From Nitrosococcus wardiae (GTDB lineage Bacteria; Pseudomonadota; Gammaproteobacteria; Nitrosococcales; Nitrosococcaceae): a DNA stretch of 64,000 nucleotides. Below, in pieces: positions 1 through 64,000 of this stretch. A model generated the notes under the pieces. It ran no database searches and was not told the origin of the DNA. It saw only the letters and a program-made list of their open reading frames with translations. Within the stretch, counting starts at the first letter, position 1, and each line of letters starts with the position of its first letter. The stretch lies in assembly GCF_004421105.1 (NCBI RefSeq), contig NZ_CP038033.1, positions 1,259,659-1,323,658 of the forward strand. Direction: 5' to 3'. Made by a program: the position numbers and the translations under genes.

Positions 1-1178
1 TTGACCTCTTGATGGGGAAGGTTAGTCCCGACAGTCTCGGTACGGCGCTCTTCGCTATCCTCCCGTGATGTCAGGTGAGTCAGGGGGGAGGCCTCTGTTT
101 GGCCATAGCCAATCAGGATTTCACGGCAATGCATTTCCCCCATCACCCGCTTCATTAACACCGGTGGGCAGGGGGCGCCTGCCATGATGCCTGTTCGGAG
201 GCTAGAGAGATCAAAGTTTGGGAATTGGGGATGTTCCAATTCGGCAATGAACATGGTGGGGACCCCATGAAGGGCGGTACAGCGTTCCTTCTCGATGGCT
301 TGTAAGACCAATCGGGGATCAAAGTGTTCACAGGCAATGACGGCGCAGGCGCCAACCGACAGGCAGAGCAGATTGGCCAAGACCATCCCAAAGCAGTGGT
401 AGAAAGGGACGGGGATACAAAGCCGGTCTTTGGCCGTGAAATGCATTGCCAAAGCAGAAAAATAAGCATTGTTGAGGATATTGTGGTGGCTCAGCACCAC
501 TGCTTTAGGAAATCCCGTCGTTCCTGAAGTATATTGAATATTGACAGGATCATCCCGATCGAGGGAGGCGGTCATCTTATCCAGTTCTTCGGGGCTAATA
601 TGCTCGGCTGCCTGAAGAAGTGCGGGCCAGGTAGTAAAGCCAGGAAAAGGAGACAGGGTTTGGTCAGGTTGCGCTGGGTCGTAGAGTCCTATCCGCTGCA
701 AATGGGGGAATTCCTCACTTTTAAATTCTCCTGAATCCTCTGTTAACCGAGGAAAAAGTTCTAGCAGCATAGAAATATAGTCACTGCTGCGAAATGAGGG
801 AATGGTAAACAATCCCTGCACCTCTGAGCGTTTCAAAGCATAGGCCAGTTCTCGGGTCCGGTAAGCAGGATTAAGGTTAACTAAAATGGCACCCATACGG
901 GCTGTCGCCATTTGGAGTAGTAGCCATTCGAGATTATTGGTGGACCAGATACCAATACGGTCGCCTTTAGCAAATCCTATCCCCATGAGCCCACGGGCCA
1001 GAAGGTCAATGCTTTCGGTAAGTTCCGAATAGGTGAGGCGCCGCTGTTGCGGCAGCGAAACGACGGCCTCCTGGGTGGGGAACTGACGGGCTACAGCGGC
1101 AAAATGCTCCGGAATGGTGGCGCCAAGAAGGGGGGTATTGCCACCTCGATGGCAATAGCTCTTTTGAAGGCCTATCAT
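1..1178 (-). CDS. AMP-binding acyl-CoA synthetase, 3' end cut off by window edge
   Basis: This protein activates a carboxylic acid as an acyl-adenylate and transfers it to coenzyme A. The minus-strand frame starts at ATG 1178 and stays open to base 1. About 392 residues are visible of the usual 540-560, so the C-terminal lid domain is missing. The adenylate-forming signature YTSGTTGFPKAVVLSHHN lies near residue 205 and the motif GYGQTEASP near residue 355. The sequence resembles FadD/FadK-like medium- or long-chain ligases, but the substrate cannot be read from it. It is followed upstream, on the same strand, by a glutamate/leucine-type dehydrogenase 41 bases away, so the two may be co-transcribed. 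Confidence 0.9.
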   Translation of the reverse strand, partial: MIGLQKSYCHRGGNTPLLGATIPEHFAAVARQFPTQEAVVSLPQQRRLTYSELTESIDLLARGLMGIGFAKGDRIGIWSTNNLEWLLLQMATARMGAILVNLNPAYRTRELAYALKRSEVQGLFTIPSFRSSDYISMLLELFPRLTEDSGEFKSEEFPHLQRIGLYDPAQPDQTLSPFPGFTTWPALLQAAEHISPEELDKMTASLDRDDPVNIQYTSGTTGFPKAVVLSHHNILNNAYFSALAMHFTAKDRLCIPVPFYHCFGMVLANLLCLSVGACAVIACEHFDPRLVLQAIEKERCTALHGVPTMFIAELEHPQFPNFDLSSLRTGIMAGAPCPPVLMKRVMGEMHCREILIGYGQTEASPLTHLTSREDSEERRTETVGTNLPHQEV

Positions 1179-1219
1179 GATTTCTCGACCAGTTTAAGAA
1201 AGTCGTCCGAGGGCAAGGG

Positions 1220-2332
1220 CTAAAATAACGACCAGCGCCGCAATCCCATAGTTTTTCTTACCCGCCGCGAGGCCAGATCAACAGCCGCTTCCCGGGGCAA
1301 TTTCTGCTGATTTTTAGCCTCTTTGAGCACCGCTTCGGTATTGCGCCGTAACTTCTCTTCAATGGCTTGAAAGGCCAAAGTTTCATTGGCCCCTTGGTAT
1401 TCCATGGCGGCACAGATCACCCCCCCGGCATTGGCGATAAAGTCGGGAATGCATAGGATGCCATGGGCATGCAAGTACTTTTCTGCTTCCAGCGTGGCCG
1501 GGATGTTGGCACCTTCGATGACAAGCTTTGTTTTTAGCCGTTGCACATTATCCTCCCGGATCACATCGGGACGGGCTGCTGGAATCCAAATATCACAGGG
1601 GATATCGATTATTGCCTCCCGGTCAAGTCTCTCCCCCTCCAGATAATCCACAACGCTTTTACCCTGCTGTTTGAGTGTCGAGAGGGTCTCCACATTTAAG
1701 CCGCCGGGATGGTGAATGGTTCCCTGGGAATCAGCCGCCCCCACCAGGACGGCACCCTTCTCGGTGAGAAAACGGGTCGCATGGTATCCCACCGCCCCAA
1801 AGCCTTGCACCACTATTCGAGCCCCTGCCAGCTCGAAATCGCAGAACCGGAGCGCCACATCGACCACATGACTAATCCCCCAACCGGTGGCGCCTATCTC
1901 ATCAAGGGGAATGCCGCCTAGTTCCCGTGGTAGCCCCACAACCCGGCCGATTTCATCTTTAACCCAGGCCATAGATTCCTCATCCGTGCCCATGTCGGGA
2001 GCAAAGATATATTGCTCGGCCTCTCGGAGGGCACAAGCAAAAGCGCGGATGAGGCGCTCTTTGTCCGGCTTTGGCATCTTGGGATCACCAAAAAGCACGG
2101 CCTTACCACCTCCATGGGGAAGTTCTGCCGCGGCATTCTTGAGAGTCATGGCGCGGGCTAAGCGGAAACATTCTTTAGTGCTGACATCCGGGGCTAGGCG
2201 GACACCACCGATGGATGGCCCTGTGGCGACATTATCAATGACCAAAATGCCCTTGAGGTCAATGGAGGGCTCATAAACATGAATGACTTTCAGTGGCCCG
2301 AGTTCGTCAGCAAATTTAAATACATTTTCCAC
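1220..2332 (-). CDS. Glu/Leu/Phe/Val dehydrogenase family protein
   Basis: An NAD(P)-dependent oxidative deaminase of the glutamate/leucine dehydrogenase family, about 370 residues. The glycine-rich substrate loop with the catalytic lysine (PHGGGKA) and the Rossmann motif GFGAVG are present. A longer frame is open to 2449. I place the start at GTG 2332 because a strong Shine-Dalgarno AAAGGAGG sits about 6 bases upstream and family similarity begins there (VENVFKFADELG). Residues upstream of this GTG look like untranslated leader. A second, very large NAD-glutamate dehydrogenase lies at 20005-24783. This smaller enzyme may therefore act on leucine or valine, or serve the opposite direction. 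Substrate not determined. Confidence 0.85.
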   Translation of the reverse strand: MENVFKFADELGPLKVIHVYEPSIDLKGILVIDNVATGPSIGGVRLAPDVSTKECFRLARAMTLKNAAAELPHGGGKAVLFGDPKMPKPDKERLIRAFACALREAEQYIFAPDMGTDEESMAWVKDEIGRVVGLPRELGGIPLDEIGATGWGISHVVDVALRFCDFELAGARIVVQGFGAVGYHATRFLTEKGAVLVGAADSQGTIHHPGGLNVETLSTLKQQGKSVVDYLEGERLDREAIIDIPCDIWIPAARPDVIREDNVQRLKTKLVIEGANIPATLEAEKYLHAHGILCIPDFIANAGGVICAAMEYQGANETLAFQAIEEKLRRNTEAVLKEAKNQQKLPREAAVDLASRRVRKTMGLRRWSLF

Positions 2333-2571
2333 AGAATCCTCCTTTGCGGTCAGTGGTCGGAACTCCCACAGCGCCCGCCGGGCTATGGGGGGATAAAGGA
2401 TATTGAGAATTAGAACCCAAGCGTCAGAGTCCTTATAAGCCTTACCCACCTTGAGTGGGTCTGATAGCCAGCATGGGAGACATATCCCTTGATTTTTATA
2501 TTTATATTAATCTTAGTCCAATTTAACTTAAGGCGGGGTGGACAGGATCGAAGGATGTTAAACTTGGCGGT

Positions 2572-3594
2572 ATGAAAACGGCTAGCAGTCGCTTTTTTTC
2601 TAATACCTTTCCCGCCGCTTATTTACCCCGGCGGGTGTCCATTGCGCCGATGATGGAATGGACTGATCGTCATTGCCGTTACTTTCTCCGCCTGATTTCC
2701 CATCACGCCTTGCTCTACACCGAGATGGTGACGACAGGGGCGCTTATTCATGGGGATCGGGAACGTTTCCTTGCCTATCACCCAGCGGAGCATCCTCTGG
2801 CTTTGCAATTAGGGGGGAGCAACCCCGAAGAAGTGGCCTTTTGTGCCCGTCTGGCTGAGGAACACGGGTTTAATGAAGTCAATCTTAATGTGGGCTGTCC
2901 CAGCGACCGAGTGCAGTCTGGACGTTTTGGGGCCTGCCTGATGATGGAGCCTGAATTGGTTGCTGAGTGCGTTGCGGCCATGGCCCAAACGGTCCAACTT
3001 CCGGTAACGGTCAAGACCCGGATTGGGGTTGATGAACAGGATTCCTATGAGGCTCTGACCCGGTTTATCAGCACGGTGGCGCAGGCAGGTTGCCGGACTT
3101 TTATCCTCCATGCCCGCAAGGCTTGGCTGCAAGGTCTGAGCCCTAAGGAAAATAGGGAAAAACCCCCTTTACGTTATGAAGTCGTGCGGGCTATCAAGCA
3201 GGATTTTCCCCATTTGGAAGTGGTAATCAATGGGGGGATTACGACCTTGGAGGAGGCCCAGGAGCATTTAACATTACTGGATGGAGTCATGATTGGCCGG
3301 GCGGCCTACCATAACCCTTATCTTCTTGCCCAACTCGACCGGTATTTCTATGGGGATTTTCATCCCCTATCTCCCCGCCATGGAATTATGGAGGCTTTTT
3401 TACCCTATGTGGAAGAACAATTGGCTCAAGGCATTTATTTGAGCCGTATTACCCGCCATATTCTGGGACTGTTCCAGGGCCAGCCGGGGGCACGGGCTTG
3501 GCGCCGTTATTTAAGTGAAAATGCCCACCGGCCTGGCGCGGGGATAGAGGTCATCCGGGAAGCCTTGCGGCGGGTGCCGCAAGGCTTTGGATGA
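2572..3594 (+). CDS. dusA: tRNA-dihydrouridine(20/20a) synthase
   Basis: A flavin-dependent tRNA-modifying enzyme that reduces uridine in the D-loop. The 340-residue length and the opening [18 protein letters not shown] are typical of the DusA branch. The motif [19 protein letters not shown] carries the catalytic cysteine (about residue 109). The glycine-rich FMN phosphate site appears as VVINGGITT and [12 protein letters not shown]. It stands alone on the plus strand and is transcribed away from the dehydrogenase gene, with a shared upstream region of 2333-2571. Its last codons form a strong hairpin (3560-3587). Confidence 0.95.
3560..3587 (+). terminator. hairpin inside the 3' end of dusA
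   Basis: A perfect 12-base inverted repeat (AAGCCTTGCGGC and its complement) with a GGGT loop ends seven bases before the dusA stop codon region. AT-rich sequence with TTTTATT follows at about 3596-3612. It looks like an intrinsic terminator whose stem is built from coding sequence. The T-tract is not directly adjacent, so termination is an inference. Confidence 0.5.
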
Positions 3595-3679
3595 TAAAAA
3601 TTTGCCTTTTATTCTCCTTATTATTTACTGGTTTACTGACAAGGGCTTTCTTGCAGTTTTTCATGCTTAAGTGAGTTTC

Positions 3680-4936
3680 TCAATTAAGCTGTATTCGCCG
3701 CCCCCATGGCACTTGGGCTTTGCCCTTCACGAGCCAGATGACCGGATAAGGAGGCTCTACTTCGGGGAATGGGCCTCGGGCGTCGGTAAAGTAAAGCAGA
3801 GCGTCCGGGTAGATGCCTGCTTGTTCCACCCAGTCAAAGGGGGGGCGAAAATTGGTATCACCACCGCCGGGTAAACTCTCTGGCAGTGTCAGTACCTCCC
3901 AGGGTTCATAGATCCACGGGCCTCGTTCACAAAGGTCGGCATCGCAGGCGTGGAGGAACACGCGGGCCCGAAGTTGGCCCTTTAGGGCACTGACTTCGGT
4001 AAGAAAGCTCTGTAATTGCTCATCGTGAATGGAGCCGCTGGTATCTAGCACGATCACCAACTCTATTTGCTGGGAAGCGAGGCGAGGCAAAATCGCCGAA
4101 CCTTCACGGCGAGAGGGCCGGGTAAAGCTGTAATCATTCCGCGCGGCAGTGCTCAGGTATTGGGCGAGTAATTGCCGCCAAGGGAGTTGGGGTTGCCCAA
4201 GGCTGCCAATGAGTCGTTGTAAGGGACCGCTTAGCTTGCCGGCTTGTAAGGCTTGTTGGGCAAGACTCGTGGTTCGTTGTTGCCAGAGGCGGTTGAGGTG
4301 TTCCCGCTCCGCTTCGGTTAAGGGCGGAGGTGATGTTGAAGGGAAGGTTTGGGTGGAGGGAAACAAAAGGTCGCCCTCAGAAGGTTTATCTTGCTGCTGT
4401 GAGCCATGGATGCTCCAACCTTTACTGGCAGTATTGAGATCAACAGGGGTGTCGGACAGGGGGGGTTCGTTTTCATAGGCATGGTAATCGACAGTTTGCA
4501 ATTTTGCTCCGGAGGGAATCAAGGGATAAATTTCTTCGGCGCTTAGGCCACGGTAGTCTTGATTAAGTAACACCCCAGGCGGGGGTTGGAGTCCCTCTCG
4601 AACCAGTAATTGATTGACTGCATAATCACAGGCCGCATTCCAACGGCCTAGGTTCCGGCGGCCCCGGCGGGCAAAGTGACATAACGCGCAGTGGAGGGCC
4701 TCGTGGGCCAAAATGAACTGGAGCTGCTCAAAGGAAAGCCATTCTACATAAGCAGGGTTGTAGTAGATAGCCCGGGCATCAGTGGCGGTGCTGCCACACC
4801 ATTCGGGGCTTGCTTCCTGTAAGGGGAGGTGCAGAATCAAAGCTCCCAGGAAAGGCCGTTCCACCACCAGGCGCGTCCGGGCGGCGCTAAGCTTAGTGCG
4901 GAGTTTGGTCCCTTGGGAACTCCAGCTATCGTTCAT
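3680..4936 (-). CDS. VWA-like domain protein, DUF2201 family
   Basis: A 418-residue protein with two visible parts. The N-terminal DUF2201 putative metallopeptidase-like region contains an HExxH motif (AHEALHCALCH, about residue 80). The C-terminal VWA-like region has the MIDAS-type sequence LDTSGSI (about residue 295). No signal peptide is seen, so it is probably cytoplasmic. It overlaps the upstream MoxR-type ATPase gene by 11 bases, so the pair is translationally coupled. This pairing of a MoxR AAA+ protein with a VWA partner is a recurrent bacterial arrangement thought to act in cofactor insertion or complex remodelling. The target of this pair is unknown. Confidence 0.85.
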   Translation of the reverse strand: MNDSWSSQGTKLRTKLSAARTRLVVERPFLGALILHLPLQEASPEWCGSTATDARAIYYNPAYVEWLSFEQLQFILAHEALHCALCHFARRGRRNLGRWNAACDYAVNQLLVREGLQPPPGVLLNQDYRGLSAEEIYPLIPSGAKLQTVDYHAYENEPPLSDTPVDLNTASKGWSIHGSQQQDKPSEGDLLFPSTQTFPSTSPPPLTEAEREHLNRLWQQRTTSLAQQALQAGKLSGPLQRLIGSLGQPQLPWRQLLAQYLSTAARNDYSFTRPSRREGSAILPRLASQQIELVIVLDTSGSIHDEQLQSFLTEVSALKGQLRARVFLHACDADLCERGPWIYEPWEVLTLPESLPGGGDTNFRPPFDWVEQAGIYPDALLYFTDARGPFPEVEPPYPVIWLVKGKAQVPWGRRIQLN

Positions 4937-5972
4937 AGAGCATCAGGTCAGAGACCTGCCGCGCCCATTTAGTAAATCCAGGATGAGCCAGGAGGGGGCG
5001 ACCAATGGTCCGGAACATTTCAGTGACCAGCATCACCCCCATCTCCCGTTCCGGTAGCCGGGTAGCATAATCCAGAATATGTCCATAGATACGGTGTGCC
5101 TCATGGGTCTCCATCGCATCCACCGCCCGCCGCACCAGGGTTGCGGCAACCCCATATTGGAGATCCAGCTCCTCCGGGATGGCAACTTCCTCCCCCCGTA
5201 ATATGGCCTCTACATCGGGCATTCGCGCCATATTATCAATAAAAGTCTTGAATTCCAGGCCGGCCTTAGGACCCACACAGGCTTGCAGGGCCTCCAGCAA
5301 TAATTCTGGAGCATCAGCAAATTTTTGTAAGGCCCGATGAGCATATTCCCAGGAGCGAGGAGTTGGGAAGGCGAGGGGGGTTTGATTAGGTTCGATCTCG
5401 AACAGGAATTCAGGCCGGTACAGCAAAAAACCAATCAAGCGCTGGTCGATACCCTGATGACTGGCCCAGGTGACCCAATCTCCCACATGGGGTTCGATTT
5501 CATAGTGAGTAAAGCGATTAGCAAGGGGGGCAGGTAAAGTATAAGTAATGCCTCGATCCCCATGGCGATTGCCCGCCGCCACGATGGCCCAGCCCTCTGG
5601 TACGGTATATTCCCCCAAATGACGATCGAGAATAAGTTGGTAGGCCGCGGCGGAGACTGTAGGGGGCGCCGAGGTTAATTCATCCAGGAACAGAATCCCT
5701 TCAGGTCCATGGCGTTTTTGGTTGGGTAGCATGGCGGGGATTGCCCATTCCACCCACCCATCGACCCGGAAGGGGATACCCCGCAGGTCTGTTGGTTCTA
5801 GCTGTGATAAGCGTAGATCAATAAGCGGAACGCCAAAGCTCTCCGCGACCTGGGAAAGGATCTGGGATTTACCTACCCCCGGTGGTCCCCAGAGCATAAC
5901 GGGGGTATGTTGGCCGTGGCGGACCGCAGCGAATTCTCGCTTGAGGATAGCAGTAATATGTGAAGGACGCAT
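4926..5972 (-). CDS. MoxR-family AAA+ ATPase
   Basis: A 348-residue AAA+ ATPase, likely a chaperone-like remodelling factor. Walker A is GPPGVGKSQ (about residue 30), Walker B is ILFLDELTSA (about residue 95), and the sensor-1 asparagine lies in VAAGNRHGD. It is the first gene of a two-gene operon with the DUF2201/VWA protein, whose start overlaps its 3' end. MoxR-VWA partners commonly activate metalloenzymes, for example methanol dehydrogenase, gas vesicle or cobalt-chelatase systems. Nothing adjacent identifies the client here. Confidence 0.88.
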   Translation of the reverse strand: MRPSHITAILKREFAAVRHGQHTPVMLWGPPGVGKSQILSQVAESFGVPLIDLRLSQLEPTDLRGIPFRVDGWVEWAIPAMLPNQKRHGPEGILFLDELTSAPPTVSAAAYQLILDRHLGEYTVPEGWAIVAAGNRHGDRGITYTLPAPLANRFTHYEIEPHVGDWVTWASHQGIDQRLIGFLLYRPEFLFEIEPNQTPLAFPTPRSWEYAHRALQKFADAPELLLEALQACVGPKAGLEFKTFIDNMARMPDVEAILRGEEVAIPEELDLQYGVAATLVRRAVDAMETHEAHRIYGHILDYATRLPEREMGVMLVTEMFRTIGRPLLAHPGFTKWARQVSDLMLYER

Positions 5973-6007
5973 AAAGTTTTTCTGCGAATTGAATCCTAAG
6001 GCTAGTC

Positions 6008-7468
6008 TTAACTGCTACTCAAGCGATGGAACTGCAAGAACTCGCGCCGGGTTTTGGGTCCATTGGTCAAAAAACTAGGCTCGGGGTTTTGGAGGTAGTC
6101 TTGCTTGATCTGGGCTACCCGGTCTTGGGTGTTGCGCTTTTTGATTTCATGGGGCGCTAGGCCGTAAGGTTTGGCTGCATTTAATCCAAAAACCTTGGCT
6201 CGCAATGCCGGGGTGATTTCTGGATAGCCATAACTGTCGCGGAACTGGGGTGAAATTTGAAAGGCGCGAAAGGCTTGGATCTGGTCTTGAGGGCTCCCAT
6301 ACCAGATGGAGTCAGTGCCCCAGAGGACATTATTTTCACCCACATATTTGAAAAGTTTGCCCAGCAAATGGGCCGCCTGATTGGGATCTTGCATGACCAT
6401 TCGCCAGGTGGTGCCCAGTTCGGCATAGACATTGCTGTTAGGGGGGATATCGTTCTCTTGCAGGGACTGGATGAGGGTATCTACCCCGCCATCCACATTG
6501 GCCGGATCGTAAGGTCCCTCAGTATGCCGGGGTTCGAATCCCGAATGATACACAATAAAGTTAACATCTGGGTAGTGGCGGGCGACTACGCCAATATCGC
6601 GGCAGGTGGAATAGGCATAAGGCAAATTGAACAGGGGAATCCCTTTGTGGACGCAGATTAACTTGACTCCCAATTCCCGTGCTCGCTCGATAAAGGGAAT
6701 CCCATATTGTTCATCGTCCAGCCAGTAACCCTTACCTTCAGGCCCCCATTGGGTATAGGTTTTCCAGGCAGCAACCTGATGCTTTTCTTTTTGTTGGGCC
6801 ATTTCTTCAATGGCTCCTGGCAGGTTAGGGTGAACCAGGCCATGAATGAGCAGGCGATAGTTTCCCTCCATCGCTTCCACGAGCGCTCGAGTGGCTGCGG
6901 CTTCCTCGGTGGATAGGGGGTTATCTTCGGGGGCCGCGGGAACCGCCGAGAGAACGGCCATATCGGTGTCGCTATCTAGAAATACCTCGCGGATGAAGTG
7001 CTCTGCTGAAAAACATTCAATGGCCCCATCACCGCAGCGGGATTGGGGAAAGAATCGCAGGATATAAGTCCAGCGGTTGGTGAGACGACGCCAGGCCCCC
7101 TGGGGATTTACATGATGGCCTTGGATATCGAAGATAAATTCATGATTGTCGCCGATGCTGGCTTGCGCTGCCCCCGGCTCAAAAATAGCCTCGGCAGGAA
7201 TCTCAAACCATCCTCCATTTTTCCCGAAATACGCATAGGCTTCGTTCATTGCCAATAGGGTAGCTGCGGCACCACCCAGGGATTTAAGAAAACTTCGGCG
7301 GGAGAGCCCGGCTTTTTGGCTGCAGAGGGTGGCTCGTTGGTGGGCTAGTTCCCTTGCGGCTCGGGCTGGAGCGCCCAGGGGATAAGGCATAAATTCACCG
7401 TTTGAGGTGCTGTCGAGCTTGATAGGTAACCGTAAACCTTCCGGATCGAAGTTTTCTTTCATAGGCAT
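6008..7468 (-). CDS. Tat-exported amidohydrolase family protein
   Basis: A metal-dependent hydrolase of the amidohydrolase-2 (TIM-barrel) superfamily, 486 residues. A twin-arginine signal SRRSFLK followed by a hydrophobic alanine-rich stretch lies at about residues 56-80, after an unusually long N-terminal extension. Putative metal ligands include the HH pair in DIQGHHVNP, the His in VYHSGFEP and the Asp in WGTDSIWYG. The start at 7468 is supported by GAGGAG seven to eight bases upstream; a second ATG lies two codons later. Substrate unknown. The single-gene context (MITE-like element upstream, MoxR operon downstream) gives no hint. Confidence 0.8.
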   Translation of the reverse strand: MPMKENFDPEGLRLPIKLDSTSNGEFMPYPLGAPARAARELAHQRATLCSQKAGLSRRSFLKSLGGAAATLLAMNEAYAYFGKNGGWFEIPAEAIFEPGAAQASIGDNHEFIFDIQGHHVNPQGAWRRLTNRWTYILRFFPQSRCGDGAIECFSAEHFIREVFLDSDTDMAVLSAVPAAPEDNPLSTEEAAATRALVEAMEGNYRLLIHGLVHPNLPGAIEEMAQQKEKHQVAAWKTYTQWGPEGKGYWLDDEQYGIPFIERARELGVKLICVHKGIPLFNLPYAYSTCRDIGVVARHYPDVNFIVYHSGFEPRHTEGPYDPANVDGGVDTLIQSLQENDIPPNSNVYAELGTTWRMVMQDPNQAAHLLGKLFKYVGENNVLWGTDSIWYGSPQDQIQAFRAFQISPQFRDSYGYPEITPALRAKVFGLNAAKPYGLAPHEIKKRNTQDRVAQIKQDYLQNPEPSFLTNGPKTRREFLQFHRLSSS

Positions 7469-7559
7469 AGGCTACTCCTCGCTGAGATGGGGGGAAGCGC
7501 CAAAAGTTCTATCTTAAAAAGATAGCTGAGGGCTGCACATCACGCCTAAACATATAGCT

Positions 7560-7722
7560 CAGGACTTACTCATACCAATTTCATGTAATTTTGCATTGTA
7601 TAAGTTCAGTTTAAACAATTGCTTGAAGCCTTAATAGATTGCACTCTTTGATTAAATTGGTATCAGTTTGTCATACCTGCTTCCGGGAGTATGACGACTT
7701 CGGGTCTTTTGCGTAAGTCCTG
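7560..7722. mobile_element. MITE-like element with nested terminal inverted repeats
   Basis: The 163-base non-coding segment is bounded by a perfect 10-base inverted repeat, CAGGACTTAC at 7560-7569 and its complement at 7713-7722. A second perfect 10-base pair, ATACCAATTT at 7572-7581 and its complement at 7654-7663, lies inside it. It carries no open frame of note and fills the gap between the amidohydrolase promoter side and mltD. Outer ends of this kind are common on small insertion sequences and their derived MITEs. A target duplication could not be assigned. Confidence 0.55.
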
Positions 7723-7751
7723 TAGATTAGGAAGTTGCCCCCATGAGTGAT

Positions 7752-9908
7752 TTAACCCTCTCTCCGGGAGGCTGAAAGCAATTTCCCTTTTATTTCCACT
7801 GAGGCCACGGGTAGAGATTTTTCCTCGCGCCGTGCTAGCCGGGGAATGACCACTCGCGTGCCTGCAACTACGGCACTGAAATCTAAATCCGGGTTATATT
7901 GGCGCAATAGCCAAAGGGGAACCTGATACTTTTGCTGAGCCAGCAGCCAAAGGGATTCCCCTTGCTGTACTACATGTTCCTCAGTGCCTATGATACGGTA
8001 TTGTTCGAAGAAAGTCTCTTGCAAACGGCGATGGTAGGCTTGGCGTCGGGCCTCGAAAACCGCAGTTGTAATACGGGAAAAGTCAAGCCTGAGCCGCTGT
8101 CCCACGATCACCGGTCGGCCAACAGGTAAGCTATTGATATTTCGCAATTGCTTGGTGTTCAATTCTAGCCAGTGAGCGTAGTGGCCGAGGGTTTCGGTCG
8201 CTTGGACCTCAATGGTGCCTTCTTTGGTCACAGCGTAGTTGCTGGGATCAGCAGATAAGGCCGGGCCGCACTCTGGGGGCAGTAGGGGTTCGCAGCCACC
8301 TTCCTCCTGGATAACGATGGCGACTTTTTGGATAGCCCCAACTTTGGTTGGGGTAGTCTCTTCTCTCAATACCACCGACGTTGTTTTTGCCCTGCTCGGG
8401 CGTCCTTTCCCCCGCGCAGACACCTGATTTCCCGAAGAAGACACTAACCGTAAATTTTGGCCAGCATAAATTCGGTGTTTATTGGTAATGCCATTGACTT
8501 GCAGTAAGGCTTGTTCGGTAATGCCGAAACGGTGGGCGATCCCAGATAGGGTGTCGCCGCGCTGCACCGTGTAGTGCTGAGTTGGTAAGCCGTCAGCGGG
8601 TAAAGGCAATTGTAGAACTTGACCAACCCGGATATGGTGGCGGCTGGAAAGCCCATTTAGTTTCACTAGTTGACGGACCTTAATGCGGTAGCGTTGGGCA
8701 ATATGGGACAGGGTTTGCCCCCGTTGAACCTTATGAAAGCGGTCCGGTACTTGTCTTTCAAATCGTTCCCAGGGCGCTAAAGAGGCGATTGCCTTGACCC
8801 GGCGACAGGAGGGAATACAGGGTACGCGCAATTCATAGCCCCGGGGCACGTATTTATGCCCATTCCAAATGGGGGAACGCAGGGCAGGATTGCTTTGTTT
8901 GAGTGTAGCTTGCTCAAGTCCCCAAGCCCGCTGCAGGGCATCGACGGGAACAAAGTCCGGAAGTGCTATGACCTCGCTTTTTTCCGGCTTATGGGGCTGA
9001 AAGGGGCCGAAATAGTGCTTTGCTTTGGTATCTACGTCCAATGCAGCAAGAAAGGCCACATAAAAATTGCGCGAGGCAAAGCCAAAAGTAGGACTTTTAT
9101 AGTGTTGCCGGATAGCCACAATATCCGAGGTTCCCACTTGCTCCTTGGCTCGGCGCATCCCTGCGGCGCCGTGATTGTAAGCTGTGATGGCCAAGGGCCA
9201 GCTGCCGGTAATTTTATAATTATGCTGGAGCAAGCGAGCAGCAGCTACGGTAGCCTTAAAGGGATCGAGGCGCTCGTCCACCATTTGGTCAATGCGTAAG
9301 AAACGCCGTCCGGTGGAGCGGGTAAACTGCCACAGCCCGGCTGCGCCAGCATGGGAAAGGGCGGCTGGATTGAATGAGGATTCCACGTGGGGCAGAACCG
9401 CCAATTCCCGCGGCAAATCTAATGAGTGTAAGGTATTAAAAATAAAAGGTTTATAGGCACCAGCGCGGATGAGTCCTGCGCGAAACCGATTGGCCTGTCC
9501 CCGCTGGAAACGAATCCTAGCGGCAGCGGCATGGAGGGTTTGATTGCTCACATTTTGGGGCCAAAGTTTGAGTACCCGCTGTTCCTCTTTGGTGAGATTC
9601 TGGCGGTTGCCTTCGGCGAGTCGAAGCAAGATCGCTTGGTAATGTTGTCGGCGGTCCTGAATGCGCTTTTTAGCAGTCTTCCAGTTTAAGTTGGCAGGCA
9701 CTGAGATAGTTTCATAAACTACATTAAGGTGGTGATTATCATGGATAAATCCATGGTTATTATCGATTTCGGTATAGACCCGGGTCCAGAAACGGATATC
9801 CTGGGTTAGCGCCGGCGGTCGGGGGAATAAATCCCATGATTTAGCCAACACCGGGCTGGCCAGAGAAAGCAAGGCGCCCATAAAAATCACGGCAGAGGGG
9901 TAAGACAT
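7752..9908 (-). CDS. mltD: Membrane-bound lytic murein transglycosylase D with four LysM repeats
   Basis: It cleaves the glycan strand of peptidoglycan with formation of 1,6-anhydromuramic ends, in the periplasm. A signal peptide (SYPSAVIFMGALLSLASPVLA) opens the protein. The SLT domain lies at about residues 160-285, with the catalytic glutamate in LPHVESSFNP (about residue 176). Four LysM repeats follow: about 392-435, 445-488, 564-608 (divergent) and 644-689. The longest frame begins at 9926, but ATG 9908 has GGAG at a better distance, whereas the upstream ATG has no ribosome-binding site. At about 718 residues it is longer than E. coli MltD because of the additional LysM modules. Confidence 0.9.
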   Translation of the reverse strand: MSYPSAVIFMGALLSLASPVLAKSWDLFPRPPALTQDIRFWTRVYTEIDNNHGFIHDNHHLNVVYETISVPANLNWKTAKKRIQDRRQHYQAILLRLAEGNRQNLTKEEQRVLKLWPQNVSNQTLHAAAARIRFQRGQANRFRAGLIRAGAYKPFIFNTLHSLDLPRELAVLPHVESSFNPAALSHAGAAGLWQFTRSTGRRFLRIDQMVDERLDPFKATVAAARLLQHNYKITGSWPLAITAYNHGAAGMRRAKEQVGTSDIVAIRQHYKSPTFGFASRNFYVAFLAALDVDTKAKHYFGPFQPHKPEKSEVIALPDFVPVDALQRAWGLEQATLKQSNPALRSPIWNGHKYVPRGYELRVPCIPSCRRVKAIASLAPWERFERQVPDRFHKVQRGQTLSHIAQRYRIKVRQLVKLNGLSSRHHIRVGQVLQLPLPADGLPTQHYTVQRGDTLSGIAHRFGITEQALLQVNGITNKHRIYAGQNLRLVSSSGNQVSARGKGRPSRAKTTSVVLREETTPTKVGAIQKVAIVIQEEGGCEPLLPPECGPALSADPSNYAVTKEGTIEVQATETLGHYAHWLELNTKQLRNINSLPVGRPVIVGQRLRLDFSRITTAVFEARRQAYHRRLQETFFEQYRIIGTEEHVVQQGESLWLLAQQKYQVPLWLLRQYNPDLDFSAVVAGTRVVIPRLARREEKSLPVASVEIKGKLLSASRREG

Positions 9909-10257
9909 GTTTTTCTGCTCCAACATGTATTGTTAGTTCTTATTTCGTCCGCGAGCGCGGCAGGTTTAAGGAGTATTTTAAAGGTAAGAAAAACTAGGTA
10001 AAAAGTCGATTGTTTTCTAGGAAGTATTGATTAGTTTCAACTATCATTTGTTAGTAGGGCTGTCCGGGTGATTTTGGTTTTTATTCAATTTCTACTAAAT
10101 TATAGATTGACGTTTTATATAAATTTGGTTAGCAACACCTGCCACATATAGGGATATGTCGCCAGGCCTGCCCAAGTGGCATGTGAGGCTATCCGGGGCC
10201 GAATTTGAACATAAGAACTGAATGATTGCCATCCCATAGCGAAGTGGAGGCCTGAGC
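9909..10257. other. divergent intergenic region, 349 bases
   Basis: This AT-rich spacer separates mltD (minus) from the SRPBCC gene (plus) and must hold promoters for both. TTGACG at about 10107 lies next to an AT-rich TATATAA stretch, but the spacing is too short for a confident call. A small perfect inverted repeat ACATAT/ATATGT occurs at about 10143-10158. No gene is seen. Confidence 0.4.
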
Positions 10258-10731
10258 ATGGTGAGCGCCCAATCAAGCATCGTGATAGTCCGACCTGTCG
10301 ATGATGTGTTCCAATTCATATCGGTAAATTTTTTCCAGAATTATCCTAAATGGTCCCCTGAAGTCGTAGAGCTAGAGAAGCTGTCTGACGGACCGGTAAA
10401 AGTAGGCACCAGGGGAAGGCAAGTCAGAAATGATCAGGGCCGCCGCACGGAGTCGACATTTCGCGTTACCCGATTCGAACCTAATCATTGTTTTTCCTGT
10501 GAGGGAACTGCCCAGACCCCTTTTCGGGTGATTTACAATTTTGAAGCTCTTGATCAAGCGACAAAGGTTAAATTTACCTTCGAATTATTAAAGATTGACT
10601 TTTTTATGCGACCCTTTGAAAAGCTTATTGAGGCGGCTATCCGAGGAGGAGCGGACAGAGTAGTGCATAATCTCAAAGGGCTACTCGAAGAAGAAGCAAC
10701 GGAGTCCTCAGGCTCTGCCAAGCGTTCATGA
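10258..10731 (+). CDS. SRPBCC (START/polyketide-cyclase-like) domain protein
   Basis: A 157-residue single-domain protein whose pattern fits the SRPBCC helix-grip fold: the opening SIVIVRPVDDVFQFISVNFFQNYPKW, a mid-sequence GTRGRQV, and a long C-terminal helix. Members bind hydrophobic ligands or act as small cyclases and coenzyme-binding proteins. No catalytic motif allows a narrower call. It is the first gene of a plus-strand run that continues with the LOV gene 115 bases downstream. GTG/ATG alternatives were not resolved; ATG 10258 follows GGAGGCCTGAGC and is acceptable. Confidence 0.7.
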   Translation: MVSAQSSIVIVRPVDDVFQFISVNFFQNYPKWSPEVVELEKLSDGPVKVGTRGRQVRNDQGRRTESTFRVTRFEPNHCFSCEGTAQTPFRVIYNFEALDQATKVKFTFELLKIDFFMRPFEKLIEAAIRGGADRVVHNLKGLLEEEATESSGSAKRS

Positions 10732-10846
10732 GCAGCCCGAATAAATCTTATGGGTTGTCCCTAGACTTGGGAAGGTCAATATCAATCTCAGAGAGCCACT
10801 CTGGGGCGGCGAAGTGTCTGCTCGCTTCGGAAAGAGGAGAAAAGCG

Positions 10847-11296
10847 ATGTCATTTATCGTTGAAAAAGATGAGGGGCTTATACCTCGGGTTTTATCGCAA
10901 ATCTTGGACTCCTGTGTAAATGGAGTCTCGTTAACTGATCCTGATCAGGAAGATAATCCTCTTGTTTATGTCAATGAAGCCTTTGAGAAAATAACCGGCT
11001 ATAAAAAAGAGGAAATTCTTGGCAAGAATTGTCGTGTTTTGCAAGGTGACGATAGGAATCAGGAGGAAGTCAAACGTCTCAGAGAAGCTATTCAAAAGCG
11101 AGTTCCCATTGAGGTGGACATAAGAAATTACAAAAAAAATGGCGAGCTTTTTTATAACCACCTCGCTATCAATCCGGTATTCGATCAAGATGGCAACCTG
11201 CTTTATTTTTTAGGGATACAATATGATGTCACAAAGCAAGTTCTTGCAGAGCAGGAAATAGAAAAACTCCGCCAGGCCTTGGGAGAGAAAACTTAA
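10847..11296 (+). CDS. stand-alone LOV (blue-light) photoreceptor domain protein
   Basis: This is a short LOV protein of 149 residues. The flavin-binding signature GKNCRVLQG contains the adduct-forming cysteine (Cys62), followed by the conserved QGDDRNQ. The other LOV hallmarks are present: NYKKNGELFYNHL around residues 94-106 and GIQYDVT around 123-129. LOV domains bind FMN and form a blue-light-induced cysteinyl adduct. No effector domain follows, only a C-terminal helix (about residues 130-149), as in other 'short LOV' proteins that signal through dimerisation or a partner. I place the start at ATG 10847 because AGAGGAGA precedes it by about 6 bases; a longer frame opens at 10814. Its partner is not obvious. 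Confidence 0.9.
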   Translation: MSFIVEKDEGLIPRVLSQILDSCVNGVSLTDPDQEDNPLVYVNEAFEKITGYKKEEILGKNCRVLQGDDRNQEEVKRLREAIQKRVPIEVDIRNYKKNGELFYNHLAINPVFDQDGNLLYFLGIQYDVTKQVLAEQEIEKLRQALGEKT

Positions 11297-11424
11297 AAAT
11301 CATAGGCGCTCACAGGTTAGCAAGCAGATATTTTTAAGTGCTTATATTAAATGAATTTTTTATTGACGGGACGGTTTTTTTTGGGGTAGAAGTTATAAGG
11401 ATTTAAAAACGAGGAAGTGCTCCT

Positions 11425-12048
11425 ATGGGCGAAAATCGTCAGCGCTCAGAATTGGTGACCCGATCCGGGTTACGGCCCTTTTTTTATGATTCTGTGCAAG
11501 ATGCGATTGAAAATCAGCACGTGGAAGCAGATGAAGCAACGATTCTTTATCTGGTTAATCTCCTCACTGATTTTTCTCGTTCGGAAAAAATTTTTGGCTA
11601 TACCCAGGAAGGGCCTGTCCTGCAGCCCTTGGCTGAACTGTATGGCTTTGCTGTTGAAGCCACCTCCCAGAGTGAACGTAAGCTTATACTACAACGTTTA
11701 GGCGATGTGGCTTTATTCATTTCTGGACTTTTTTCCGGCTACTTTCATCGCCGGTTAGTGAATGTAGACTACTACATCGCCATGGGGGGGAGCGCCTACG
11801 CTTATCTGTATGACCTCAAGAGCCAAAGTCCAAGAGAGCAGGCCCTAGCGACGATTTTTCGACAGTTATCCCGACAATTTGTGCAGTTTGTTGATGTGCT
11901 GGCGGAAGTTGGTGAAAATGCCTTCGGTTCAAACAAGCAGGATATCTTCGAACTCTATGAATTATGGGTAAAGACAGGCAGCCCCCGCCTTGAACGTAAG
12001 CTAAGAGACTTTGGTATTAGCCCACAACATTTTGGACCGGTCCATTAG
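11425..12048 (+). CDS. conserved-looking hypothetical protein (207 aa)
   Basis: I do not recognise this family. The 207-residue soluble protein is predicted to be largely helical, with no signal peptide. It contains a tract YIAMGGSAYAYLYD (about residue 118) and ends in an Arg/Lys-rich segment. A weak AGGAAGTGCTCCT leader precedes ATG 11425. The stop is eight bases before the next frame, so the two are very probably one operon. Its position after the LOV gene makes a regulatory or signalling role possible, but this is only context. Confidence 0.7.
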   Translation: MGENRQRSELVTRSGLRPFFYDSVQDAIENQHVEADEATILYLVNLLTDFSRSEKIFGYTQEGPVLQPLAELYGFAVEATSQSERKLILQRLGDVALFISGLFSGYFHRRLVNVDYYIAMGGSAYAYLYDLKSQSPREQALATIFRQLSRQFVQFVDVLAEVGENAFGSNKQDIFELYELWVKTGSPRLERKLRDFGISPQHFGPVH

Positions 12049-12056
12049 AAACCATT

Positions 12057-12713
12057 GTGGATTTGAATGCTCTTCAAGCCCAGCTTGAACATATTTACGA
12101 TGTTCGTACCTACCATCGGGTAGAAGATTTCCTAGTCACAGACCCGACTTTAGTGGATCAATTTACGGAGGATTCTAGGAGTGGGCAATCCCCATCGATG
12201 GAATCGCTCTTGATTCGCCAGGGCGAGGATAATCTTGATCTCGCTTTGTATCTTAATCAGGAACTGCTTGACCAGCTGGGGCGTGATAATCCCACAGAAT
12301 TACTCCATGATGGCAATTTGGCAGAATTTTGGTTTGCCCTTGAAGGGGTGAGCCATTTCCTTTATCTTGCCTGGAATGCGGGTTTTGAGCGCACGGTGAC
12401 ACAATTAGAACTCGAACTTCAAGCTGAAATTGATAAGTGCGTGCTGACTGCAGCATTGGTCTATCATCAACGGGGAATAGCAGATATGCGACTGCTGAGG
12501 CGTGTGCTTTTTGAAGAAACACGCCTTCGTGATGGGCTTGATAATATCCAACAGCAGCGGTATCGAGAAGCCAACCGTCTTGCTGCCCGCTATTGCGGTA
12601 CTCTTGAGGAGAAGTATTCGCTTATTCCTCAAAATTCATATTTAGTCAATGAGCTGCGGCGCTTTTATCGAATGCCCCAAAGTCGTAAGATCCGGCATAT
12701 CCGAGTGGTTTGA
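12057..12713 (+). CDS. hypothetical protein (218 aa), operon partner of 11425-12048
   Basis: Unrecognised, 218 residues, acidic N-terminal half and basic C-terminus (SRKIRHIRVV). It appears all-helical, without membrane segments. The start at GTG 12057 is nine bases after the preceding stop and lacks an obvious Shine-Dalgarno, which suits translational coupling. Internal TTG starts cannot be excluded. The pair 11425/12057 share similar length and composition (YLxxxLxxF, LELELQ, helix-rich) and may form a complex. Confidence 0.65.
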   Translation: MDLNALQAQLEHIYDVRTYHRVEDFLVTDPTLVDQFTEDSRSGQSPSMESLLIRQGEDNLDLALYLNQELLDQLGRDNPTELLHDGNLAEFWFALEGVSHFLYLAWNAGFERTVTQLELELQAEIDKCVLTAALVYHQRGIADMRLLRRVLFEETRLRDGLDNIQQQRYREANRLAARYCGTLEEKYSLIPQNSYLVNELRRFYRMPQSRKIRHIRVV

Positions 12714-12791
12714 ATTTTGCATCTCCTCTGTTGAATAACTTGCAACTATGGCCTCTTAGCATTCATGAGAGGCCCAGCGGAGGAATTTGAG

Positions 12792-12974
12792 ATGCGGGGA
12801 CAAAGCAACCAATGGCAAATAAGATATCGTCTTTGTTGGCGCGACCGGAAGAGCTGCGAATATGGGTATAGCGCTTGGATGGATGATCCTAAGCGAGCTT
12901 GGGAGGCACTTTTACGTACCCCGACGACCTGGAATCGGATGTACTGGTTGGAAACACGCCGAATCTGGTATTAA
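12792..12974 (+). CDS. small hypothetical protein (60 aa), aromatic-rich
   Basis: A 60-residue, tryptophan- and arginine-rich protein. The start at ATG 12792 is chosen because GGAGGA lies seven bases upstream; the longer frame from 12765 has none. It contains six Trp, two Cys (LCWRDRKSCEYGY) and no hydrophobic segment. Ribosome-binding quality and length argue for a real gene, but no family is recognised. Confidence 0.5.
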   Translation: MRGQSNQWQIRYRLCWRDRKSCEYGYSAWMDDPKRAWEALLRTPTTWNRMYWLETRRIWY

Positions 12975-13061
12975 AAACAGCGGGTAGGTTTTTTCTCGCC
13001 GGTGAGAATGGCATATGAGTGGGAAAATGGCGATAATCATGGGGTGAATATTGGAGAGTCC

Positions 13062-14507
13062 ATGAACCTTCCCATTACCGATAAGACCTTATCTGCTTTA
13101 GATCCTTCCCCAGCCCATCTTCAAAAGCTCCTTGATGAAGTGGGCCAGCGGTTGGCCGCCTTTATTGAAACGGTAGATCAGCAACCTGCCCAGGCTGCTG
13201 ATCACTTTGACCCCCAAGCCTCCTGGCTGCGGGAGCCAATACCCGAAACCCCCAGCGCCCCAGGGGAGCTGCTCGATTTTATTTTCGAGCAAGTGATCCC
13301 GATTGCCTTCAATTCAGCTAGCCCGGGCTATCTCGCCTATGTCCCGGGAGGGGGATTGTTTTCCTCGGCCCTGGGGGAGTTGATTGCCGCTACCGTCAAT
13401 CGCTACACAGGCAAGTGGGGGGCCGCGCCTGCTGCCGTTGAGCTAGAAACCCAGTTTCTTCGTTGGTTGGCAGAATTGATGGGGTTGCCTCAAGGCTCGC
13501 TGGGGGTTTTGACTTCGGGGGCCTCCATGTCAACCCTTATCGCCCTAGTTGCTGCCAGGGAGAAATATCTGGGGGATCACCTTCTGGAGGGCACTGTTTA
13601 TTATTCTAGTGAAGTGCACCATGCGGTGATCAAAGCGGCCCGGGTGGCCGGTATTCCCACCAGGAATCTGCGGCCTATCCAGGTGGATACACGGTTTCGC
13701 CTGCGAGCTGATCGGCTTGAAGACGCGGTGCGCCGGGATCGCCAGCGAGGGCTGTTTCCTTTCTTTGTTTGTGGTACTGCTGGGACGGTGAATACGGGCG
13801 CCATGGATCCTCTGGCTGAGCTTGCCGCCATAGCCGCAAAGCATGATCTTTGGTTTCATGTGGATGGGGCCTATGGGGCTGGCTTTCGAATGTTACCGGA
13901 GCTGCAACCCCTATTTACAGGGATGGAGCAGGCGGATTCTATCGCGATGGATCCCCACAAGGGACTCTTTCTGGCCTATGGGACCGGGGCTCTACTCCTG
14001 CCTGAGATGTCGAATCTACGCCGGGCGTTTAGTGCCTCGGGGGCTTACCTTCCGGCGTCCCAGGCAAGCGACGAACATTTGGACTTTTGTGAGCTCTCGC
14101 CAGAACTTTCCCGTGAGTGGCGGGGGCTGCGTCTTTGGTTACCCTTTAAGCTCCATGGAGTGGCGGCTTTTCGCCAGGCACTGGGGGAGAAGCGCCGTTT
14201 GGCGATCCAGGCCTGGCGGCGGCTTTCCCTGGAGCCTGATGTGGAAATTGCCGCTCCTCCCGAACTTTCCCTTTTTGCTTTTCGGCAATGTTTTGAGGGA
14301 ATCACTAGGGAGGAAGAAAATCGTCGCAATCAAGCATTGCTGGAACGCATTAATCAATCTCGCCGTATCATGATTACGGGAACGGAGATCAATGGCCGCT
14401 ATTTCTTGAGAATCTGTATCCTCCATTTGCGTACCCATGAAGCCATATTAAACGAAGGGCTCGACCTTATCCTGGAGGCGCTCGCCGAGGCAAGAAAGCG
14501 TTTTTAG
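13062..14507 (+). CDS. PLP-dependent group II amino-acid decarboxylase
   Basis: A fold-type I PLP enzyme of 481 residues related to aromatic-L-amino-acid and glutamate decarboxylases. The HVDGAYG motif (PLP-ring aspartate, about residue 266) and the Schiff-base lysine in SIAMDPHKGLF (about residue 294) are visible, as is the C-terminal pyridoxal-dependent decarboxylase region. ATG 13062 is preceded by GGAGAG at about 8 bases, so I prefer it to the upstream ATG at 13002. The substrate (tryptophan, tyrosine, DOPA or other) cannot be assigned. Its stop codon overlaps the stop of the convergent phosphatidyltransferase gene. Confidence 0.88.
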   Translation: MNLPITDKTLSALDPSPAHLQKLLDEVGQRLAAFIETVDQQPAQAADHFDPQASWLREPIPETPSAPGELLDFIFEQVIPIAFNSASPGYLAYVPGGGLFSSALGELIAATVNRYTGKWGAAPAAVELETQFLRWLAELMGLPQGSLGVLTSGASMSTLIALVAAREKYLGDHLLEGTVYYSSEVHHAVIKAARVAGIPTRNLRPIQVDTRFRLRADRLEDAVRRDRQRGLFPFFVCGTAGTVNTGAMDPLAELAAIAAKHDLWFHVDGAYGAGFRMLPELQPLFTGMEQADSIAMDPHKGLFLAYGTGALLLPEMSNLRRAFSASGAYLPASQASDEHLDFCELSPELSREWRGLRLWLPFKLHGVAAFRQALGEKRRLAIQAWRRLSLEPDVEIAAPPELSLFAFRQCFEGITREEENRRNQALLERINQSRRIMITGTEINGRYFLRICILHLRTHEAILNEGLDLILEALAEARKRF

Positions 14508-15112
14508 TCTATAGGTTTGGAGCGAAGATTGCTGGAAATATGGAAGAAGCGTTGGCCGGCTGTCCATAGACTGAGAACCGCAAGCAGATAAATCGCTTCG
14601 ATGAGCAGGTCAAAAATTAAACCGATTCCCATGATGATGACCCGTTCGGGGCGGCTTACCCAACCAATAGCGCAAGTGATGCCTAAAGCTTCTGCCCGAG
14701 CCCGGGTGTAACTGGTGAGCATCCCCCCCAGCAGGGCCAATACAACCCCAGCCACCGCGGCGGCTTGCCCTTCCAAGGCTAAGCGGTAGGCGATGGCCAT
14801 CAACATTGCCCCTTCGCTGATCCGATCCAGGGTGGAGTCAAGAAATGCGCCAAAGGGAGTGATTTTTTTCTCCAACCGGGCTAAGGCACCATCCAGAATA
14901 TCAAGGCTGCTCCCTAACAGGAATAGAATACCGGCGGCAACGGGATAACCGGCCATCAAGATTCCCATGGCAATTAGGGCGAGGACAAAGCCGGCGATAC
15001 TAATTTGATTGGGAGACAACCGGGAGCGGGCTAGTAGGCGCACGACTGGCGCTAGAATTTGGCGCACATAGTACTGTGAGATAGCGCGTAATTTTTCCAC
15101 TACTTGATCCAC
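14504..15112 (-). CDS. CDP-alcohol phosphatidyltransferase, probable phosphatidylinositol-phosphate synthase
   Basis: An integral membrane enzyme of 202 residues with about six transmembrane helices. The family signature D-x2-D-G-x2-A-R-x8-G-x3-D-x3-D is intact in SLDILDGALARLEKKITPFG and the following FLDSTLDR (about residues 68-98). The later tract YTRARAEALGI and RPERVI resembles the inositol-phosphate-using branch (archaetidylinositol-phosphate and mycobacterial phosphatidylinositol-phosphate synthases). It lies directly downstream of an inositol-1-phosphate synthase gene on the same strand, 84 bases apart. The likely reaction is CDP-diacylglycerol plus inositol-1-phosphate to phosphatidylinositol phosphate. 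Family is certain; substrate is an inference from motif and neighbour. Confidence 0.8.
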   Translation of the reverse strand: MDQVVEKLRAISQYYVRQILAPVVRLLARSRLSPNQISIAGFVLALIAMGILMAGYPVAAGILFLLGSSLDILDGALARLEKKITPFGAFLDSTLDRISEGAMLMAIAYRLALEGQAAAVAGVVLALLGGMLTSYTRARAEALGITCAIGWVSRPERVIIMGIGLIFDLLIEAIYLLAVLSLWTAGQRFFHISSNLRSKPID

Positions 15113-15139
15113 CCCGGGTTATGATGTCCCTATGGACAT

Positions 15140-15168
15140 ATCTGCCCCGGCTTTTTGCTGGGGCAGAT
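15140..15168 (-). promoter_or_regulatory. intercistronic hairpin between ino1 and phosphatidyltransferase genes
   Basis: A 12-base stem (outer nine pairs ATCTGCCCC with its complement, then one wobble and two more pairs) closes on a five-base loop. No U-tract follows in either direction. It may partly terminate, or stabilise the upstream message between the two inositol genes. Confidence 0.45.
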
Positions 15169-15196
15169 AAGCTGTTTTCCCATGCCAGGATGTTTC

Positions 15197-16360
15197 TTAT
15201 CTTCGGGATGCTGCAGGTGATTTGTCCTCTTCCTGGCGATGACTGCGTGGTTCAGGTGATTCAACCAATTTATTTTCGATGAAAGCTTCAGTCATTCGGT
15301 AAGCTTCATCATCGGTATATTGTCTTGGAGGATGTTTGCAGAGATAAGCTGAGGGGGCATACAGCACGCCCCCTTGCCCACGTTCCAAGGCTAGCTTAAC
15401 AAACCGGATGGCATCCACGGCAACGCCTGCCGAGTTGGGGGAATCCTCGACCGAAAGACGCAGTTCTAGGTTCATGGGGACATCTCCGAATAGTTTGCCT
15501 TCCATGCGGATGAAGCAAAGTTTATTATCTTTTTGCCAAGCGACGTAATCGCTGGGACCCACATGGATATTTTCTGGATCCAGGCGTTGGTTAGCAACTG
15601 CTTGGATGGCTTCTGTTTTAGATTCCTTCTTGGAGACTAGACGGTGGCGGTTCAACATATTAAGAAAATCTGTATTGCCGCCGGTGTTAAGCTGATAGGT
15701 CCGCTCTAGTTTGACGCCGCGCTTTCTAAATAGATCAGTTAAAGCACGGTGGGTAATAGTGGCTCCCATCTGGGCTTTAATATCGTCTCCGATAATGGGA
15801 AGATTTTTCTCCTCAAAGCGTTTGGCCCAGGCGGGATCGCTGGCGATAAAGACAGGAATATTATTGATAAAAGCGATGCCTGCCTCGAGGGCGCATTCCG
15901 CATAGAAATGGGTCGCTTGTTCCGAGCCTACTGGCAAATAGTTGAGGAGGATTTCCGCTCCGGATTCCCGTAAAATTTGTACGACTTCCTCCTGGGTAGG
16001 TTCAGGGTCATCAGCAAGGATAAAAGTATGCTTGGGATCGTAATCCCGCATGTGCTCTGAGAAGCTATCGAGAATTTTTCCCATTTTGACCCTGATGCCG
16101 GTTGTGGGAATATTCGGGCAGAATACCGCCGTACAATTGGGCTCGGCAAAAATGGCCTCGGCAACGTCTTTGCCCACCTTACGCCCGTCAATGTCAAAGG
16201 CTGCCACCACTTCAATATCCGATGGCTTATAGCCTCCGATCGACCAATGCATCAATCCAATGGCATCTTCTGCTTTCTTATCCCCATAATAATAAATTCC
16301 TTGTAACAATGAACTTGCACAATTGCCTATGCCCGTAATAGCGATCTTAATTTTGCTCAT
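15197..16360 (-). CDS. ino1: inositol-3-phosphate (myo-inositol-1-phosphate) synthase
   Basis: It converts glucose-6-phosphate to myo-inositol-1-phosphate with bound NAD. The 387-residue length and opening IAITGIGNCASSLLQGIYYY match the archaeal/actinobacterial short form. Conserved regions NYLPVGSEQATHFYA, GDDIKAQMGATITHRALTDL and NTGGNTDFLNML, and the active-site SKKESKT lysines, are all present. The last 20 residues (SPEPRSHRQEEDKSPAASRR) are a polar tail. The downstream gene is a CDP-alcohol phosphatidyltransferase, so the product probably feeds inositol phospholipid synthesis rather than free solute production. Such synthases are sporadic in Gammaproteobacteria. Confidence 0.95.
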   Translation of the reverse strand: MSKIKIAITGIGNCASSLLQGIYYYGDKKAEDAIGLMHWSIGGYKPSDIEVVAAFDIDGRKVGKDVAEAIFAEPNCTAVFCPNIPTTGIRVKMGKILDSFSEHMRDYDPKHTFILADDPEPTQEEVVQILRESGAEILLNYLPVGSEQATHFYAECALEAGIAFINNIPVFIASDPAWAKRFEEKNLPIIGDDIKAQMGATITHRALTDLFRKRGVKLERTYQLNTGGNTDFLNMLNRHRLVSKKESKTEAIQAVANQRLDPENIHVGPSDYVAWQKDNKLCFIRMEGKLFGDVPMNLELRLSVEDSPNSAGVAVDAIRFVKLALERGQGGVLYAPSAYLCKHPPRQYTDDEAYRMTEAFIENKLVESPEPRSHRQEEDKSPAASRR

Positions 16361-16663
16361 TGAGTATCAACCTCCATAAATGCAATGAGGCGGACCCCCA
16401 TCCCAAACTATTTTATTAGTATTGTCTCGCGCCTGCGCTTGGTGCAGAAATAGCAGGTCGAGAGGGCCCCACTGGACTGGAGGGGGTTACATCGACCGAA
16501 ACAGCTGTAGGCGGCCTATAGGTAGTTTGAAGTTTGCTCAATATTAATCAATAAATTAATTGGAGCATATTAATTATTATAGAAACTTCTCCTGTTTGGA
16601 AAGCTCAAATCGTTTGGTTTGTTGGAGAAACTTACTCCGGGTGAGTACTAATTCGGGTAAATA
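16361..16663. other. AT-rich intergenic region, 303 bases
   Basis: This region holds the promoter side of ino1. It has AT-rich near-palindromes (ATTAAT/AATTAAT around 16542-16578) and a short imperfect direct repeat, GGGTGAGTACTAATT and GGGTAAATACTAATT, at about 16638-16671 running into the end of the next gene. No coding frame or recognisable RNA is seen. Confidence 0.4.
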
Positions 16664-17872
16664 CTAATTATGTATGGATTGCTTCAATCTGTTTAGTTGG
16701 GCCACTTTCCCCTTATAGATTATACGGTAAATACTGCCTGTGAAATCATCGGAGATATAGATGGCACCGTCGGGACCCTCAGCCACATCCACGGGACGCC
16801 CAATGACCTCTTCGTTGACTTCAAAGCCAGTGATGAACTTGCGCTCGGTAATCTCCCCAGCTTTATTAAAGTGTAAAGAAATAACTTCGTATCCCTGTTT
16901 TTGGGTTCGGTTCCAGGAGCCATGGAGGGCCACCAAAGCTGACCCCTGATAGACGAGGGGAAACTGCTCACCGCGCAAGAAAGTGATGCCTAGGGGAGCC
17001 GTGTGAGCCGCAAAATGATATACGGGCGCTATGCTCCTTTCAATGTCCTTTTGATGGCTTGGCCCAAAAGTAGGATCGGGGACTTTATCGCCATTAGCGT
17101 AGGGCCAGCCGTAAAATTTGCCTTGTTCTATAAGATTCAACTCATCCGGAGGAAAATTATCCCCTAAAAGGTCACGGCCATTATCCGTGCCGTAGAGCTT
17201 GTGGGTGCGGGGGTGCCAGTCAAAGCCAACGGTATTTCTCAGGCCAGTCGCAAAAATTTCCCCCTGGCCGCCTTCGGGGGGAAAACGGAGCAGCGCCGCC
17301 CGCCGGGGGTCTGCTTCTTCGCAAGCATTGCAGCTCGAACCCACGGAAACATACAGCCAGCCATCCGGACCAAAACCCAAGGTGCGTGTCCAATGCCCGC
17401 CGCCACTTGGGAGTTGGGCGATGCGCTGGTATTTTCCACGAACAGTACGCCCTGCGGCATCAAAGCGAATGCGGCCCACGGCATCTGTTTCGGCGACATA
17501 GAGCCAACCTTCATGGAGATCAATCCCATGAGGCCGATAAAGATCGGTGAGTAATGTATGACGGCCATCAGGCTGGTGGTCCTTATTGGTATCGTGTTCA
17601 AGTAGAACGATGTCTCCCGCATCGGGTAGGCTAACGAGAAGGTCCCCCTGGGGAGTAAATCGCAACATACGGGCACCTGAAAGATCTCTAGCATAGATCT
17701 CAATCAAAAATCCATCGGGCAAATGCAGTCGATCACGAAGGAGTTCGATGGAAGGCTTCCCCCAGCCAAACAATCGGATCGGCACGTTTACGGCAAAACG
17801 CTCCGGCAGGAGCAACCAGAGGATGATACCGGCAAGCAGCAGGTAAGCAAGCACGCGAAGGAAAACCTTCAT
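16664..17872 (-). CDS. membrane-anchored PQQ-dependent sugar dehydrogenase homologue
   Basis: A six-bladed beta-propeller protein of the soluble glucose/sorbosone dehydrogenase family, about 402 residues. A single N-terminal membrane helix (VLAYLLLAGIILWLLLPERF) anchors it to face the periplasm. Family marks include LPDGFLIEIYARDL, GHWTRTLGFGPDGWLYVSVGSSCNACEE, GLRNTVGFDWHP and GRPVDVAEGPDGAIYISDDFTGSIYRI. The frame is open from GTG 17890, but ATG 17872 gives the more typical signal-anchor start; neither has a strong ribosome-binding site. Substrate is unknown and PQQ binding is assumed from the family. Confidence 0.8.
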   Translation of the reverse strand: MKVFLRVLAYLLLAGIILWLLLPERFAVNVPIRLFGWGKPSIELLRDRLHLPDGFLIEIYARDLSGARMLRFTPQGDLLVSLPDAGDIVLLEHDTNKDHQPDGRHTLLTDLYRPHGIDLHEGWLYVAETDAVGRIRFDAAGRTVRGKYQRIAQLPSGGGHWTRTLGFGPDGWLYVSVGSSCNACEEADPRRAALLRFPPEGGQGEIFATGLRNTVGFDWHPRTHKLYGTDNGRDLLGDNFPPDELNLIEQGKFYGWPYANGDKVPDPTFGPSHQKDIERSIAPVYHFAAHTAPLGITFLRGEQFPLVYQGSALVALHGSWNRTQKQGYEVISLHFNKAGEITERKFITGFEVNEEVIGRPVDVAEGPDGAIYISDDFTGSIYRIIYKGKVAQLNRLKQSIHN

Positions 17873-18019
17873 TCTTTTTCGGCTGTCCACTACAGTTATT
17901 TTGACAATATACCTTTAAATTCCTATTTGATCTATGTTAGCGATGTTTTTCCTCGGGTGTAGGGAGAGACTTGTTTTGTCATTGAAAAAATAAGCTTTGA
18001 ATTTTAGGAGATTGGATTG

Positions 18020-19972
18020 ATGTTAATCGGCGAAGATTCTGAAGTGCCGGAGAATCAGGATAAGGATGAACAAAATTCTGATTTAACCACCGACAAGCAG
18101 CGTGAAATAGCAGTCCAGAGGCTTGCCGCCATTGTCGAGTCTTCCGAGGATGCCATTATCAGTAAGACGCTCGATGGTATCATTGTGAGTTGGAATGCCG
18201 CTGCCGAACGAATATATGGTTATACTGCCGAGGAAGTTTGCGGCCAATCTATGTCTATTCTCGTACCCTCCGATCGACCTGATGAAATACCGCAAATTCT
18301 TCAGCACATTCGGCGCGGTGAGCGCATTAAACAGTTTGAGACAGTGCGCGTGCGGAAGGATGGTAGGAAAATTAATGTTTCTCTTACTATTTCACCTATC
18401 AAGGATAACCAGGGGCATATTGTGGGAGCCGCGACCATTGCTCGCGATATTACTCGGCGCAAGCAAAGAGAAGAAGAGTTGTTGTGGCTATCCCGTGCCA
18501 TGGAGCAGAGTCCTGTTGCGGTAACTATTACAGATACTGCCGGCAACATTAAATACATCAATGCTAAATTTACGGAATTGACCGGTTACCACAAAGCAGA
18601 GGTTGTTGGGAAAAATCCGCGAATTCTGCAATCAGGGAAAACCCCTATTGAAGAATATCAGCGACTATGGGAAAGCATTACCTCAGGAGGGGAATGGCAA
18701 GGAGAGATACAAGACAAAAAAAAGAATGGGGAAATTTATTGGGTCCGAGAACATATTTCATCTATTAAGAATCCCCAAGGTGAAATTACCCATTTTCTTG
18801 CTATTGGGGAGGATATTTCCGAGCGTAAAAAGATTGAGCAAGCCCTTCGAGAGAGCGAAGAAAGGTTTCGCCAGGTAGCCAAGATGACCGGCGAATGGAT
18901 ATGGGAGCAAGATCCTTCAGGAGAATTTACTTATTGTAGTGGAGCAGTTAAAGAAATATTGGGGTATGAACCCGAGGAAATGCGTGGCAAGCATTACCGG
19001 GAGTTTTTTATCCCGGAGGCTCAAGAGGGTTGGGTTTATAAGAATTCAGATCAGCAACGGTTCTTCCGCATCGTCAACCACTATCGCCACAAGGATGGCC
19101 ATGAAGTTTTTACGGAGTCTAGCGGTGAGCCTATTCTTGGTGAACAAGGCCAAATTATTAAGTGGCGGGGAGTGGATCGAGACATTACCAAGCATCTTGA
19201 AGCCCAGGAATTGATCCGACGGGCGCAAATAAAACTTGCAGTAGCACGCAACGAGTTAAGGATCGCACGCCAGATCCAAGAATCTTTGCTGCCTACAGAA
19301 CCTTTGATCCTACCCGAAGTTCAGGTGGTTGGTTATTGTCTGCCCGCTTCCCAAGTCGGGGGAGATTATTTTGATTATTATCATCGAGCTGATCACAGAG
19401 TGGATGTGACCATTGCTGATGTTTCTGGACATTCCGTGGGACCGGCGTTGTTTATGGTCGAAACTCGCAGCGCATTGAAAGCGCAAATCCGATCCAAATT
19501 TAATGCTGCCAATACCCTGGCTGCTTTGAATGATTCACTTTATGAAGATTTAAACCGGGCTGATCACTTTATTACGATGTTTTATATGCAATATCACCTT
19601 GAGACGGGAGAAATTAATTATGCCAGTGCGGGCCATAGCCCACCTCTGCTATTACGCGGTGCTGAAGCAGTGTGTACCAAGCTCGAGGCGGATGGGCTGA
19701 TTTTTGGAGTTAAGAAAGAAGTTTCCTTTGAGGAAAAGAGAACCCTGTTAGAAAAAGGAGATATCATGTTTCTCTATACGGATGGCATCATAGAGGCAGA
19801 GAGTAGGGACGGCGAATTTTTTGGCATTAAGCGTTTATGTAAAATACTGATTACCAATCGGCACCTTGCTCCCCAAGATCTCATTAAGGTCGTGGTAAAA
19901 AACTTACAAGACTTTTGTGAAAGCAAAACTTTTAAAGATGATGTCACGATGGTGGTCTTGAAAGCAATGTAA
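18020..19972 (+). CDS. triple-PAS SpoIIE-type PP2C phosphatase (RsbU-like)
   Basis: A cytoplasmic sensor phosphatase of 650 residues. Three PAS/PAC modules lie at about 30-150, 155-275 and 285-405. The second has GKNPRILQSG, a LOV-like site whose flavin-linking cysteine is proline, so no LOV photochemistry is expected. A short coiled linker is followed by the SpoIIE/PP2C domain (about 430-650), with metal-site motifs GGDYFDYY, IADVSGHSVGPAL, YASAGHSPPLLL and LYTDGIIEAE. It should dephosphorylate a STAS-domain antagonist; one is encoded at 25341. ATG 18020 follows TAGGAG at nine bases and is preferred to the TTG one codon earlier. Confidence 0.92.
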   Translation: MLIGEDSEVPENQDKDEQNSDLTTDKQREIAVQRLAAIVESSEDAIISKTLDGIIVSWNAAAERIYGYTAEEVCGQSMSILVPSDRPDEIPQILQHIRRGERIKQFETVRVRKDGRKINVSLTISPIKDNQGHIVGAATIARDITRRKQREEELLWLSRAMEQSPVAVTITDTAGNIKYINAKFTELTGYHKAEVVGKNPRILQSGKTPIEEYQRLWESITSGGEWQGEIQDKKKNGEIYWVREHISSIKNPQGEITHFLAIGEDISERKKIEQALRESEERFRQVAKMTGEWIWEQDPSGEFTYCSGAVKEILGYEPEEMRGKHYREFFIPEAQEGWVYKNSDQQRFFRIVNHYRHKDGHEVFTESSGEPILGEQGQIIKWRGVDRDITKHLEAQELIRRAQIKLAVARNELRIARQIQESLLPTEPLILPEVQVVGYCLPASQVGGDYFDYYHRADHRVDVTIADVSGHSVGPALFMVETRSALKAQIRSKFNAANTLAALNDSLYEDLNRADHFITMFYMQYHLETGEINYASAGHSPPLLLRGAEAVCTKLEADGLIFGVKKEVSFEEKRTLLEKGDIMFLYTDGIIEAESRDGEFFGIKRLCKILITNRHLAPQDLIKVVVKNLQDFCESKTFKDDVTMVVLKAM

Positions 19973-20004
19973 ATATTTTTAAATATGAGAAGTGAGGGAG
20001 TAAT

Positions 20005-23000
20005 TTAGGCTCGCACCAGGGCCTCCAATGCTCCATTCAGTACTGTAAAAGGTAGCAGATCGGTAGGTGATATTTCCTGTAATTCTTCCAGCAGCCTTTG
20101 ATACTTCAATAATTTCTGTTGCCGCTTCTGAGCAGCAAAAAAAGTCGTCATGTTACGATCCGGCGTGGCGAGTATTGCTAAAGTTAAGGTAGCTAGATAA
20201 GCCCTAAATCGTTCCCTAAAGGTAGTTTGCGCTCTGCGCTCCCAACGGTTACGCACCGGTACCCGACTCAGTAACTCCTTTATCTCCGGGTAGCCTAAAT
20301 AACGGCTGACTTCTTCATAAGCACTCACCACAGCAGTAAATTCTTCCCCCGAATCGTTAACAAGATCGACCAGAAGGGGAAAGTCAGTGAGGCGATCCCA
20401 AAGGGCAATGCGGCGAGAAAGTTCTGCTGTAAAACCCTCCTCTTGAAGCTCCTTGAGATTTCCTGAAAAAAGCTGGCATTCAGATTCGGATAAATTTTGT
20501 TCTTGGTGTTGCTCATACTGTGCTAAATAATCATGGAGCGAGGAGAGGGTTTTTTCACTGAGAATAATAGGTTTGTCTTGACTCACCGTCCAGTGGCAGA
20601 AACTGGCCAAAGTATCCTCAAGCTGTAATAACAGCGCATATTGGCGAGCACTAGGAATAATGTTGTCTAATGCATAGACTTGGGCACGCAAAGCATCTCC
20701 TGCCAGTACTTTATCAAAGGTCAAATAAGTGACCACAAGAGTGGTGATGGTGGTATTTTTTAATTCTTCTATCCAGGTGAGAAAGGTGCAGCCTGCGTGA
20801 TCAATAATTATGTTGCACAAAACGGTGGCCGTAATTTCCTTCGCGAGGGGATGATCGGATAGTTGATTACCGAACTGGTCAGTTATGGCTTGTGGAAAAT
20901 AACGGATGACAAATTCCTGCAGAAATGGCGAAGACAAGAAATCTGGCTGCTCTAATAGGGTTTGGTAGAGTTGCATTTTGCTATAGGACATCAGAACCGC
21001 CAACTCCGGGCGGGCTAAACCTTCACCATGTCGTGCCAGAACTTCCTTGCGGTGGGGAAATGCATCGGCAAGACGATCCAGCAATCCAGCATTTTCTAAG
21101 CGATCTGCCAGCTCCATAAAGGGTTCCATGTCTCGTAGGCAGCGCTGCCGATCAAGGGACAAGCATAGGCTCTGGCTGTAATTGTTTGCCAGTACCTGTT
21201 GACACACTTCTTCCTTGACCTTTTCGAGACACTGGTTTTGTTCTTCCCAGGAAGTGATGATTCCTTTCTCCCTCAAATGATTAAAAAGTATCTTGAGGTT
21301 TACCTCGTGGTCAGAAAGATCCACCCCCCCGGAGTTATCCGTAGCATCTGTATTGATATGGCCACCTCCTAAGGCGTATTCGGTACGCCCCCTCTGGGTA
21401 AAGCCCAAATTGGCTCCTTCACCGACTACCCGGGCTTGTATCTGGGAGGCATCGACCCGAACCGAGTCATTGGCCCGATCCCCCACATCCAGGTGCCTTT
21501 CCGTGCTTGCCTTCACATAGGTGCCAATGCCGCCGAACCAGAGTAGATCAACCGGGGCGGTGATGAGCAAGCGAATCAGTCCTTCACCATCCATGAATCG
21601 GTGCCGAGTATTGAGCCACTGGCGGACCTGGGGGGAAAGGGGAATATCCTTAGCCTGGCGGAGGTAAACTCCTCCGCCTTCGGAAATAAGGGCTCTGTCA
21701 TAGTCGTTCCAGGAGGACCCCGGTAGTTCAAATAGTCGTTTCCGCTCTTTATAGGAAACTTCCGGGTCCGGGTCGGGATCAATAAAGATATACTCGGCCC
21801 CAAAGGCCGCCCGCAAACGTGTCTGGCGGGAGAGCAGCATGCCATTACCAAACACATCCCCATCCATGCTTCCAATGCCTACCGTGGTAAAGGGTTGGGT
21901 TTGAATGTCCTGATCCAGTTCACGGAAATGCCGCTTTACACACTCCCAGGCACCCCGGGCGGTGATCCCCAGTTTTTTATGATGGTAACCAAAAGCGCCG
22001 CCACTGGCGAAGGCGTCACCAAGCCAGAAATGATATTGCTTCGCCACTTCATTGGCGGTATCGGGTAGATGGGCTGTGCCTTTATCGGCGGCAACGACCA
22101 GATAGGGATCGGCTTCGTCATAGGCGACGATTTGGGGTGGGCGGACAATGGTGTTTCCTTGTCGGTTATCGGTAAGATCCAGGAGCCCCTGAATGAAGGT
22201 GATATAGGCTTGCTTAGACAGCTTGGCTCCTTCCTCACGGGTGCTAAAGGGATGTTTTACAATAAAGCCACCTTTAGCTCCCACCGGTACGATAAGGGCA
22301 TTTTTCATCATTTGAGTTTGCATCAACCCGAGGATCTCCGTGCGAAAATCATCCGGGCGATCCGACCAACGCAGCCCCCCGCGGGCCACGCGCCCGCCGC
22401 GCAAGTGAATCCCTTCCATGGTCGCCGAATGGATATAGATTTCATACATGGGCCTAGGCGTAGGCATATCAATTACGCCTAAGCTGCTAATTTTAAAAGC
22501 AAGGAAATAATCCTTTTGGGCCTGCCTACGATAGAAATTGGTGCGCACGGTAGCATCGATGAGGTTAAATAAAGTCCGCAGAATGCGGTCTTCATTGACA
22601 TTGGTGACCGATTTGAGGGCGGCAGCTAATTCCAAACGGATAGGAAGCAGTCCTTCTTCTTCCCGCCGCATCGGGTCATCCCAGCGAGGATCGGGGCGAA
22701 ATCGGGCCTCAAAATAGCGGCACAGGAGCAAGGCCACCTGGGGATTATGACTGAGGGACTGGTGGAAACGAGAGAGGGTAAAAGGCGTACCGAGTTGGAA
22801 GTAGTAATTCCGATAGCTACGGAATATATCGATTTCCTTCCAGGAGAGCCCGGTTAGTACTAGTAGCTCATTCAAAGGATCGTTATCTACTTCGCCGCGA
22901 AACAAAGCTGTCAAAGCGTCCAAGAGAGGAGTGCGCAGGGAAGAAAGGGACTTGGCTGTCTCTCTGGTAACTTTTACAGAAAAACTTTTAATAAAAAGCC

Positions 23001-24783
23001 CTCGGTTTTCCACCTTGAGGGTAAATCGAACCTGATCGATCACCCTTAAACCTAAATTTTCTAGCACAGGCATCAGTTCATCGAGAAAACTTTCCCGGGA
23101 GCTATAAAACTGAAGCCGATAATGTTCCTTCGGTAGTTCGTAACGGGGATCCCACAAATCGATGAATTGCTGTTCTGTCTCTAAGACGTGTTCTAGTCCC
23201 TTGATATCTTGCAGTGCCGCTTGGGGGGGAATTAGGGCCCGATATTCTGGAGAAAAGCCCTTACGATATTTATTCCATAAAACCTCTCCTTGCTCCTTTC
23301 CCATGGCCTGTTCCAGCAGCAGCTGGAGTTTATAATCCCAGGGTTTGGCAATTTGGGAGAGTGTGCTTTCCAACCGGTTAATAGGAATATGGACTTCTTT
23401 TTGATGGGGCAGAAAAGTCAAGTGCAAGCCAATATAATGATTACGGATTCCTCGGATGACCTGGGAATTCTCAAGTGTCCCCGTGAGGGCGCGACAGAGG
23501 TAAGCTTCAATATCGCTTAAATGGGATTCATCAAAGAAATCTTGGGGGATAAGAATAAGGGTCGTAATTCTCGTTGGGCTAGGGCTGGCAAGGATAAGCA
23601 ATTTGACAAGATCAGAGCGATAGAGAAAAGACAGTAAGGAGCGGGCGATGATTTGCAATTGTATCTCGCCCATAAAAAATAGCTCTACCTTAGGGAAAAG
23701 ATTGAATAGCTCAATCAATTTATCGTATTCGTGACCAGCGGTGGGCACGTGTAACTGTTTTAAGCTTTGTTCTACTTTGTCCCGCAACGCCGGGATACTC
23801 ATGGCCGTGCCTGCAAGCGCCGCTTCAGAGAATAAGCCGAGAAAAGCGTGCTCTTTGTATTTTCTTTTTTCTAAAGGTTCTTGAAACCCAAGATAAACTA
23901 AGGGTTCAGAGCGATAAAGGGCGCTGTTTATCCCCGTTTTCTGGACAAGTACGGGTAATTCTCGCTGAATCTCATCAGGGCGTAAGATCGTTAATAAAGG
24001 AGAGATGTTTGCCTTTATTGTCGAAGATCCAAATAAGGAATCAAGAGATAACCCCAGCTGTTTATTTTCTTGGATATGGAATTCTTTCTCAGCTTGAGTA
24101 TTGACTATAAAGCTATAATAGGAAAAAGGAATAAAAGCACCTTCTCGAATCCAACTGAGGAAACTCTGCCAGGGGTGAAAAACCGGAGTCTGTTCTAGTT
24201 GGCTAAACTGTGCGGCCAGAGATTCTTTATTTTTTTGAACATTTAAAGTTGCTGAGAATATTTTCTCAATACGAGTCGTAAAGTTTTGTAAATGTTCTTT
24301 ATTAGTTTCTTCAAGTTTCAGAATAATTAAGGACTCTTTAGGACCTAATTCGCTGCCTGCCTTTAAATCAATAATTTCCTGGCCATGGCGTTTTATCATC
24401 AAAACATGGTGGGCCATTATTTCAAAGGCCAGATCTTGTGATTGTTGTAAGACCTTGAGGGAATCAATCAGATAGGAAGCATCGGAGGAGCTTATCAACA
24501 CCAATGTGCCGGCTTTCTCTGGGAAAGGTAAGCAATGCGTTGCAACCTCTGTTTCACACGCCCTAATGAAGGCAAAAAATTGGGTGATCAGGGGAGCGAT
24601 GCGATAACGAGGGACAGAAAGTAAAAAAGATTCGGGGGTAATGAGTAAGCTAGAGAGCGCTTTAAGAAATCGTTTTTCGTGGGGTTCTTTTTGTTTGTCT
24701 AAAAGTGAATGAATTTCATTCAGTTTCTGCTCATAATCGTTGTAGGTTGCTTGGGACTCACGGACTTCCACAAAAATTTTCAT
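20005..24783 (-). CDS. NAD-specific glutamate dehydrogenase, 180-kDa class
   Basis: A 1592-residue NAD-dependent glutamate dehydrogenase of the large (GDH-180, GdhB/RocG-unrelated) class, catalysing glutamate to 2-oxoglutarate plus ammonia in the cytoplasm. The catalytic core around residues 800-1250 is recognisable: LRGGRVARGGLRWSDR, VPVGAKGGFIVK, AYDEADPYLVVAADKGTA, VGIGSMDGDVFGNGML and VVGEGANLGFTQ. The long N-terminal region carries the ACT-like regulatory segments of the family. It is a single gene that sits between the SpoIIE phosphatase (convergent, 32 bases) and the RsbW/STAS pair. A much smaller dehydrogenase of the same broad superfamily lies at 1220. Confidence 0.95.
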   Translation of the reverse strand: MKIFVEVRESQATYNDYEQKLNEIHSLLDKQKEPHEKRFLKALSSLLITPESFLLSVPRYRIAPLITQFFAFIRACETEVATHCLPFPEKAGTLVLISSSDASYLIDSLKVLQQSQDLAFEIMAHHVLMIKRHGQEIIDLKAGSELGPKESLIILKLEETNKEHLQNFTTRIEKIFSATLNVQKNKESLAAQFSQLEQTPVFHPWQSFLSWIREGAFIPFSYYSFIVNTQAEKEFHIQENKQLGLSLDSLFGSSTIKANISPLLTILRPDEIQRELPVLVQKTGINSALYRSEPLVYLGFQEPLEKRKYKEHAFLGLFSEAALAGTAMSIPALRDKVEQSLKQLHVPTAGHEYDKLIELFNLFPKVELFFMGEIQLQIIARSLLSFLYRSDLVKLLILASPSPTRITTLILIPQDFFDESHLSDIEAYLCRALTGTLENSQVIRGIRNHYIGLHLTFLPHQKEVHIPINRLESTLSQIAKPWDYKLQLLLEQAMGKEQGEVLWNKYRKGFSPEYRALIPPQAALQDIKGLEHVLETEQQFIDLWDPRYELPKEHYRLQFYSSRESFLDELMPVLENLGLRVIDQVRFTLKVENRGLFIKSFSVKVTRETAKSLSSLRTPLLDALTALFRGEVDNDPLNELLVLTGLSWKEIDIFRSYRNYYFQLGTPFTLSRFHQSLSHNPQVALLLCRYFEARFRPDPRWDDPMRREEEGLLPIRLELAAALKSVTNVNEDRILRTLFNLIDATVRTNFYRRQAQKDYFLAFKISSLGVIDMPTPRPMYEIYIHSATMEGIHLRGGRVARGGLRWSDRPDDFRTEILGLMQTQMMKNALIVPVGAKGGFIVKHPFSTREEGAKLSKQAYITFIQGLLDLTDNRQGNTIVRPPQIVAYDEADPYLVVAADKGTAHLPDTANEVAKQYHFWLGDAFASGGAFGYHHKKLGITARGAWECVKRHFRELDQDIQTQPFTTVGIGSMDGDVFGNGMLLSRQTRLRAAFGAEYIFIDPDPDPEVSYKERKRLFELPGSSWNDYDRALISEGGGVYLRQAKDIPLSPQVRQWLNTRHRFMDGEGLIRLLITAPVDLLWFGGIGTYVKASTERHLDVGDRANDSVRVDASQIQARVVGEGANLGFTQRGRTEYALGGGHINTDATDNSGGVDLSDHEVNLKILFNHLREKGIITSWEEQNQCLEKVKEEVCQQVLANNYSQSLCLSLDRQRCLRDMEPFMELADRLENAGLLDRLADAFPHRKEVLARHGEGLARPELAVLMSYSKMQLYQTLLEQPDFLSSPFLQEFVIRYFPQAITDQFGNQLSDHPLAKEITATVLCNIIIDHAGCTFLTWIEELKNTTITTLVVTYLTFDKVLAGDALRAQVYALDNIIPSARQYALLLQLEDTLASFCHWTVSQDKPIILSEKTLSSLHDYLAQYEQHQEQNLSESECQLFSGNLKELQEEGFTAELSRRIALWDRLTDFPLLVDLVNDSGEEFTAVVSAYEEVSRYLGYPEIKELLSRVPVRNRWERRAQTTFRERFRAYLATLTLAILATPDRNMTTFFAAQKRQQKLLKYQRLLEELQEISPTDLLPFTVLNGALEALVRA

Positions 24784-24901
24784 AAGAATATAGCGGCAGA
24801 TATTGGTGTTATATAGGCTGTTATCCTATTTCACTATAGTCAGGAGAAGACGAGGAATCGCCAAGTTATCTCCTGATGGGGGAGATTGAGGATTAAGAGG
24901 C

Positions 24902-25327
24902 TCAAGCAAGCCTTTTTCTCATTTCTAACACATTACCTCCATTAATCTTATGGTAGCTCACAGAATCCATAATGGATTTAATCAAGAAAATGCCGCGCCC
25001 CCGTTCCCCAGGATGTTCTAGGTTGGGCGCTTTCACTCGGTCAAGGTCAAAGCCTTGCCCATGGTCATAAACTTTAATGCATAATTGATCAGGTAAAACC
25101 TGAATGGTGACATGGACAGTTTGCTCACTATCCCCTGTGTTTCCATGCTCCATCGCATTGACTAGGGCCTCGGTCAAGGCCAAATTGAGATGGTAGGCCA
25201 GGGCTTTGCGGTCACCACTATAGCGATCCAGCTCTTCGGCAACTTTTTCGCCGATTTCTCCAATAAAACCAAGATAGCAGGTCTTATTTGGAACTACGAT
25301 GTCTAATTGAATATCCCCATTACACAT
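24902..25327 (-). CDS. RsbW-like anti-sigma / HATPase serine kinase
   Basis: A 141-residue GHKL-fold ATPase. The N box is LNLALTEALVNAMEHGN and the G1/G2 boxes are YDHGQGFDL and GERGRGIFLIKSIMD. Such proteins phosphorylate and sequester STAS antagonists or bind a sigma factor. The longest frame opens at 25516, but it overlaps the STAS gene out of frame and has no family similarity there. ATG 25327 has GAGG seven bases upstream and begins at the conserved part (MCNGDIQLDIVV). It lies 13 bases after the STAS gene, forming an operon with it. Confidence 0.9.
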   Translation of the reverse strand: MCNGDIQLDIVVPNKTCYLGFIGEIGEKVAEELDRYSGDRKALAYHLNLALTEALVNAMEHGNTGDSEQTVHVTIQVLPDQLCIKVYDHGQGFDLDRVKAPNLEHPGERGRGIFLIKSIMDSVSYHKINGGNVLEMRKRLA

Positions 25328-25340
25328 GGCAACCTCGCTG

Positions 25341-25676
25341 CTAGTTGCTGCCGAGGGCTTCCTGAACAGAAGGATAGATATCAAAGACCCGGTGCAAACG
25401 GGTAAGTTCGAACATGGATTGCACCTGGGATTGAAGACCACATAATTTAAAGCTTCCATTTCGGAGGCTAGTGTTTTTATGGCCAGATAGCAATGCGCCA
25501 AGGCCAGAACTGTCAATAAATCGTACCTCTGCTAAATCCACCACCAGGTGAATTTTTCCATTTTCTCCTAGCTCTAACATTCGGTCCTTTAATTCCCCTG
25601 AATTGTGGGCATCGAGGCGTTTTTCCTTGATATAAAGAACCACTGTCCCGTTATTTTTCTCCATGTGCAGATTCAT
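25341..25676 (-). CDS. STAS-domain anti-sigma factor antagonist
   Basis: A 111-residue SpoIIAA/RsbV-like protein. The phosphorylatable serine lies in FIDSSGLGALLSGHK (about residue 55), preceded by LVVDLAEVR. ATG 25676 has GGAGAT five bases upstream; another ATG is at 25688 with a badly spaced site. Phosphorylation by the neighbouring RsbW-like kinase and dephosphorylation by the SpoIIE phosphatase at 18020 would form a complete partner switch. The output (sigma factor, cyclase or other) is not in the window. Confidence 0.92.
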   Translation of the reverse strand: MNLHMEKNNGTVVLYIKEKRLDAHNSGELKDRMLELGENGKIHLVVDLAEVRFIDSSGLGALLSGHKNTSLRNGSFKLCGLQSQVQSMFELTRLHRVFDIYPSVQEALGSN

Positions 25677-25822
25677 AGGTATCTCCATGCTGGAAAAAGG
25701 GTCTCCTCTCTATTGAGACTCTCTAGAAGGAGAAGCGGCTGATCTCTATAACTATATAGTCAAATCATAGAAAATTACACTTAAGTCATGTTTAACTGTT
25801 AATCCGCTGATAGAGCCAGGAA

Positions 25823-27412
25823 TTGATCCTGGCCTCAAGGCGTTGGGAAGCGGGAACCTTAGCGCAGGACACTGGTCACAAAAATAATACAAAACTCGAA
25901 TGTAATTCATTGAATTTGCAGAACTCTACTGACGATTTACAACAGCTCATAGGGATTTTGTCTGGCGGTCTCCGCACAGCCTTGCAGGAGTTGCCGCAGC
26001 AACATCTTTTGGAAATTATTATGGATGTGGGGCGTCTGCCCCAGGCCCGTTTTTCTGGGCAAGCGGTTAATCTGTCTGCAGACCCTGTGAGCCCCGCAGA
26101 TTTAGAGCAGGTGGTTGCCTCAGTCGGTGAGTTTAGTGCCGATAACCGGGCCGGTATCGAGGGGACTTTGCACCGCATTTCCTGTTTGCGTAACCGCCGT
26201 GGAAAAATCATTGGCTTGACCCTTCGAGTAGGACGGGCGGTTACGGGAACGATTGAGTCCATCCGGGATCTTATCGAGCGGGGGGCGAGCCTACTGCTCC
26301 TGGGACGGCCGGGAGTGGGTAAAACGACCCGCTTACGGGAAATCGCCCGGGTGCTGGCTGACGAATTCGGTAAGCGGGTGATTATCATTGATACCTCTAA
26401 TGAAATAGCCGGTGATGGTGATATTCCCCATCCGGCCATCGGCAGCGCCCGCCGGATGCAAGTGCCCCATCCTGAGCGTCAGCATGGGGTCATGATTGAG
26501 GCGGTGGAAAACCATATGCCGGAGGTCATAATTGTGGATGAAATCGGGACCGCGGCCGAGGCCACGGCGGCCCGGACCATCGCCGAACGGGGCGTGCAGC
26601 TGATTGGAACCGCCCATGGCAATACCTTAGAAAATCTGGTGATGAACCCTACTTTGGCCGATTTGGTGGGGGGAGTCCAGACCGTCACCTTAGGTGACGA
26701 TGAGGCCCGGTTGCGGGGGACTCAAAAGACCATTAGTGAGCGCAAGGCTCCCCCCACCTTTGATGCGGTGGTAGAAATTGTGGATCGGGAAGCGGTGATC
26801 GTCCATCCCGATACGGCCGGTGCCGTAGATAAGTTACTGCGGGGGCTTGACCCCGGCGGCATGCGGCGTTCTCCCCAGGGGGAGGTGGTTTTCCTTCCTG
26901 AAGAACCTCCCCTCCAGGACTCACCTCAGCAAGTATCGCCAGCAAGCCAATCGGGGTGGGTACGGATTCATCCCTATGCCTTGAGCCGCGATACGGTAGA
27001 GCGGGTAATCCGGGACTTGCGTCTGGAGGCCCGGACAGTTAAGCGCCCTGATCAAGCAGATTTCATATTGGCGCTCCGCTCCCGGGCTGAAGATGCCCGC
27101 TTACGGCGGATACTCCAAGCGACCCAGTTGCCCCTGTACGTGGTAAAAAAGAACACCACTGCTCAAATTCGGCGCCTATTGCAGAATGTGTTTAACATCC
27201 TCCATGGGATGCCTCGGGACGAGGTGGATGCCGCCGTGGGCGAGGCAGAAGCCGCTATCAGGCGAGTGATGGAAGAGGGGGTAACGGTGGCGTTGTTACC
27301 CCGTCCGGCGTCAATGCGGAAGTTGCAGCACCGCCTTGCCGCCCGCCACCGTCTCACGGCAGAAAGCGTGGGTAGTGAGCCCCAGCGCCATTTGATTATT
27401 CATCCGACTTGA
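25823..27412 (+). CDS. Ycf45-like AAA ATPase with C-terminal R3H nucleic-acid-binding region
   Basis: A cytoplasmic P-loop ATPase of up to 529 residues. Walker A is LLLGRPGVGKTTRLREIA (about residue 160), Walker B is VIIVDEIGTAAEA (about residue 238), followed by GTAHGNTLENLVMNPTLADL. The middle resembles SpoIIIAA and the plastid/cyanobacterial Ycf45 proteins. The C-terminal 45 residues (RKLQHRLAARHRLTAESVGSEP) match the R3H-type single-strand nucleic-acid-binding end. The first 35 residues are not conserved in character, and the TTG start at 25823 is uncertain; another TTG at about 25910 is possible. Biological role unknown. Ycf45-type proteins are mainly cyanobacterial, so a Gammaproteobacterial copy is of interest. 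Confidence 0.85.
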   Translation: MILASRRWEAGTLAQDTGHKNNTKLECNSLNLQNSTDDLQQLIGILSGGLRTALQELPQQHLLEIIMDVGRLPQARFSGQAVNLSADPVSPADLEQVVASVGEFSADNRAGIEGTLHRISCLRNRRGKIIGLTLRVGRAVTGTIESIRDLIERGASLLLLGRPGVGKTTRLREIARVLADEFGKRVIIIDTSNEIAGDGDIPHPAIGSARRMQVPHPERQHGVMIEAVENHMPEVIIVDEIGTAAEATAARTIAERGVQLIGTAHGNTLENLVMNPTLADLVGGVQTVTLGDDEARLRGTQKTISERKAPPTFDAVVEIVDREAVIVHPDTAGAVDKLLRGLDPGGMRRSPQGEVVFLPEEPPLQDSPQQVSPASQSGWVRIHPYALSRDTVERVIRDLRLEARTVKRPDQADFILALRSRAEDARLRRILQATQLPLYVVKKNTTAQIRRLLQNVFNILHGMPRDEVDAAVGEAEAAIRRVMEEGVTVALLPRPASMRKLQHRLAARHRLTAESVGSEPQRHLIIHPT

Positions 27413-27462
27413 TAACGCTACCGCTATCCTAGCACCCACTGGGGTAGCGCGCAGTGCTGTTG

Positions 27463-27864
27463 TTAGCGATTGTTGAGGCTAAAGCGGCCGGGACCGGTGA
27501 GGACCAAGGCCAGGGCGGTAAACAAAAACATCCCCTGCAATTCCAAAGCCCAACCGCCCTGGGGAGTCAGATTGAGAAGTTCCGGACGGTGGGCCAAAAA
27601 AATGGCAAAAAGCATGTTGATGGCGATCAATCCGGCACCAATGCGGGCATACCAGCCGAGTAATAAAAGGAGAGGTCCGCCAATCTCGCCGAGGTAAACA
27701 CCATAGGCGGCGGAGGGCGGCAGACCAATCCCTTGCACCATCCCTTCGATGCCACTAATGCCATGCGTAATTTTGCCGATCCCATGGAAGAGGATCAAAA
27801 TGCCTAGTGTGAGCCGTAAAATCAGTTTACCGAGATCATCGGCCGTACCCAAATTCATAGCCAT
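27463..27864 (-). CDS. DoxX family inner-membrane protein
   Basis: A four-helix membrane protein of about 133 residues (start ATG 27864; a longer frame opens at 27912). Family marks are LILRLTLGILILFHGIGKITHG near the start and GEIGGPLLLLLGWYARIGAGLIAINMLFA in the middle. DoxX-type proteins are linked to thiol/redox homeostasis or quinone-linked oxidation, without a fixed reaction. It converges on the Ycf45-like gene. A weak 7-base inverted repeat, CGCTACC at 27416 and its complement at 27443, lies between them. Confidence 0.85.
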   Translation of the reverse strand: MAMNLGTADDLGKLILRLTLGILILFHGIGKITHGISGIEGMVQGIGLPPSAAYGVYLGEIGGPLLLLLGWYARIGAGLIAINMLFAIFLAHRPELLNLTPQGGWALELQGMFLFTALALVLTGPGRFSLNNR

Positions 27865-28013
27865 AAATGTTTCGTCCCCCTTACTCTGCTGTCTGTCTCT
27901 ACGGTTTTTCAAGATGTTCTTGAATTTACTTTATTAGTTTATCAAAAAGCAGGTAAAGCACTGCCTGGGTCGGGGAGTTATACTTTCTTCATTAGGCAAA
28001 CAGTCCGCTGCTA

Positions 28014-28562
28014 CTAATGAAGGGAAAAGGCCGTGAAACCCTCCACCTCTTTAGCCAGGATAACCGGGCCTATTTGATCTAAGGGTTCCCGCTCTCTTAT
28101 GGCAGTAGTGAATTGGGCCCGCACTATAGTCGCTTCTGGCTTGACCAGGGCGGGTGGGTGTTGTCCCTTTAGGGTGGTTCCTGGCTTCTCCCTGACAGGC
28201 ACCTTGGGGGCTGAGGGATTTTGTTCCTGGCGAGAGGCGCGGGCCTCTACCCTTTTCTTTAATTTAGCTTCCGTAGGAGTCTTCTTCGGGGCAGGGGCCA
28301 CAGGGGGGAGCGTCTCTATAGGAGTCCCGGTTTGGGAAGTTTCTAATTCCTGATGGGCGTAGAGGGAGAGCAACAGTCCTCCTAGAAGGAGGATCAGGAC
28401 CATGGGAACAACCCACGGAGGGTGTCTTTTTCGAGGGGCCTTCCCCTGGTTGTGAGAGGGGGCTTTTTCCGGGGTCGCTCTTGGGTAGGTAATCCGAATT
28501 CGTATTTCCAGAGGTCTTCTGGGGGGCGTGGTTTTCTCTACCATGGGTTGGGTATCGGTCAT
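28014..28562 (-). CDS. single-pass membrane protein, possible truncated DUF2914-type end
   Basis: A 182-residue protein with a basic, proline-rich cytoplasmic N-terminus (about 1-48), one membrane helix (WVVPMVLILLLGGLLLSLYA, about 49-68) and a Pro/Lys-rich periplasmic linker. The C-terminal RAQFTTAIREREPLDQIG resembles the beginning of a DUF2914 domain. The frame stops about 20 residues later, whereas that domain normally continues. It could be a truncated copy or a different short family. No neighbour helps. Confidence 0.6.
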   Translation of the reverse strand: MTDTQPMVEKTTPPRRPLEIRIRITYPRATPEKAPSHNQGKAPRKRHPPWVVPMVLILLLGGLLLSLYAHQELETSQTGTPIETLPPVAPAPKKTPTEAKLKKRVEARASRQEQNPSAPKVPVREKPGTTLKGQHPPALVKPEATIVRAQFTTAIREREPLDQIGPVILAKEVEGFTAFSLH

Positions 28563-28588
28563 CCTGCTAACCCCAGTAATTCATGAAA

Positions 28589-28742
28589 TCACCACAAAGA
28601 CACGAAGAACACAAAGAAATCCAAAACTTGAATAGATGAACATATAAAAATAGTCGGCTTCATTGGCAACACGCAGTTCCCTCTATCTTTCTTAGCTGAC
28701 TAAGACCTTTTCACCTTCGTGTCCTTTGTGTCTTGGTGGTGA
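28589..28742. repeat. imperfect inverted repeat pair, MITE/REP-like
   Basis: Two 28-base arms, 28589-28616 and 28715-28742, are inverted copies matching at 24 of 28 positions. They are made of short units of the type CACAAAGACACGAAG. About 98 unrelated bases lie between them. The same arm motif is widespread between genes of many bacteria. The pair fills much of the 362-base gap between a membrane protein gene (minus) and the large oxidoreductase (plus). Confidence 0.6.
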
Positions 28743-28924
28743 AAAAGCCAGGCTCAGCAGGTCCAGCGCCCTGGCAAAATTTTGAGCCCTGATGGGGCGA
28801 GCTGAAAGCCCCCCTATTCTAAATTAAAAACCGCGAGGAAGCGCCGGAAAGCTTCCGCCTTGCATGTTAAAATAACTCACTATTTTACTCAGATTTTTCC
28901 CAGCCTTGGTGATAGATAAAGATT

Positions 28925-31900
28925 ATGGATATACCTGATCGGATACGTGAAATTCCCTATAACTACACTTCCTTTTCTGATCGCGAGATTGTAATCCGTT
29001 TCCTGGGTGAAGAACTTTGGACGGTCATCGAAGAGTTGCGGGGTCAACGCCGTACCGGACGTTCGGCGCGAATGCTGTTTGAAGTCTTGGGGGATATGTG
29101 GGTGATCTCGCGCAATCCTTTCATTCAGGAGGATCTTATCGAAAACCGCAAGCGTTGGCAGTCTCTCCGCCATGCGCTGCACCATCGCCTGGATCAGATT
29201 CAGGCCCGCGCTGAGGGCAATGTGCTGGCTTTGCGCTTGGTGGAACAGGCCCGTCAAGCGGTGCTCAAATTCGAACAAGAATTATTGGATCTCAGGGAAC
29301 GGCACCGGCAGGCGCGGCGCCGATTGGCCCGGACCACAGCCCGCCACAATGTCCACTTTGACGGCTATGCCCGGGTTGCCCATATGACCGATGCTACGGA
29401 TTGGCGGGTGGAGTTGCCCCTGGCGGTGGTGACTCCCGATAGCGAGGTGGAGATGGCCGCAGTAGTTAAGGCTTGCGTCGATTTGGGATTGACCGTGATT
29501 CCCCGGGGGGGTGGCACTGGTTACACCGGAGGGGCGGTTCCCCTGACGCCGGACAGTGTGGTGGTCAATACCGAAAAACTGGAAGGTTTGGGTGAAATCA
29601 CAGAGCGCTGGTTACCCGGTGTGGAGGGCCAAGTGTCCACCATCCGGGCGGAGGCGGGGGTCATTACCAAGCGGGTCTCGGAACAGGCCGCGGCGAAGGG
29701 CTTGGCCTTTGCCGTGGACCCCACCTCCCAGGATGCTTCCACCATAGGCGGCAACATTGCCATGAATGCGGGGGGGAAGAAGGCCGTCCTTTGGGGGACT
29801 ACTTTAGATAATTTGGTGTCCTGGCGCTTGGTGACTCCCGAGGGTTTATGGTTAGAGGTGGAGCGGCTCAATCATAATCTTGGCAAAATCCATGAGGTGG
29901 AATTCGCGGAATTTCGCATTACCCATTATGAAGCCGATGGTCGCACTCGCCGGGGTGAGCCTGAGGTGCTGCGGATTCCGGGAAAGGCATTTCGCAAGCC
30001 GGGATTAGGCAAAGATGTTACGGGGAAGACTTTGGCAGGACTGCCGGGGATTCAAAAAGAGGGCTGCGATGGGCTGATTACTTCTGGTGTCTTTATTTTG
30101 CATCGGATGCCCAAGTTTATCCGTACCGTGTGTCTGGAGTTTTTTGGCACCCATTTGCGCCAAGCGGTGCCGGCCATTGTGGAGACCAAGGATTACCTGG
30201 ATGGGTGTGAGGGCGTGGTCCTGGCAGGCATGGAACACCTGGATGAGCGCTATGTGCGGGCGGTGGACTATTCCACCAAGGCGCCCCGGCGCGAGCTGCC
30301 CAAGATGGTGCTTTTGATTGATATTGCCGGTGATGAAGAAGATGCTGTAGCCAAAGCCGCTTCGCAAGTGGTGCGGATGGCTAATGCCCGTGATGGCGAA
30401 GGTTTTGTGGCGGTCAGCCCCGAAGCCCGAGCCCGGTTTTGGGCCGCTCGGAACCGGACCGCGGCCATTGCGGCCCATACCAATGCCTTTAAAATCAATG
30501 AAGATGTGGTTATTCCCCTAGAGAAGCTGGCGGACTACAACGATGGCATTGAGCGGATTAATATCGAGCAATCCACGGGTAATAAGCTAGTCATGATTGA
30601 GGCGGTGTTGGCGTATTTGGATTCAAACCCGCCGGAACTCTATCCCAGTGAGCTGGAACACCAGGCGAGCGAGGAGAGCGAGGCCATCATTGCCGCCAAG
30701 CGGGAAGCTGCCCGGACCCAATTGAGAGAGGTCCGGGATCGTTGGCAAGCCATCCTGGCGCAGATAGATAGTTCTGCCCAGGAAGCGGAATCCCTCTTGG
30801 ATGAAGGCGCGCGGGAGCGGTTACGGCCCGGGGAGACCCTCTTTGATCTGTTGCAACGGCGGGATCTTCGAATCTCCTATCGGCGGGAAGTGGAACAGCC
30901 CCTCAAAGCGATTTTTGGGGGTCTGGAATTTGCCCGTTTACGGGAGCAGTTGGATGGCATCCATGCCAAAATCCGCTCCAGTCGTTTGTTTGTGGCCACC
31001 CATATGCATGCGGGAGACGGCAACGTCCACACCAACATTCCGGTGAATTCCAATGATTATGCCATGATGCGGGAAGCGGAGCGGATCGTGGAGCGGGTGA
31101 TGGCCCTGGCAGGTCAACTGGGGGGCGTGATTTCCGGAGAACATGGCATCGGCATTACCAAGATGCAGTTCATGGCGAGCGAGGAAATCGAGGCCTTTGC
31201 CCGTTATAAGGCGGAAGTAGACCCGAGCGGGGCCTTCAATCGGGGCAAGCTGCTGCCGGGCTCTGGATTGGAGCGGGCCTACACCCCCTCCCTGCGCTTG
31301 CTGGAGCAGGAAGCCCTCATTTTGGAGGCTAGCGAATTGGGGGATCTCAATAATGACATCAAGGATTGCCTTCGTTGCGGTAAGTGCAAGCCCGTTTGCA
31401 CGACCCACGTTCCCCGGGCTAATTTGTTGTATTCTCCTCGGGACAAGATCCTGGCCACCGGGCTTTTGATTGAGGCTTTCCTCTATGAGGAACAAACCCG
31501 GCGGGGCATTTCCGTGCGCCACTTTGAGGAAATGAATGATGTGGCGGACCACTGCACCATCTGTCATAAGTGCGAAAGCCCCTGTCCGGTGAACATCGAC
31601 TTTGGCGATGTTTCTATTAAGATGCGCTCTATTCTCAAGGCCCATGGCCAGCGGCGGGCCAATGTGGGGGCTTGGGCTTCCATGGCCTTTTTGAATGTTA
31701 CCGATCCAGCCACCATCAAGCTGATGCGCAAGGCCATGATTGAATGGGGCTATCAGGGCCAACGTCTGGCCCACGGCTGGGCTAAACGCCTGAGATTGTT
31801 GGGCAACGGTAAAAAGCGCCCTCTCCCTACCACCGGGAAGACCCCCATACGGGCCCAGGTCATCCATTTCGTGCGCAAACCCATGCCGGGAGGGCTGCCT

Positions 31901-32779
31901 ACCCAGACGACCCGCGCCATGCTCGGGGTGGAAGACGATAAACTGATTCCTATTTTACGCAATCCTCGTAAAGCCAGTGAAGATGCCGAAGCCGTGTTTT
32001 ATTTTCCTGGGTGTGGCTCTGAGCGTCTTTTCAGTCAGGTGGGGTTGGCGACTTTAGCGATGCTCTATGAGGTGGGGGTACAGACGGTCTTACCTCCGGG
32101 TTATCTGTGTTGTGGCTATCCTCAGACCTCTAGCGGTGATACTAACAAGGGGCAGGCCATCTCCACCGCCAATCAGGTCTTGTTTCATCGGGTTGCCAAT
32201 ACCCTCAATTATTTGGACATCAAGACGGTAATCGTTTCCTGCGGCACCTGCATGGATCAACTCTTGAAATATCAATTTGAGCAGATTTTTCCAGGGTGCC
32301 GTTTGCTGGATATTCATGAATTTCTCATGGAAAAAGGGCTCTCCCTGGAGGGAGTCAACGGGGTCCGTTATATGTACCATGATCCCTGCCATACGCCCAT
32401 GAAATCCTATGCTCCCCTGGAAGTGACTTCTCGGTTGGTCGGCCAGCAGGTTGTTCTTTCCGATCGTTGCTGTGGCGAAGCCGGGACTTTTGCGACCGCC
32501 CGTCCTGATATTGCCACCCAGGTCCGGTTCCGCAAGGAAGAAGAGATCAAAAAAGGAGTCAAGCAGTTAACGGGGCAAGAGGTGGCCACTTCAGGTCAGG
32601 TGAAAATGCTGACCTCCTGTCCGGCCTGTCAACAGGGTTTGGAACGTTATGCCGGGGCCACTGGCGTTGAGACCGATTATATTGTGGTGGAGCTAGCTAA
32701 TAACCGCTTAGGCGAAGGATGGCAGCAGGCCTTTATCGAAAAAGCGAATTATGGGGGAATCGAGCGGGTATTATTGTGA
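28925..32779 (+). CDS. fused FAD-linked oxidase / Fe-S / CCG oxidoreductase with DUF3683 N-terminus
   Basis: A 1284-residue fusion. Residues 1-125 are DUF3683 (REIPYNYTSFSDREIVIRFLG). The FAD-binding PCMH domain follows, with PRGGGTGYTGGAVP at about 193. The FAD-oxidase C domain holds MHAGDGNVHTNIP (about 697) and SGEHGIGITK (about 738). Two 4Fe-4S clusters follow (CLRCGKCKPVC at about 815, CTICHKCESPCPV at about 876). Two CCG (heterodisulfide-reductase-like) domains end the protein: GCGSERL...LCCGYPQ...SCGTCMD and DPCHTP...DRCCGEAGTF, about 1025-1185. It joins functions that GlcD and GlcF/LutA-type proteins carry separately, so a 2-hydroxyacid (lactate, glycolate-like) dehydrogenase feeding the quinone pool is likely. 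Substrate unproven. Confidence 0.9.
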   Translation: MDIPDRIREIPYNYTSFSDREIVIRFLGEELWTVIEELRGQRRTGRSARMLFEVLGDMWVISRNPFIQEDLIENRKRWQSLRHALHHRLDQIQARAEGNVLALRLVEQARQAVLKFEQELLDLRERHRQARRRLARTTARHNVHFDGYARVAHMTDATDWRVELPLAVVTPDSEVEMAAVVKACVDLGLTVIPRGGGTGYTGGAVPLTPDSVVVNTEKLEGLGEITERWLPGVEGQVSTIRAEAGVITKRVSEQAAAKGLAFAVDPTSQDASTIGGNIAMNAGGKKAVLWGTTLDNLVSWRLVTPEGLWLEVERLNHNLGKIHEVEFAEFRITHYEADGRTRRGEPEVLRIPGKAFRKPGLGKDVTGKTLAGLPGIQKEGCDGLITSGVFILHRMPKFIRTVCLEFFGTHLRQAVPAIVETKDYLDGCEGVVLAGMEHLDERYVRAVDYSTKAPRRELPKMVLLIDIAGDEEDAVAKAASQVVRMANARDGEGFVAVSPEARARFWAARNRTAAIAAHTNAFKINEDVVIPLEKLADYNDGIERINIEQSTGNKLVMIEAVLAYLDSNPPELYPSELEHQASEESEAIIAAKREAARTQLREVRDRWQAILAQIDSSAQEAESLLDEGARERLRPGETLFDLLQRRDLRISYRREVEQPLKAIFGGLEFARLREQLDGIHAKIRSSRLFVATHMHAGDGNVHTNIPVNSNDYAMMREAERIVERVMALAGQLGGVISGEHGIGITKMQFMASEEIEAFARYKAEVDPSGAFNRGKLLPGSGLERAYTPSLRLLEQEALILEASELGDLNNDIKDCLRCGKCKPVCTTHVPRANLLYSPRDKILATGLLIEAFLYEEQTRRGISVRHFEEMNDVADHCTICHKCESPCPVNIDFGDVSIKMRSILKAHGQRRANVGAWASMAFLNVTDPATIKLMRKAMIEWGYQGQRLAHGWAKRLRLLGNGKKRPLPTTGKTPIRAQVIHFVRKPMPGGLPTQTTRAMLGVEDDKLIPILRNPRKASEDAEAVFYFPGCGSERLFSQVGLATLAMLYEVGVQTVLPPGYLCCGYPQTSSGDTNKGQAISTANQVLFHRVANTLNYLDIKTVIVSCGTCMDQLLKYQFEQIFPGCRLLDIHEFLMEKGLSLEGVNGVRYMYHDPCHTPMKSYAPLEVTSRLVGQQVVLSDRCCGEAGTFATARPDIATQVRFRKEEEIKKGVKQLTGQEVATSGQVKMLTSCPACQQGLERYAGATGVETDYIVVELANNRLGEGWQQAFIEKANYGGIERVLL

Positions 32780-32830
32780 CCAGCTCTTGGCAGGCCAGGC
32801 TTGGTGGAGTATTCGCGTCCTTCTCAAAAC

Positions 32831-32849
32831 CCCCTGCTTGAAGCAGGGG
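32831..32849. terminator. short palindrome between convergent genes
   Basis: CCCCTGCTT and its complement around one central base give a seven-pair stem with a five-base loop. It lies between the ends of the oxidoreductase (plus) and DUF4124 (minus) genes. On the minus strand GGTTTT follows the stem, so it may end the DUF4124 transcript. Similar palindromes also occur as recognition hairpins of IS200/IS605 elements, but no such element is visible. Confidence 0.4.
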
Positions 32850-32879
32850 AGGTGGTGGGGTTTGGGCTCCCAGGGAGGT

Positions 32880-33341
32880 TTATGGGGAGCACCAATTTTT
32901 TACTTGCTTTTGGGCTTCCTGGAGTTTCTGGGCACGTTCGGAGTCTGAGTAGTAATGGCGTTCACCGTTTTCATTCATCTTAAAGAGACGCCTAGCGCTT
33001 TCAATGAGATGAAGGCGGCTTTTGGCGTCGGCACAGTTGCGGCTCCGTTGTTCTTTTTGCTTTCGAGCTTCCACTTCTGCCTGTTGCTTTTGCCTCCGTT
33101 CTTCTTGCCAGGTTTGGAGTAACTCCTTTTGCTTTGTTTGGCGCCCCTCATCCAAGAGGAGAGGGTTAGATGAGGACCGGGATTTGATTTCTATGGTCTC
33201 TTGCTCAACCACCCCACGGCAGGGCCGATCCACATAGTGGGTTCGACCCTGTTGGTCTATGCACTTATAAACCCCCCCGGCTTGGGAAAGGGCAACCCAA
33301 CTCCCTGCCAGGATTGCTACCATAACCCAGCTTCTTTCCAT
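32880..33341 (-). CDS. DUF4124 domain periplasmic protein
   Basis: A 153-residue exported protein. A signal peptide (VMVAILAGSWVALSQA) precedes the DUF4124 motif VYKCIDQQGRTHYVDRPC (about residues 24-42). The rest is charged coiled-coil (about 70-110) with a final pair of cysteines. Members are small envelope proteins of unknown role, frequent in Gammaproteobacteria. It is monocistronic. Confidence 0.85.
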   Translation of the reverse strand: MERSWVMVAILAGSWVALSQAGGVYKCIDQQGRTHYVDRPCRGVVEQETIEIKSRSSSNPLLLDEGRQTKQKELLQTWQEERRQKQQAEVEARKQKEQRSRNCADAKSRLHLIESARRLFKMNENGERHYYSDSERAQKLQEAQKQVKNWCSP

Positions 33342-33764
33342 ACTTTTTAACTCCTCTGCATTGGGAAATGATTGAATAGTTTAACGACCGTTTCTGGCAA
33401 TTCTGCACCCGGATTCTTAATAGGTGTGGCATTTGAGGCAGGAGGAGGTTGTGGCTTCATAGCCTTTTCGTGCGCACAGCGCACGCTACTTGGCTGTGAT
33501 TCAGAGAAATTTTGGGGGCCGCTACTTTTTATGGAGATGAAAAGCAGGTTTGTCGGCGATTTCTCTTGGCCTCAAAAGACTAAAAGATTATTTATGAATA
33601 AATAATTCAATTACTTATGATTTATTTTGGCTGGGAGTTGTGAGGTTGATTAAGTACCCAATGAGTTAACTAATGATAATGATTTGCGCTTTTATATGAT
33701 GTTGTGTTTACTATGCCCTCTTTTTTAACTACTGCTGTAATGTTCTCTAGGGAGGGCAAAATTA
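33342..33764. other. intergenic region with hairpin and possible Fur-like half site
   Basis: This 423-base spacer contains a 7-base inverted repeat CGTGCGC at 33469-33475 and its complement at 33479-33485. An AT-rich stretch lies just upstream of the porin gene. GATAATGATTTGC at 33675-33687 matches nine leading bases of the Fur consensus. A frame of 77 codons at 33372-33605 lacks coding character. No gene is called. Confidence 0.35.
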
Positions 33765-35192
33765 GTGAGAAAAAAAAACAGCTTGCTGGGAATGGGGTTG
33801 ACGGTAGCCACGTTGGTGGCAAGTTTACCTTTAGAGGCGGATGAAATGCCGAGGACCATGGAGGAAATGTGGGAGATCATTCAGGCCCAACAAAAGGAAA
33901 TCGAAGCCCTTAAGGCCAAGTCGCAACAGTTAAAGGAGGAGGCTCAATCGGAACCTTCTAAAAAAACCACTGAAACCACCTCCACTGCTGGCGAGAGTGG
34001 ACAGACAAAAGAGCAGGTTAAGGAACTGGAGCGTAAGACCGACGTTCTCGCTGAAGCCGTGGAGACATTACGGACTGAGCTCTATATTCCTGAAGAATTC
34101 GAATATAAGAGCATGTATGGTTTGGGACCAGCGGCCTCCAAAGTCTACCAGGTGGGTAAGGGCCTTTCTATCGGCGGTTATGGTGAAGGTCGCTACCAAA
34201 CTTTTGTGAATGGAGATCAGGAAGATAATGCTGATTTTGTGCGGTTAGTCCTCTATACCGGTTACAGATTCACTGATCGGATACTTTTTAACAGTGAGAT
34301 TGAGTTTGAACATGCTTCCACCGGTAAGGAGGGATCGGTTTCCGTCGAGTTCGCCGCCCTGGACTTTTTCCTGGATCCTCGGGTTAATGTCCGTGCTGGT
34401 TTAGTGCTGCTCCCAATGGGGTTTCTTAACCCTATCCATGAACCGCCTTTCTACTTTGGTAATAACCGCCCTGAGGTTGAACAGCGGATTATTCCGAGCA
34501 CTTGGCGTGAGAATGGGGTGGGCCTTTTTGGTGAACTTTGGCCAGGCTTGACCTATACCACTTATGTGGTTAATGGCCTGGATGCTTCGGGGTTTGAATC
34601 CAGTGGTATCCGGGGTGGCCGCCAAAGTGGCAGTAAAGCCCTGGCGGAAGATTTAGCCTTTGTGGGCCGTTTGGACTATGCGCCTCCCGGAATGCCTGGG
34701 CTTTCCTTTGGAGGTTCTGCCTATGTGGGCAATTCGGGGCAAGATCAAACCTTTGCAGGAGAGGAACTGGATGTCTTCACCCAACTTTATGAAGGCCATA
34801 TCCAGTGGCAATACCGAGGCTGGTGGTTCCGGGCCTTAGGTGCTTGGGGCAGTATTGATGATGCTGAAGTGCTCAGTGCTGCTAAAGGTGAAACCGTTGG
34901 CGAGAATAACTTTGGCTGGTACACCGAGTTGGCTTATAATGTATTGCCATTAATCTGGCCGGAAACCACCCAGTACCTGGCGCCCTTCTTCCGTTTTGAG
35001 CAGCTGGATACCATTGCCAGCACGCCATCAGGGTTTAGCGATAATGGTGCTTTTGATCGGGATATCTACCAGTTTGGTATTAATTATAAGCCTATTCCCA
35101 ATGTGGTCATTAAGGCAGACTACCGCAACTTCGAAGCCGAAGATGGCCGCCCCGCCGATGAATTTAACCTGGGGCTCGGTTTCATTTTTTAG
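33765..35192 (+). CDS. outer-membrane porin (OprO/P-like) with N-terminal coiled coil
   Basis: A 475-residue outer-membrane beta-barrel. A signal peptide (about residues 1-25) is followed by a coiled coil (EEMWEIIQAQQKEIEALKAKSQQL) that should form a periplasmic trimer stalk, a Ser/Thr-rich linker, and a barrel ending in EFNLGLGFIF with terminal phenylalanine. Internal alternation such as SIGGYGEGRYQTFV and PEVEQRIIPSTWRENGVGLFGEL fits the phosphate-selective-porin-like family. The start is GTG 33765, with AGGGAGGG about 10 bases upstream. The following FMN-binding and nucleotidyltransferase genes may be co-transcribed. The solute is unknown. Confidence 0.85.
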   Translation: MRKKNSLLGMGLTVATLVASLPLEADEMPRTMEEMWEIIQAQQKEIEALKAKSQQLKEEAQSEPSKKTTETTSTAGESGQTKEQVKELERKTDVLAEAVETLRTELYIPEEFEYKSMYGLGPAASKVYQVGKGLSIGGYGEGRYQTFVNGDQEDNADFVRLVLYTGYRFTDRILFNSEIEFEHASTGKEGSVSVEFAALDFFLDPRVNVRAGLVLLPMGFLNPIHEPPFYFGNNRPEVEQRIIPSTWRENGVGLFGELWPGLTYTTYVVNGLDASGFESSGIRGGRQSGSKALAEDLAFVGRLDYAPPGMPGLSFGGSAYVGNSGQDQTFAGEELDVFTQLYEGHIQWQYRGWWFRALGAWGSIDDAEVLSAAKGETVGENNFGWYTELAYNVLPLIWPETTQYLAPFFRFEQLDTIASTPSGFSDNGAFDRDIYQFGINYKPIPNVVIKADYRNFEAEDGRPADEFNLGLGFIF

Positions 35193-35218
35193 CATGAGAA
35201 CATTTGTATAGCCTTGGG

Positions 35219-35270
35219 CAGGACCCGTATTCATGGGTCCTGTCTTAACTAATAGGAACCCATGAATACG
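35219..35270 (+). promoter_or_regulatory. two mutually exclusive hairpins over the start of the FMN-binding gene
   Basis: Hairpin 1 pairs CAGGACCC (35219-35226) with 35235-35242 around an eight-base loop. Hairpin 2 pairs CGTATTCATGGG (35226-35237) with its perfect 12-base complement at 35259-35270. That second arm contains the ATG of the FMN-binding gene (35262), with the ribosome-binding site in the loop. The two structures share 35226-35237 and cannot coexist. This could be an attenuator or translational switch; function is inferred. Confidence 0.5.
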
Positions 35271-35813
35271 TTTAAGCAGGGGAGGCGTGTTCTTCTCATA
35301 CTATTAGGAGTACTGGTGGCGTTAAATGCCATGGGTACAATTTATTACGGTAAGAAAGAGGCCTTGGAATTGGCCTTTGGCAAAGAAGCCCAAGTTGAGA
35401 TGCAGTCTCTTTTTCTTACCGAAGAACAAGTGGCAAAAATTGAACAACTTGCCCGGACCAAGCTCGAGTCGAAGTTGTTTACTTTTTATGTGGGGCGCGA
35501 TGAGGGCAAGCTGCTGGGTTATGCGGCGATTGAGTCCCATACGGTGCGTACTAAACCGGAGACCTTGCTGATTACTCTGACCCCTACCGGTGAATTGGAT
35601 CAGATTCATGTACTTGCCTTCCATGAACCCCCCGAGTATCAGCCGCCAGAACGCTGGTTTGCCCAGCTTTATCGCCGCCAACTGACCGAACTTAATCTCA
35701 ATTACGGCATTCAGGGCATCACGGGGGCCACCCTAAGCTCGCGGGCGGCAGCGAGTAGTGCCCGTAAAGTGCTTGCCATTTATCAAATTGCCATTAAAGA
35801 GAAAGCGGACTGA
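35262..35813 (+). CDS. membrane-anchored FMN-binding domain protein (RnfG/NqrC-like)
   Basis: A 183-residue protein. An N-terminal membrane helix (VLLILLGVLVALNAMGTIYYG) leads to a periplasmic FMN-binding domain. The flavinylation motif GITGATLSS (about residues 150-158) is the type to which ApbE attaches FMN through a phosphodiester bond on threonine. It probably carries electrons across or outside the inner membrane. It lies between a porin and a nucleotidyltransferase, with a possible regulatory hairpin over its start. Its stop overlaps the next ATG by one base. Confidence 0.85.
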   Translation: MNTFKQGRRVLLILLGVLVALNAMGTIYYGKKEALELAFGKEAQVEMQSLFLTEEQVAKIEQLARTKLESKLFTFYVGRDEGKLLGYAAIESHTVRTKPETLLITLTPTGELDQIHVLAFHEPPEYQPPERWFAQLYRRQLTELNLNYGIQGITGATLSSRAAASSARKVLAIYQIAIKEKAD

Positions 35814-36793
35814 TGGGCTGTGGGCTTGCTTCAGGGCAAGCTTCCAATGCCGCCAAAATTCGTCCGCGTGATTTTATTGAGACCCAGGAAGGGTTGCTCT
35901 TTTCCGTAGTCACCCACCATCAGGAGGAAGGGCGGGCCTTAGGCGTACTGCGCTATGTAAAAAAAGGCGCCTGTTGGTGTAAGGTCAATACCTCACAGGC
36001 GGATAGCCTATTAGAGACTCATTACCCCCACTACCTTTATGACTCTCCCCAGTTGGAAGCCAGACTCCATGGCGTTCCTGTAACTAGGGTAGTCAGGCAC
36101 TATCAGCCCCAGCTAAAGTTGGCAGAAATTCTCACCCTGTTATCGGGAGATGAAATTGAGGAGAAGGTGAGGAGACTGGTTCAGATCTTTGAGGCGGCAG
36201 GGCTGTATTCCCAAAACTTAGGCATTACCGGTTCATTGCTTATTGGCGCCCAGCAGGCGGGTTCCGATATTGACTTAGTGGTGTATGGCCAAAAGAATTT
36301 TCAGCAAGCCCGAAGGATTATTAAGCAGGCGCTCATCAAAGGGCAATTAGAACCGCTCAATGAAGCCCTGTGGCGTGAGACTTATCAGCGGCGGGGGTGT
36401 AGCTTAGATTTTCAGGAATATCTTTGGCATGAGCGGCGTAAGCATAACAAGGCGGTTTGGGAAGGGACCAAATTCGATATTGTACTTGTTTTAAAAGCTG
36501 GGGAAATAGAATTAGATTCTCGGCATTTTCGTAAGCAGGGCAGGAGAAGGCTGCAGGTCCAGGTCTGTGATGGAAGCAGCGCATTTAGTTACCCTGCTTG
36601 CTATCGCTTGGTAGATGCTGAGATAGACACGATAGTGGCTTTCTCCCATACTTACGTGGGGCAAGCCAAGGCTGGCGAATGGGTTGAAGTTGTTGGCCAG
36701 CTAGAACAAGCCAGTGATGGTGAACTTCGAATAGTCGTTGGGTCCAGTCGAGAGGCCCTGGGAGAATATATTAAAGTGATCCCCTCACCTTAG
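35813..36793 (+). CDS. nucleotidyltransferase-fold protein (archaeal-type)
   Basis: A 326-residue protein containing the polymerase-beta-like motif GITGSLLIGAQQAGSDIDLVVYG (about residues 137-159), with the GS and D-x-D residues that bind nucleotide and magnesium. The flanking regions resemble 'predicted nucleotidyltransferase' proteins found in archaea. The reaction and acceptor are unknown. It starts in an ATGA-type one-base overlap (TGATG) with the FMN-binding gene, so the two are translated together. Why they are linked is not clear. Confidence 0.75.
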   Translation: MGCGLASGQASNAAKIRPRDFIETQEGLLFSVVTHHQEEGRALGVLRYVKKGACWCKVNTSQADSLLETHYPHYLYDSPQLEARLHGVPVTRVVRHYQPQLKLAEILTLLSGDEIEEKVRRLVQIFEAAGLYSQNLGITGSLLIGAQQAGSDIDLVVYGQKNFQQARRIIKQALIKGQLEPLNEALWRETYQRRGCSLDFQEYLWHERRKHNKAVWEGTKFDIVLVLKAGEIELDSRHFRKQGRRRLQVQVCDGSSAFSYPACYRLVDAEIDTIVAFSHTYVGQAKAGEWVEVVGQLEQASDGELRIVVGSSREALGEYIKVIPSP

Positions 36794-36822
36794 TTGACAA
36801 AGAACTATATCAAATATAAGTT
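36794..36822 (+). promoter_or_regulatory. candidate promoter and operator of the sNOR cluster
   Basis: TTGACA at 36794-36799 is a consensus -35 box. TATAAG at 36815-36820 is the best -10, at a short 15-base spacing. An imperfect palindrome (AACTATAT caa ATATAAGTT, 36803-36822) overlaps it and could be an NsrR-type operator, which would suit the nsrR gene at 40541. The operator call is weak. Confidence 0.35.
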
Positions 36823-36863
36823 TTGGGGTTCTACATAAATCTAGGAGATAAAGGATAAGCACA

Positions 36864-37394
36864 ATGCAGACAACCGTTTGGTTTATAACACTTGTTGGCG
36901 TAGCGTTGCTTGCAGCAGTGTTTTACTATGTGATCAGTAATTCACAAACGCCTGAAGATTACTCATCTGTCCAGCAGAAATGGTATCGGTTTCGCCATAA
37001 ATGGTTTTATTTCATAGCCATCTTTGGGATCGTGGTCACCTTGGCAACGCTGATACCGTTTCCCCTTCCCTCCCAGGATGCGGCCTATGCCGGTGAGGAC
37101 TATCAGGTAGTTGATGTCAGCGGGCATCAATGGTACTGGACTATGAGCACCGATACTGTGGTCACGGGCAAGCCCGTGGCATTCTATGTTACCGGTGCCG
37201 ATGTCAATCATGGCTTTGGCGTGTATGACGAGAACTTGAAGTTAGTGGCCCAAGTTCAGGCAATGCCCGGCTATACTAACAAGTTGATCCATATTTTTGA
37301 TCAACCAGGTAAATACCGCATTCTCTGCTTGGAGTATTGCGGCTTGGCCCACCATGCCATGATAGCTGAGTTGAAGGTGGAAGCAGCTAGCTAA
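36864..37394 (+). CDS. norS: sNOR CuA subunit (cytochrome oxidase subunit II-like)
   Basis: This subunit would accept electrons from cytochrome c for nitric oxide reduction. It has 176 residues with two membrane helices (about 5-25 and 46-66) and a periplasmic cupredoxin domain. The complete CuA set is visible: His116 (VNHGFGVYD), Cys155, Glu157, Cys159, His163 and Met166 in CLEYCGLAHHAMIAEL. AAGGA lies nine bases upstream of ATG 36864. The order CuA subunit, heme-copper subunit, SenC, membrane protein equals the norSY-senC-orf1 set of ammonia oxidisers. The symbol is given from gene order. By sequence alone it could be called CoxB. Confidence 0.85.
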   Translation: MQTTVWFITLVGVALLAAVFYYVISNSQTPEDYSSVQQKWYRFRHKWFYFIAIFGIVVTLATLIPFPLPSQDAAYAGEDYQVVDVSGHQWYWTMSTDTVVTGKPVAFYVTGADVNHGFGVYDENLKLVAQVQAMPGYTNKLIHIFDQPGKYRILCLEYCGLAHHAMIAELKVEAAS

Positions 37395-37447
37395 GTGCCC
37401 TTCTAGCTAGGTGCTTAAATGTGGAGGAGAAAGCGGAGACAGTTATT

Positions 37448-38938
37448 ATGAGTGCAACAACATTGGATACAGCAGTAAGCAAAAGAGTGGACTATAGTGA
37501 AGCGGAGAATCAGGCTGCCCTAGTTGCAGTAAAAGCCCATCTGATTACTGGATTTCTGGTCTTCTTATTAATGATGCTGGCCGGCGCCGCAATGCGCGCT
37601 GCCCAAAGCAATATGATGCCGGTTGAAGCAGGTCTGTTTTACCAAATTCTGACATTGCACGGAGTTGGTGTGGTGGGTACGGCGGGTATCGCCTCAACCG
37701 GGGTGCTGTGGTATTTCCTGCGCCAGTATGTGCCATTGAGCACCAAGATATTTTGGCTTAATTTTGGTGTTTTTCTTGCTGGCGTCGTCATTATTCTAGG
37801 TTCCATTTTTATTGGAAAGTACGGTGGTGGATGGACTTTTCTTTATCCGTTGCCGGGTATTTCCCTCGGTGCTTGGTCTACCGGCGCCGCCGCCGCATTC
37901 CTGCTAGGATTGCTCATCATTGGTACGGGATTCCTAATCCTCTATTTGGATATGGGCCGTGCCATTCTTTCTCAATATGGGAATTTTGGACGAGCCTTGG
38001 GGCTAACGCAGCTGTTTGGTAAGGAGCCTGTGAACCCTTACCATCCGGCAACCGTGGTAGCCGGGACCATGGTGCTTATAGTCAACTTCATCGGTATTGC
38101 CGTAGGTGCTGTGGTTTTGGTAATGATGCTTGTCAATCTCTATAACCCGGAATTTAAACCCGATGCCCTGCTGGTCAAAAATTTGATTTACTTCTTCGGC
38201 CACGTTTTTATCAATGCCACCATTTATGCTTCGGTGGTCGCAGTTTACGAACTATTGCCCCGTTACACCGGCCGCCCTTATAAAACCTCCAAAGTCTTTT
38301 ATGCGGCTTGGTTTGCCATCGTTTTCATGGTGATGGCGGTTTATCCTCACCATCTATTTATGGACGCCCCCATGCCCATGTGGGCCATGATAACCGCTCA
38401 GGTGCTCTCCTACGGTAGCGGTATTCCGGTGCTAGTAGTTACCGGCTATGGTGCCCTGATGCTCGTGTATCGTTCCGGAATCCAGTGGAATACTGCTAGT
38501 AAATTGCTCATCCTCTCCATGTTTGGTTGGGCAGCCGGCGTTATTCCGGCGATTATCGATGCCATGGTCTCTGTTAACCGCGTCCTTCATAATACCTTGT
38601 GGGTGCCGGGCCATTTCCATTTTTATCTGCTCCTGGGCCTATTGCCGATGATCTTCGGTTTTACCTTCTACCTTCTTAATGGAAAAAAGGAAGGAAAAAC
38701 GCCTTTAACCGAGAAGCTTGGTTTTTACAGCTATTTGATTGGCGGCCTCTTATTGGCCCTCACTTTTCTTGGTAGTGGCGCCCATAGCATCCCCCGTCGT
38801 TGGGCCGTTCATATGGAAGAATGGGTGCCCTATGCACAGTGGGGCACTTTAGCGGCAACACTGGTGGTGCTAGGTGTGCTGCTGTTTACCATTCGTGTTC
38901 TTACCGCGCTTCCGAAAGCCCCGGAGCCTAGCGTATAG
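37448..38938 (+). CDS. norY: sNOR catalytic heme-copper subunit (cytochrome oxidase subunit I-like)
   Basis: The catalytic subunit, 496 residues and about 12 membrane helices. Histidine ligands are all present: His71 (LTLHGVG, low-spin heme), His252 (FGHVFIN, CuB), His301-302 (YPHHLF, CuB), His389 and His391 (VPGHFHFYL, hemes). In true cytochrome oxidases the helix VI motif is His-Pro-Glu-Val-Tyr with a Tyr cross-linked to CuB histidine. Here it reads His-Val-Phe-Ile-Asn, so the tyrosine is replaced by asparagine. This supports NO reduction rather than oxygen reduction, as known for sNOR. ATG 37448 is chosen over the open GTG at 37421 because the conserved sequence begins there. Confidence 0.88.
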   Translation: MSATTLDTAVSKRVDYSEAENQAALVAVKAHLITGFLVFLLMMLAGAAMRAAQSNMMPVEAGLFYQILTLHGVGVVGTAGIASTGVLWYFLRQYVPLSTKIFWLNFGVFLAGVVIILGSIFIGKYGGGWTFLYPLPGISLGAWSTGAAAAFLLGLLIIGTGFLILYLDMGRAILSQYGNFGRALGLTQLFGKEPVNPYHPATVVAGTMVLIVNFIGIAVGAVVLVMMLVNLYNPEFKPDALLVKNLIYFFGHVFINATIYASVVAVYELLPRYTGRPYKTSKVFYAAWFAIVFMVMAVYPHHLFMDAPMPMWAMITAQVLSYGSGIPVLVVTGYGALMLVYRSGIQWNTASKLLILSMFGWAAGVIPAIIDAMVSVNRVLHNTLWVPGHFHFYLLLGLLPMIFGFTFYLLNGKKEGKTPLTEKLGFYSYLIGGLLLALTFLGSGAHSIPRRWAVHMEEWVPYAQWGTLAATLVVLGVLLFTIRVLTALPKAPEPSV

Positions 38939-39236
38939 AAGCAGGAAAGACTTAAGGGACTGTTGTGAGTTTGTGAGTTCTCCTATGGCGGTAATGGCGA
39001 TTGCCAGCCGATAGGGCGGTACTGATGGCGACACGTCCTCAATAAAGAAGGCGTGCCGCCTTTATCCGCATCCGCGTTGGCCTTCCCAGGATAGCGTAGA
39101 TGGGTCTCCTTTAGTGTCAAATGCGGTTCTTTCCTTGAGCGGGGAATGGCATAAATCTACATTTTAAAGAGGGCAGTGTAAATCGAGAGAGCCGGTGTCA
39201 GATCATTAAAGCAACCTAATGTGAGGAGGAGTGGGA
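38939..39236. other. spacer within the sNOR cluster with a short hairpin
   Basis: The 298 bases between norY and senC hold a six-pair GC-rich hairpin (AAGGCG loop TGC, 39048-39062) followed by TTTAT, a possible partial terminator. This could give more norSY than senC-orf1 message. No reading frame or other signal is seen. Confidence 0.4.
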
Positions 39237-39863
39237 ATGAAAACTCTGCTTGCAAGTACCCTCTTAGCCGTAATAAGTTTGACGATCCTATGGGTCGGTA
39301 CGGATGGCGTCCGGGCTTTCACCGCGGAAGAGGCGCGCCGTCTTGAAGTGCGCGAGCATCCGAAGCCTGTTCCCAACTGGCACCTGGAGAATCAGAATGC
39401 TGAGGCGATAGCATTGGGAGATTGGCGTGGGCAATATGTAGTAGTAGATTTCATCTACACCAGTTGCCCCAGTGTTTGTTTGACATTGAGCAGCGGAATG
39501 GGAAGTCTTCAGAAAGAATTTAGCGAAGCGTTAGAGAAGGATAAGCTGCATTTATTGAGTATCAGCTTTGACCCGGAAAAGGATACGCCGGAGCGGCTTC
39601 GAACCCATCTTTCCCATTTCTCCGGTGACGGGGAGCAGTGGGTAGCGGCGCGACCGACCCATCCTGTGGAGAAAAAAGCAATTTTGGATTTCTTCAAGGT
39701 GACGGTTATTCCTGATGAAATGGGCGGTTATACCCATTCTGCAGGTTATCATGTGATTGATCCCCAAGGGCGATTGGTTGCCATTTTTGGCGTGGAGGAG
39801 TATCCAAAATTGCAAGATTACCTGGCCCTGGCGCTTGCTGAAGGAGAAACCAGTGAAGGTTAG
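39237..39863 (+). CDS. senC: SenC/Sco1-family copper chaperone
   Basis: A membrane-anchored thioredoxin-fold protein (208 residues) that delivers copper to the CuA site. The copper-binding CPSVC motif lies in FIYTSCPSVCLTL (about residues 75-87) and the partner histidine in YTHSAGYHVIDPQG (about 168). The N-terminal helix LLASTLLAVISLTILWVG acts as signal anchor. ATG 39237 is preceded by GAGGAGG; a GTG two codons earlier is less likely. It probably matures the NorS CuA centre. Confidence 0.9.
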   Translation: MKTLLASTLLAVISLTILWVGTDGVRAFTAEEARRLEVREHPKPVPNWHLENQNAEAIALGDWRGQYVVVDFIYTSCPSVCLTLSSGMGSLQKEFSEALEKDKLHLLSISFDPEKDTPERLRTHLSHFSGDGEQWVAARPTHPVEKKAILDFFKVTVIPDEMGGYTHSAGYHVIDPQGRLVAIFGVEEYPKLQDYLALALAEGETSEG

Positions 39864-40461
39864 ACAGGGGTGGTATTTGCCCTGCCTGGTGTGGGGAGTG
39901 CTCGCGTTGCCGCCTTTACGGCACGCTTTAGAGTTGAGCATGGTGACCCATATGTTGGTGCAGTTACCGGCTTTGGCGTTCGTAGGGTGGTGGTTGGGGC
40001 AGACTCTTCCTGAGGAATTTAAGCGCAAAATCGCCCCCTGGAACCGGTGGGGTATCACGGGTATGGTTTTGGTGGTTGTGACCGTGCTTTACTGGATGTT
40101 ACCTCGCGCCCTGGATGCTGCTATTTCAGAACCCGCCTTTGAAATTATTAAGTTTATTACGGTTCCTCTATTTATTGGTACCGCTCTTAGCTTGAGCTGG
40201 TTTCAGCTAAGTTCCATAGCCCAGGGCGTTTTGAAGCTAGAATTCTGGGCCATGTTTATGCGCTTAGGCTGGCTGTATATGGTGCTTCCAGACCGCCTTT
40301 GTGCCAATTATTTGCTAGGGGAACAACGTATTCTTGGCCGTGCTTTACTCATTCTTGGCAGTATTTGGGCCGCAAGCTGGACGCTGCGCATTTTATTTGG
40401 GGTGAGGTGGCGAAAGCCTCGGCTATTAGCGTCTAATCCTTCGTTATCGGAAAAGAAATAA
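39853..40461 (+). CDS. sNOR-associated membrane protein (orf1)
   Basis: A 202-residue polytopic membrane protein with about five to six helices (for example SMVTHMLVQLPALAFVGWWL and WGITGMVLVVVTVLYWML). It is loosely reminiscent of CtaG-type oxidase assembly factors, but I cannot prove the family. The start is GTG 39853, with AAGGAG seven bases upstream, overlapping the senC 3' end by 11 bases. The longer frame from 39757 would run inside senC. It is the last gene of the sNOR cluster and ends at a strong terminator. Confidence 0.75.
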   Translation: MKVRQGWYLPCLVWGVLALPPLRHALELSMVTHMLVQLPALAFVGWWLGQTLPEEFKRKIAPWNRWGITGMVLVVVTVLYWMLPRALDAAISEPAFEIIKFITVPLFIGTALSLSWFQLSSIAQGVLKLEFWAMFMRLGWLYMVLPDRLCANYLLGEQRILGRALLILGSIWAASWTLRILFGVRWRKPRLLASNPSLSEKK

Positions 40462-40466
40462 GCTAA

Positions 40467-40518
40467 CTAACCTAATATTGCAAGGAAAAACTGCTGCAAT
40501 ATTAGGTTAGCGGCTTTT
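40467..40518 (+). terminator. strong terminator after the sNOR cluster
   Basis: A perfect 16-base inverted repeat (CTAACCTAATATTGCA at 40467-40482 and its complement at 40495-40510) with a 12-base loop lies six bases after the orf1 stop. CGGCTTTTTG follows. It separates the cluster from the convergent nsrR gene and may work in both directions. Confidence 0.8.
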
Positions 40519-40540
40519 TGCTAATAAGAGTGTCCGGGGG

Positions 40541-41002
40541 TTAATAACCTGCAACTCGGGGTGGGAACCATTCGACCCGGAGCGAAGAGCGCAGTTCGTT
40601 CTTGTTTTTGATCACGTCGGCCAATGTGTACCGATTTAACACCGCCAGAAAGGCGGACCGTGCTTCCCAAAAAACGTCTTTTAATTGGCAGCAGGAGGAA
40701 ATAGAGCAAGTATTGTGGGTGGTGTTGAAACACTCAGCCATATCAAATCGCCCCTCTGTTTGTTGTACTACCCGTCCTAAATTGATTTTCTCAGGTGCCT
40801 GTGACAGGCGCATACCGCCTCCCTTACCCCGAGTGGTATCAATATACCCTAAGCTTGCAAGGTTATGGACGACCTTGCCCAAGTGGTTACGGGAAATATT
40901 ATAGCTGTTGGCGATTTCACTAATTGTGGCCAATTGTTCGTCATGAAGGCTAAGATAAATCAAAACCCGCAGGGAATAATCCGTATACTGTGTTAGTTGC
41001 AT
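40541..41002 (-). CDS. nsrR: Rrf2-family NO-responsive repressor NsrR
   Basis: A 153-residue winged-helix repressor. The N-terminal DNA-binding part (MQLTQYTDYSLRVLIYLSLH and ISRNHLGKVVHNLASLGYI) is characteristic of NsrR rather than IscR. Cysteines 91, 99 and 105 (AECFNTTHNTCSISSCCQLK) are spaced like the 4Fe-4S ligands of NsrR. NO destroys the cluster and relieves repression. It converges on the sNOR genes, which are its probable targets. The C-terminus is normal in length. Confidence 0.9.
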   Translation of the reverse strand: MQLTQYTDYSLRVLIYLSLHDEQLATISEIANSYNISRNHLGKVVHNLASLGYIDTTRGKGGGMRLSQAPEKINLGRVVQQTEGRFDMAECFNTTHNTCSISSCCQLKDVFWEARSAFLAVLNRYTLADVIKNKNELRSSLRVEWFPPRVAGY

Positions 41003-41114
41003 TGCCTCTCCTTATGAGAACTCATAGGTTTTTTAATTATAGATTGAAAATACAGTTTATATCTTGGATAGCTTTAAGTCGAATCAATCAATAAGTTACT
41101 TTAAGTGATTTTAG

Positions 41115-44100
41115 CTATCCATTAGATTTAGCGCCACTGGCATATAAAGGTATGCCGAAGCCGCTAGGTATGCCGAAGCCGCCACCGCCTGGAGTCTCAA
41201 TAATAAAGATATCCCCTCTTCCCATTTGGGTTTGCCCACAGCTAGAAAGTTCCACTACTGAGCCATCAGCGCGTTCGATCCAGTTTCGACCCACCTGACC
41301 GGGTTGTCCCCCTGCCATGCCAAAGGGGGGAATTTTCCGATGGCTTGAGATAATCGCTGCGGCCATCGGTTCAAGAAAACGGAGTCGGCGCACAGTGCCA
41401 TTTCCCCCACGGTATCGACCGTTGCCGGCAGATCCTTTGCGAATCTCAAATGACTCTAATAGGACTGGGAAGCGCCATTCCAATATTTCCGGATCGGTGA
41501 GGCGAGTGTTGGTAATATGGGTATGAACTGCATCGGCACCCTTAAAATTTGGACCGGCGCCGGCACCGCCGCAAATAGTTTCGTAATATTGATACTGCTC
41601 ATTTCCAAAAGTGAAATTATTGCAGGTTCCTTGGGAGGCCGCCATTACTCCCATAGCCCCCAACAGGGCGTCAACGATATATTGGGAGGTCTCCACATTA
41701 CCTGCTGCCACTGCCGCCGGGTAGCATGGATTTAGAAGAGAATGTTCAGGGATAACAATCTTGAGCGGTTTAAAAATCCCTCCATTAAGGGGGATGTCGG
41801 CTTTAACCAAACAACGAAAAACATAAATGACAGCGGCCATGGTGACTGCGGCTGGCGCATTAAAGTTCCCCGAATGCTGTGGACTGGTGCCGGAGAAGTC
41901 GATGATGGCCTGAATACCTTCTTGAGGAGAGGGTCTTTCGATGCGGATGCTCACTTTGATCTTACTGCCATCATCCATGGGATAGGTAAAACTGCCATCT
42001 TTTAGGGTTTCGAGAACGTGGCGCACCGCGGCTTCGGCATTATCTTGAACATGACCCATATAGGCTTGTACCACCTCAAGTCCAAAATGTTCTATCATGC
42101 GTCGAAGTTCTTGCACCCCTTTCTCACAGGCAGCCACTTGGGCTTTAAGGTCTGCCAGATTCTGTTGGATATTGCGGGCCGGATAGGGACCACTGCTTAG
42201 CAAGGTGACGATTTCCTGTTCCAAAAATCGCCCCCCCTCGAGCAATTTAACGTTGTCGATAATGACCCCTTCTTGGTCAATCGCTTGGCTGTAGGGGGGC
42301 ATGGAACCGGGCGTAATCCCTCCAATGTCTCCGTGGTGCCCCCGTGCGGCGACATAAAAGAGGAGCTGTGTTCCTGACTTATCAAATACCGGTTTCACGA
42401 CGGTCACATCGGGTAAATGAGTCCCCCCGTTGTAGGGGGTGTTGAGCATAAAAACATCGCCAGGAGAAATATGTTCTCTATGATGGCGAATCACCGCTTT
42501 AATGCTGGCGCTCATGGATCCCAAGTGAACCGGAATATGTAAGGCATTGGCTACCAGATCCCCCTGTTGATCGAAGATTGCGCAGGAAAAATCCAGTCGT
42601 TCCTTAATGTTGACTGAGGAGGCAGTTTTCTCTAGGACTGCGCCCATTTGATCAGCGATGGATATGAATAGGTTATTAAAGATCTCCAACATTACCGGAT
42701 CAGCCTGGATCCCTATGTCTAACTGCTTAGGCAGCGGTATCACTCGGGTAAGAATGAGATCCCGCCGGGAGGTGAGTTCTGCTTCCCAGCCAGGTTCTAC
42801 GATCGTGGTGCTATTGGTCTCAATAATGATGGCTGGAGCGCTGATTCGGTCATGGGGTTGCATTGCCTCCCGTGGGTAAACCGGTGTCTCTTGGGTTTTT
42901 CCCTCCAGGGTCGCGGTGACTGTAGCTATTATCGGTACTGCTCCCTGTCGTGGCGGAGGGGATTTGACTTGGGCGGCGTCAGATAATAATGGAGTGCTAC
43001 CAATGACTTCTATTTGAGCCGATTCCACAATGAGTTGTTTCTCAGGCATCAAAAAACCAAAAGCCTGTTTATAGGCCCCTAAAAATTCCGCAGCAATTTC
43101 TGCTGGGTGACCGAAATTGACTAGCAAAGAGGTGTCTGTACCTTGGTAGCGCACATGGAGTCTACGGACTGAGGAGATGTCTTCCTGGGCAACGCCCTGG
43201 GCGAGCATTTCCTGTTCCCCTTCTGCCATGAGCTTATCAAAGGTTGCCGCCAATGCAGGCATAAGTTCCTCGCTGAGGGGAGCTTCCACAGCTTTTTCCC
43301 GCAGCAGCCGTAAATCTGCAAGACCCATTCCGTAGGCGGAGAGCAGCCCGGCGTAGGGATGGATGAGGACCCGTTTTATGCCTAGGGCATCGGCAACCAG
43401 GCACGCATGTTGTCCTGCCGCGCTTCCCAAACAGCATAACCCGTATTCCGAGACATTATAGCCACGCTGAATAGAGATGTGTTTGATGGCATTGGCCATA
43501 TTTTCCACCGCAACAGCAAGAAAACCTTCTGCCACTTGAAGCGGGGTTCGGTCATCTCCTGTAGTTGCTTTGATCTCAGCAGCTAGGGCGGTAAACTTTT
43601 CTTGGACAATGGCCTTATCCAAGGGTTGTTTGGCGTGGGTGCCAAATACTTTAGGAAAGAATTCGGGCTGGAGTTTACCCAGCATGACGTTGCAGTCAGT
43701 GACCGTCAAAGGCCCGCCCTTGCGGTAGCAAGCCGGTCCAGGCTGTGCTCCGGCAGAGTCAGGCCCTACCCGATAACGGGCGCCGTCGAAATGGAGAATG
43801 GAGCCTCCCCCCGCAGCAACGGTATGGATCTGCATCATGGGAGCCCGTATCCGAACCCCTGCTACTTCAGTTTCAAAAGCCCGCTCATACTCCCCAGCAT
43901 AGTGGCTAACATCGGTTGAGGTCCCTCCCATATCAAATCCAATCACCTGATGGAAATCAGCAAGTTCCGAGGTCCGGGCCATACCGACGATACCTCCGGC
44001 AGGGCCAGACAAGATGGCGTCTTTACCCTGGAAGCAATGGGCTTCACTCAGTCCCCCGTTGGATTGCATAAAGAGCAAGCGAATGTTGCCCAACTCGGCG

Positions 44101-44795
44101 GCGACATGGTCTACATAACGGCGCAGGATGGGCGACAAATAAGCATCCACGAGAGTGGTATCGCCACGGCTGACCAGTTTCATCAGTGGACTGACTTCGC
44201 TGCTCACCGAGATTTGAGTAAAGCCAATTCCCCGCGCGATTTGAGCGACAGCCTGTTCATGCTGGGGATAGCGATAAGCATGCATAAACACGATAGCCAC
44301 GCTCCGTAAACCCTTGTCATAGCAACCCTGTAGTTGTTGGCGAACGGTATCTGGATTAAGAGGCTGTAGCACTTCACCACCCGCACTGTAACGTTCATCC
44401 ACTTCAATAACTTGCTGATATAGCATCTGCGGTAGTTTAATGTGGAGTGCAAAGAGCTGAGGGCGGTTTTGATAGCCGATCCGCAAAGCATCGCCGAAGC
44501 CCCGGGTTGTCACCAGTACGGTAGGTTCCCCCTGGCGCTCTAGCAGGGCGTTGGTGGCTACTGTGGTGCCCATTTTGACTGAGTCGATGCTTTCTGCCGG
44601 AATAGGATCTTGGGGGCCTAGGCCGAGTAGATTCCGTATCCCCTGGAGGGCAGCATCCCGATAATGGGAAGGGTTCTCGGATAGTAGCTTATGGGTCTGG
44701 ATGGTGTTATCAGGGGCTTTAGCCACAATATCTGTAAAAGTGCCACCCCGGTCGATCCAAAATTGCCAGCCCCGGCGCGCCTGGACCTGTTTCAT
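41115..44795 (-). CDS. fused hydantoinase A/B, 5-oxoprolinase family
   Basis: A 1226-residue ATP-dependent amide hydrolase with HyuA (about 1-690) and HyuB (about 695-1210) parts joined, as in eukaryotic-type 5-oxoprolinase. The N-terminal phosphate-binding [14 protein letters not shown], the [16 protein letters not shown] segment and the HyuB sequences [18 protein letters not shown] and [11 protein letters not shown] are diagnostic. It probably hydrolyses 5-oxoproline to glutamate, although hydantoin or N-acyl substrates are possible. It is monocistronic and reads toward nsrR. Confidence 0.92.
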
Positions 44796-45389
44796 GGTCT
44801 TTCTGCTTTCTTCTGTTGCTCACGTGGGCATCTATGATATATGGGGGCTTGGATTCTAGCTATCATTCAATTTCAATTGCGTCAGAAGGACGCTATATTA
44901 TCAACACGTTGTATCCTAGCCTCACAACTTTGAGGACCCTCAGCTAAGAAAATCCGGGGGGCAGACGGCCCCAACTGTGGGTTTTTACCCTAGAGGGTTT
45001 ACGGCTCACCAGGGAATTCATCAGAGGCTCCTTAGGTTGACCAGTGACCCTGAGGGCGGGAGTCGTGTATTATTCCAATCCCTTGGAGATCAGAGCCGAA
45101 GGGACTTGGCTTCTGACGATGTTTATTGGCAAAGTGGACGGTTGGGGTATTACCTATGCTTGGCAGGCAAAGAGCTAAATTAAGCAAGCCTAGGAGTGTT
45201 CTCGGGTTAATTTGTTGAAGCAGTAGATGCTTGCAACCAACTCGGTTCTTTTAATTAAACTAAGGCTTTGCCTCCCCCGGGTACCCATAGGCTTAACCTG
45301 GGTCGAGTCTGAGAACTGGCTGTGCAATTTTCCAAGAAGTGAATAATAGAGCATAAAAAAATACCTTTAACTTTAGGAGCGCACGCTTT
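44796..45389. other. 594-base intergenic region upstream of HU
   Basis: No reliable gene is seen. A 68-codon plus frame at 44977-45183 has no ribosome-binding site or recognisable family. A GC-rich block around 45275-45300 contains GGGTACCC. The last 100 bases should hold the HU promoter. The region could encode a small RNA, but no known RNA motif was identified. Confidence 0.3.
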
Positions 45390-45674
45390 ATGAATAAAAC
45401 TGAACTGGTTAATTTCGTTGCCTCAGAGGCCAATCTTTCTCAAGCAGATGCCCAGCGTGCCGTGAATGCGCTGCTCCAGACGATTGAGGAGACTCTGGGT
45501 AAAAAGGGGACGGTCAATTTGGTCGGCTTTGGTTCTTTCTCCGTACAGAATCGGTCCGCCCGTTCAGGTCGGCACCCCCGGACTGGGGAAACGATTACCA
45601 TCCCGGCAACGAATGTGCCTATCTTTAAGCCTGGTAAAGCCCTCAAGGAAGCGGTACAGAAGCGGAAACGATAG
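45390..45674 (+). CDS. hup: HU-family DNA-binding protein
   Basis: A 94-residue nucleoid protein that bends DNA. It opens MNKTELVNFVASEANLSQ; the GFGSFSVQNRSARSGRHPRTGETI signature and the DNA-arm proline region follow (about residues 46-72). Ends with basic residues (KRKR). TAGGAGCG precedes ATG 45390 at a good distance. It is more HU-beta/alpha-like than IHF. Monocistronic. Confidence 0.92.
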   Translation: MNKTELVNFVASEANLSQADAQRAVNALLQTIEETLGKKGTVNLVGFGSFSVQNRSARSGRHPRTGETITIPATNVPIFKPGKALKEAVQKRKR

Positions 45675-45684
45675 TCTTGTCCTA

Positions 45685-45747
45685 GGCGTGGTAGTGGGGC
45701 AAGATTCACCTACGCAATATCTTGTGCTTGTTTCTACTTACCACGCC
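45685..45747 (+). terminator. long two-part hairpin after HU
   Basis: The outer arms GGCGTGGTA (45685-45693) and complement (45739-45747) enclose an inner stem CAAGAT (45700-45705) with 45719-45724. TCTGTCTTTT follows. It starts 11 bases after the HU stop and is probably its terminator or a stability element. Confidence 0.5.
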
Positions 45748-45817
45748 CTCTGTCTTTTCTATCTTAGCAACTTACAATCATTTCTAATCCTTGCCTTTTG
45801 AGAGCTAAGCTTAGATC

Positions 45818-46058
45818 TAAGTACCTATGAATAAGATATGAGGTGTTTTAGGAGCGAACTGGTGGTGTTCCGCAAACCCGTTTTTCCTCCCTAAAAAAAG
45901 GTTGGATGCGCGCCCTCCCTGGCGCGCCCCCTGAGGGGCCTCCTGCGGATGTCCCGATTCGCTCCCGGCGAATCATCGGTGCGGGGACTTCCCTGTCCCC
46001 TGGCTCCACGCCACCAGCTCGCTCCGGGAATACTTCAAAACTTTTACTGAGATACTTA
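45818..46058. mobile_element. MITE copy A (241 bases), TA-flanked
   Basis: A non-coding element starting TAAGTA and ending TACTTA. Its ends form 40-base imperfect inverted repeats (28 of 40 positions match). It shares both ends and an inner block with the inverted copy at 58440-58605. Its middle differs: about 90 bases (about 45892-45982) replace one arm of the hairpin seen in the other copy. TA at each boundary is the pattern of IS630/Tc1-mariner-type insertion. It lies between HU and a small secreted protein gene. Confidence 0.75.
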
Positions 46059-46173
46059 TGGTGAGGAAAAATTGCTTGGCGAGCAATTCAATTGTAGAAG
46101 GGATCGGAGAAGGTAGATTTATCCCTATAAAGCGCCCATAATTTTTTTGCTTGGCTTAATTTTGGGGGGTGTC

Positions 46174-46602
46174 ATGGGAAAAATTATTTTATTTTGTTTG
46201 GCACTTCTCAATATGGGAAGTGTGTGGGCGGGCGATGATCCTCCCCCTGGAATTGAATTTCCTGAACTGGTTATTACCTACCGGTATGAAAATTTCCCTT
46301 CTTTTCCCTCCCATGCCCAGGCCGAGGCCCGCACTCCCAAAGAGGGCAAACGGATACTGGGTAGTGCCAAGATTATAAAGCTGAAGTGGCATGAGGCTGC
46401 CGAAGCAAAGACCCTCGAGTCCTTAATCGTAGAGGAAACTCATTTTGATGATAAGGGGCAAGTTATCTACCGAGCACGCTCAACGTTTAGCGGCGAGGGC
46501 CAGGATATAAAGGAAGAAGGTCAGAAAATCGAGGAAGAAGTCCTTGAGGGTAAAAAACGGTTAGAGCTGTTTTCTTGGTGGCCGATAGGCTCCTTGCCGT
46601 AG
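46174..46602 (+). CDS. small secreted hypothetical protein
   Basis: A 142-residue protein beginning with a signal peptide (GKIILFCLALLNMGSVWA). ATG 46174 follows a GGGGGGTGT tract; a longer frame from 46147 is less suitable. The mature part has an acidic, Lys/Glu-rich C-terminal half (DIKEEGQKIEEEVLEG) and ends in FSWWPIGSLP. No family recognised. It lies 115 bases after MITE copy A and faces the convergent diguanylate cyclase. Confidence 0.6.
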   Translation: MGKIILFCLALLNMGSVWAGDDPPPGIEFPELVITYRYENFPSFPSHAQAEARTPKEGKRILGSAKIIKLKWHEAAEAKTLESLIVEETHFDDKGQVIYRARSTFSGEGQDIKEEGQKIEEEVLEGKKRLELFSWWPIGSLP

Positions 46603-46625
46603 GTAATAGGGACTTAAACAGTATT

Positions 46626-47540
46626 TCAGGTGGCTGAATTCATGCGGGCTAACTTTGACATAGGCATAGGCATGACTTGGTTGCGCCCCAGGGTCTTAGC
46701 CTGATAGAGGGCCATATCCGCTACGGTGATGAGCTTGTCAAGATCCCATTGCTTGTCCACCAACTCGGCTACCCCCATGCTTACCGTTGGCGTGAAAGTT
46801 GAGGACTCCCAAGTGAAACTGGTTGCAGAAAGGGCTCGCTGAATACGCTGGGCCATTGCTAAGGCCCCGTCTAGGTCCACCATAGGCAGTAAGATGACAA
46901 ACTCCTCGCCGCCAAAGCGGCAGATCGTATCGACATTGCGAGTTTGCAACTGCAGTAACTTTGCAATATGTTTAAGGACTCGATCACCTGCTACATGCCC
47001 GTATTTGTCATTGATCTTTTTGAAATAGTCTATATCCAAAATGATAAGTGAAAAAGGCATTTGGTAGCGCTGCCACATTTTGATTTGTTCGCTACCCTTA
47101 GCGATAAGATAGTGCCGATTGTACACCCCGGTAAGTTGATCACGATGGGCTAGGTGTTGAAGGGTTAACACCGAGTGCAAATGGAGATAGCAGAGGCTTG
47201 CGGTCAACCAAACAGCAACGATGGTGAGGGCCCGGTTAATCATCACTGTGTTAAAGGGCATCACTGGATCAGGTGAGATTAATATTCCGCATATAATCAG
47301 TACAGAGCTCAAACCAGCAAACAGCAACAGGGTCAAGGGCGAGCGTGCCGCAAGCCCAATGAATACCACTCCTATATAGGGTACGCTGCTGGTGATCCCT
47401 GGTGGTGTGATACAGTCAAAGATAAATATCAGGGCTGTCAGGAGAATGCCAGTCAATATAAAAAACTTTTGTTCTCTCTCTAGTCTAGCCCTAGGGAGGA
47501 GGAGGAGTCTATTTCTCTCATTTAATGGTGTAATAGCCAA
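46626..47540 (-). CDS. membrane diguanylate cyclase (GGDEF)
   Basis: It makes the second messenger cyclic di-GMP from two GTP. The 304-residue protein has about five N-terminal membrane helices (residues 25-130) and a GGDEF domain (about 140-300). The active site is RFGGEEF, a catalytic variant. RNVD five residues before it matches the RxxD inhibitory I-site, so product feedback is expected. No periplasmic sensor domain is evident; the membrane part is MASE-like and small. Monocistronic. Confidence 0.93.
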   Translation of the reverse strand: MAITPLNERNRLLLLPRARLEREQKFFILTGILLTALIFIFDCITPPGITSSVPYIGVVFIGLAARSPLTLLLFAGLSSVLIICGILISPDPVMPFNTVMINRALTIVAVWLTASLCYLHLHSVLTLQHLAHRDQLTGVYNRHYLIAKGSEQIKMWQRYQMPFSLIILDIDYFKKINDKYGHVAGDRVLKHIAKLLQLQTRNVDTICRFGGEEFVILLPMVDLDGALAMAQRIQRALSATSFTWESSTFTPTVSMGVAELVDKQWDLDKLITVADMALYQAKTLGRNQVMPMPMSKLARMNSAT

Positions 47541-47744
47541 AGCAAAATAAAGGATAGTAATAAGGATACTAAATTAAATTTATCGTCTTCTTTTTATAGA
47601 CGATAACTAGCCATTTGCAAAACTTAATATGATGGTAAGTATGGCTTTAGCCCCTAAGACACAGTAGTCTGTGATTTCGGTCTCATTCTGACAGTGAGAG
47701 CAGGGTGCCAAAGCGAGCCCGCGACAGTTCCCAACTTAAATGCT

Positions 47745-48365
47745 TCAAGGCCGGTTTACCTTAACCACGACAAAGGCCCCCCCGCCGTAACTAGCGCGTA
47801 AGGGTTCGATCTCGCGGGTCTCCTCTAACGTCTTCGATAAGGTCTGCACCCAAACCGGCTCACTGAAACCTGTATCGTGTAGCAGCTGTTCCACTTCGGC
47901 TGCCGAGAAAAAGGTCGCGTCACGATAGAACACATTCTCGGCCTGATGGGCCAGATAGTGTTGACCAAGTTCGCTGGTGCGATCGATAAAACCGATTACC
48001 AGCGCGCCGCCGGATTTCAAAACACGGTGTGCCTCCCGCAGCATCGCGCCAGCGTCATCGACGAAGCAGATGGTGGTGACACACAGCGCATAGTCAAAAC
48101 TGTGATCCGCAAAAGGCAGTGCTTCAGCAATACTCTGAACTACCGAAATGCCCCTCTTTGAGGCATAAGCGAGTACTTCGTGTGCTGGGTCGATGCCTGC
48201 CTGGACGCCCAACGGGGCGGCGAAGCGTCCGGTGCCGACTCCGATGGACAGGCCCAGACCGCGCCAGGGTAACAGGGCTCGGACGGCCAGTAACTCCGAG
48301 TGGTAGGCCGCAGCATGACGCAGAAACCATTCATCATAGCGTTGGTGATGAAGTTCAAAGGACAT
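47745..48365 (-). CDS. class I SAM-dependent methyltransferase
   Basis: A 206-residue methyltransferase of the Methyltransf_11 type. The SAM-binding LSIGVGTGRFAAPLG (motif I) and acidic GIDPAHEVL follow the N-terminal helix, then SFDYALCVTTICFVDD and REAHRVLKSGGALVIGFID. Substrate unknown. GC content appears higher than in the flanking intergenic sequence and its codon choice looks different, so transfer is possible. ATG 48365 is preferred over 48377 because GAGA precedes it closely. Confidence 0.85.
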   Translation of the reverse strand: MSFELHHQRYDEWFLRHAAAYHSELLAVRALLPWRGLGLSIGVGTGRFAAPLGVQAGIDPAHEVLAYASKRGISVVQSIAEALPFADHSFDYALCVTTICFVDDAGAMLREAHRVLKSGGALVIGFIDRTSELGQHYLAHQAENVFYRDATFFSAAEVEQLLHDTGFSEPVWVQTLSKTLEETREIEPLRASYGGGAFVVVKVNRP

Positions 48366-48807
48366 CGTTCTCGGCATGATCAGAGCAGCTCCCGCAGGGC
48401 CGCAGCTGGGAATGATTCAGGCTAGGGTTAGTGCGATGCTTTTGTACGCATACATGGCAAATACCGCCCCAGTCCACTATGTTGTTTCGAACCCTACAAA
48501 AGATGTAACTACAGCATGGACCTTTGTTAATTTGTTGCCATCGCCTTTCTCTCCGAAGAAACAGGATTTCCACAATGAGATTGGGGATGTCTGAGTGTGC
48601 ACCCGTATTATGGTACTCTTTCTATGTGCTCAGAAGCGAGGGTAAATTGATTTCATTGAGAAGGCGTGGCTTGATCCCGGCTTGGTGTTCTCTTTCGGGA
48701 CCACGGCCGACAAAAAATGACAAAATGGAAAGAAAATAAGATTGGGAAAAAAGCTTTTAGAACAATTTCTTGCGTGGTCTAGGGTAGTCTGCTATGGTTT
48801 ATAAATC
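48366..48807. other. 442-base intergenic region
   Basis: No gene or known RNA is recognised. Several short frames of 66-73 codons (for example 48376-48594) have no ribosome-binding site and no coding character. The segment near 48660-48720 is followed by AT-rich sequence before the tRNA gene end. Confidence 0.3.
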
Positions 48808-48894
48808 TGGTGCCGAGGAGAGGACTTGAACCTCCATGGGGTTTCCCCCACATGGACCTGAACCATGCGCGTCTACCAATTCCGCCACCTCGGC
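48808..48894 (-). tRNA. tRNA-Leu (anticodon CAG), CCA encoded
   Basis: The minus-strand RNA starts GCCGAGGTGGCGGAATTGG and ends CTCGGCACCA. The anticodon stem CATGG/CCATG closes the loop TTCAGGT with anticodon CAG. A long variable arm (TGGGGG/CCCC type) and TTCAAGTCC T-loop are those of leucine tRNA. Length 87 with the encoded CCA. Confidence 0.95.
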
Positions 48895-48903
48895 ATAGAC
48901 ACC

Positions 48904-48909
48904 ATTATA
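48904..48909 (-). promoter_or_regulatory. -10 box of tRNA-Leu
   Basis: The minus strand reads TATAAT about ten bases before the mature tRNA 5' end, a consensus -10. No good -35 is seen. A small palindrome, GCCTA and its complement (48916-48929), lies upstream. Confidence 0.55.
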
Positions 48910-48974
48910 GCGATGCCTAAGTATAGGCACTTTCGAGCAAACGCGAACTGTACCGACCCTAAAATAACTTGTCA

Positions 48975-51146
48975 ATGAGCGACTGGAGAAAGAAAGACCC
49001 CTATTTTGCCCGTGAGGCCCAAAAGTATGGGCAGCCTATCCCGAGCCGGGAATACATCATTCAATGCTTGGAGCGGCAAGGCAGGCCCATGACCCGTAAG
49101 GAGCTCATAAAAAAGCTAGGGCTTGATAGCGACGAGGAAACACGGGAAGCGTTTCGCCGCCGTCTGCGCGCTATGGAGCGAGACGGTCAGCTGATGCGTA
49201 ACCGCCGCCGTGCCTATGGATTGGTCCATAAGATGGATCTAGTGCGGGGGCGGGTGATAGGCCACCGGGATGGTTATGGTTTCCTGGTACCTGACGAAGG
49301 AGGGGAAGATCTTTATCTTTCCGCCCGGCAGATGCGCACTGTCCTACATGGGGATCGTGTCGTGGCCCAGGTTATTGGGATCGACCGACGTGGACGCCGT
49401 GAAGGTGCCGTGGTGGAAGTATTGGAGCGGAATAATCACCAGGTCGTAGGCCGTTTTATTGCAGAGGATAAATTTGGTTTTTTGGTGCCCAGCAATCAGC
49501 GTATCAACCAAGATATTCTGATTCCTCCGGAGCATCAGAAGGGGGCTCAGGACAGTCAAATTGTGGTTGCCGAGATCACCGAGCAACCCACGGCTAAACG
49601 CCAGCCTATGGGCAAGATTGTGGAAGTGCTCGGTGATCACATGGCGCCCGGGATGGAGGTGGATGTTGCTATCCAAACTTATGGTCTACCCCATGTTTGG
49701 CCCGAGGAAGTGCTGGCTGAGACCAAAGCTTTTAAAACCACGGTTCCGAAGGAAGCTAAGGCGGGACGTTTAGACTTGCGGGATCTGCCCCTGGTGACCA
49801 TTGATGGCGAGGATGCCCGGGACTTTGATGATGCCGTTTATGCGGAGCGGGACGGTCAGGGTTGGCGCTTGTGGGTGGCGATTGCCGATGTCTCCTGGTA
49901 TGTGCGGCCTTCTTCTGCCCTCGAGGCCGAGGCCGGGGAGCGGGGCAACTCGGTTTATTTCCCCAACCGGGTGATCCCCATGTTGCCTGAAGTGTTGTCT
50001 AATGGGTTGTGTTCCCTCAACCCTGAAGTGGATCGTCTGTGTTTGGTCTGTGAAATGACGATCGGTCCACGGGGGGGATTAAAGGGTTTTCGCTTTCATT
50101 CTGGAGTGATGCGATCGGCGGCCCGGTTAACCTATAACCAGGTTGCGGCCATGCTGTTAGACGGCGATCAGGGGCTGCAAAAGCGCTATAAGGCCGTGCT
50201 CCCAGGGCTTGAAACCATGTATGCCCTTTATCAGGCATTGCGCAAAGCCCGGACCCGGCGCGGGGCCATTGACTTTGAAATGGGCGAAACCCAAATCGTT
50301 TTTGATAAGACCCAAAAGATTAAGGATATTCGGCCTTTGGTGCGCAATGATGCCCATCGGCTGATTGAAGAGTTTATGATCTTGGCCAATGTTGCCGCAG
50401 CCCGCTTCCTGACTAAGCATAAGGTTCCCACGCTTTTTCGTGTCCACGAACCGCCAGAAGAAGATAAATTGGCCGATTTACATGATTTTCTCGCCGAGTT
50501 GGGGTTGGCGTTGGGGGGCGGGGACTCCTCCCCGGCCCCTAAAGATTTTGCCCGCTTCTTGCTGTCCATTGAGGATCGTCCAGATGCCCACCTTATCCAG
50601 ACTGTGGTCCTGCGCAGTTTTAAGCAAGCCATTTATAGCCCTGAAAATAATGGCCATTTTGGGTTGGCCTTAGATGCCTATACCCACTTCACCTCTCCCA
50701 TACGGCGCTATCCTGATTTGTTGGTGCACCGGGCTATTCGCCACGTGCTAGAGCAAAAATCCCCGAAAATGTTCCTCTATACCAAGGATGAGATGACCAA
50801 TCTGGGGGAGCATTGTTCCATGAGTGAGCGCCGCGCCGATGATGCAACCCGGGATGCCGTGGACTGGCTCAAGTGCGAATATATGATGGACAAAGTCGGC
50901 GAGTCCTTTGAAGGTCTGATCACCGGGGTTACTGCCTTTGGCCTATTTGTGGAGCTTAGTAACATTTATGTTGAAGGACTGGTCCATGTCACCGCCCTTG
51001 GCAACGATTATTTCCATTTCGATCCTGTGGGCCGCCGCCTCCTGGGAGAGCGCACCCGCAAGGTTTACCGTTTGGCCGATAAAGTCCAGGTCACTGTCGT
51101 TCGGGTCGATCTGGATGAGAAAAAGATTGATCTGGAATTGGCATGA
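48975..51146 (+). CDS. rnr: ribonuclease R
   Basis: A 3'-to-5' exoribonuclease of 723 residues that degrades structured RNA. The order is an N-terminal winged-helix (RPMTRKELIKKLGL), cold-shock domains (about 80-230), the RNB catalytic domain (about 260-590; metal-site GEDARDFDDAVYAERDG) and an S1 domain at the C-terminus (FEGLITGVTAFGLFVELSNIYVEGLVHVT). The Lys-rich C-terminal tail of E. coli RNase R is absent: the protein ends soon after S1 (KKIDLELA). ATG 48975 is preferred to the TTG two codons upstream; no strong ribosome-binding site. Confidence 0.95.
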   Translation: MSDWRKKDPYFAREAQKYGQPIPSREYIIQCLERQGRPMTRKELIKKLGLDSDEETREAFRRRLRAMERDGQLMRNRRRAYGLVHKMDLVRGRVIGHRDGYGFLVPDEGGEDLYLSARQMRTVLHGDRVVAQVIGIDRRGRREGAVVEVLERNNHQVVGRFIAEDKFGFLVPSNQRINQDILIPPEHQKGAQDSQIVVAEITEQPTAKRQPMGKIVEVLGDHMAPGMEVDVAIQTYGLPHVWPEEVLAETKAFKTTVPKEAKAGRLDLRDLPLVTIDGEDARDFDDAVYAERDGQGWRLWVAIADVSWYVRPSSALEAEAGERGNSVYFPNRVIPMLPEVLSNGLCSLNPEVDRLCLVCEMTIGPRGGLKGFRFHSGVMRSAARLTYNQVAAMLLDGDQGLQKRYKAVLPGLETMYALYQALRKARTRRGAIDFEMGETQIVFDKTQKIKDIRPLVRNDAHRLIEEFMILANVAAARFLTKHKVPTLFRVHEPPEEDKLADLHDFLAELGLALGGGDSSPAPKDFARFLLSIEDRPDAHLIQTVVLRSFKQAIYSPENNGHFGLALDAYTHFTSPIRRYPDLLVHRAIRHVLEQKSPKMFLYTKDEMTNLGEHCSMSERRADDATRDAVDWLKCEYMMDKVGESFEGLITGVTAFGLFVELSNIYVEGLVHVTALGNDYFHFDPVGRRLLGERTRKVYRLADKVQVTVVRVDLDEKKIDLELA

Positions 51147-51167
51147 GGCGTTGCTTTAAAACATTTT

Positions 51168-52745
51168 TTAGGCCCGTACCTGGAAATTGCGCATCATGTC
51201 CAAGTCTTCATGTTCCATATTATGGCAGTGGTATAAGAACAGCCCTTCATAGTCCTCAAAGGGCTTCAACAGGGTCACTTTTTCTCCCGGCATGACCAGC
51301 ACCGTATCCCGCCACCCACTGGTGATGAACCCCTCGTTGAGGCTGGCATAACCTTGTTGGAACCCTGGTAATACTTCCCGCTTTACGATTTGAAAGGGTT
51401 GTCCATGAATATGCATGGGATGGGGCATCATCATGCCACGAGCCCGCCGGTCTCGGTTCACAAACTCCATCAGCTGCAAGGAATTAGTTTGACCACCTCC
51501 TCGTCCTCGTCGGCGACGGCGGTCATACGGAAGGAACGGCCATTGAGACGCGGTGAATGGGGTCGCACGGAGAGCCGGATGGTTCGGGGAGGATCGGCAT
51601 TCTCTGCCTCTTGTACCCGATAGCTCCGAACAGTGGATAGGCGCTCTGGCAATTTCTGATTTTCCTCCTCTTTGCGTACTACCCGGACCTTCATGATGGA
51701 GAAGCCGGCACCATTAGGTAAGGTACCGCCGCCATGGCCATGCATTCCCCTGCCGCGACCTCCTCCCATGCCACCGCCCATGTGGGGCATGGCCCCGGAG
51801 AAGGGAAAACTTTGCAGCTTTATTTCAGAGCCTACCTTGCGCCCGCTGAAATCCATCCAGAGTTCAACACGTTCAGCGGGGGCGAGAGTCACATAGGGAT
51901 AGCGCTCAGGTTTTTCTAACAGTCCCCCATCGCTGGCGATGACGGTTACCGGGGTGCCATCGCTCCAAGCGAGTTTGTAGATGCGAGAATTGGAGCCGTT
52001 GAGTATCCGCAGTCGGTAGGCGCGAGTGGCTACCGGGAGCTCAAAATCGGGAAAGCCGTTGACCAGGATGTGATCGCCAAGAAATCCTGTCATCCGATCG
52101 TGCATCCCGCGAACATACTGGAGTTCATTCCGGTGGCCGAACCGGCGGTCCTGAATAACCAGAGGAATTTCGTAGTCGCCACCCGGCAGGTTGAGGGTGC
52201 GTTCCTCCTCGTCGCTGACTAGCAGCAAGCCGGCAAGGCCAAAGTAAACCCGGTGCCCGGTGACTCGATGGGTATGGGAGTGATACCCGTAGGTGCCGGC
52301 ACGGTTGAGAACCTGGAAATCGTAGCTATAAGTCTGTCCTTGATCGATGGCATAACGGGGATGGCCATCTGATTTTTCTGGAACGTGGAGACCATGCTGG
52401 TGGACAACACAGGGGCTAGGAACATTGTTGTGGAAGTGAATACGAACCTTTTGCCTTATTCCGGAGCCGCAGAATCGGCCCTAGATAGCTGCCAGGAATT
52501 TCTTCTACCGTTCCCTCAGGGCCATTGAGCAGTTTTGCCGAGAATTTCCATACTTTTGTTGGTGAACCCGACAAGATAGGAATTTCTGTGACCTGGGCGG
52601 TCATCCTAATTTCTACATCAGGATTTGAGAACAGGTAGGCATCGTTTTTCGGACTGGCTCCTGCCCATAGCCATTTGGGCGTCAGGGCCATGGTAGCGGC
52701 CCCCATCCCTGTATACTGTAAAAATTTCCGCCGCTTAATCTTCAT
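51168..52745 (-). pseudogene. multicopper oxidase, interrupted by two frameshifts
   Basis: A Tat-type signal (KRRKFLQYTGMGAATMALTP) starts at ATG 52745, followed by a three-domain oxidase. All four copper motifs can be read: VVHQHGLHVP, YGYHSHTHR, HPMHIHGQPF and LYHCHNMEHEDLDM. They lie in different frames. After LRNKAK (about 52450) one extra base shifts the frame; the next part continues as VRIHFHNNVPSPC. Near 51483, after DEEVVKL, one base is lost and reading returns to the first frame (LQLMEFVNRD). The uncorrected product stops after 109 residues (TAG at 52416). A Met/His/Gly-rich insert (PHMGGGMGGGRGRG) suggests copper-related function. Its start overlaps the psd stop by one base. Either a young pseudogene or sequencing errors. 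Confidence 0.85.
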
Positions 52746-53665
52746 TAGGTACTTGCCTGCTGTCTTTCTGCATCTATCTGGACGGTAGTGGTGAGCTGGC
52801 CTAGGGTTTGTCCCATAAGTATCCGCGATTCCGGTTGCAAGCTGGACTGCCAATGGATCATTCCCGGCGGTAAGATTAAGATAACGGTAGAGCCCATGTT
52901 AAAGCGTCCCATTTCTTGACCTTTTTCCAGGGGGAGGGCTTTATCTCCTTCATAAAGCCAGTGGCCGGGTTGGTGCCGGTAAGGCGGGGTGATTTGGCCA
53001 GCCCATACGGTTTCGATACTGCCAACAAAAATAGCACCCACCAATACCATGGCCAGGGGACCCGCTTCAGTTTCAAAGATACTGACCACCCGTTCGTTAC
53101 GGGCAAAAAGATTAGGAATTCCGTTGACGGTTTTAGGGCTGACTGAAAATAATCGGCCTGGTAAATAGGCCATTTCCCGTAAGCGACCTGGCAGGGGCAT
53201 ATGAATGCGATGATAATCTTTTGGGGAAAGATAAAGCGTTGCAAATTGGCCATCGCGGAAGGGGGCGGCCCGGATTTCAGAGCCACCCAGCAGGTCTACC
53301 AGGCCGTAGCTCCAGCCTTTAGCTTGGATCAAGCGGCCAGCGGTAAGGGATCCGAGTTGACTGATATGCCCGTCCACCGGAGAAACGACTGCATCCGCTA
53401 TATCTGCTATGGGCCGTGCGCCTTCAGCAAGGGCGCGGGTGAAGAAAGCATTAAAGTTTGGATAATCTTTGGGGGAGGAGGATTCTGCCTCTTCCATGTT
53501 AACTCCAAAAATCCGAGCAAATAGGCGAATTTGGAGGCCCGTTAGCCAGCTGATCCGATGTCGGGTCAGCCGATACATTAGATGGGACAGCGTATGCTGA
53601 GGTAGTAAGTGTTGATAGAGGCTGAGAAGCCAGTCTCTGAGTCGGTGTGGGACAGCGCTCGCCAT
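52745..53665 (-). CDS. psd: phosphatidylserine decarboxylase proenzyme
   Basis: A pyruvoyl enzyme of 306 residues that makes phosphatidylethanolamine at the inner membrane. The self-cleavage site is FNMGSTVI (about residue 265; usual LGST reads MGST). The Asp-His-Ser triad is seen in SPVDGHI (about 94) and YHRIHMPLPG (about 153). It is directly followed (TAATG overlap) by the multicopper oxidase remnant, so both were one transcript. Confidence 0.94.
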   Translation of the reverse strand: MASAVPHRLRDWLLSLYQHLLPQHTLSHLMYRLTRHRISWLTGLQIRLFARIFGVNMEEAESSSPKDYPNFNAFFTRALAEGARPIADIADAVVSPVDGHISQLGSLTAGRLIQAKGWSYGLVDLLGGSEIRAAPFRDGQFATLYLSPKDYHRIHMPLPGRLREMAYLPGRLFSVSPKTVNGIPNLFARNERVVSIFETEAGPLAMVLVGAIFVGSIETVWAGQITPPYRHQPGHWLYEGDKALPLEKGQEMGRFNMGSTVILILPPGMIHWQSSLQPESRILMGQTLGQLTTTVQIDAERQQAST

Positions 53666-54005
53666 AAATTTAATCCTTAGTCATTACCATCATGGTATTT
53701 TAAATGAAATTGGGAAGAAAACCTTGACTAGTTGGATTGCTCTGAGAAACATAGATGGGGGGTGGCAAATGGTAGAATCGGATTTTTAATACGGTTAGGA
53801 CTGACACGAAAGGTTCGGAATCGTCATGCCCGCCAAAACGGGGATCCAGTTTTTCAGGTAGTGATTAGATTCCGGCTTACGCGGAAATGGCAAACTGCGT
53901 CAGTCCAGACGGTATTTTTTGGCTATTTCTTGCCGAGATAATAGGAGACAATGATATCTTGCCGCTATTTGGCATTATTACAAGCAAGGGACAGACTGTA
54001 ATTTG
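53666..54005. repeat. intergenic region with a degenerate palindromic repeat
   Basis: Within this 340-base spacer between psd (minus) and gspE (plus), TCATGCCCGCCAAAACGGGG (about 53824-53843) and GATTCCGGCTTACGCGGAAA (about 53867-53886) are degenerate inverted arms of a type common between bacterial genes. The rest should contain both promoters. No frame is supported. Confidence 0.4.
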
Positions 54006-55748
54006 ATGGCGCAACAACTTGAAGAAACAGTTCCCATTACACCTACTCCTGGAGATAAGGCGGTTCCCCAGAGCTTCGAAGAAAAGCTCGGCCAATATCT
54101 AGTTGATCGGAGCAAACTGCGGGCAACGGAGTTCCGCCATGCTCGGCGTTTGGCGATGGAGGAAGGCATACGGTTTTCCGCCATGTTGATAAGGCTAGGG
54201 TTGATTTCCGAACGGGACATGGCAGAAGCCTTCTCTGCATTGCTTGATCTGCCCCTATTGGGAGCGAGTGATTATGATGGTGGAGGGCTAAACGGCCAGG
54301 TTTCATTGCGGTTCCTCAAAGAATCCCGAGCGGTGCCGGTATTGGAAGAAGAGGACGCAGTGGTGGTAGCGATGGCCGATCCTAGCGATCGTTATGTCCA
54401 GGATGCCATTGCCCTTGCTTACGGCAAACCCATAAGCCTGCGGGTCGGTTTGCCCTCGGAGATCGAAGCGGCCCTTGAACGTCAAGCAGGGGGCAAATCG
54501 GCGATGGGGCAGCTCGTCGAGCATCTTGGGGCAGACGAGGAGGCGGAGACGGATGTCCAACATCTGAAGGATATGGCCAGCGAGGCCCCGGTCGTACGCC
54601 TAGTGAATTTGCTGATCCAGCGGGCGGTGGAATCCCGGGCATCCGATATCCACATTGAGCCCTTTGAGAACAGTCTACGAGTCCGCTATCGGATTGATGG
54701 GGTGTTACGAGATGTAGAGGCTCCCCCAGCGCGCTCCACAGCAGCCGTGATTTCCCGCTTTAAGATTATGGCCAAGCTCAATATCGCTGAGCGTCGATTG
54801 CCTCAGGATGGGCGAATTCAGCTCCGTATCCAAGGGCGGGAATTGGATTTGCGGGTCTCGACGGTACCGACCCTCTATGGTGAAAGTGTAGTACTGCGGC
54901 TGTTAGATAAAGGTAGTGTGGTGCTCGATTTTGATTCTCTGGGCTTCCAAGGCAGCACCTTAGAGCGGTTTCTCCGGGTATTAGAGATGCCCCACGGGAT
55001 TATTATCGTAACCGGTCCCACAGGCAGTGGTAAAAGTACTACCCTTTACACGGCCCTGCATAAGCTCAATACCCCGGATCGCAAGATTGTGACCGTGGAA
55101 GATCCAGTGGAATACCAGCTTGAAGGGATTAATCAAATTCAGGTGAAGCCTCAGATTGGCCTCACTTTTGCCGGTGCCTTGCGGTCTATTGTACGCCAGG
55201 ACCCGGATGTCATCATGATTGGTGAAATGCGGGATCGGGAAACCGCTGGCATCGCAGTTCAATCGGCCCTGACAGGCCATTTGGTCCTTTCTACTCTCCA
55301 TACCAATGATGCCGCGGGTGGCGTCACCCGTTTATTGGATATGGGGGTAGAGGATTATCTTCTGACTTCCACCGTCAATGGTATTTTGGCGCAACGCCTG
55401 GTTCGCACCCTCTGCAAACATTGCACCGAGCCTTACGAGGCCATGCCCGAGTTAATAGAGGAACTGGAGTTGCACCGCTTTAGCCAGGAGAAGCCGGTCA
55501 TGTTGTATCGTCCTGTTGGCTGCGAACATTGTAACGGCATTGGTTATCATGGTCGGGCAGCGATTATGGAGTTTTTGGTCATGAGTGACCCTGTTCGCCG
55601 TCTCGTGCTCCAGCATGCCGATGCGGGAGATATCCAGGACCAGGCCCAGAAAGAAGGCATGCGCATTATGTACGAAGATGGTCTTCTCAAAGCGCTATCC
55701 GGCCTCACCACTATTGAAGAGGTGATCCGAGTCAGTCAGGAATCCTGA
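54006..55748 (+). CDS. gspE: type II secretion ATPase GspE
   Basis: The cytoplasmic motor of the type II secretion system, 580 residues. The N-terminal GspE_N domain (about 20-150) is followed by the core: Walker A GPTGSGKSTT (about residue 337), Asp box IMIGEMRDRETA, and a His box. The zinc motif CKHC...CEHC (about 465-520) is intact. ATG 54006 is preferred to TTG 54003. It heads the gspEFGHI run; gspC and gspD are not upstream. PilB-like assembly ATPase is the main alternative, but the following GspF/G/H/I argue for secretion. Confidence 0.92.
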   Translation: MAQQLEETVPITPTPGDKAVPQSFEEKLGQYLVDRSKLRATEFRHARRLAMEEGIRFSAMLIRLGLISERDMAEAFSALLDLPLLGASDYDGGGLNGQVSLRFLKESRAVPVLEEEDAVVVAMADPSDRYVQDAIALAYGKPISLRVGLPSEIEAALERQAGGKSAMGQLVEHLGADEEAETDVQHLKDMASEAPVVRLVNLLIQRAVESRASDIHIEPFENSLRVRYRIDGVLRDVEAPPARSTAAVISRFKIMAKLNIAERRLPQDGRIQLRIQGRELDLRVSTVPTLYGESVVLRLLDKGSVVLDFDSLGFQGSTLERFLRVLEMPHGIIIVTGPTGSGKSTTLYTALHKLNTPDRKIVTVEDPVEYQLEGINQIQVKPQIGLTFAGALRSIVRQDPDVIMIGEMRDRETAGIAVQSALTGHLVLSTLHTNDAAGGVTRLLDMGVEDYLLTSTVNGILAQRLVRTLCKHCTEPYEAMPELIEELELHRFSQEKPVMLYRPVGCEHCNGIGYHGRAAIMEFLVMSDPVRRLVLQHADAGDIQDQAQKEGMRIMYEDGLLKALSGLTTIEEVIRVSQES

Positions 55749-55750
55749 TC

Positions 55751-56983
55751 ATGGCCGCTTTCCATTACAAGGCAGCAACTTCGAGCGGAGAAATCCTGGA
55801 AGGGGAACGTCGGGCCGAGCACGAAGCGAATGTGGTCGAGTGGTTACACTCTCAGGGCTATATCCCCATTCGCATTGAAGAGGCCACCGCCGGGGGTCGA
55901 GGCCGATCCCGTCAGGGTGTTGGCAAGGGCTTATTGGGGCGTAAGAAAACGGTCCGCCAGAACGATGTGGCTGTGGTGACCGGAGAATTAGCCACCTTGC
56001 TTCGCGCTGGTTTGCCACTGGATAGGGCTTTTAGTACTTTGATAGAAATTGCAGAGGAGGGGCCCGTTAGGGAACTTTTGACCCGCCTTCAGGAACAAGT
56101 GCGGGGAGGGGCTTCCCTGGCGGAAGCCATGGAATCCCAGGGGGAGGCCTTTTCTCCTCTCTATATCAGTATGATCCGGGCAGGTGAGGCAGGTGGGGCC
56201 TTGGATGTGATCCTGGGGCGGTTGGCCGAATTCATGGAGCGTTCCAAGGCCTTGAAAAATGCCGTCACTTCGGCCCTTATCTATCCCGCCATTTTGGTGG
56301 GAGTTGCCGGGCTCTCTGTGATTATCCTGTTGGCCTTTGTGGTTCCCCAGTTCCAACAGTTATTTGAAGATGCCGGTAAAGCCTTGCCCCTGGCAACCCA
56401 GATAGTGATTGCGGCGGGTGATCTTCTCCAGAATTATTGGTGGGCACTTTTACTGGGTCTTTTAGCTGTCCTATTGTTACTTCGCTACCAACTCCAGGTG
56501 CCGGAACGCCGCTATCGATGGGACGGTTGGCTGTTGCGGTTGCCACTGGCCGGCGATTTGATCGCCAAGCTGGAGATGGCCCGACTTTCCCGTACCCTGA
56601 GTACCTTACTCCGTAATGGAGTGCCGTTGCTGTCGGCCCTGGCAATCATCAAGGATACTTTGGGCAATCGGGTGATGGCAGAGGCCCTCAATGAAGTTGC
56701 TGACGAGCTACGCCAGGGGCATGGAATGGCGGATCCTTTGTTGGAGACGGGCCTATTTCCAAAAATGGCAGTGCAAATGATTAAGGTGGGCGAAGAAACA
56801 GGCCAGCTGGAAGATATGCTAGGTCAGGTGGCTGAAACTTATGATGTCGAAGTGGAGTCCACTATCAAGCGCCTATTGGCCTTGTTGGAGCCGGTCCTGA
56901 TCCTGAGTTTGGGGGTGATTATTGCCGGGATTATTATGTCCATATTGGTCGCTATTTTGAGTGTGAATGAATTGGCCTTTTAA
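55751..56983 (+). CDS. gspF: type II secretion inner-membrane protein GspF
   Basis: The platform protein of 410 residues with two repeated GspF domains (about 70-195 and 275-400). Three membrane helices are visible (about 172-195, 225-245, 375-400). FHYKAATSSGEILEGERRAE opens the protein, and RAGLPLDRAF and LRNGVPLLSAL are the duplicated motifs. It starts two bases after gspE. Confidence 0.92.
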   Translation: MAAFHYKAATSSGEILEGERRAEHEANVVEWLHSQGYIPIRIEEATAGGRGRSRQGVGKGLLGRKKTVRQNDVAVVTGELATLLRAGLPLDRAFSTLIEIAEEGPVRELLTRLQEQVRGGASLAEAMESQGEAFSPLYISMIRAGEAGGALDVILGRLAEFMERSKALKNAVTSALIYPAILVGVAGLSVIILLAFVVPQFQQLFEDAGKALPLATQIVIAAGDLLQNYWWALLLGLLAVLLLLRYQLQVPERRYRWDGWLLRLPLAGDLIAKLEMARLSRTLSTLLRNGVPLLSALAIIKDTLGNRVMAEALNEVADELRQGHGMADPLLETGLFPKMAVQMIKVGEETGQLEDMLGQVAETYDVEVESTIKRLLALLEPVLILSLGVIIAGIIMSILVAILSVNELAF

Positions 56984-56998
56984 AACGAGGAGATTTTG

Positions 56999-57433
56999 AT
57001 GCAACGAAAGAGATTAAGGCATACCGGTAGTTTCGGTTTTACTCTCATTGAATTACTTGTCGTACTTGTCATTTTAGGGTTGTTGGCAGGGTTAATTGGC
57101 CCTCAGGTGATGAAGTACTTAGGCAGTGCTAAGACTGACTCGGCCCGTCTCCAGATTGAAGATTTGGCCGCTACCCTTGATCTCTACCGCCTGGAAGTAG
57201 GACGTTATCCTACCACCGAAGAAGGGCTCCAAGCCCTGGTGGAAGCGCCTCCGGGGGCCAACCGCTGGAATGGTCCCTATTTAAAGAAAAGTCAGGTGCC
57301 GGCAGATCCCTGGGGGTATGAATATCATTATCGCTCACCCGGTGAACACGGTGCTTTTGATATCTATTCCCTGGGTGCAGACAATGCCGAAGGGGGGGAA
57401 GGTGAAAACCAAGATATTGTGAGTTGGAAATAA
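56999..57433 (+). CDS. gspG: major pseudopilin GspG
   Basis: The main pseudopilin, 144 residues. The prepilin peptidase site GFTLIELLVVLVILGLLAG lies at about 14-32. The GspG C-terminal pattern, YPTTEEGLQALVEAP and PADPWGYEYHYRSPGEHGAFDIYSLGAD, including the calcium-site residues, is present. ATG 56999 follows CGAGGAGATTTTG; the frame opens one TTG earlier. Confidence 0.94.
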   Translation: MQRKRLRHTGSFGFTLIELLVVLVILGLLAGLIGPQVMKYLGSAKTDSARLQIEDLAATLDLYRLEVGRYPTTEEGLQALVEAPPGANRWNGPYLKKSQVPADPWGYEYHYRSPGEHGAFDIYSLGADNAEGGEGENQDIVSWK

Positions 57434-57475
57434 AAGTAAGCGGCTAAGTTTCTGCTAGGAAGGGGGAGGGGCGTT

Positions 57476-58006
57476 GTGGGTAGCGTGGACAATGCATGGG
57501 CCATGATTAGATATTCTCCCTCCCCTTCCCGGCAGAGGCGAAATCCATTGCCGACAGTTCCCCAATTTAAGTCTCAAAGCGCTTTTACCCTGATTGAGCT
57601 GCTGGTCGTTTTGGCGCTAGTGGCAGTGTTAATGGCCTTAGTGCCTCCTTTTTTGCAAGGGGGCGTTTCCGGTGCTGAGCTGAAGGGGACCGCTCGAAAA
57701 CTGGCAGCAGCGCTCAAATACGCCCGCAGCCAAGCGATTACTCACCACCGAGAAGCCGTCTTGATACTGGATTTGGAGCGCCGGCATTTTATAATTACGG
57801 GCAGGAAGCGCCACTATCCGCTTCCGGACAATATGGACATTTCCCTCGTCACTGCCCGTTCAGAATTGGATACCGAACGTATCGGTAAGATCCGGTTCTT
57901 TCCTGATGGTACTTCCACCGGTGGGCGTATTACCCTAGCCCAGGGCGAGAGTCAATATAAGGTTGATGTTAATTGGTTGACCGGTCAGGTGGCCATCCTT
58001 GATTAA
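57476..58006 (+). CDS. gspH: minor pseudopilin GspH
   Basis: A 176-residue minor pseudopilin. The N-methylation site reads SQSAFTLIELLVVLALVAVL (about 33-52), with Ala rather than Gly before the cleavage point and an unusually long leader of about 35 residues. The core (LAAALKYARSQAITHHREAVLILD) fits GspH. GTG 57476 follows GGGAGGGG directly, but ATG 57503 would shorten the leader. Its stop overlaps the gspI start. Confidence 0.85.
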   Translation: MGSVDNAWAMIRYSPSPSRQRRNPLPTVPQFKSQSAFTLIELLVVLALVAVLMALVPPFLQGGVSGAELKGTARKLAAALKYARSQAITHHREAVLILDLERRHFIITGRKRHYPLPDNMDISLVTARSELDTERIGKIRFFPDGTSTGGRITLAQGESQYKVDVNWLTGQVAILD

Positions 58007-58442
58007 ACGTAACCAAGGCTTTTCCTTATTGGAAGTGCTGGTTGCCTTTGCTATTTTGGGCATTTCACTAGGGGTATTGCTCCAGATCTTTTCCACTGGC
58101 ATGCAGACCACCACATTATCGGAAGAATATACCCGCGCCATCTCCTTAGCCGAGTCCAAGCTTGCCACCATTGGCGTAGAAACGCCTTATTTAGAAGGAG
58201 TTCAAGAAGGACAATTCGACGAGAAATACGCCTGGCGCACGACCATTCTTCCCTATGAAGAACCCGAGGAAGAGCGAGAAGAAAGACTCGGTGAGGGTTT
58301 TGATGATCCGGTAAATCTGCCCGCATTACCTTACATGATCAAAGTGGAGGTATTTTGGGAAACGGGGGGTAAGGAGCGCCGGGTTGTCCTTGAAACTTTA
58401 CGTTTAGGATCCCTGTCACAATCGCAATCACAATTACAATAA
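57999..58442 (+). CDS. gspI: minor pseudopilin GspI-like
   Basis: A 147-residue minor pseudopilin with site NQGFSLLEVLVAFAILGISL (about residues 5-24). Start TTG 57999 overlaps the gspH stop and follows AGGTGG. The C-terminus is odd: it ends in a Ser/Gln run from short CAAT-type tandem units (58418-58440), and the TAA stop uses the first bases of MITE copy B. It may have replaced the native 3' end. The expected next gene gspJ is absent. Confidence 0.85.
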   Translation: MIKRNQGFSLLEVLVAFAILGISLGVLLQIFSTGMQTTTLSEEYTRAISLAESKLATIGVETPYLEGVQEGQFDEKYAWRTTILPYEEPEEEREERLGEGFDDPVNLPALPYMIKVEVFWETGGKERRVVLETLRLGSLSQSQSQLQ

Positions 58443-58605
58443 GTATCTCAGTAAAAGTTTTGAAGTATTCCTGGAGCGAGCCGGTGGCGTGGAGCCAGGG
58501 GACAGGGAAGTTCCCGCAAACCCGTTTTTCAGGGAGGAAAAACGGGTTTGCGGAACACCACCGGCTCGCTCCTAAAACACCTCATATCTTATTCATAGGT
58601 ACTTA
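58440..58605. mobile_element. MITE copy B (166 bases), inverted relative to copy A
   Basis: The element is bounded by TAAGTA and TACTTA with the same 40-base imperfect inverted ends as 45818-46058. Inside it a perfect 16-base stem (58514-58529 with 58538-58553, loop eight bases) is complete. Copy A has lost this feature. It begins exactly at the gspI stop codon (58440-58442). The strong hairpin likely ends gsp transcription. Confidence 0.78.
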
Positions 58606-58743
58606 GAAAGCATGTGGTTGAGGAGATAGGGTCAGGATGGGGTGATGAGTTTATCGGACACACCCACCTGGCGCGCTCCGGCCTCCCCCGTCGAGGGTAA
58701 GGCAATGAGCTGGCTTTAAGCCAATAGTTATTCTGTAATCTTG

Positions 58744-59976
58744 ATGAAACAACGGCCTGCATTTTTTTGGTTTTCACTGAGTATAGCTCCTGTTATGCCC
58801 TTCTGGCGCCTATTGCTCATCGCACTGGGATTAATGATCCTCAGCGGGGCTTTACTTATCAGCGGATTTCTCGCCTATCATCACAAAGATTTTGCGCCGC
58901 CTGAGGTTCAGCCTAAAATTTGGCAAGGCCATAGCCTGCAACTGATGGCAGGGGAAGGGGCTAGGGGAGGGGAGGGATTAGAGGTCCGAGCTCTTTCTGC
59001 TAGCGGCCAAGCCATCATCTCTTCGGGCAAGATTGCCCTTGCGACAGAAAAATACCCTTTTCTCCAATATCAAGTACAGGGGATCCAGCCAGAGATGGAT
59101 CCTGTTTTTTTCTGGCGTAGGGCCGAAGAACGGGGGAAGGTGATCTCTTTGCCCTTGAGTTGGAAAGGAGAGGGGCATGCCATGATGGGGCTTGGCCACC
59201 ATCCCGCCTGGCAGGGAACCATTGTGGAATTTGGTGTGGCTTTTCGCAAAAAGCCCGCTGAACCGGTGGTGATCAAAGAATTCACCTTTAAACCCCTTTC
59301 AGCAGTCTCATTGCTGGCTATGGTCTGGTCTGAGTGGACCACCTTCGAAGGTTGGAGCCAACGCTCCATCAATTTTATTGAAAATGGAACTGCTAATGCC
59401 TTGGTTCCACCGACTTTAGCGGCAGCGGCTTGGGTGGCCCTTAGCCTATTTTTCTATGGCCTTTGGGGATTTTTTCGACGCCGGCATTGGGATTGGCGCG
59501 TGGTGTGTATTGCCTTTTTGCTCGGGTGGATAGTGATGGATCTTCGCTGGCAAGCAGGCCTTTGGCAGCAGTTGCAACAAACCCATGACCGCTATGGCGG
59601 CAAGGGAGGGGAGGAAAAACATCTGGCCGCCGAAGATGGTTTTCTCTTTAAATTCATCACCGAGATCAAGACTCACTTGCCGCCCCTTCCCCAGCGTGTT
59701 TTTTTGGTGACGGCAAAGCCTTTAGCAGAAGATCACTATACCCGGCTTCGGGTGCGCTACCATTTGTTGCCTTACAATGTCCATGACTATGGCACCCGTT
59801 TGCCTAGTCAGGACCATGTCCAAGCCGGTGATTACCTATTGATACTTGGTGCCACGCCTGAATTTACCTTCGATCCAGAACAACAACTTCTCCAAGGGAG
59901 GGAGGGCAAAAGGAAGGGGTTGGCAGCAAAAAAGATTTATGTCGCCTCCATGGGCACCCTGTATCAATTGTTGTAG
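58744..59976 (+). CDS. membrane protein of unknown family
   Basis: A 410-residue protein. Membrane helices lie at about 20-44, 235-255 and 266-283, with a periplasmic region (about 45-230) and a second domain after 290. The second domain (KTHLPPLPQRVFLVTAKPLAEDHYTRLRVRYHLLPYNVHDYG) is the most conserved-looking. I do not recognise the family. The TTG preceding ATG 58744 is also possible. A glycosyltransferase gene follows 67 bases later, suggesting involvement in surface polysaccharide assembly. Confidence 0.7.
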   Translation: MKQRPAFFWFSLSIAPVMPFWRLLLIALGLMILSGALLISGFLAYHHKDFAPPEVQPKIWQGHSLQLMAGEGARGGEGLEVRALSASGQAIISSGKIALATEKYPFLQYQVQGIQPEMDPVFFWRRAEERGKVISLPLSWKGEGHAMMGLGHHPAWQGTIVEFGVAFRKKPAEPVVIKEFTFKPLSAVSLLAMVWSEWTTFEGWSQRSINFIENGTANALVPPTLAAAAWVALSLFFYGLWGFFRRRHWDWRVVCIAFLLGWIVMDLRWQAGLWQQLQQTHDRYGGKGGEEKHLAAEDGFLFKFITEIKTHLPPLPQRVFLVTAKPLAEDHYTRLRVRYHLLPYNVHDYGTRLPSQDHVQAGDYLLILGATPEFTFDPEQQLLQGREGKRKGLAAKKIYVASMGTLYQLL

Positions 59977-60043
59977 GCGTGACATTTCGGGTCCCCGTGC
60001 CAAGCCGGATGACTCATCCCACCTAGATTAAAGTGCTTTTGAC

Positions 60044-61213
60044 ATGTTGCGTGTTTTGCATATTGGCAAATTTTTTCCTCCTTTCGCGGGCGGTATGGAG
60101 TATTTTCTCCAGGATCTGCTACCCGCCTTGCAAAGGCAAGACATTGAGGTAGCGGCATTAGTCCATGCTCATCTCTCGCCGCGCCAACGGCGTTTTTCGA
60201 ATCATTCCTTCCCTGTCCAATGGCCTTTTCCTGTTTATCGCGCCCCCTGCTATGGCCGTCTCCTTTACGCCCCGGTAAGCCCCCAGTTTCCTTTTTGGTT
60301 ACGAAGAACTATCCGGCAATTTAAACCGGACTACTTGCACTTGCACCTCCCCAATACTTCCGCTTTTTGGGCCATGGTGGTGCCGACGGCCCGGCGAATT
60401 CCCTGGATAGTGCATTGGCATGCCGATGTGGTCGCCTCCCGCCACGACCGACTCCTTGCCCTCGCTTATCCCTTCTACCGTCCCTTTGAACAAAGCCTCC
60501 TAGGGGACGCCTCGGCTATCATCGCCACCTCGCCTCCTTATCTTGACAGCAGCTTGGCGCTAGGGTCTTGGCGCGACAAGTGCCATGTCATTCCCCTTGG
60601 CCTCGACCCAGCCCGGTTGCCGGAACCCACTGAGGCTGAACGAGCGGCGGCCCATCATCTCTGGGGAGACAAGGGGCGCTTGCGAGTACTGACGATTGGC
60701 CGTTTGACCTATTACAAAGGACATGAGGTGTTGTTGCACTCCATTAAAGCTTTGCCAGAAGCCCGTTTATTGATTATTGGCACTGGCGAGGGTGAAGCAA
60801 AGCTGCGGTCTCTAATTGCCCACCTCGGATTGGAAGAACGAGTTACCTTGCAAGGCAGTTGTACGGAGGCCCAACGTAATGGGCTATTGGCGACCTGCGA
60901 TGTTTTTTGCTTGCCTTCCATAGAACGGACCGAAGCCTTCGGGGTGGTGCTGCTAGAAGCGATGCGGTTTGGGAAGCCGGTGGTGGCCAGCAAAATTGAG
61001 GGTTCGGGAGTTGGCTGGGTAGTCGCTGAGGGGGAAACGGGAAAATTGTGCGCACCTCAAGACTCAGCTAGCTTGGTCCAAGTCCTGGGAGATTTATTGC
61101 ACGCTCCCGAAAAACGGGAATCTTTAGGTAAGGCGGGCGAGCAACGCTTTCGTAACTATTTTCAAATCGAACGTATTGGGAAAAAAACGGCAGAGCTTTA
61201 TCGCTGTGTATAG
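60044..61213 (+). CDS. GT4-family glycosyltransferase
   Basis: A 389-residue GT-B fold transferase (Glycos_transf_1/4). The N-terminal half opens LRVLHIGKFFPPFAGGMEYFLQDL. The C-terminal nucleotide-sugar domain contains LTIGRLTYYKGHEVLL, IIGTGEGEAKLRSLI and the EX7E-type PSIERTEAFGVVLLEAMRFGKPVVA. It probably extends an exopolysaccharide or lipopolysaccharide glycan using a nucleotide sugar; donor and acceptor are unknown. It likely forms an operon with 58744. Confidence 0.9.
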   Translation: MLRVLHIGKFFPPFAGGMEYFLQDLLPALQRQDIEVAALVHAHLSPRQRRFSNHSFPVQWPFPVYRAPCYGRLLYAPVSPQFPFWLRRTIRQFKPDYLHLHLPNTSAFWAMVVPTARRIPWIVHWHADVVASRHDRLLALAYPFYRPFEQSLLGDASAIIATSPPYLDSSLALGSWRDKCHVIPLGLDPARLPEPTEAERAAAHHLWGDKGRLRVLTIGRLTYYKGHEVLLHSIKALPEARLLIIGTGEGEAKLRSLIAHLGLEERVTLQGSCTEAQRNGLLATCDVFCLPSIERTEAFGVVLLEAMRFGKPVVASKIEGSGVGWVVAEGETGKLCAPQDSASLVQVLGDLLHAPEKRESLGKAGEQRFRNYFQIERIGKKTAELYRCV

Positions 61214-61255
61214 AGCACCATAAGACAACTGTATAACAGATAAAAGGTTGCCATA

Positions 61256-61462
61256 ATGCAAAATAGATTCGATGAAGAGGCTCTGAAAAAAGTGCTTAAG
61301 GAAGCACTGGTAGAGACGTTCCAAGAACGACGCGAACTCTTACACGAGGTTTTTACTGAAATACTGGAGGCCGTTGCACTCGCAGAATTTATCCACGAAG
61401 GGCGGTAAACTGAAAAGGTGAATCGGGACAAAATTTTTAGGGCTCTTGAAGATAAAGGGTGA
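61256..61462 (+). pseudogene. RelB-like antitoxin with in-frame stop
   Basis: ATG 61256 opens a helical 50-residue frame (VLKEALVETFQERRELLHEV) ending at TAA 61406. The frame continues in register as TEKVNRDKIFRALEDKG to TGA 61460, which is the normal C-terminal toxin-binding part of this antitoxin type. The toxin remnant starts in a 4-base overlap (GTGA). The TAA therefore looks like a nonsense mutation. A short functional product cannot be excluded. Confidence 0.7.
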
Positions 61463-61670
61463 AAACTGTATTCCGCAAAAGCTTCTAACGAGATCTAAAG
61501 AAAATTAAGGACCGCCCTGCTCTCAATCAACTAAAACAGGTCATAGAAGAAGTCAAGGCAATCGGTAGCTTGTAAGAAATAAGTAGGCTGAAGAAGATGA
61601 GCGGTACGAGTATTTTATTGGATTCGGATTGGCAGTTATCGAATTGGCATTGTTGTTGAAGGCCCCAGAA
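61459..61670 (+). pseudogene. RelE-type toxin, decayed
   Basis: From GTG 61459 the frame reads KTVFRKSF-stop-RDLKKIKDRPALNQLKQVIEEVKAIGSL-stop-EISRLKKMSG, with TAA at 61486 and 61573. After two single-base losses (about 61603-61620) the RelE core is recovered (YEYF..WIRIGSYRIGIVVEG). The last 25-30 residues of the family are missing. Not annotated by simple frame calling. It ends where antisense gcvR begins, about 61661. Confidence 0.75.
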
Positions 61671-61860
61671 AGGAATTATTTAGCTTGGCCACAGCGCTCC
61701 AACTGCCAGAGGCGATTAGCAATATGGCGAATTCCGCTCCGAGTAGGACCATTCGGCTGTCTTCGATGTGGCAACCGCCATCGAGTATGGTTCCACTTAA
61801 TTCTTTCAACAGACCGGGCCGGTCGCGTCCTATCGCCGAGATCACCAAATGTTGCTGCAT
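61636..61860 (-). pseudogene. gcvR: truncated GcvR-like ACT protein
   Basis: The frame begins MQQHLVISAIGRDRPGLLKEL at ATG 61860 (an in-frame ATG lies at 61881) and continues GCHIEDSRMVLLGAEFAILL. This is the first ACT domain of the glycine cleavage repressor GcvR or related ACT proteins. Normal length is about 170-180 residues with two ACT domains. Here 74 residues remain, and the last ten are read from the antisense of relE. The 3' half is lost. Confidence 0.75.
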
Positions 61861-62018
61861 CGCGTTTTCTATCTTGCCCATTCAGAGGAACAGGGCAATT
61901 AGCTTAGCCGATTACGCTGTCAAAAGGGTCAAGTCTTGCAAAGTGCGTGATAAAAAATAACAGATGATCGCTGTACAGTAAAGATCACGAAGCAAGAGTA
62001 GAGCTTCCCAGTTAAATA

Positions 62019-63416
62019 TTAGCTGGATTCTTCTTCCCCAAGGCGCCGGTATAAGGTGCGGCGGCTGATGCCGAGTAGGGCTGCGGCGCGGCGTTTGTTC
62101 CCTCCTACTTGATCCAGGACATAATGGATATAACTCTGTTCAATTTCTCCTAGGGTAGACAGCATGCCCTCATCCGATGGGGAGAGGGGCTCGGACAGAT
62201 TTTTTGCCCTAGACTTGGATTTAGGCATTCTTCTCATGCGTTCAGGAAGATGGAACAATTTGATTTCTTTTTCGTGACAGAAGACGACAGCACGTTCGAT
62301 AGTGTTGCGTAGTTCCCGCACATTACCCGGAAACGGATAGGCTTTGAGATGAGCGAGGGCGGAGGGATGGATACCGCGTACTTCTCGTCGCAACTGGGTG
62401 CGAAATAGATCAAGAAACCGCGCTATAAGTAGATCCAGATCATCCCCTCGATCCCGCAGCGGGGGGACCGGCAGGACAAAGGTTTCTAGTCGATAAAACA
62501 AGTCTTCCCGAAACCGCCCCTGGTTGACCTCCTCTTCAAGGTTGCGATTTGTGGCAGCCATGATCCGAACGTCTACGCAGCGTTCCTGATTAGCCCCTAA
62601 GGGTCGGACTCGGCCATCTTGAAGGATACGCAGCAACTTGGCTTGCAGTGCTAGCGGCATTTCTGCAACCTCATCTAAGAGTAATGTTCCACCTTCTGCC
62701 TCTGCAAATAACCCCTTACGGGCATTGCTGGCGCCGGTGAAAGCCCCTGCAGCATGTCCGAAAAATTCGCTTTCTAACAGTTCCGTGGGGATGCCTGCAC
62801 AGTTGACAGCGATGAAAGGGCCTGCAGCCTGCCCGCTTTCCCGGTGAATAGCCCGTGCTACCAATTCTTTGCCTACGCCGCTCTCCCCGGTAATCAGTAC
62901 TGGACCTGCCGCGTGGGCTAATTGGCGAATGGTTGCAAAAAGGGTTTGCATGGGGACGCTGCGGCCGATAATGCCATGAAAATCATCGTTGTTCAGCAGC
63001 TCTCGAAAATGCTGTACTTCTTTTTTTAAGCGCCGATTCTCCAGGATGCGGGTAACGCAGAGCATCAGGTGGTCAAGATCCAGGGGTTTGGTAAGAAAAT
63101 CGTCAGCGCCTAGTTTGAGCGCCTCGACTGCTTGGTTGATGGTTCCGAATGCCGTGATCATAATGAAACCAGGGGGAACAGGATACGTACGTACCCGTTC
63201 TAGCAATTCCACGCCATTGGCACCCGGCAAGTATAAGTCGCTAAGAATCAATTCAGGGAGCCAGGTTTCGAGTATATGCCATGCCGAATTCACCTCTCCG
63301 GCAGTGCGTACTTGCAAACCTGCATCGGTCAGTTCTTCCTCTAGGAGTCGGCGCAAGGCTTTATCGTCTTCGACAATCAGCACCCGTTCCTTAGGATGAA
63401 TCTCTTCTTTTGTCAC
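62019..63416 (-). CDS. sigma-54-dependent response regulator (NtrC family)
   Basis: A 465-residue transcription activator. The receiver (about 10-125) has phosphoacceptor Asp in LILSDLYLPG. The AAA+ domain (about 155-385) has Walker A GESGVGKELVARAIH and the sigma-54-contact motif GAFTGA. The Fis-type HTH (about 430-460) reads NKRRAAALLGISRRTLYRRL. GTG 63416 overlaps the 3' end of the histidine kinase gene by 26 bases. Target genes are unknown. Confidence 0.93.
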   Translation of the reverse strand: MTKEEIHPKERVLIVEDDKALRRLLEEELTDAGLQVRTAGEVNSAWHILETWLPELILSDLYLPGANGVELLERVRTYPVPPGFIMITAFGTINQAVEALKLGADDFLTKPLDLDHLMLCVTRILENRRLKKEVQHFRELLNNDDFHGIIGRSVPMQTLFATIRQLAHAAGPVLITGESGVGKELVARAIHRESGQAAGPFIAVNCAGIPTELLESEFFGHAAGAFTGASNARKGLFAEAEGGTLLLDEVAEMPLALQAKLLRILQDGRVRPLGANQERCVDVRIMAATNRNLEEEVNQGRFREDLFYRLETFVLPVPPLRDRGDDLDLLIARFLDLFRTQLRREVRGIHPSALAHLKAYPFPGNVRELRNTIERAVVFCHEKEIKLFHLPERMRRMPKSKSRAKNLSEPLSPSDEGMLSTLGEIEQSYIHYVLDQVGGNKRRAAALLGISRRTLYRRLGEEESS

Positions 63417-64000
63417 TTAGATATTCTCCTTGGAGTGATTTGGGCAGGGGAGGGAAAAAGAGATAAAACGCGGCTCCGCCAAGCAGACTGCGTCCCACCT
63501 CAATGCTGCCATGGTGTTCTTCTATGGCTCCGTGGACGACAGAAAGTCCCAAGCCGGTACCTTGACCAACGGGTTTAGTGGTGAAAAACGGTTCGAATAA
63601 TCGGGAATGGATCTCATCGTCAATGCCGGGACCATCGTCTTCTACACAAAATCCTGTTAATTCTCCTTCCTGAAACCAGGAAAGTCGCACATGGCCCCCA
63701 GGGCTTGCCTGCATTCCATTGCGCAGCAGGTTGATCAATACTTGTTCAATACGCACCGGATCGACGAGCATAAGGGGCGCAGGGTGGGGTCCGGCAAGCT
63801 CTAACTGCACCCCTGCATGGGCAAACTCGTCTCTGACCTGGGAGACGGCAGCCTGAGCCAGCCGAGCCGCGACCTCTGGGTGCAGACTTAAGGGGGTGGC
63901 GCGTCCAAAATCCATAAGTTGGCGGACAATATGTTCCATTCGTTTCACTGCATCTCGGATTTCCTGTAATCCCTCTGTGACCTGTAGAGGCAGATCTCGC
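63391..64000 (-). CDS. sensor histidine kinase, C-terminal part, cut by window edge
   Basis: The frame is open to the right edge. About 203 residues are visible: the end of a dimerisation helix (EIRDAVKRMEHIVRQLMDFGR) and the HATPase domain with N box NLLRNGMQA, G1 DDGPGID, F box FEPFFTTK and G2 GQGTGLGLS. The phosphoacceptor histidine and sensor region lie outside. It forms a translationally coupled pair with the NtrC-type regulator. Confidence 0.93.
   Translation of the reverse strand, partial: RDLPLQVTEGLQEIRDAVKRMEHIVRQLMDFGRATPLSLHPEVAARLAQAAVSQVRDEFAHAGVQLELAGPHPAPLMLVDPVRIEQVLINLLRNGMQASPGGHVRLSWFQEGELTGFCVEDDGPGIDDEIHSRLFEPFFTTKPVGQGTGLGLSVVHGAIEEHHGSIEVGRSLLGGAAFYLFFPPLPKSLQGEYLSDKRRDSS

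Follow-up and report, generated by a model that had tools for sequence, protein, structure and literature searches.

The sNOR gene cluster of Nitrosococcus wardiae and its putative control by a neighbouring NsrR-type regulator

Described systems and the N. wardiae locus

Ammonia-oxidising organisms are among the important sources of N2O. The reaction proposed for sNOR is that of cNOR and qNOR, which are not known to have a CuA subunit, and sNOR belongs, like the B-type (ba3) oxygen reductases, to the COX1 family, the stretch HNTLWVPGHFH being common to NorY and to a Haloarcula ba3 row. NsrR binds an 11-1-11 inverted repeat from which it is released by NO; the NsrR proteins of E. coli, N. europaea and S. 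coelicolor share with the regulator considered here the Rrf2 family, three cysteines and D8, reportedly the fourth cluster ligand in the structure of the S. coelicolor protein.

The sNOR itself is a nitric oxide reductase of a type already described but seldom tested, and its function is disputed; there is open debate on whether it forms N2O or is an O2-reducing enzyme (PMC6967387), and the evidence for NO reductase activity of the family is described as indirect (PMC6967387, PMC11388526). In N. oceani, sNOR (Noc2969-2971) and NsrR (Noc2967) appear together in one published table, and arrays show that, relative to starved cells, ammonium raises norS 9.6-fold and hydroxylamine 7-fold (PMC3772326), an induction for which energy supply would be an equally good explanation. 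As far as the available portion of Rodionov 2005 goes, sNOR is not among the NsrR targets named, and the literature searched for NsrR control of sNOR yielded no published claim. What is added here is the regulatory part, namely the nsrR linkage and the candidate operator at sNOR promoters.

In the window, i.e., the whole 64,000-nt stretch of N. wardiae DNA that was analysed, norS-norY-senC-orf1 (36864-40461) is a standard sNOR cluster and represents one more member of an already known family (Table 1). The original prediction of a four-gene set in the sNOR order, faced by a converging Rrf2 gene, was confirmed on both counts. As read from the sequence, norY likely starts at the tabulated ATG instead of the GTG 37421 of the listed ORF, the ORFs listed for the five other Nitrosococcaceae spanning 491-503 aa; likewise, ATG and GTG are the likely starts of senC and orf1, as opposed to the listed GTG 39231 and TTG 39757, respectively. 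With these starts orf1 overlaps senC, while the gap between norY and senC is about 300 nt. Searches of Pfam and NCBIfam gave no match for orf1. The hairpin between orf1 and nsrR (-28 kcal/mol, z -6.0, equalled in stability by 0/200 shuffles) is a probable terminator common to both genes; it is absent from the simple terminator list of the scanner, and an Rfam search of 36500-41300 returned no match.

Table 1. Features of the sNOR locus (window positions)
Feature	Position	Strand	Description
-35-like hexamer	36794..36799	+	TTGACA, norS promoter
candidate NsrR operator	36800..36822		AAGAACTATATCAAATATAAGTT; spans norS -35/-10 spacer
norS	36864..37394	+	small subunit bearing CuA, 176 aa
norY	37448..38938	+	large haem-copper subunit, 496 aa
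senC	39237..39863	+	SCO1/SenC family protein, probable copper chaperone
orf1	39853..40461	+	fourth gene, conserved across sNOR clusters
hairpin	40460..40516		strong; between convergent orf1 and nsrR
nsrR	40541..41002	-	Rrf2-family regulator (most likely NsrR), 153 aa, C91-X7-C99-X5-C105 + D8
weak candidate NsrR site	41036..41058		upstream of nsrR

Active site and family membership of NorSY

The CuA ligands of NorS (H116, C155, E157, C159, H163, M166) and the six haem/CuB histidines of NorY (H71, H252, H301, H302, H389, H391) are all present and invariant, each subunit in its own alignment of 10 rows, and in 10/10 NorY rows the position of the cross-linked helix VI tyrosine of oxidases, among them the B-type oxygen reductases, is occupied by Asn (N256), within the sequence His-Val-Phe-Ile-Asn. 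Complete metal sites and a replaced tyrosine had been claimed at the outset, and this part of the claim stands. The six histidines and N256 are unchanged at all seven positions across the 34 rows kept in the alignment of a fuller tree, and Asn recurs in 36/36 sNOR loci, in 33 of which all four genes are recognised. This Asn is given as the sNOR hallmark in Table A4 of PMC8756737 (after Hemp and Gennis 2008). The sNOR of Nitrosomonas and Nitrosococcus are alike in gene order, CuA subunit, histidines and Asn, and no difference was found between these enzymes and that of N. wardiae. A cNOR or qNOR identity was rejected because the active-site residue is Asn and not Glu, the latter being found at this position in the cNOR of N. 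wardiae itself (row L006), and because CuA is present.

Another possibility is that NorSY is a high-affinity B-type terminal oxygen reductase and that NsrR shifts respiration to this NO-tolerant oxidase when NO poisons the A-type oxidases. Such a role was proposed for N. europaea by Sedlacek 2020 from a rise under O2 limitation (PMC6967387); it is consistent with the completeness of the CuA ligands and CuB histidines and with the PDB matches of the enzyme, all 25 of which bear the title of either a cytochrome c oxidase or a ba3 oxidase, and it would be compatible with control by an NO sensor too. On the other hand, Tyr is found in 10/10 readable oxidase-type rows at the position where all sNOR loci have Asn, and the NorY phylogeny, set beforehand as a check, places sNOR outside the oxidases: in trees built without bNOR, gNOR and nNOR references, 34 sNOR rows form a clade separate from 7 Tyr-bearing oxidase rows with a support of 100/99, which falls to only 89/55 in the fuller tree that includes the long rows. 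The latter contains the Azospirillum row L137, taken in a wrong reading frame and dropped from the 34-row tree together with cNOR L006, L136, L141 and A_L004 (long or redundant); L046 and L120, with an incomplete norY, are in neither tree, the over-long N-termini of L047, L119, L123 and L125 were trimmed, and the tree counts, like the site counts below, come from sampled genomes whose rows are strongly related to each other. A plain oxidase was accordingly rejected and the terminal oxidase role is considered unlikely, whereas the hallmark Asn, the CuA subunit, the gene order and the separation from the oxidases in the tree support the assignment of the window enzyme to sNOR. An AlphaFold2 model of NorY (4 sequences; mean pLDDT 36.7) was unusable.

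The regulator and the norS promoter

The convergent gene on the minus strand (41002-40541) most likely encodes NsrR. Its product has an Rrf2 domain with three cluster cysteines and, in keeping with the type and orientation originally predicted, is the sole NsrR-like protein found in the genome, the other Rrf2 proteins of N. wardiae examined being IscR, a Suf regulator and an IscR-like protein; in all genomes checked (7/7), it is the sNOR neighbour that matches the window regulator best. D8 is present in 9/9 aligned rows and in 17/17 linked regulators but is not NsrR-specific, the Suf regulator of N. wardiae also reading TDY there; IscR and the IscR-like protein have Arg at this position.

The Nitrosococcaceae regulator differs from known NsrR proteins in its 7/5 cysteine spacing and in falling below the NCBIfam NsrR equivalog cut-off (131.8 against 182 bits), a threshold below which all the linked regulators scanned stay as well. 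As its RirA score is slightly higher (134.8 bits, also below cut-off), as is that of regulator L106 (134.6 for RirA, 130.4 for NsrR), and as the spacing is 7/5, it might be argued that the protein resembles RirA or IscR and responds to the iron or Fe-S status instead of NO. This is very unlikely: in four linked relatives, whose cysteine spacing is 4/5, the NsrR score (147.5, 152.6, 152.9 and 142.9 bits) exceeds that for RirA (117.5 to 136.5 bits), as it does in L045 and L021, and in a tree built without a named RirA or NsrR reference the 17 linked regulators group together against the IscR, IscR-like and Suf regulators of the genome itself (95/92). Furthermore, the associated sites resemble those of NsrR, and several of them lie in front of NO genes.

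An imperfect palindrome overlapping the candidate norS promoter had been announced by the original prediction; the palindrome is there (36794-36822), made up of the TTGACA hexamer and the following 23-mer, while the promoter call turned out weaker, the -35 being perfect and the -10 poor (TAAGTT at 17 nt or TATAAG at 15 nt), and the promoter is not in the list of the promoter scanner. TTGACA is also found in G001-G004 and in three Nitrosomonas loci and is missing in G005. With a matrix built from published E. coli NsrR sites, which the window site resembles, the 23-mer is the top site of the 64-kb window (17.8 bits, the next having 13.5). In four species a 33-nt operator block is identical at 30/33 positions compared to 36/60 and 17/42 in the ungapped flanks, the comparison being anchored on a 25-nt key within the block.

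Two other approaches were discarded as evidence. The Rodionov core gATGyAT-N5-ATrCATc is matched at 9/14 positions in the window site, no better than chance since half of the comparable stretches and the reversed consensus do as well; a Mann-Whitney p of 0.007 from this analysis ignores relatedness. A genome-wide pattern scan (≤3 mismatches) recovers only the norS site of G004 and misses those of the window and of G080.

The low consensus score, the strong and general induction seen in N. oceani with ammonium and with hydroxylamine and the convergent position of the regulator would suit a NO reductase free of Rrf2 control, whose 23-mer is merely part of an A+T-rich promoter and whose expression tracks the energy state. 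This alternative is nevertheless held to be improbable, given that column-permuted matrices of equal composition rank the norS promoter region first in only 2/300 cases and that linkage and site recur in other bacterial families, ten linked loci having a divergent regulator that shares the intergenic region with norS. An NsrR-type site of above-chance quality in the norS promoter is thus supported, and a direct NO control of norS by NsrR appears likely.

The reading that is favoured, and held to be rather probable, is that the neighbouring NsrR directly controls this sNOR operon of an ammonia-oxidising Nitrosococcus and that the enzyme reduces NO. A periplasmic cytochrome c or cupredoxin would donate electrons to the CuA of NorS, and these would then reach the haem-CuB centre in NorY and there reduce two NO to N2O; SenC would aid copper loading and orf1 probably assembly. 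Being convergent, nsrR shares no promoter with norS; cluster-bearing NsrR would sit across the -35/-10 spacer and block transcription until its Fe-S cluster is attacked by NO, which would arise as hydroxylamine is oxidised or nitrite reduced, and the repressor is released.

Linkage across sNOR loci and further sites

An Rrf2 gene adjoins the sNOR cluster in 17 of the 36 loci, in two arrangements which require 6 changes on the NorY tree. In the site counts, which cover 35 loci (L120, whose norS lies off the contig end, being left out), the norS promoter ranks first within its locus for 16 of the 17 linked clusters, against at most 11 with permuted matrices. The norS region also ranks first in 6 of the 18 unlinked loci (permuted mean 4.0, maximum 7), which indicates that A+T-rich promoters raise the baseline. 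A test of regulator versus site on independent pairs, labelled by hand from 23-mer scores (15 or more), was not significant (5 pairs, median p 0.125). The pairing of Rrf2 regulator and sNOR, with its matching site in other families, favours an NO-removing role of the enzyme.

Unlike N. wardiae, the three Nitrosomonas loci, for which 1.8 to 5.4 kb upstream were covered, have neither a linked nsrR (0/3) nor a good operator (0/3). It is tentatively proposed, with somewhat less than even confidence, that NsrR and sNOR make up an old pair, recurring across the Proteobacteria, which senses and removes NO, and that Nitrosomonas lost regulator and operator, its sNOR being therefore rewired to oxygen limitation. 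Within this pairing, the regulator might have changed sides without leaving the neighbourhood of the enzyme, and the operator may have kept its place at the norS promoter; as for the TTGACA element, it may have been kept by Nitrosomonas (three loci other than N. europaea). If true, the rewiring would explain why work on N. europaea points to an oxidase whereas the control and active site of the family point to NO reduction. A conserved NO-sensing repressor with its operator at sNOR promoters would offer a direct and cheap test of the physiological signal in cultured species, and the two elements would serve as a marker of NO-controlled sNOR in other genomes.

The self-contained module originally envisaged is not supported, no electron donor gene being encoded within it and NsrR-type sites occurring before further genes. 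Indeed, in N. wardiae and sister genomes such sites are also found ahead of NnrS, of genes of the multicopper-oxidase type and of a NorB-type NO reductase that carries a cytochrome domain of its own, so that the N. wardiae NsrR probably serves an NO regulon beyond sNOR. Autoregulation of nsrR through the weak site upstream of it is possible: this site matches a 23-mer NsrR consensus at 15/20 positions, as do two other places in the window, and ranks only 15th in the matrix scan, and the nsrR orthologue of G005 has a perfect palindrome at the corresponding upstream position.

The sNOR cluster and its active site

The genome of N. wardiae (G000) is a single contig of 4,022,640 bases in which the window occupies positions 1259659-1323658. 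The first three genes of the cluster match COX2, COX1 and SCO1/SenC (see the table), and a family search of the cluster genes returned no match for orf1. Alignments bear out the original prediction of a complete CuA site, a full set of haem/CuB histidines and an asparagine replacing the cross-linked tyrosine of oxidases: NorS keeps all CuA ligands (H116, C155, E157, C159, H163 and M166), NorY keeps H71, H252, H301, H302, H389 and H391, and N256 stands at the place of the tyrosine. Asn, the residue given for sNOR in Table A4 of PMC8756737, occupies this position in 36/36 sNOR loci. The 13 non-sNOR haem-copper rows have Tyr in 10 cases, Glu in the cNOR-type L006 (one of six COX1-family matches elsewhere in G000) and Gln in L135, L137 (Azospirillum) being in a wrong frame with no readable residue. 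L135, from a Defluviimonas plasmid, adjoins haem o synthase and SCO genes, and Gln is the residue that the same Table A4 of PMC8756737 lists for eNOR.

The expected separation of the large subunit from oxygen-reducing oxidases was recovered in a reduced NorY tree, where a split of 100/99 divides 34 sNOR rows from seven Tyr rows, L135 falls on the oxidase side and the window NorY lies among Nitrosococcaceae, adjoining Nitrosomonas. A fuller tree, containing very long rows of which one is in a wrong frame, gives the same split at only 89/55; both trees were built without bNOR, gNOR and nNOR references, the split concerning sNOR versus Tyr-bearing oxidases. Judged by its sequence, the window enzyme is an ordinary sNOR member.

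A NorY profile (E 1e-50 or better; some genomes present in more than one sample) detected sNOR in 6/398 genomes of a phylum sample and 14/369 of a class sample, G000 counted in each, and in 2/74 and 8/299 genomes of two family samples, while a NorY protein query (E 1e-20) found it in 7/95 relatives including G000. Further loci were three from Nitrosomonas, found by a collection scan, and three from plasmids. The complete four-gene set was recognised in 33 of the 36 loci compared, L047 having norS-norY only, L121 being without orf1 and norS of L120 lying past the contig end. In a Parasedimentitalea plasmid (L046) norY is broken into two overlapping ORFs, and the (incomplete) PLSDB table has no gene there.

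Two features of the window locus vary among relatives. The nucleotidyltransferase gene directly upstream of norS is entire in G000 and G001, with short matches only in G002 and G003. The norY-senC gap, ~300 nt in the window, is smaller in the rest of the Nitrosococcaceae, and beyond this family it is short or missing; given the window gap and a SenC response separate from that of NorSY in N. oceani arrays (PMC3772326), senC possibly has a promoter of its own.

Coordinates of the features in the window and in the loci compared
Feature	Location	Coordinates	Strand	Remark
sNOR cluster	window	36864-40461	+	matches in order COX2, COX1, SCO1/SenC; then orf1
Regulator gene	window	41002-40541	-	153 aa; Rrf2 match
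Candidate operator	window	36800-36822		23-mer
Nucleotidyltransferase gene	window	35813-36793		upstream of norS
norY-senC gap	window	38939-39236		
Broken norY	Parasedimentitalea plasmid	L046:5938-7394		
Haem-copper protein with Gln	Defluviimonas plasmid	L135:1291-3021		
Two-domain multicopper oxidase, whole	G001	L128:6845-7939		364 aa
Two-domain multicopper oxidase, split	G000	L037:5077-6400 (G000:C1:3779076-3780399)		ORFs of 141 and 145 aa
Second norS-operator-like site	G000	L143:1501-1523 (G000:C1:785737-785759)		17.0 bits
AATCTGCATTTTATATGCATATG	G000	G000:C1:13780, 4000666, 4018729		three occurrences

The regulator and its linkage to sNOR

An Rrf2 gene adjoins the sNOR cluster in 17/36 loci. 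In all six Nitrosococcaceae, the window included, it converges on the 3' end of the cluster, and in the window a stable hairpin lies between the facing 3' ends of orf1 and the regulator gene; it is also on the 3' side, ~1 kb off, in L111, and divergent, sharing the norS promoter region, in ten loci (G080, Ruegeria and Parasedimentitalea plasmids, L105-L107 and L114-L117). Apart from the Ruegeria and Parasedimentitalea plasmids, the linked loci fall under seven family labels, and linkage requires 6 changes on the NorY tree. Since G000 has five Rrf2 matches in 4.0 Mb, one of them within a 459-aa frame, chance alone would give ~0.6 Rrf2 neighbours over 36 stretches of 13 kb, an estimate for loci that are not independent.

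The best match of the window regulator was the sNOR neighbour in 7/7 genomes searched, the remaining matches having at most 33% identity. All 17 linked regulators have three Cys, spaced 7/5 or 4/5, and Asp8, a residue not diagnostic of NsrR because the Suf regulator of G000 has Asp there too. As to the proposed NsrR-type regulator converging on the cluster, the convergent Rrf2 gene is indeed present, but its NsrR score (131.8 bits) is below the cut-off, as is its RirA score (134.8 bits). Among seven other linked regulators scanned none reached the NsrR cut-off; NsrR outscored RirA in six and RirA outscored NsrR in L106. The window regulator is most likely an NsrR.

In N. oceani, NsrR (Noc2967) is listed together with sNOR (Noc2969-2971), and norS is induced by ammonium and hydroxylamine (PMC3772326); among the five strains of PMC4940428 nsrR is reported only in N. 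europaea. The NsrR motif and regulon are described in PMC1274295, whose passages on the regulon do not name sNOR, and no statement that NsrR controls sNOR was found in the literature searched. The enzyme is termed proposed in PMC11388526, and PMC6967387 argues that the N. europaea sNOR is an oxidase and cites indirect evidence for NO reduction in Nitrococcus. The useful addition is the recurrence of the regulator-sNOR pairing, which bears on this dispute over function and leaves it unsettled, because an NO-tolerant oxidase could be controlled likewise.

A candidate operator at the norS promoter

The 23-mer preceding norS agrees at 15/20 positions with the 23-mer NsrR consensus, a score equalled in 0/200 shuffles; 15/20 is attained at three places in the 64 kb, namely this site, the nsrR promoter and one more. 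With a matrix built from 26 distinct E. coli NsrR sites, partly ChIP-supported and partly predicted (PMC5320621, Table 4), the same 23-mer is the top site of the window (17.8 bits; runner-up 13.5), and column-permuted matrices put the window norS region on top in 2/300 cases. Taking the norS region as 150 nt upstream to 60 nt beyond the ORF start, it holds the best site of the locus in 16/17 linked clusters (second best in L022) and in 6/18 unlinked ones. The 300 permuted matrices placed it first in at most 11 linked (mean 4.7) and 7 unlinked loci (mean 4.0), so that the linked group stands above chance and the unlinked group does not.

In Nitrosococcus the candidate site falls within the -35/-10 spacer of norS, and the block containing it is identical in 30/33 columns across four species, as against 36/60 upstream and 17/42 downstream (ungapped comparison anchored within the block). 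The G080 site AAGATGCATCCGCTATACATCTT agrees with the Rodionov core (gATGyAT-N5-ATrCATc) at 14/14 positions. The following results count against the operator: the window site matches this core at 9/14, a value equalled by half of comparable stretches and by the reversed consensus; scores of at least 10 occur in 14/17 linked and 8/18 unlinked loci; an independent-pair test of regulator versus site comprised 5 pairs only (median p 0.125); and the norS -10 box is poor. Control of norS by NsrR is likely.

Further NsrR-type sites

At up to three mismatches the 23-mer consensus occurs at 32 forward places in seven genomes, versus 6 for the reversed pattern, and at no place in G080. Of the 18 forward places whose surroundings were viewed, eleven, all in G000-G003, precede genes of multicopper-oxidase type, a family scan covering only those of G000 and G001. 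Five more stand one each before norS (G004), an FeS-assembly gene accompanied by NnrS (G004), nsrR (G005), an Mrp-type Fe-S carrier gene (G005) and a NorB-type NO reductase with a cytochrome domain (G005); the surroundings of the remaining two (L043 and L044, both G000) lack NO-related genes. Most of the viewed places concern NO or Fe-S genes, in line with what NsrR would lead one to expect.

The two-domain multicopper oxidase that is whole in G001 is split in G000 into two ORFs; an NsrR-type site precedes them, and a short relative adjoining them has another three in front. The second norS-operator-like site (L143) precedes a cytochrome c gene that is ~3.4 kb away from an A-type oxidase gene (L001); with the control pattern, the reversed one, there was one match too. 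Finally, the 23-mer AATCTGCATTTTATATGCATATG, found three times in G000, probably belongs to a repeated element.
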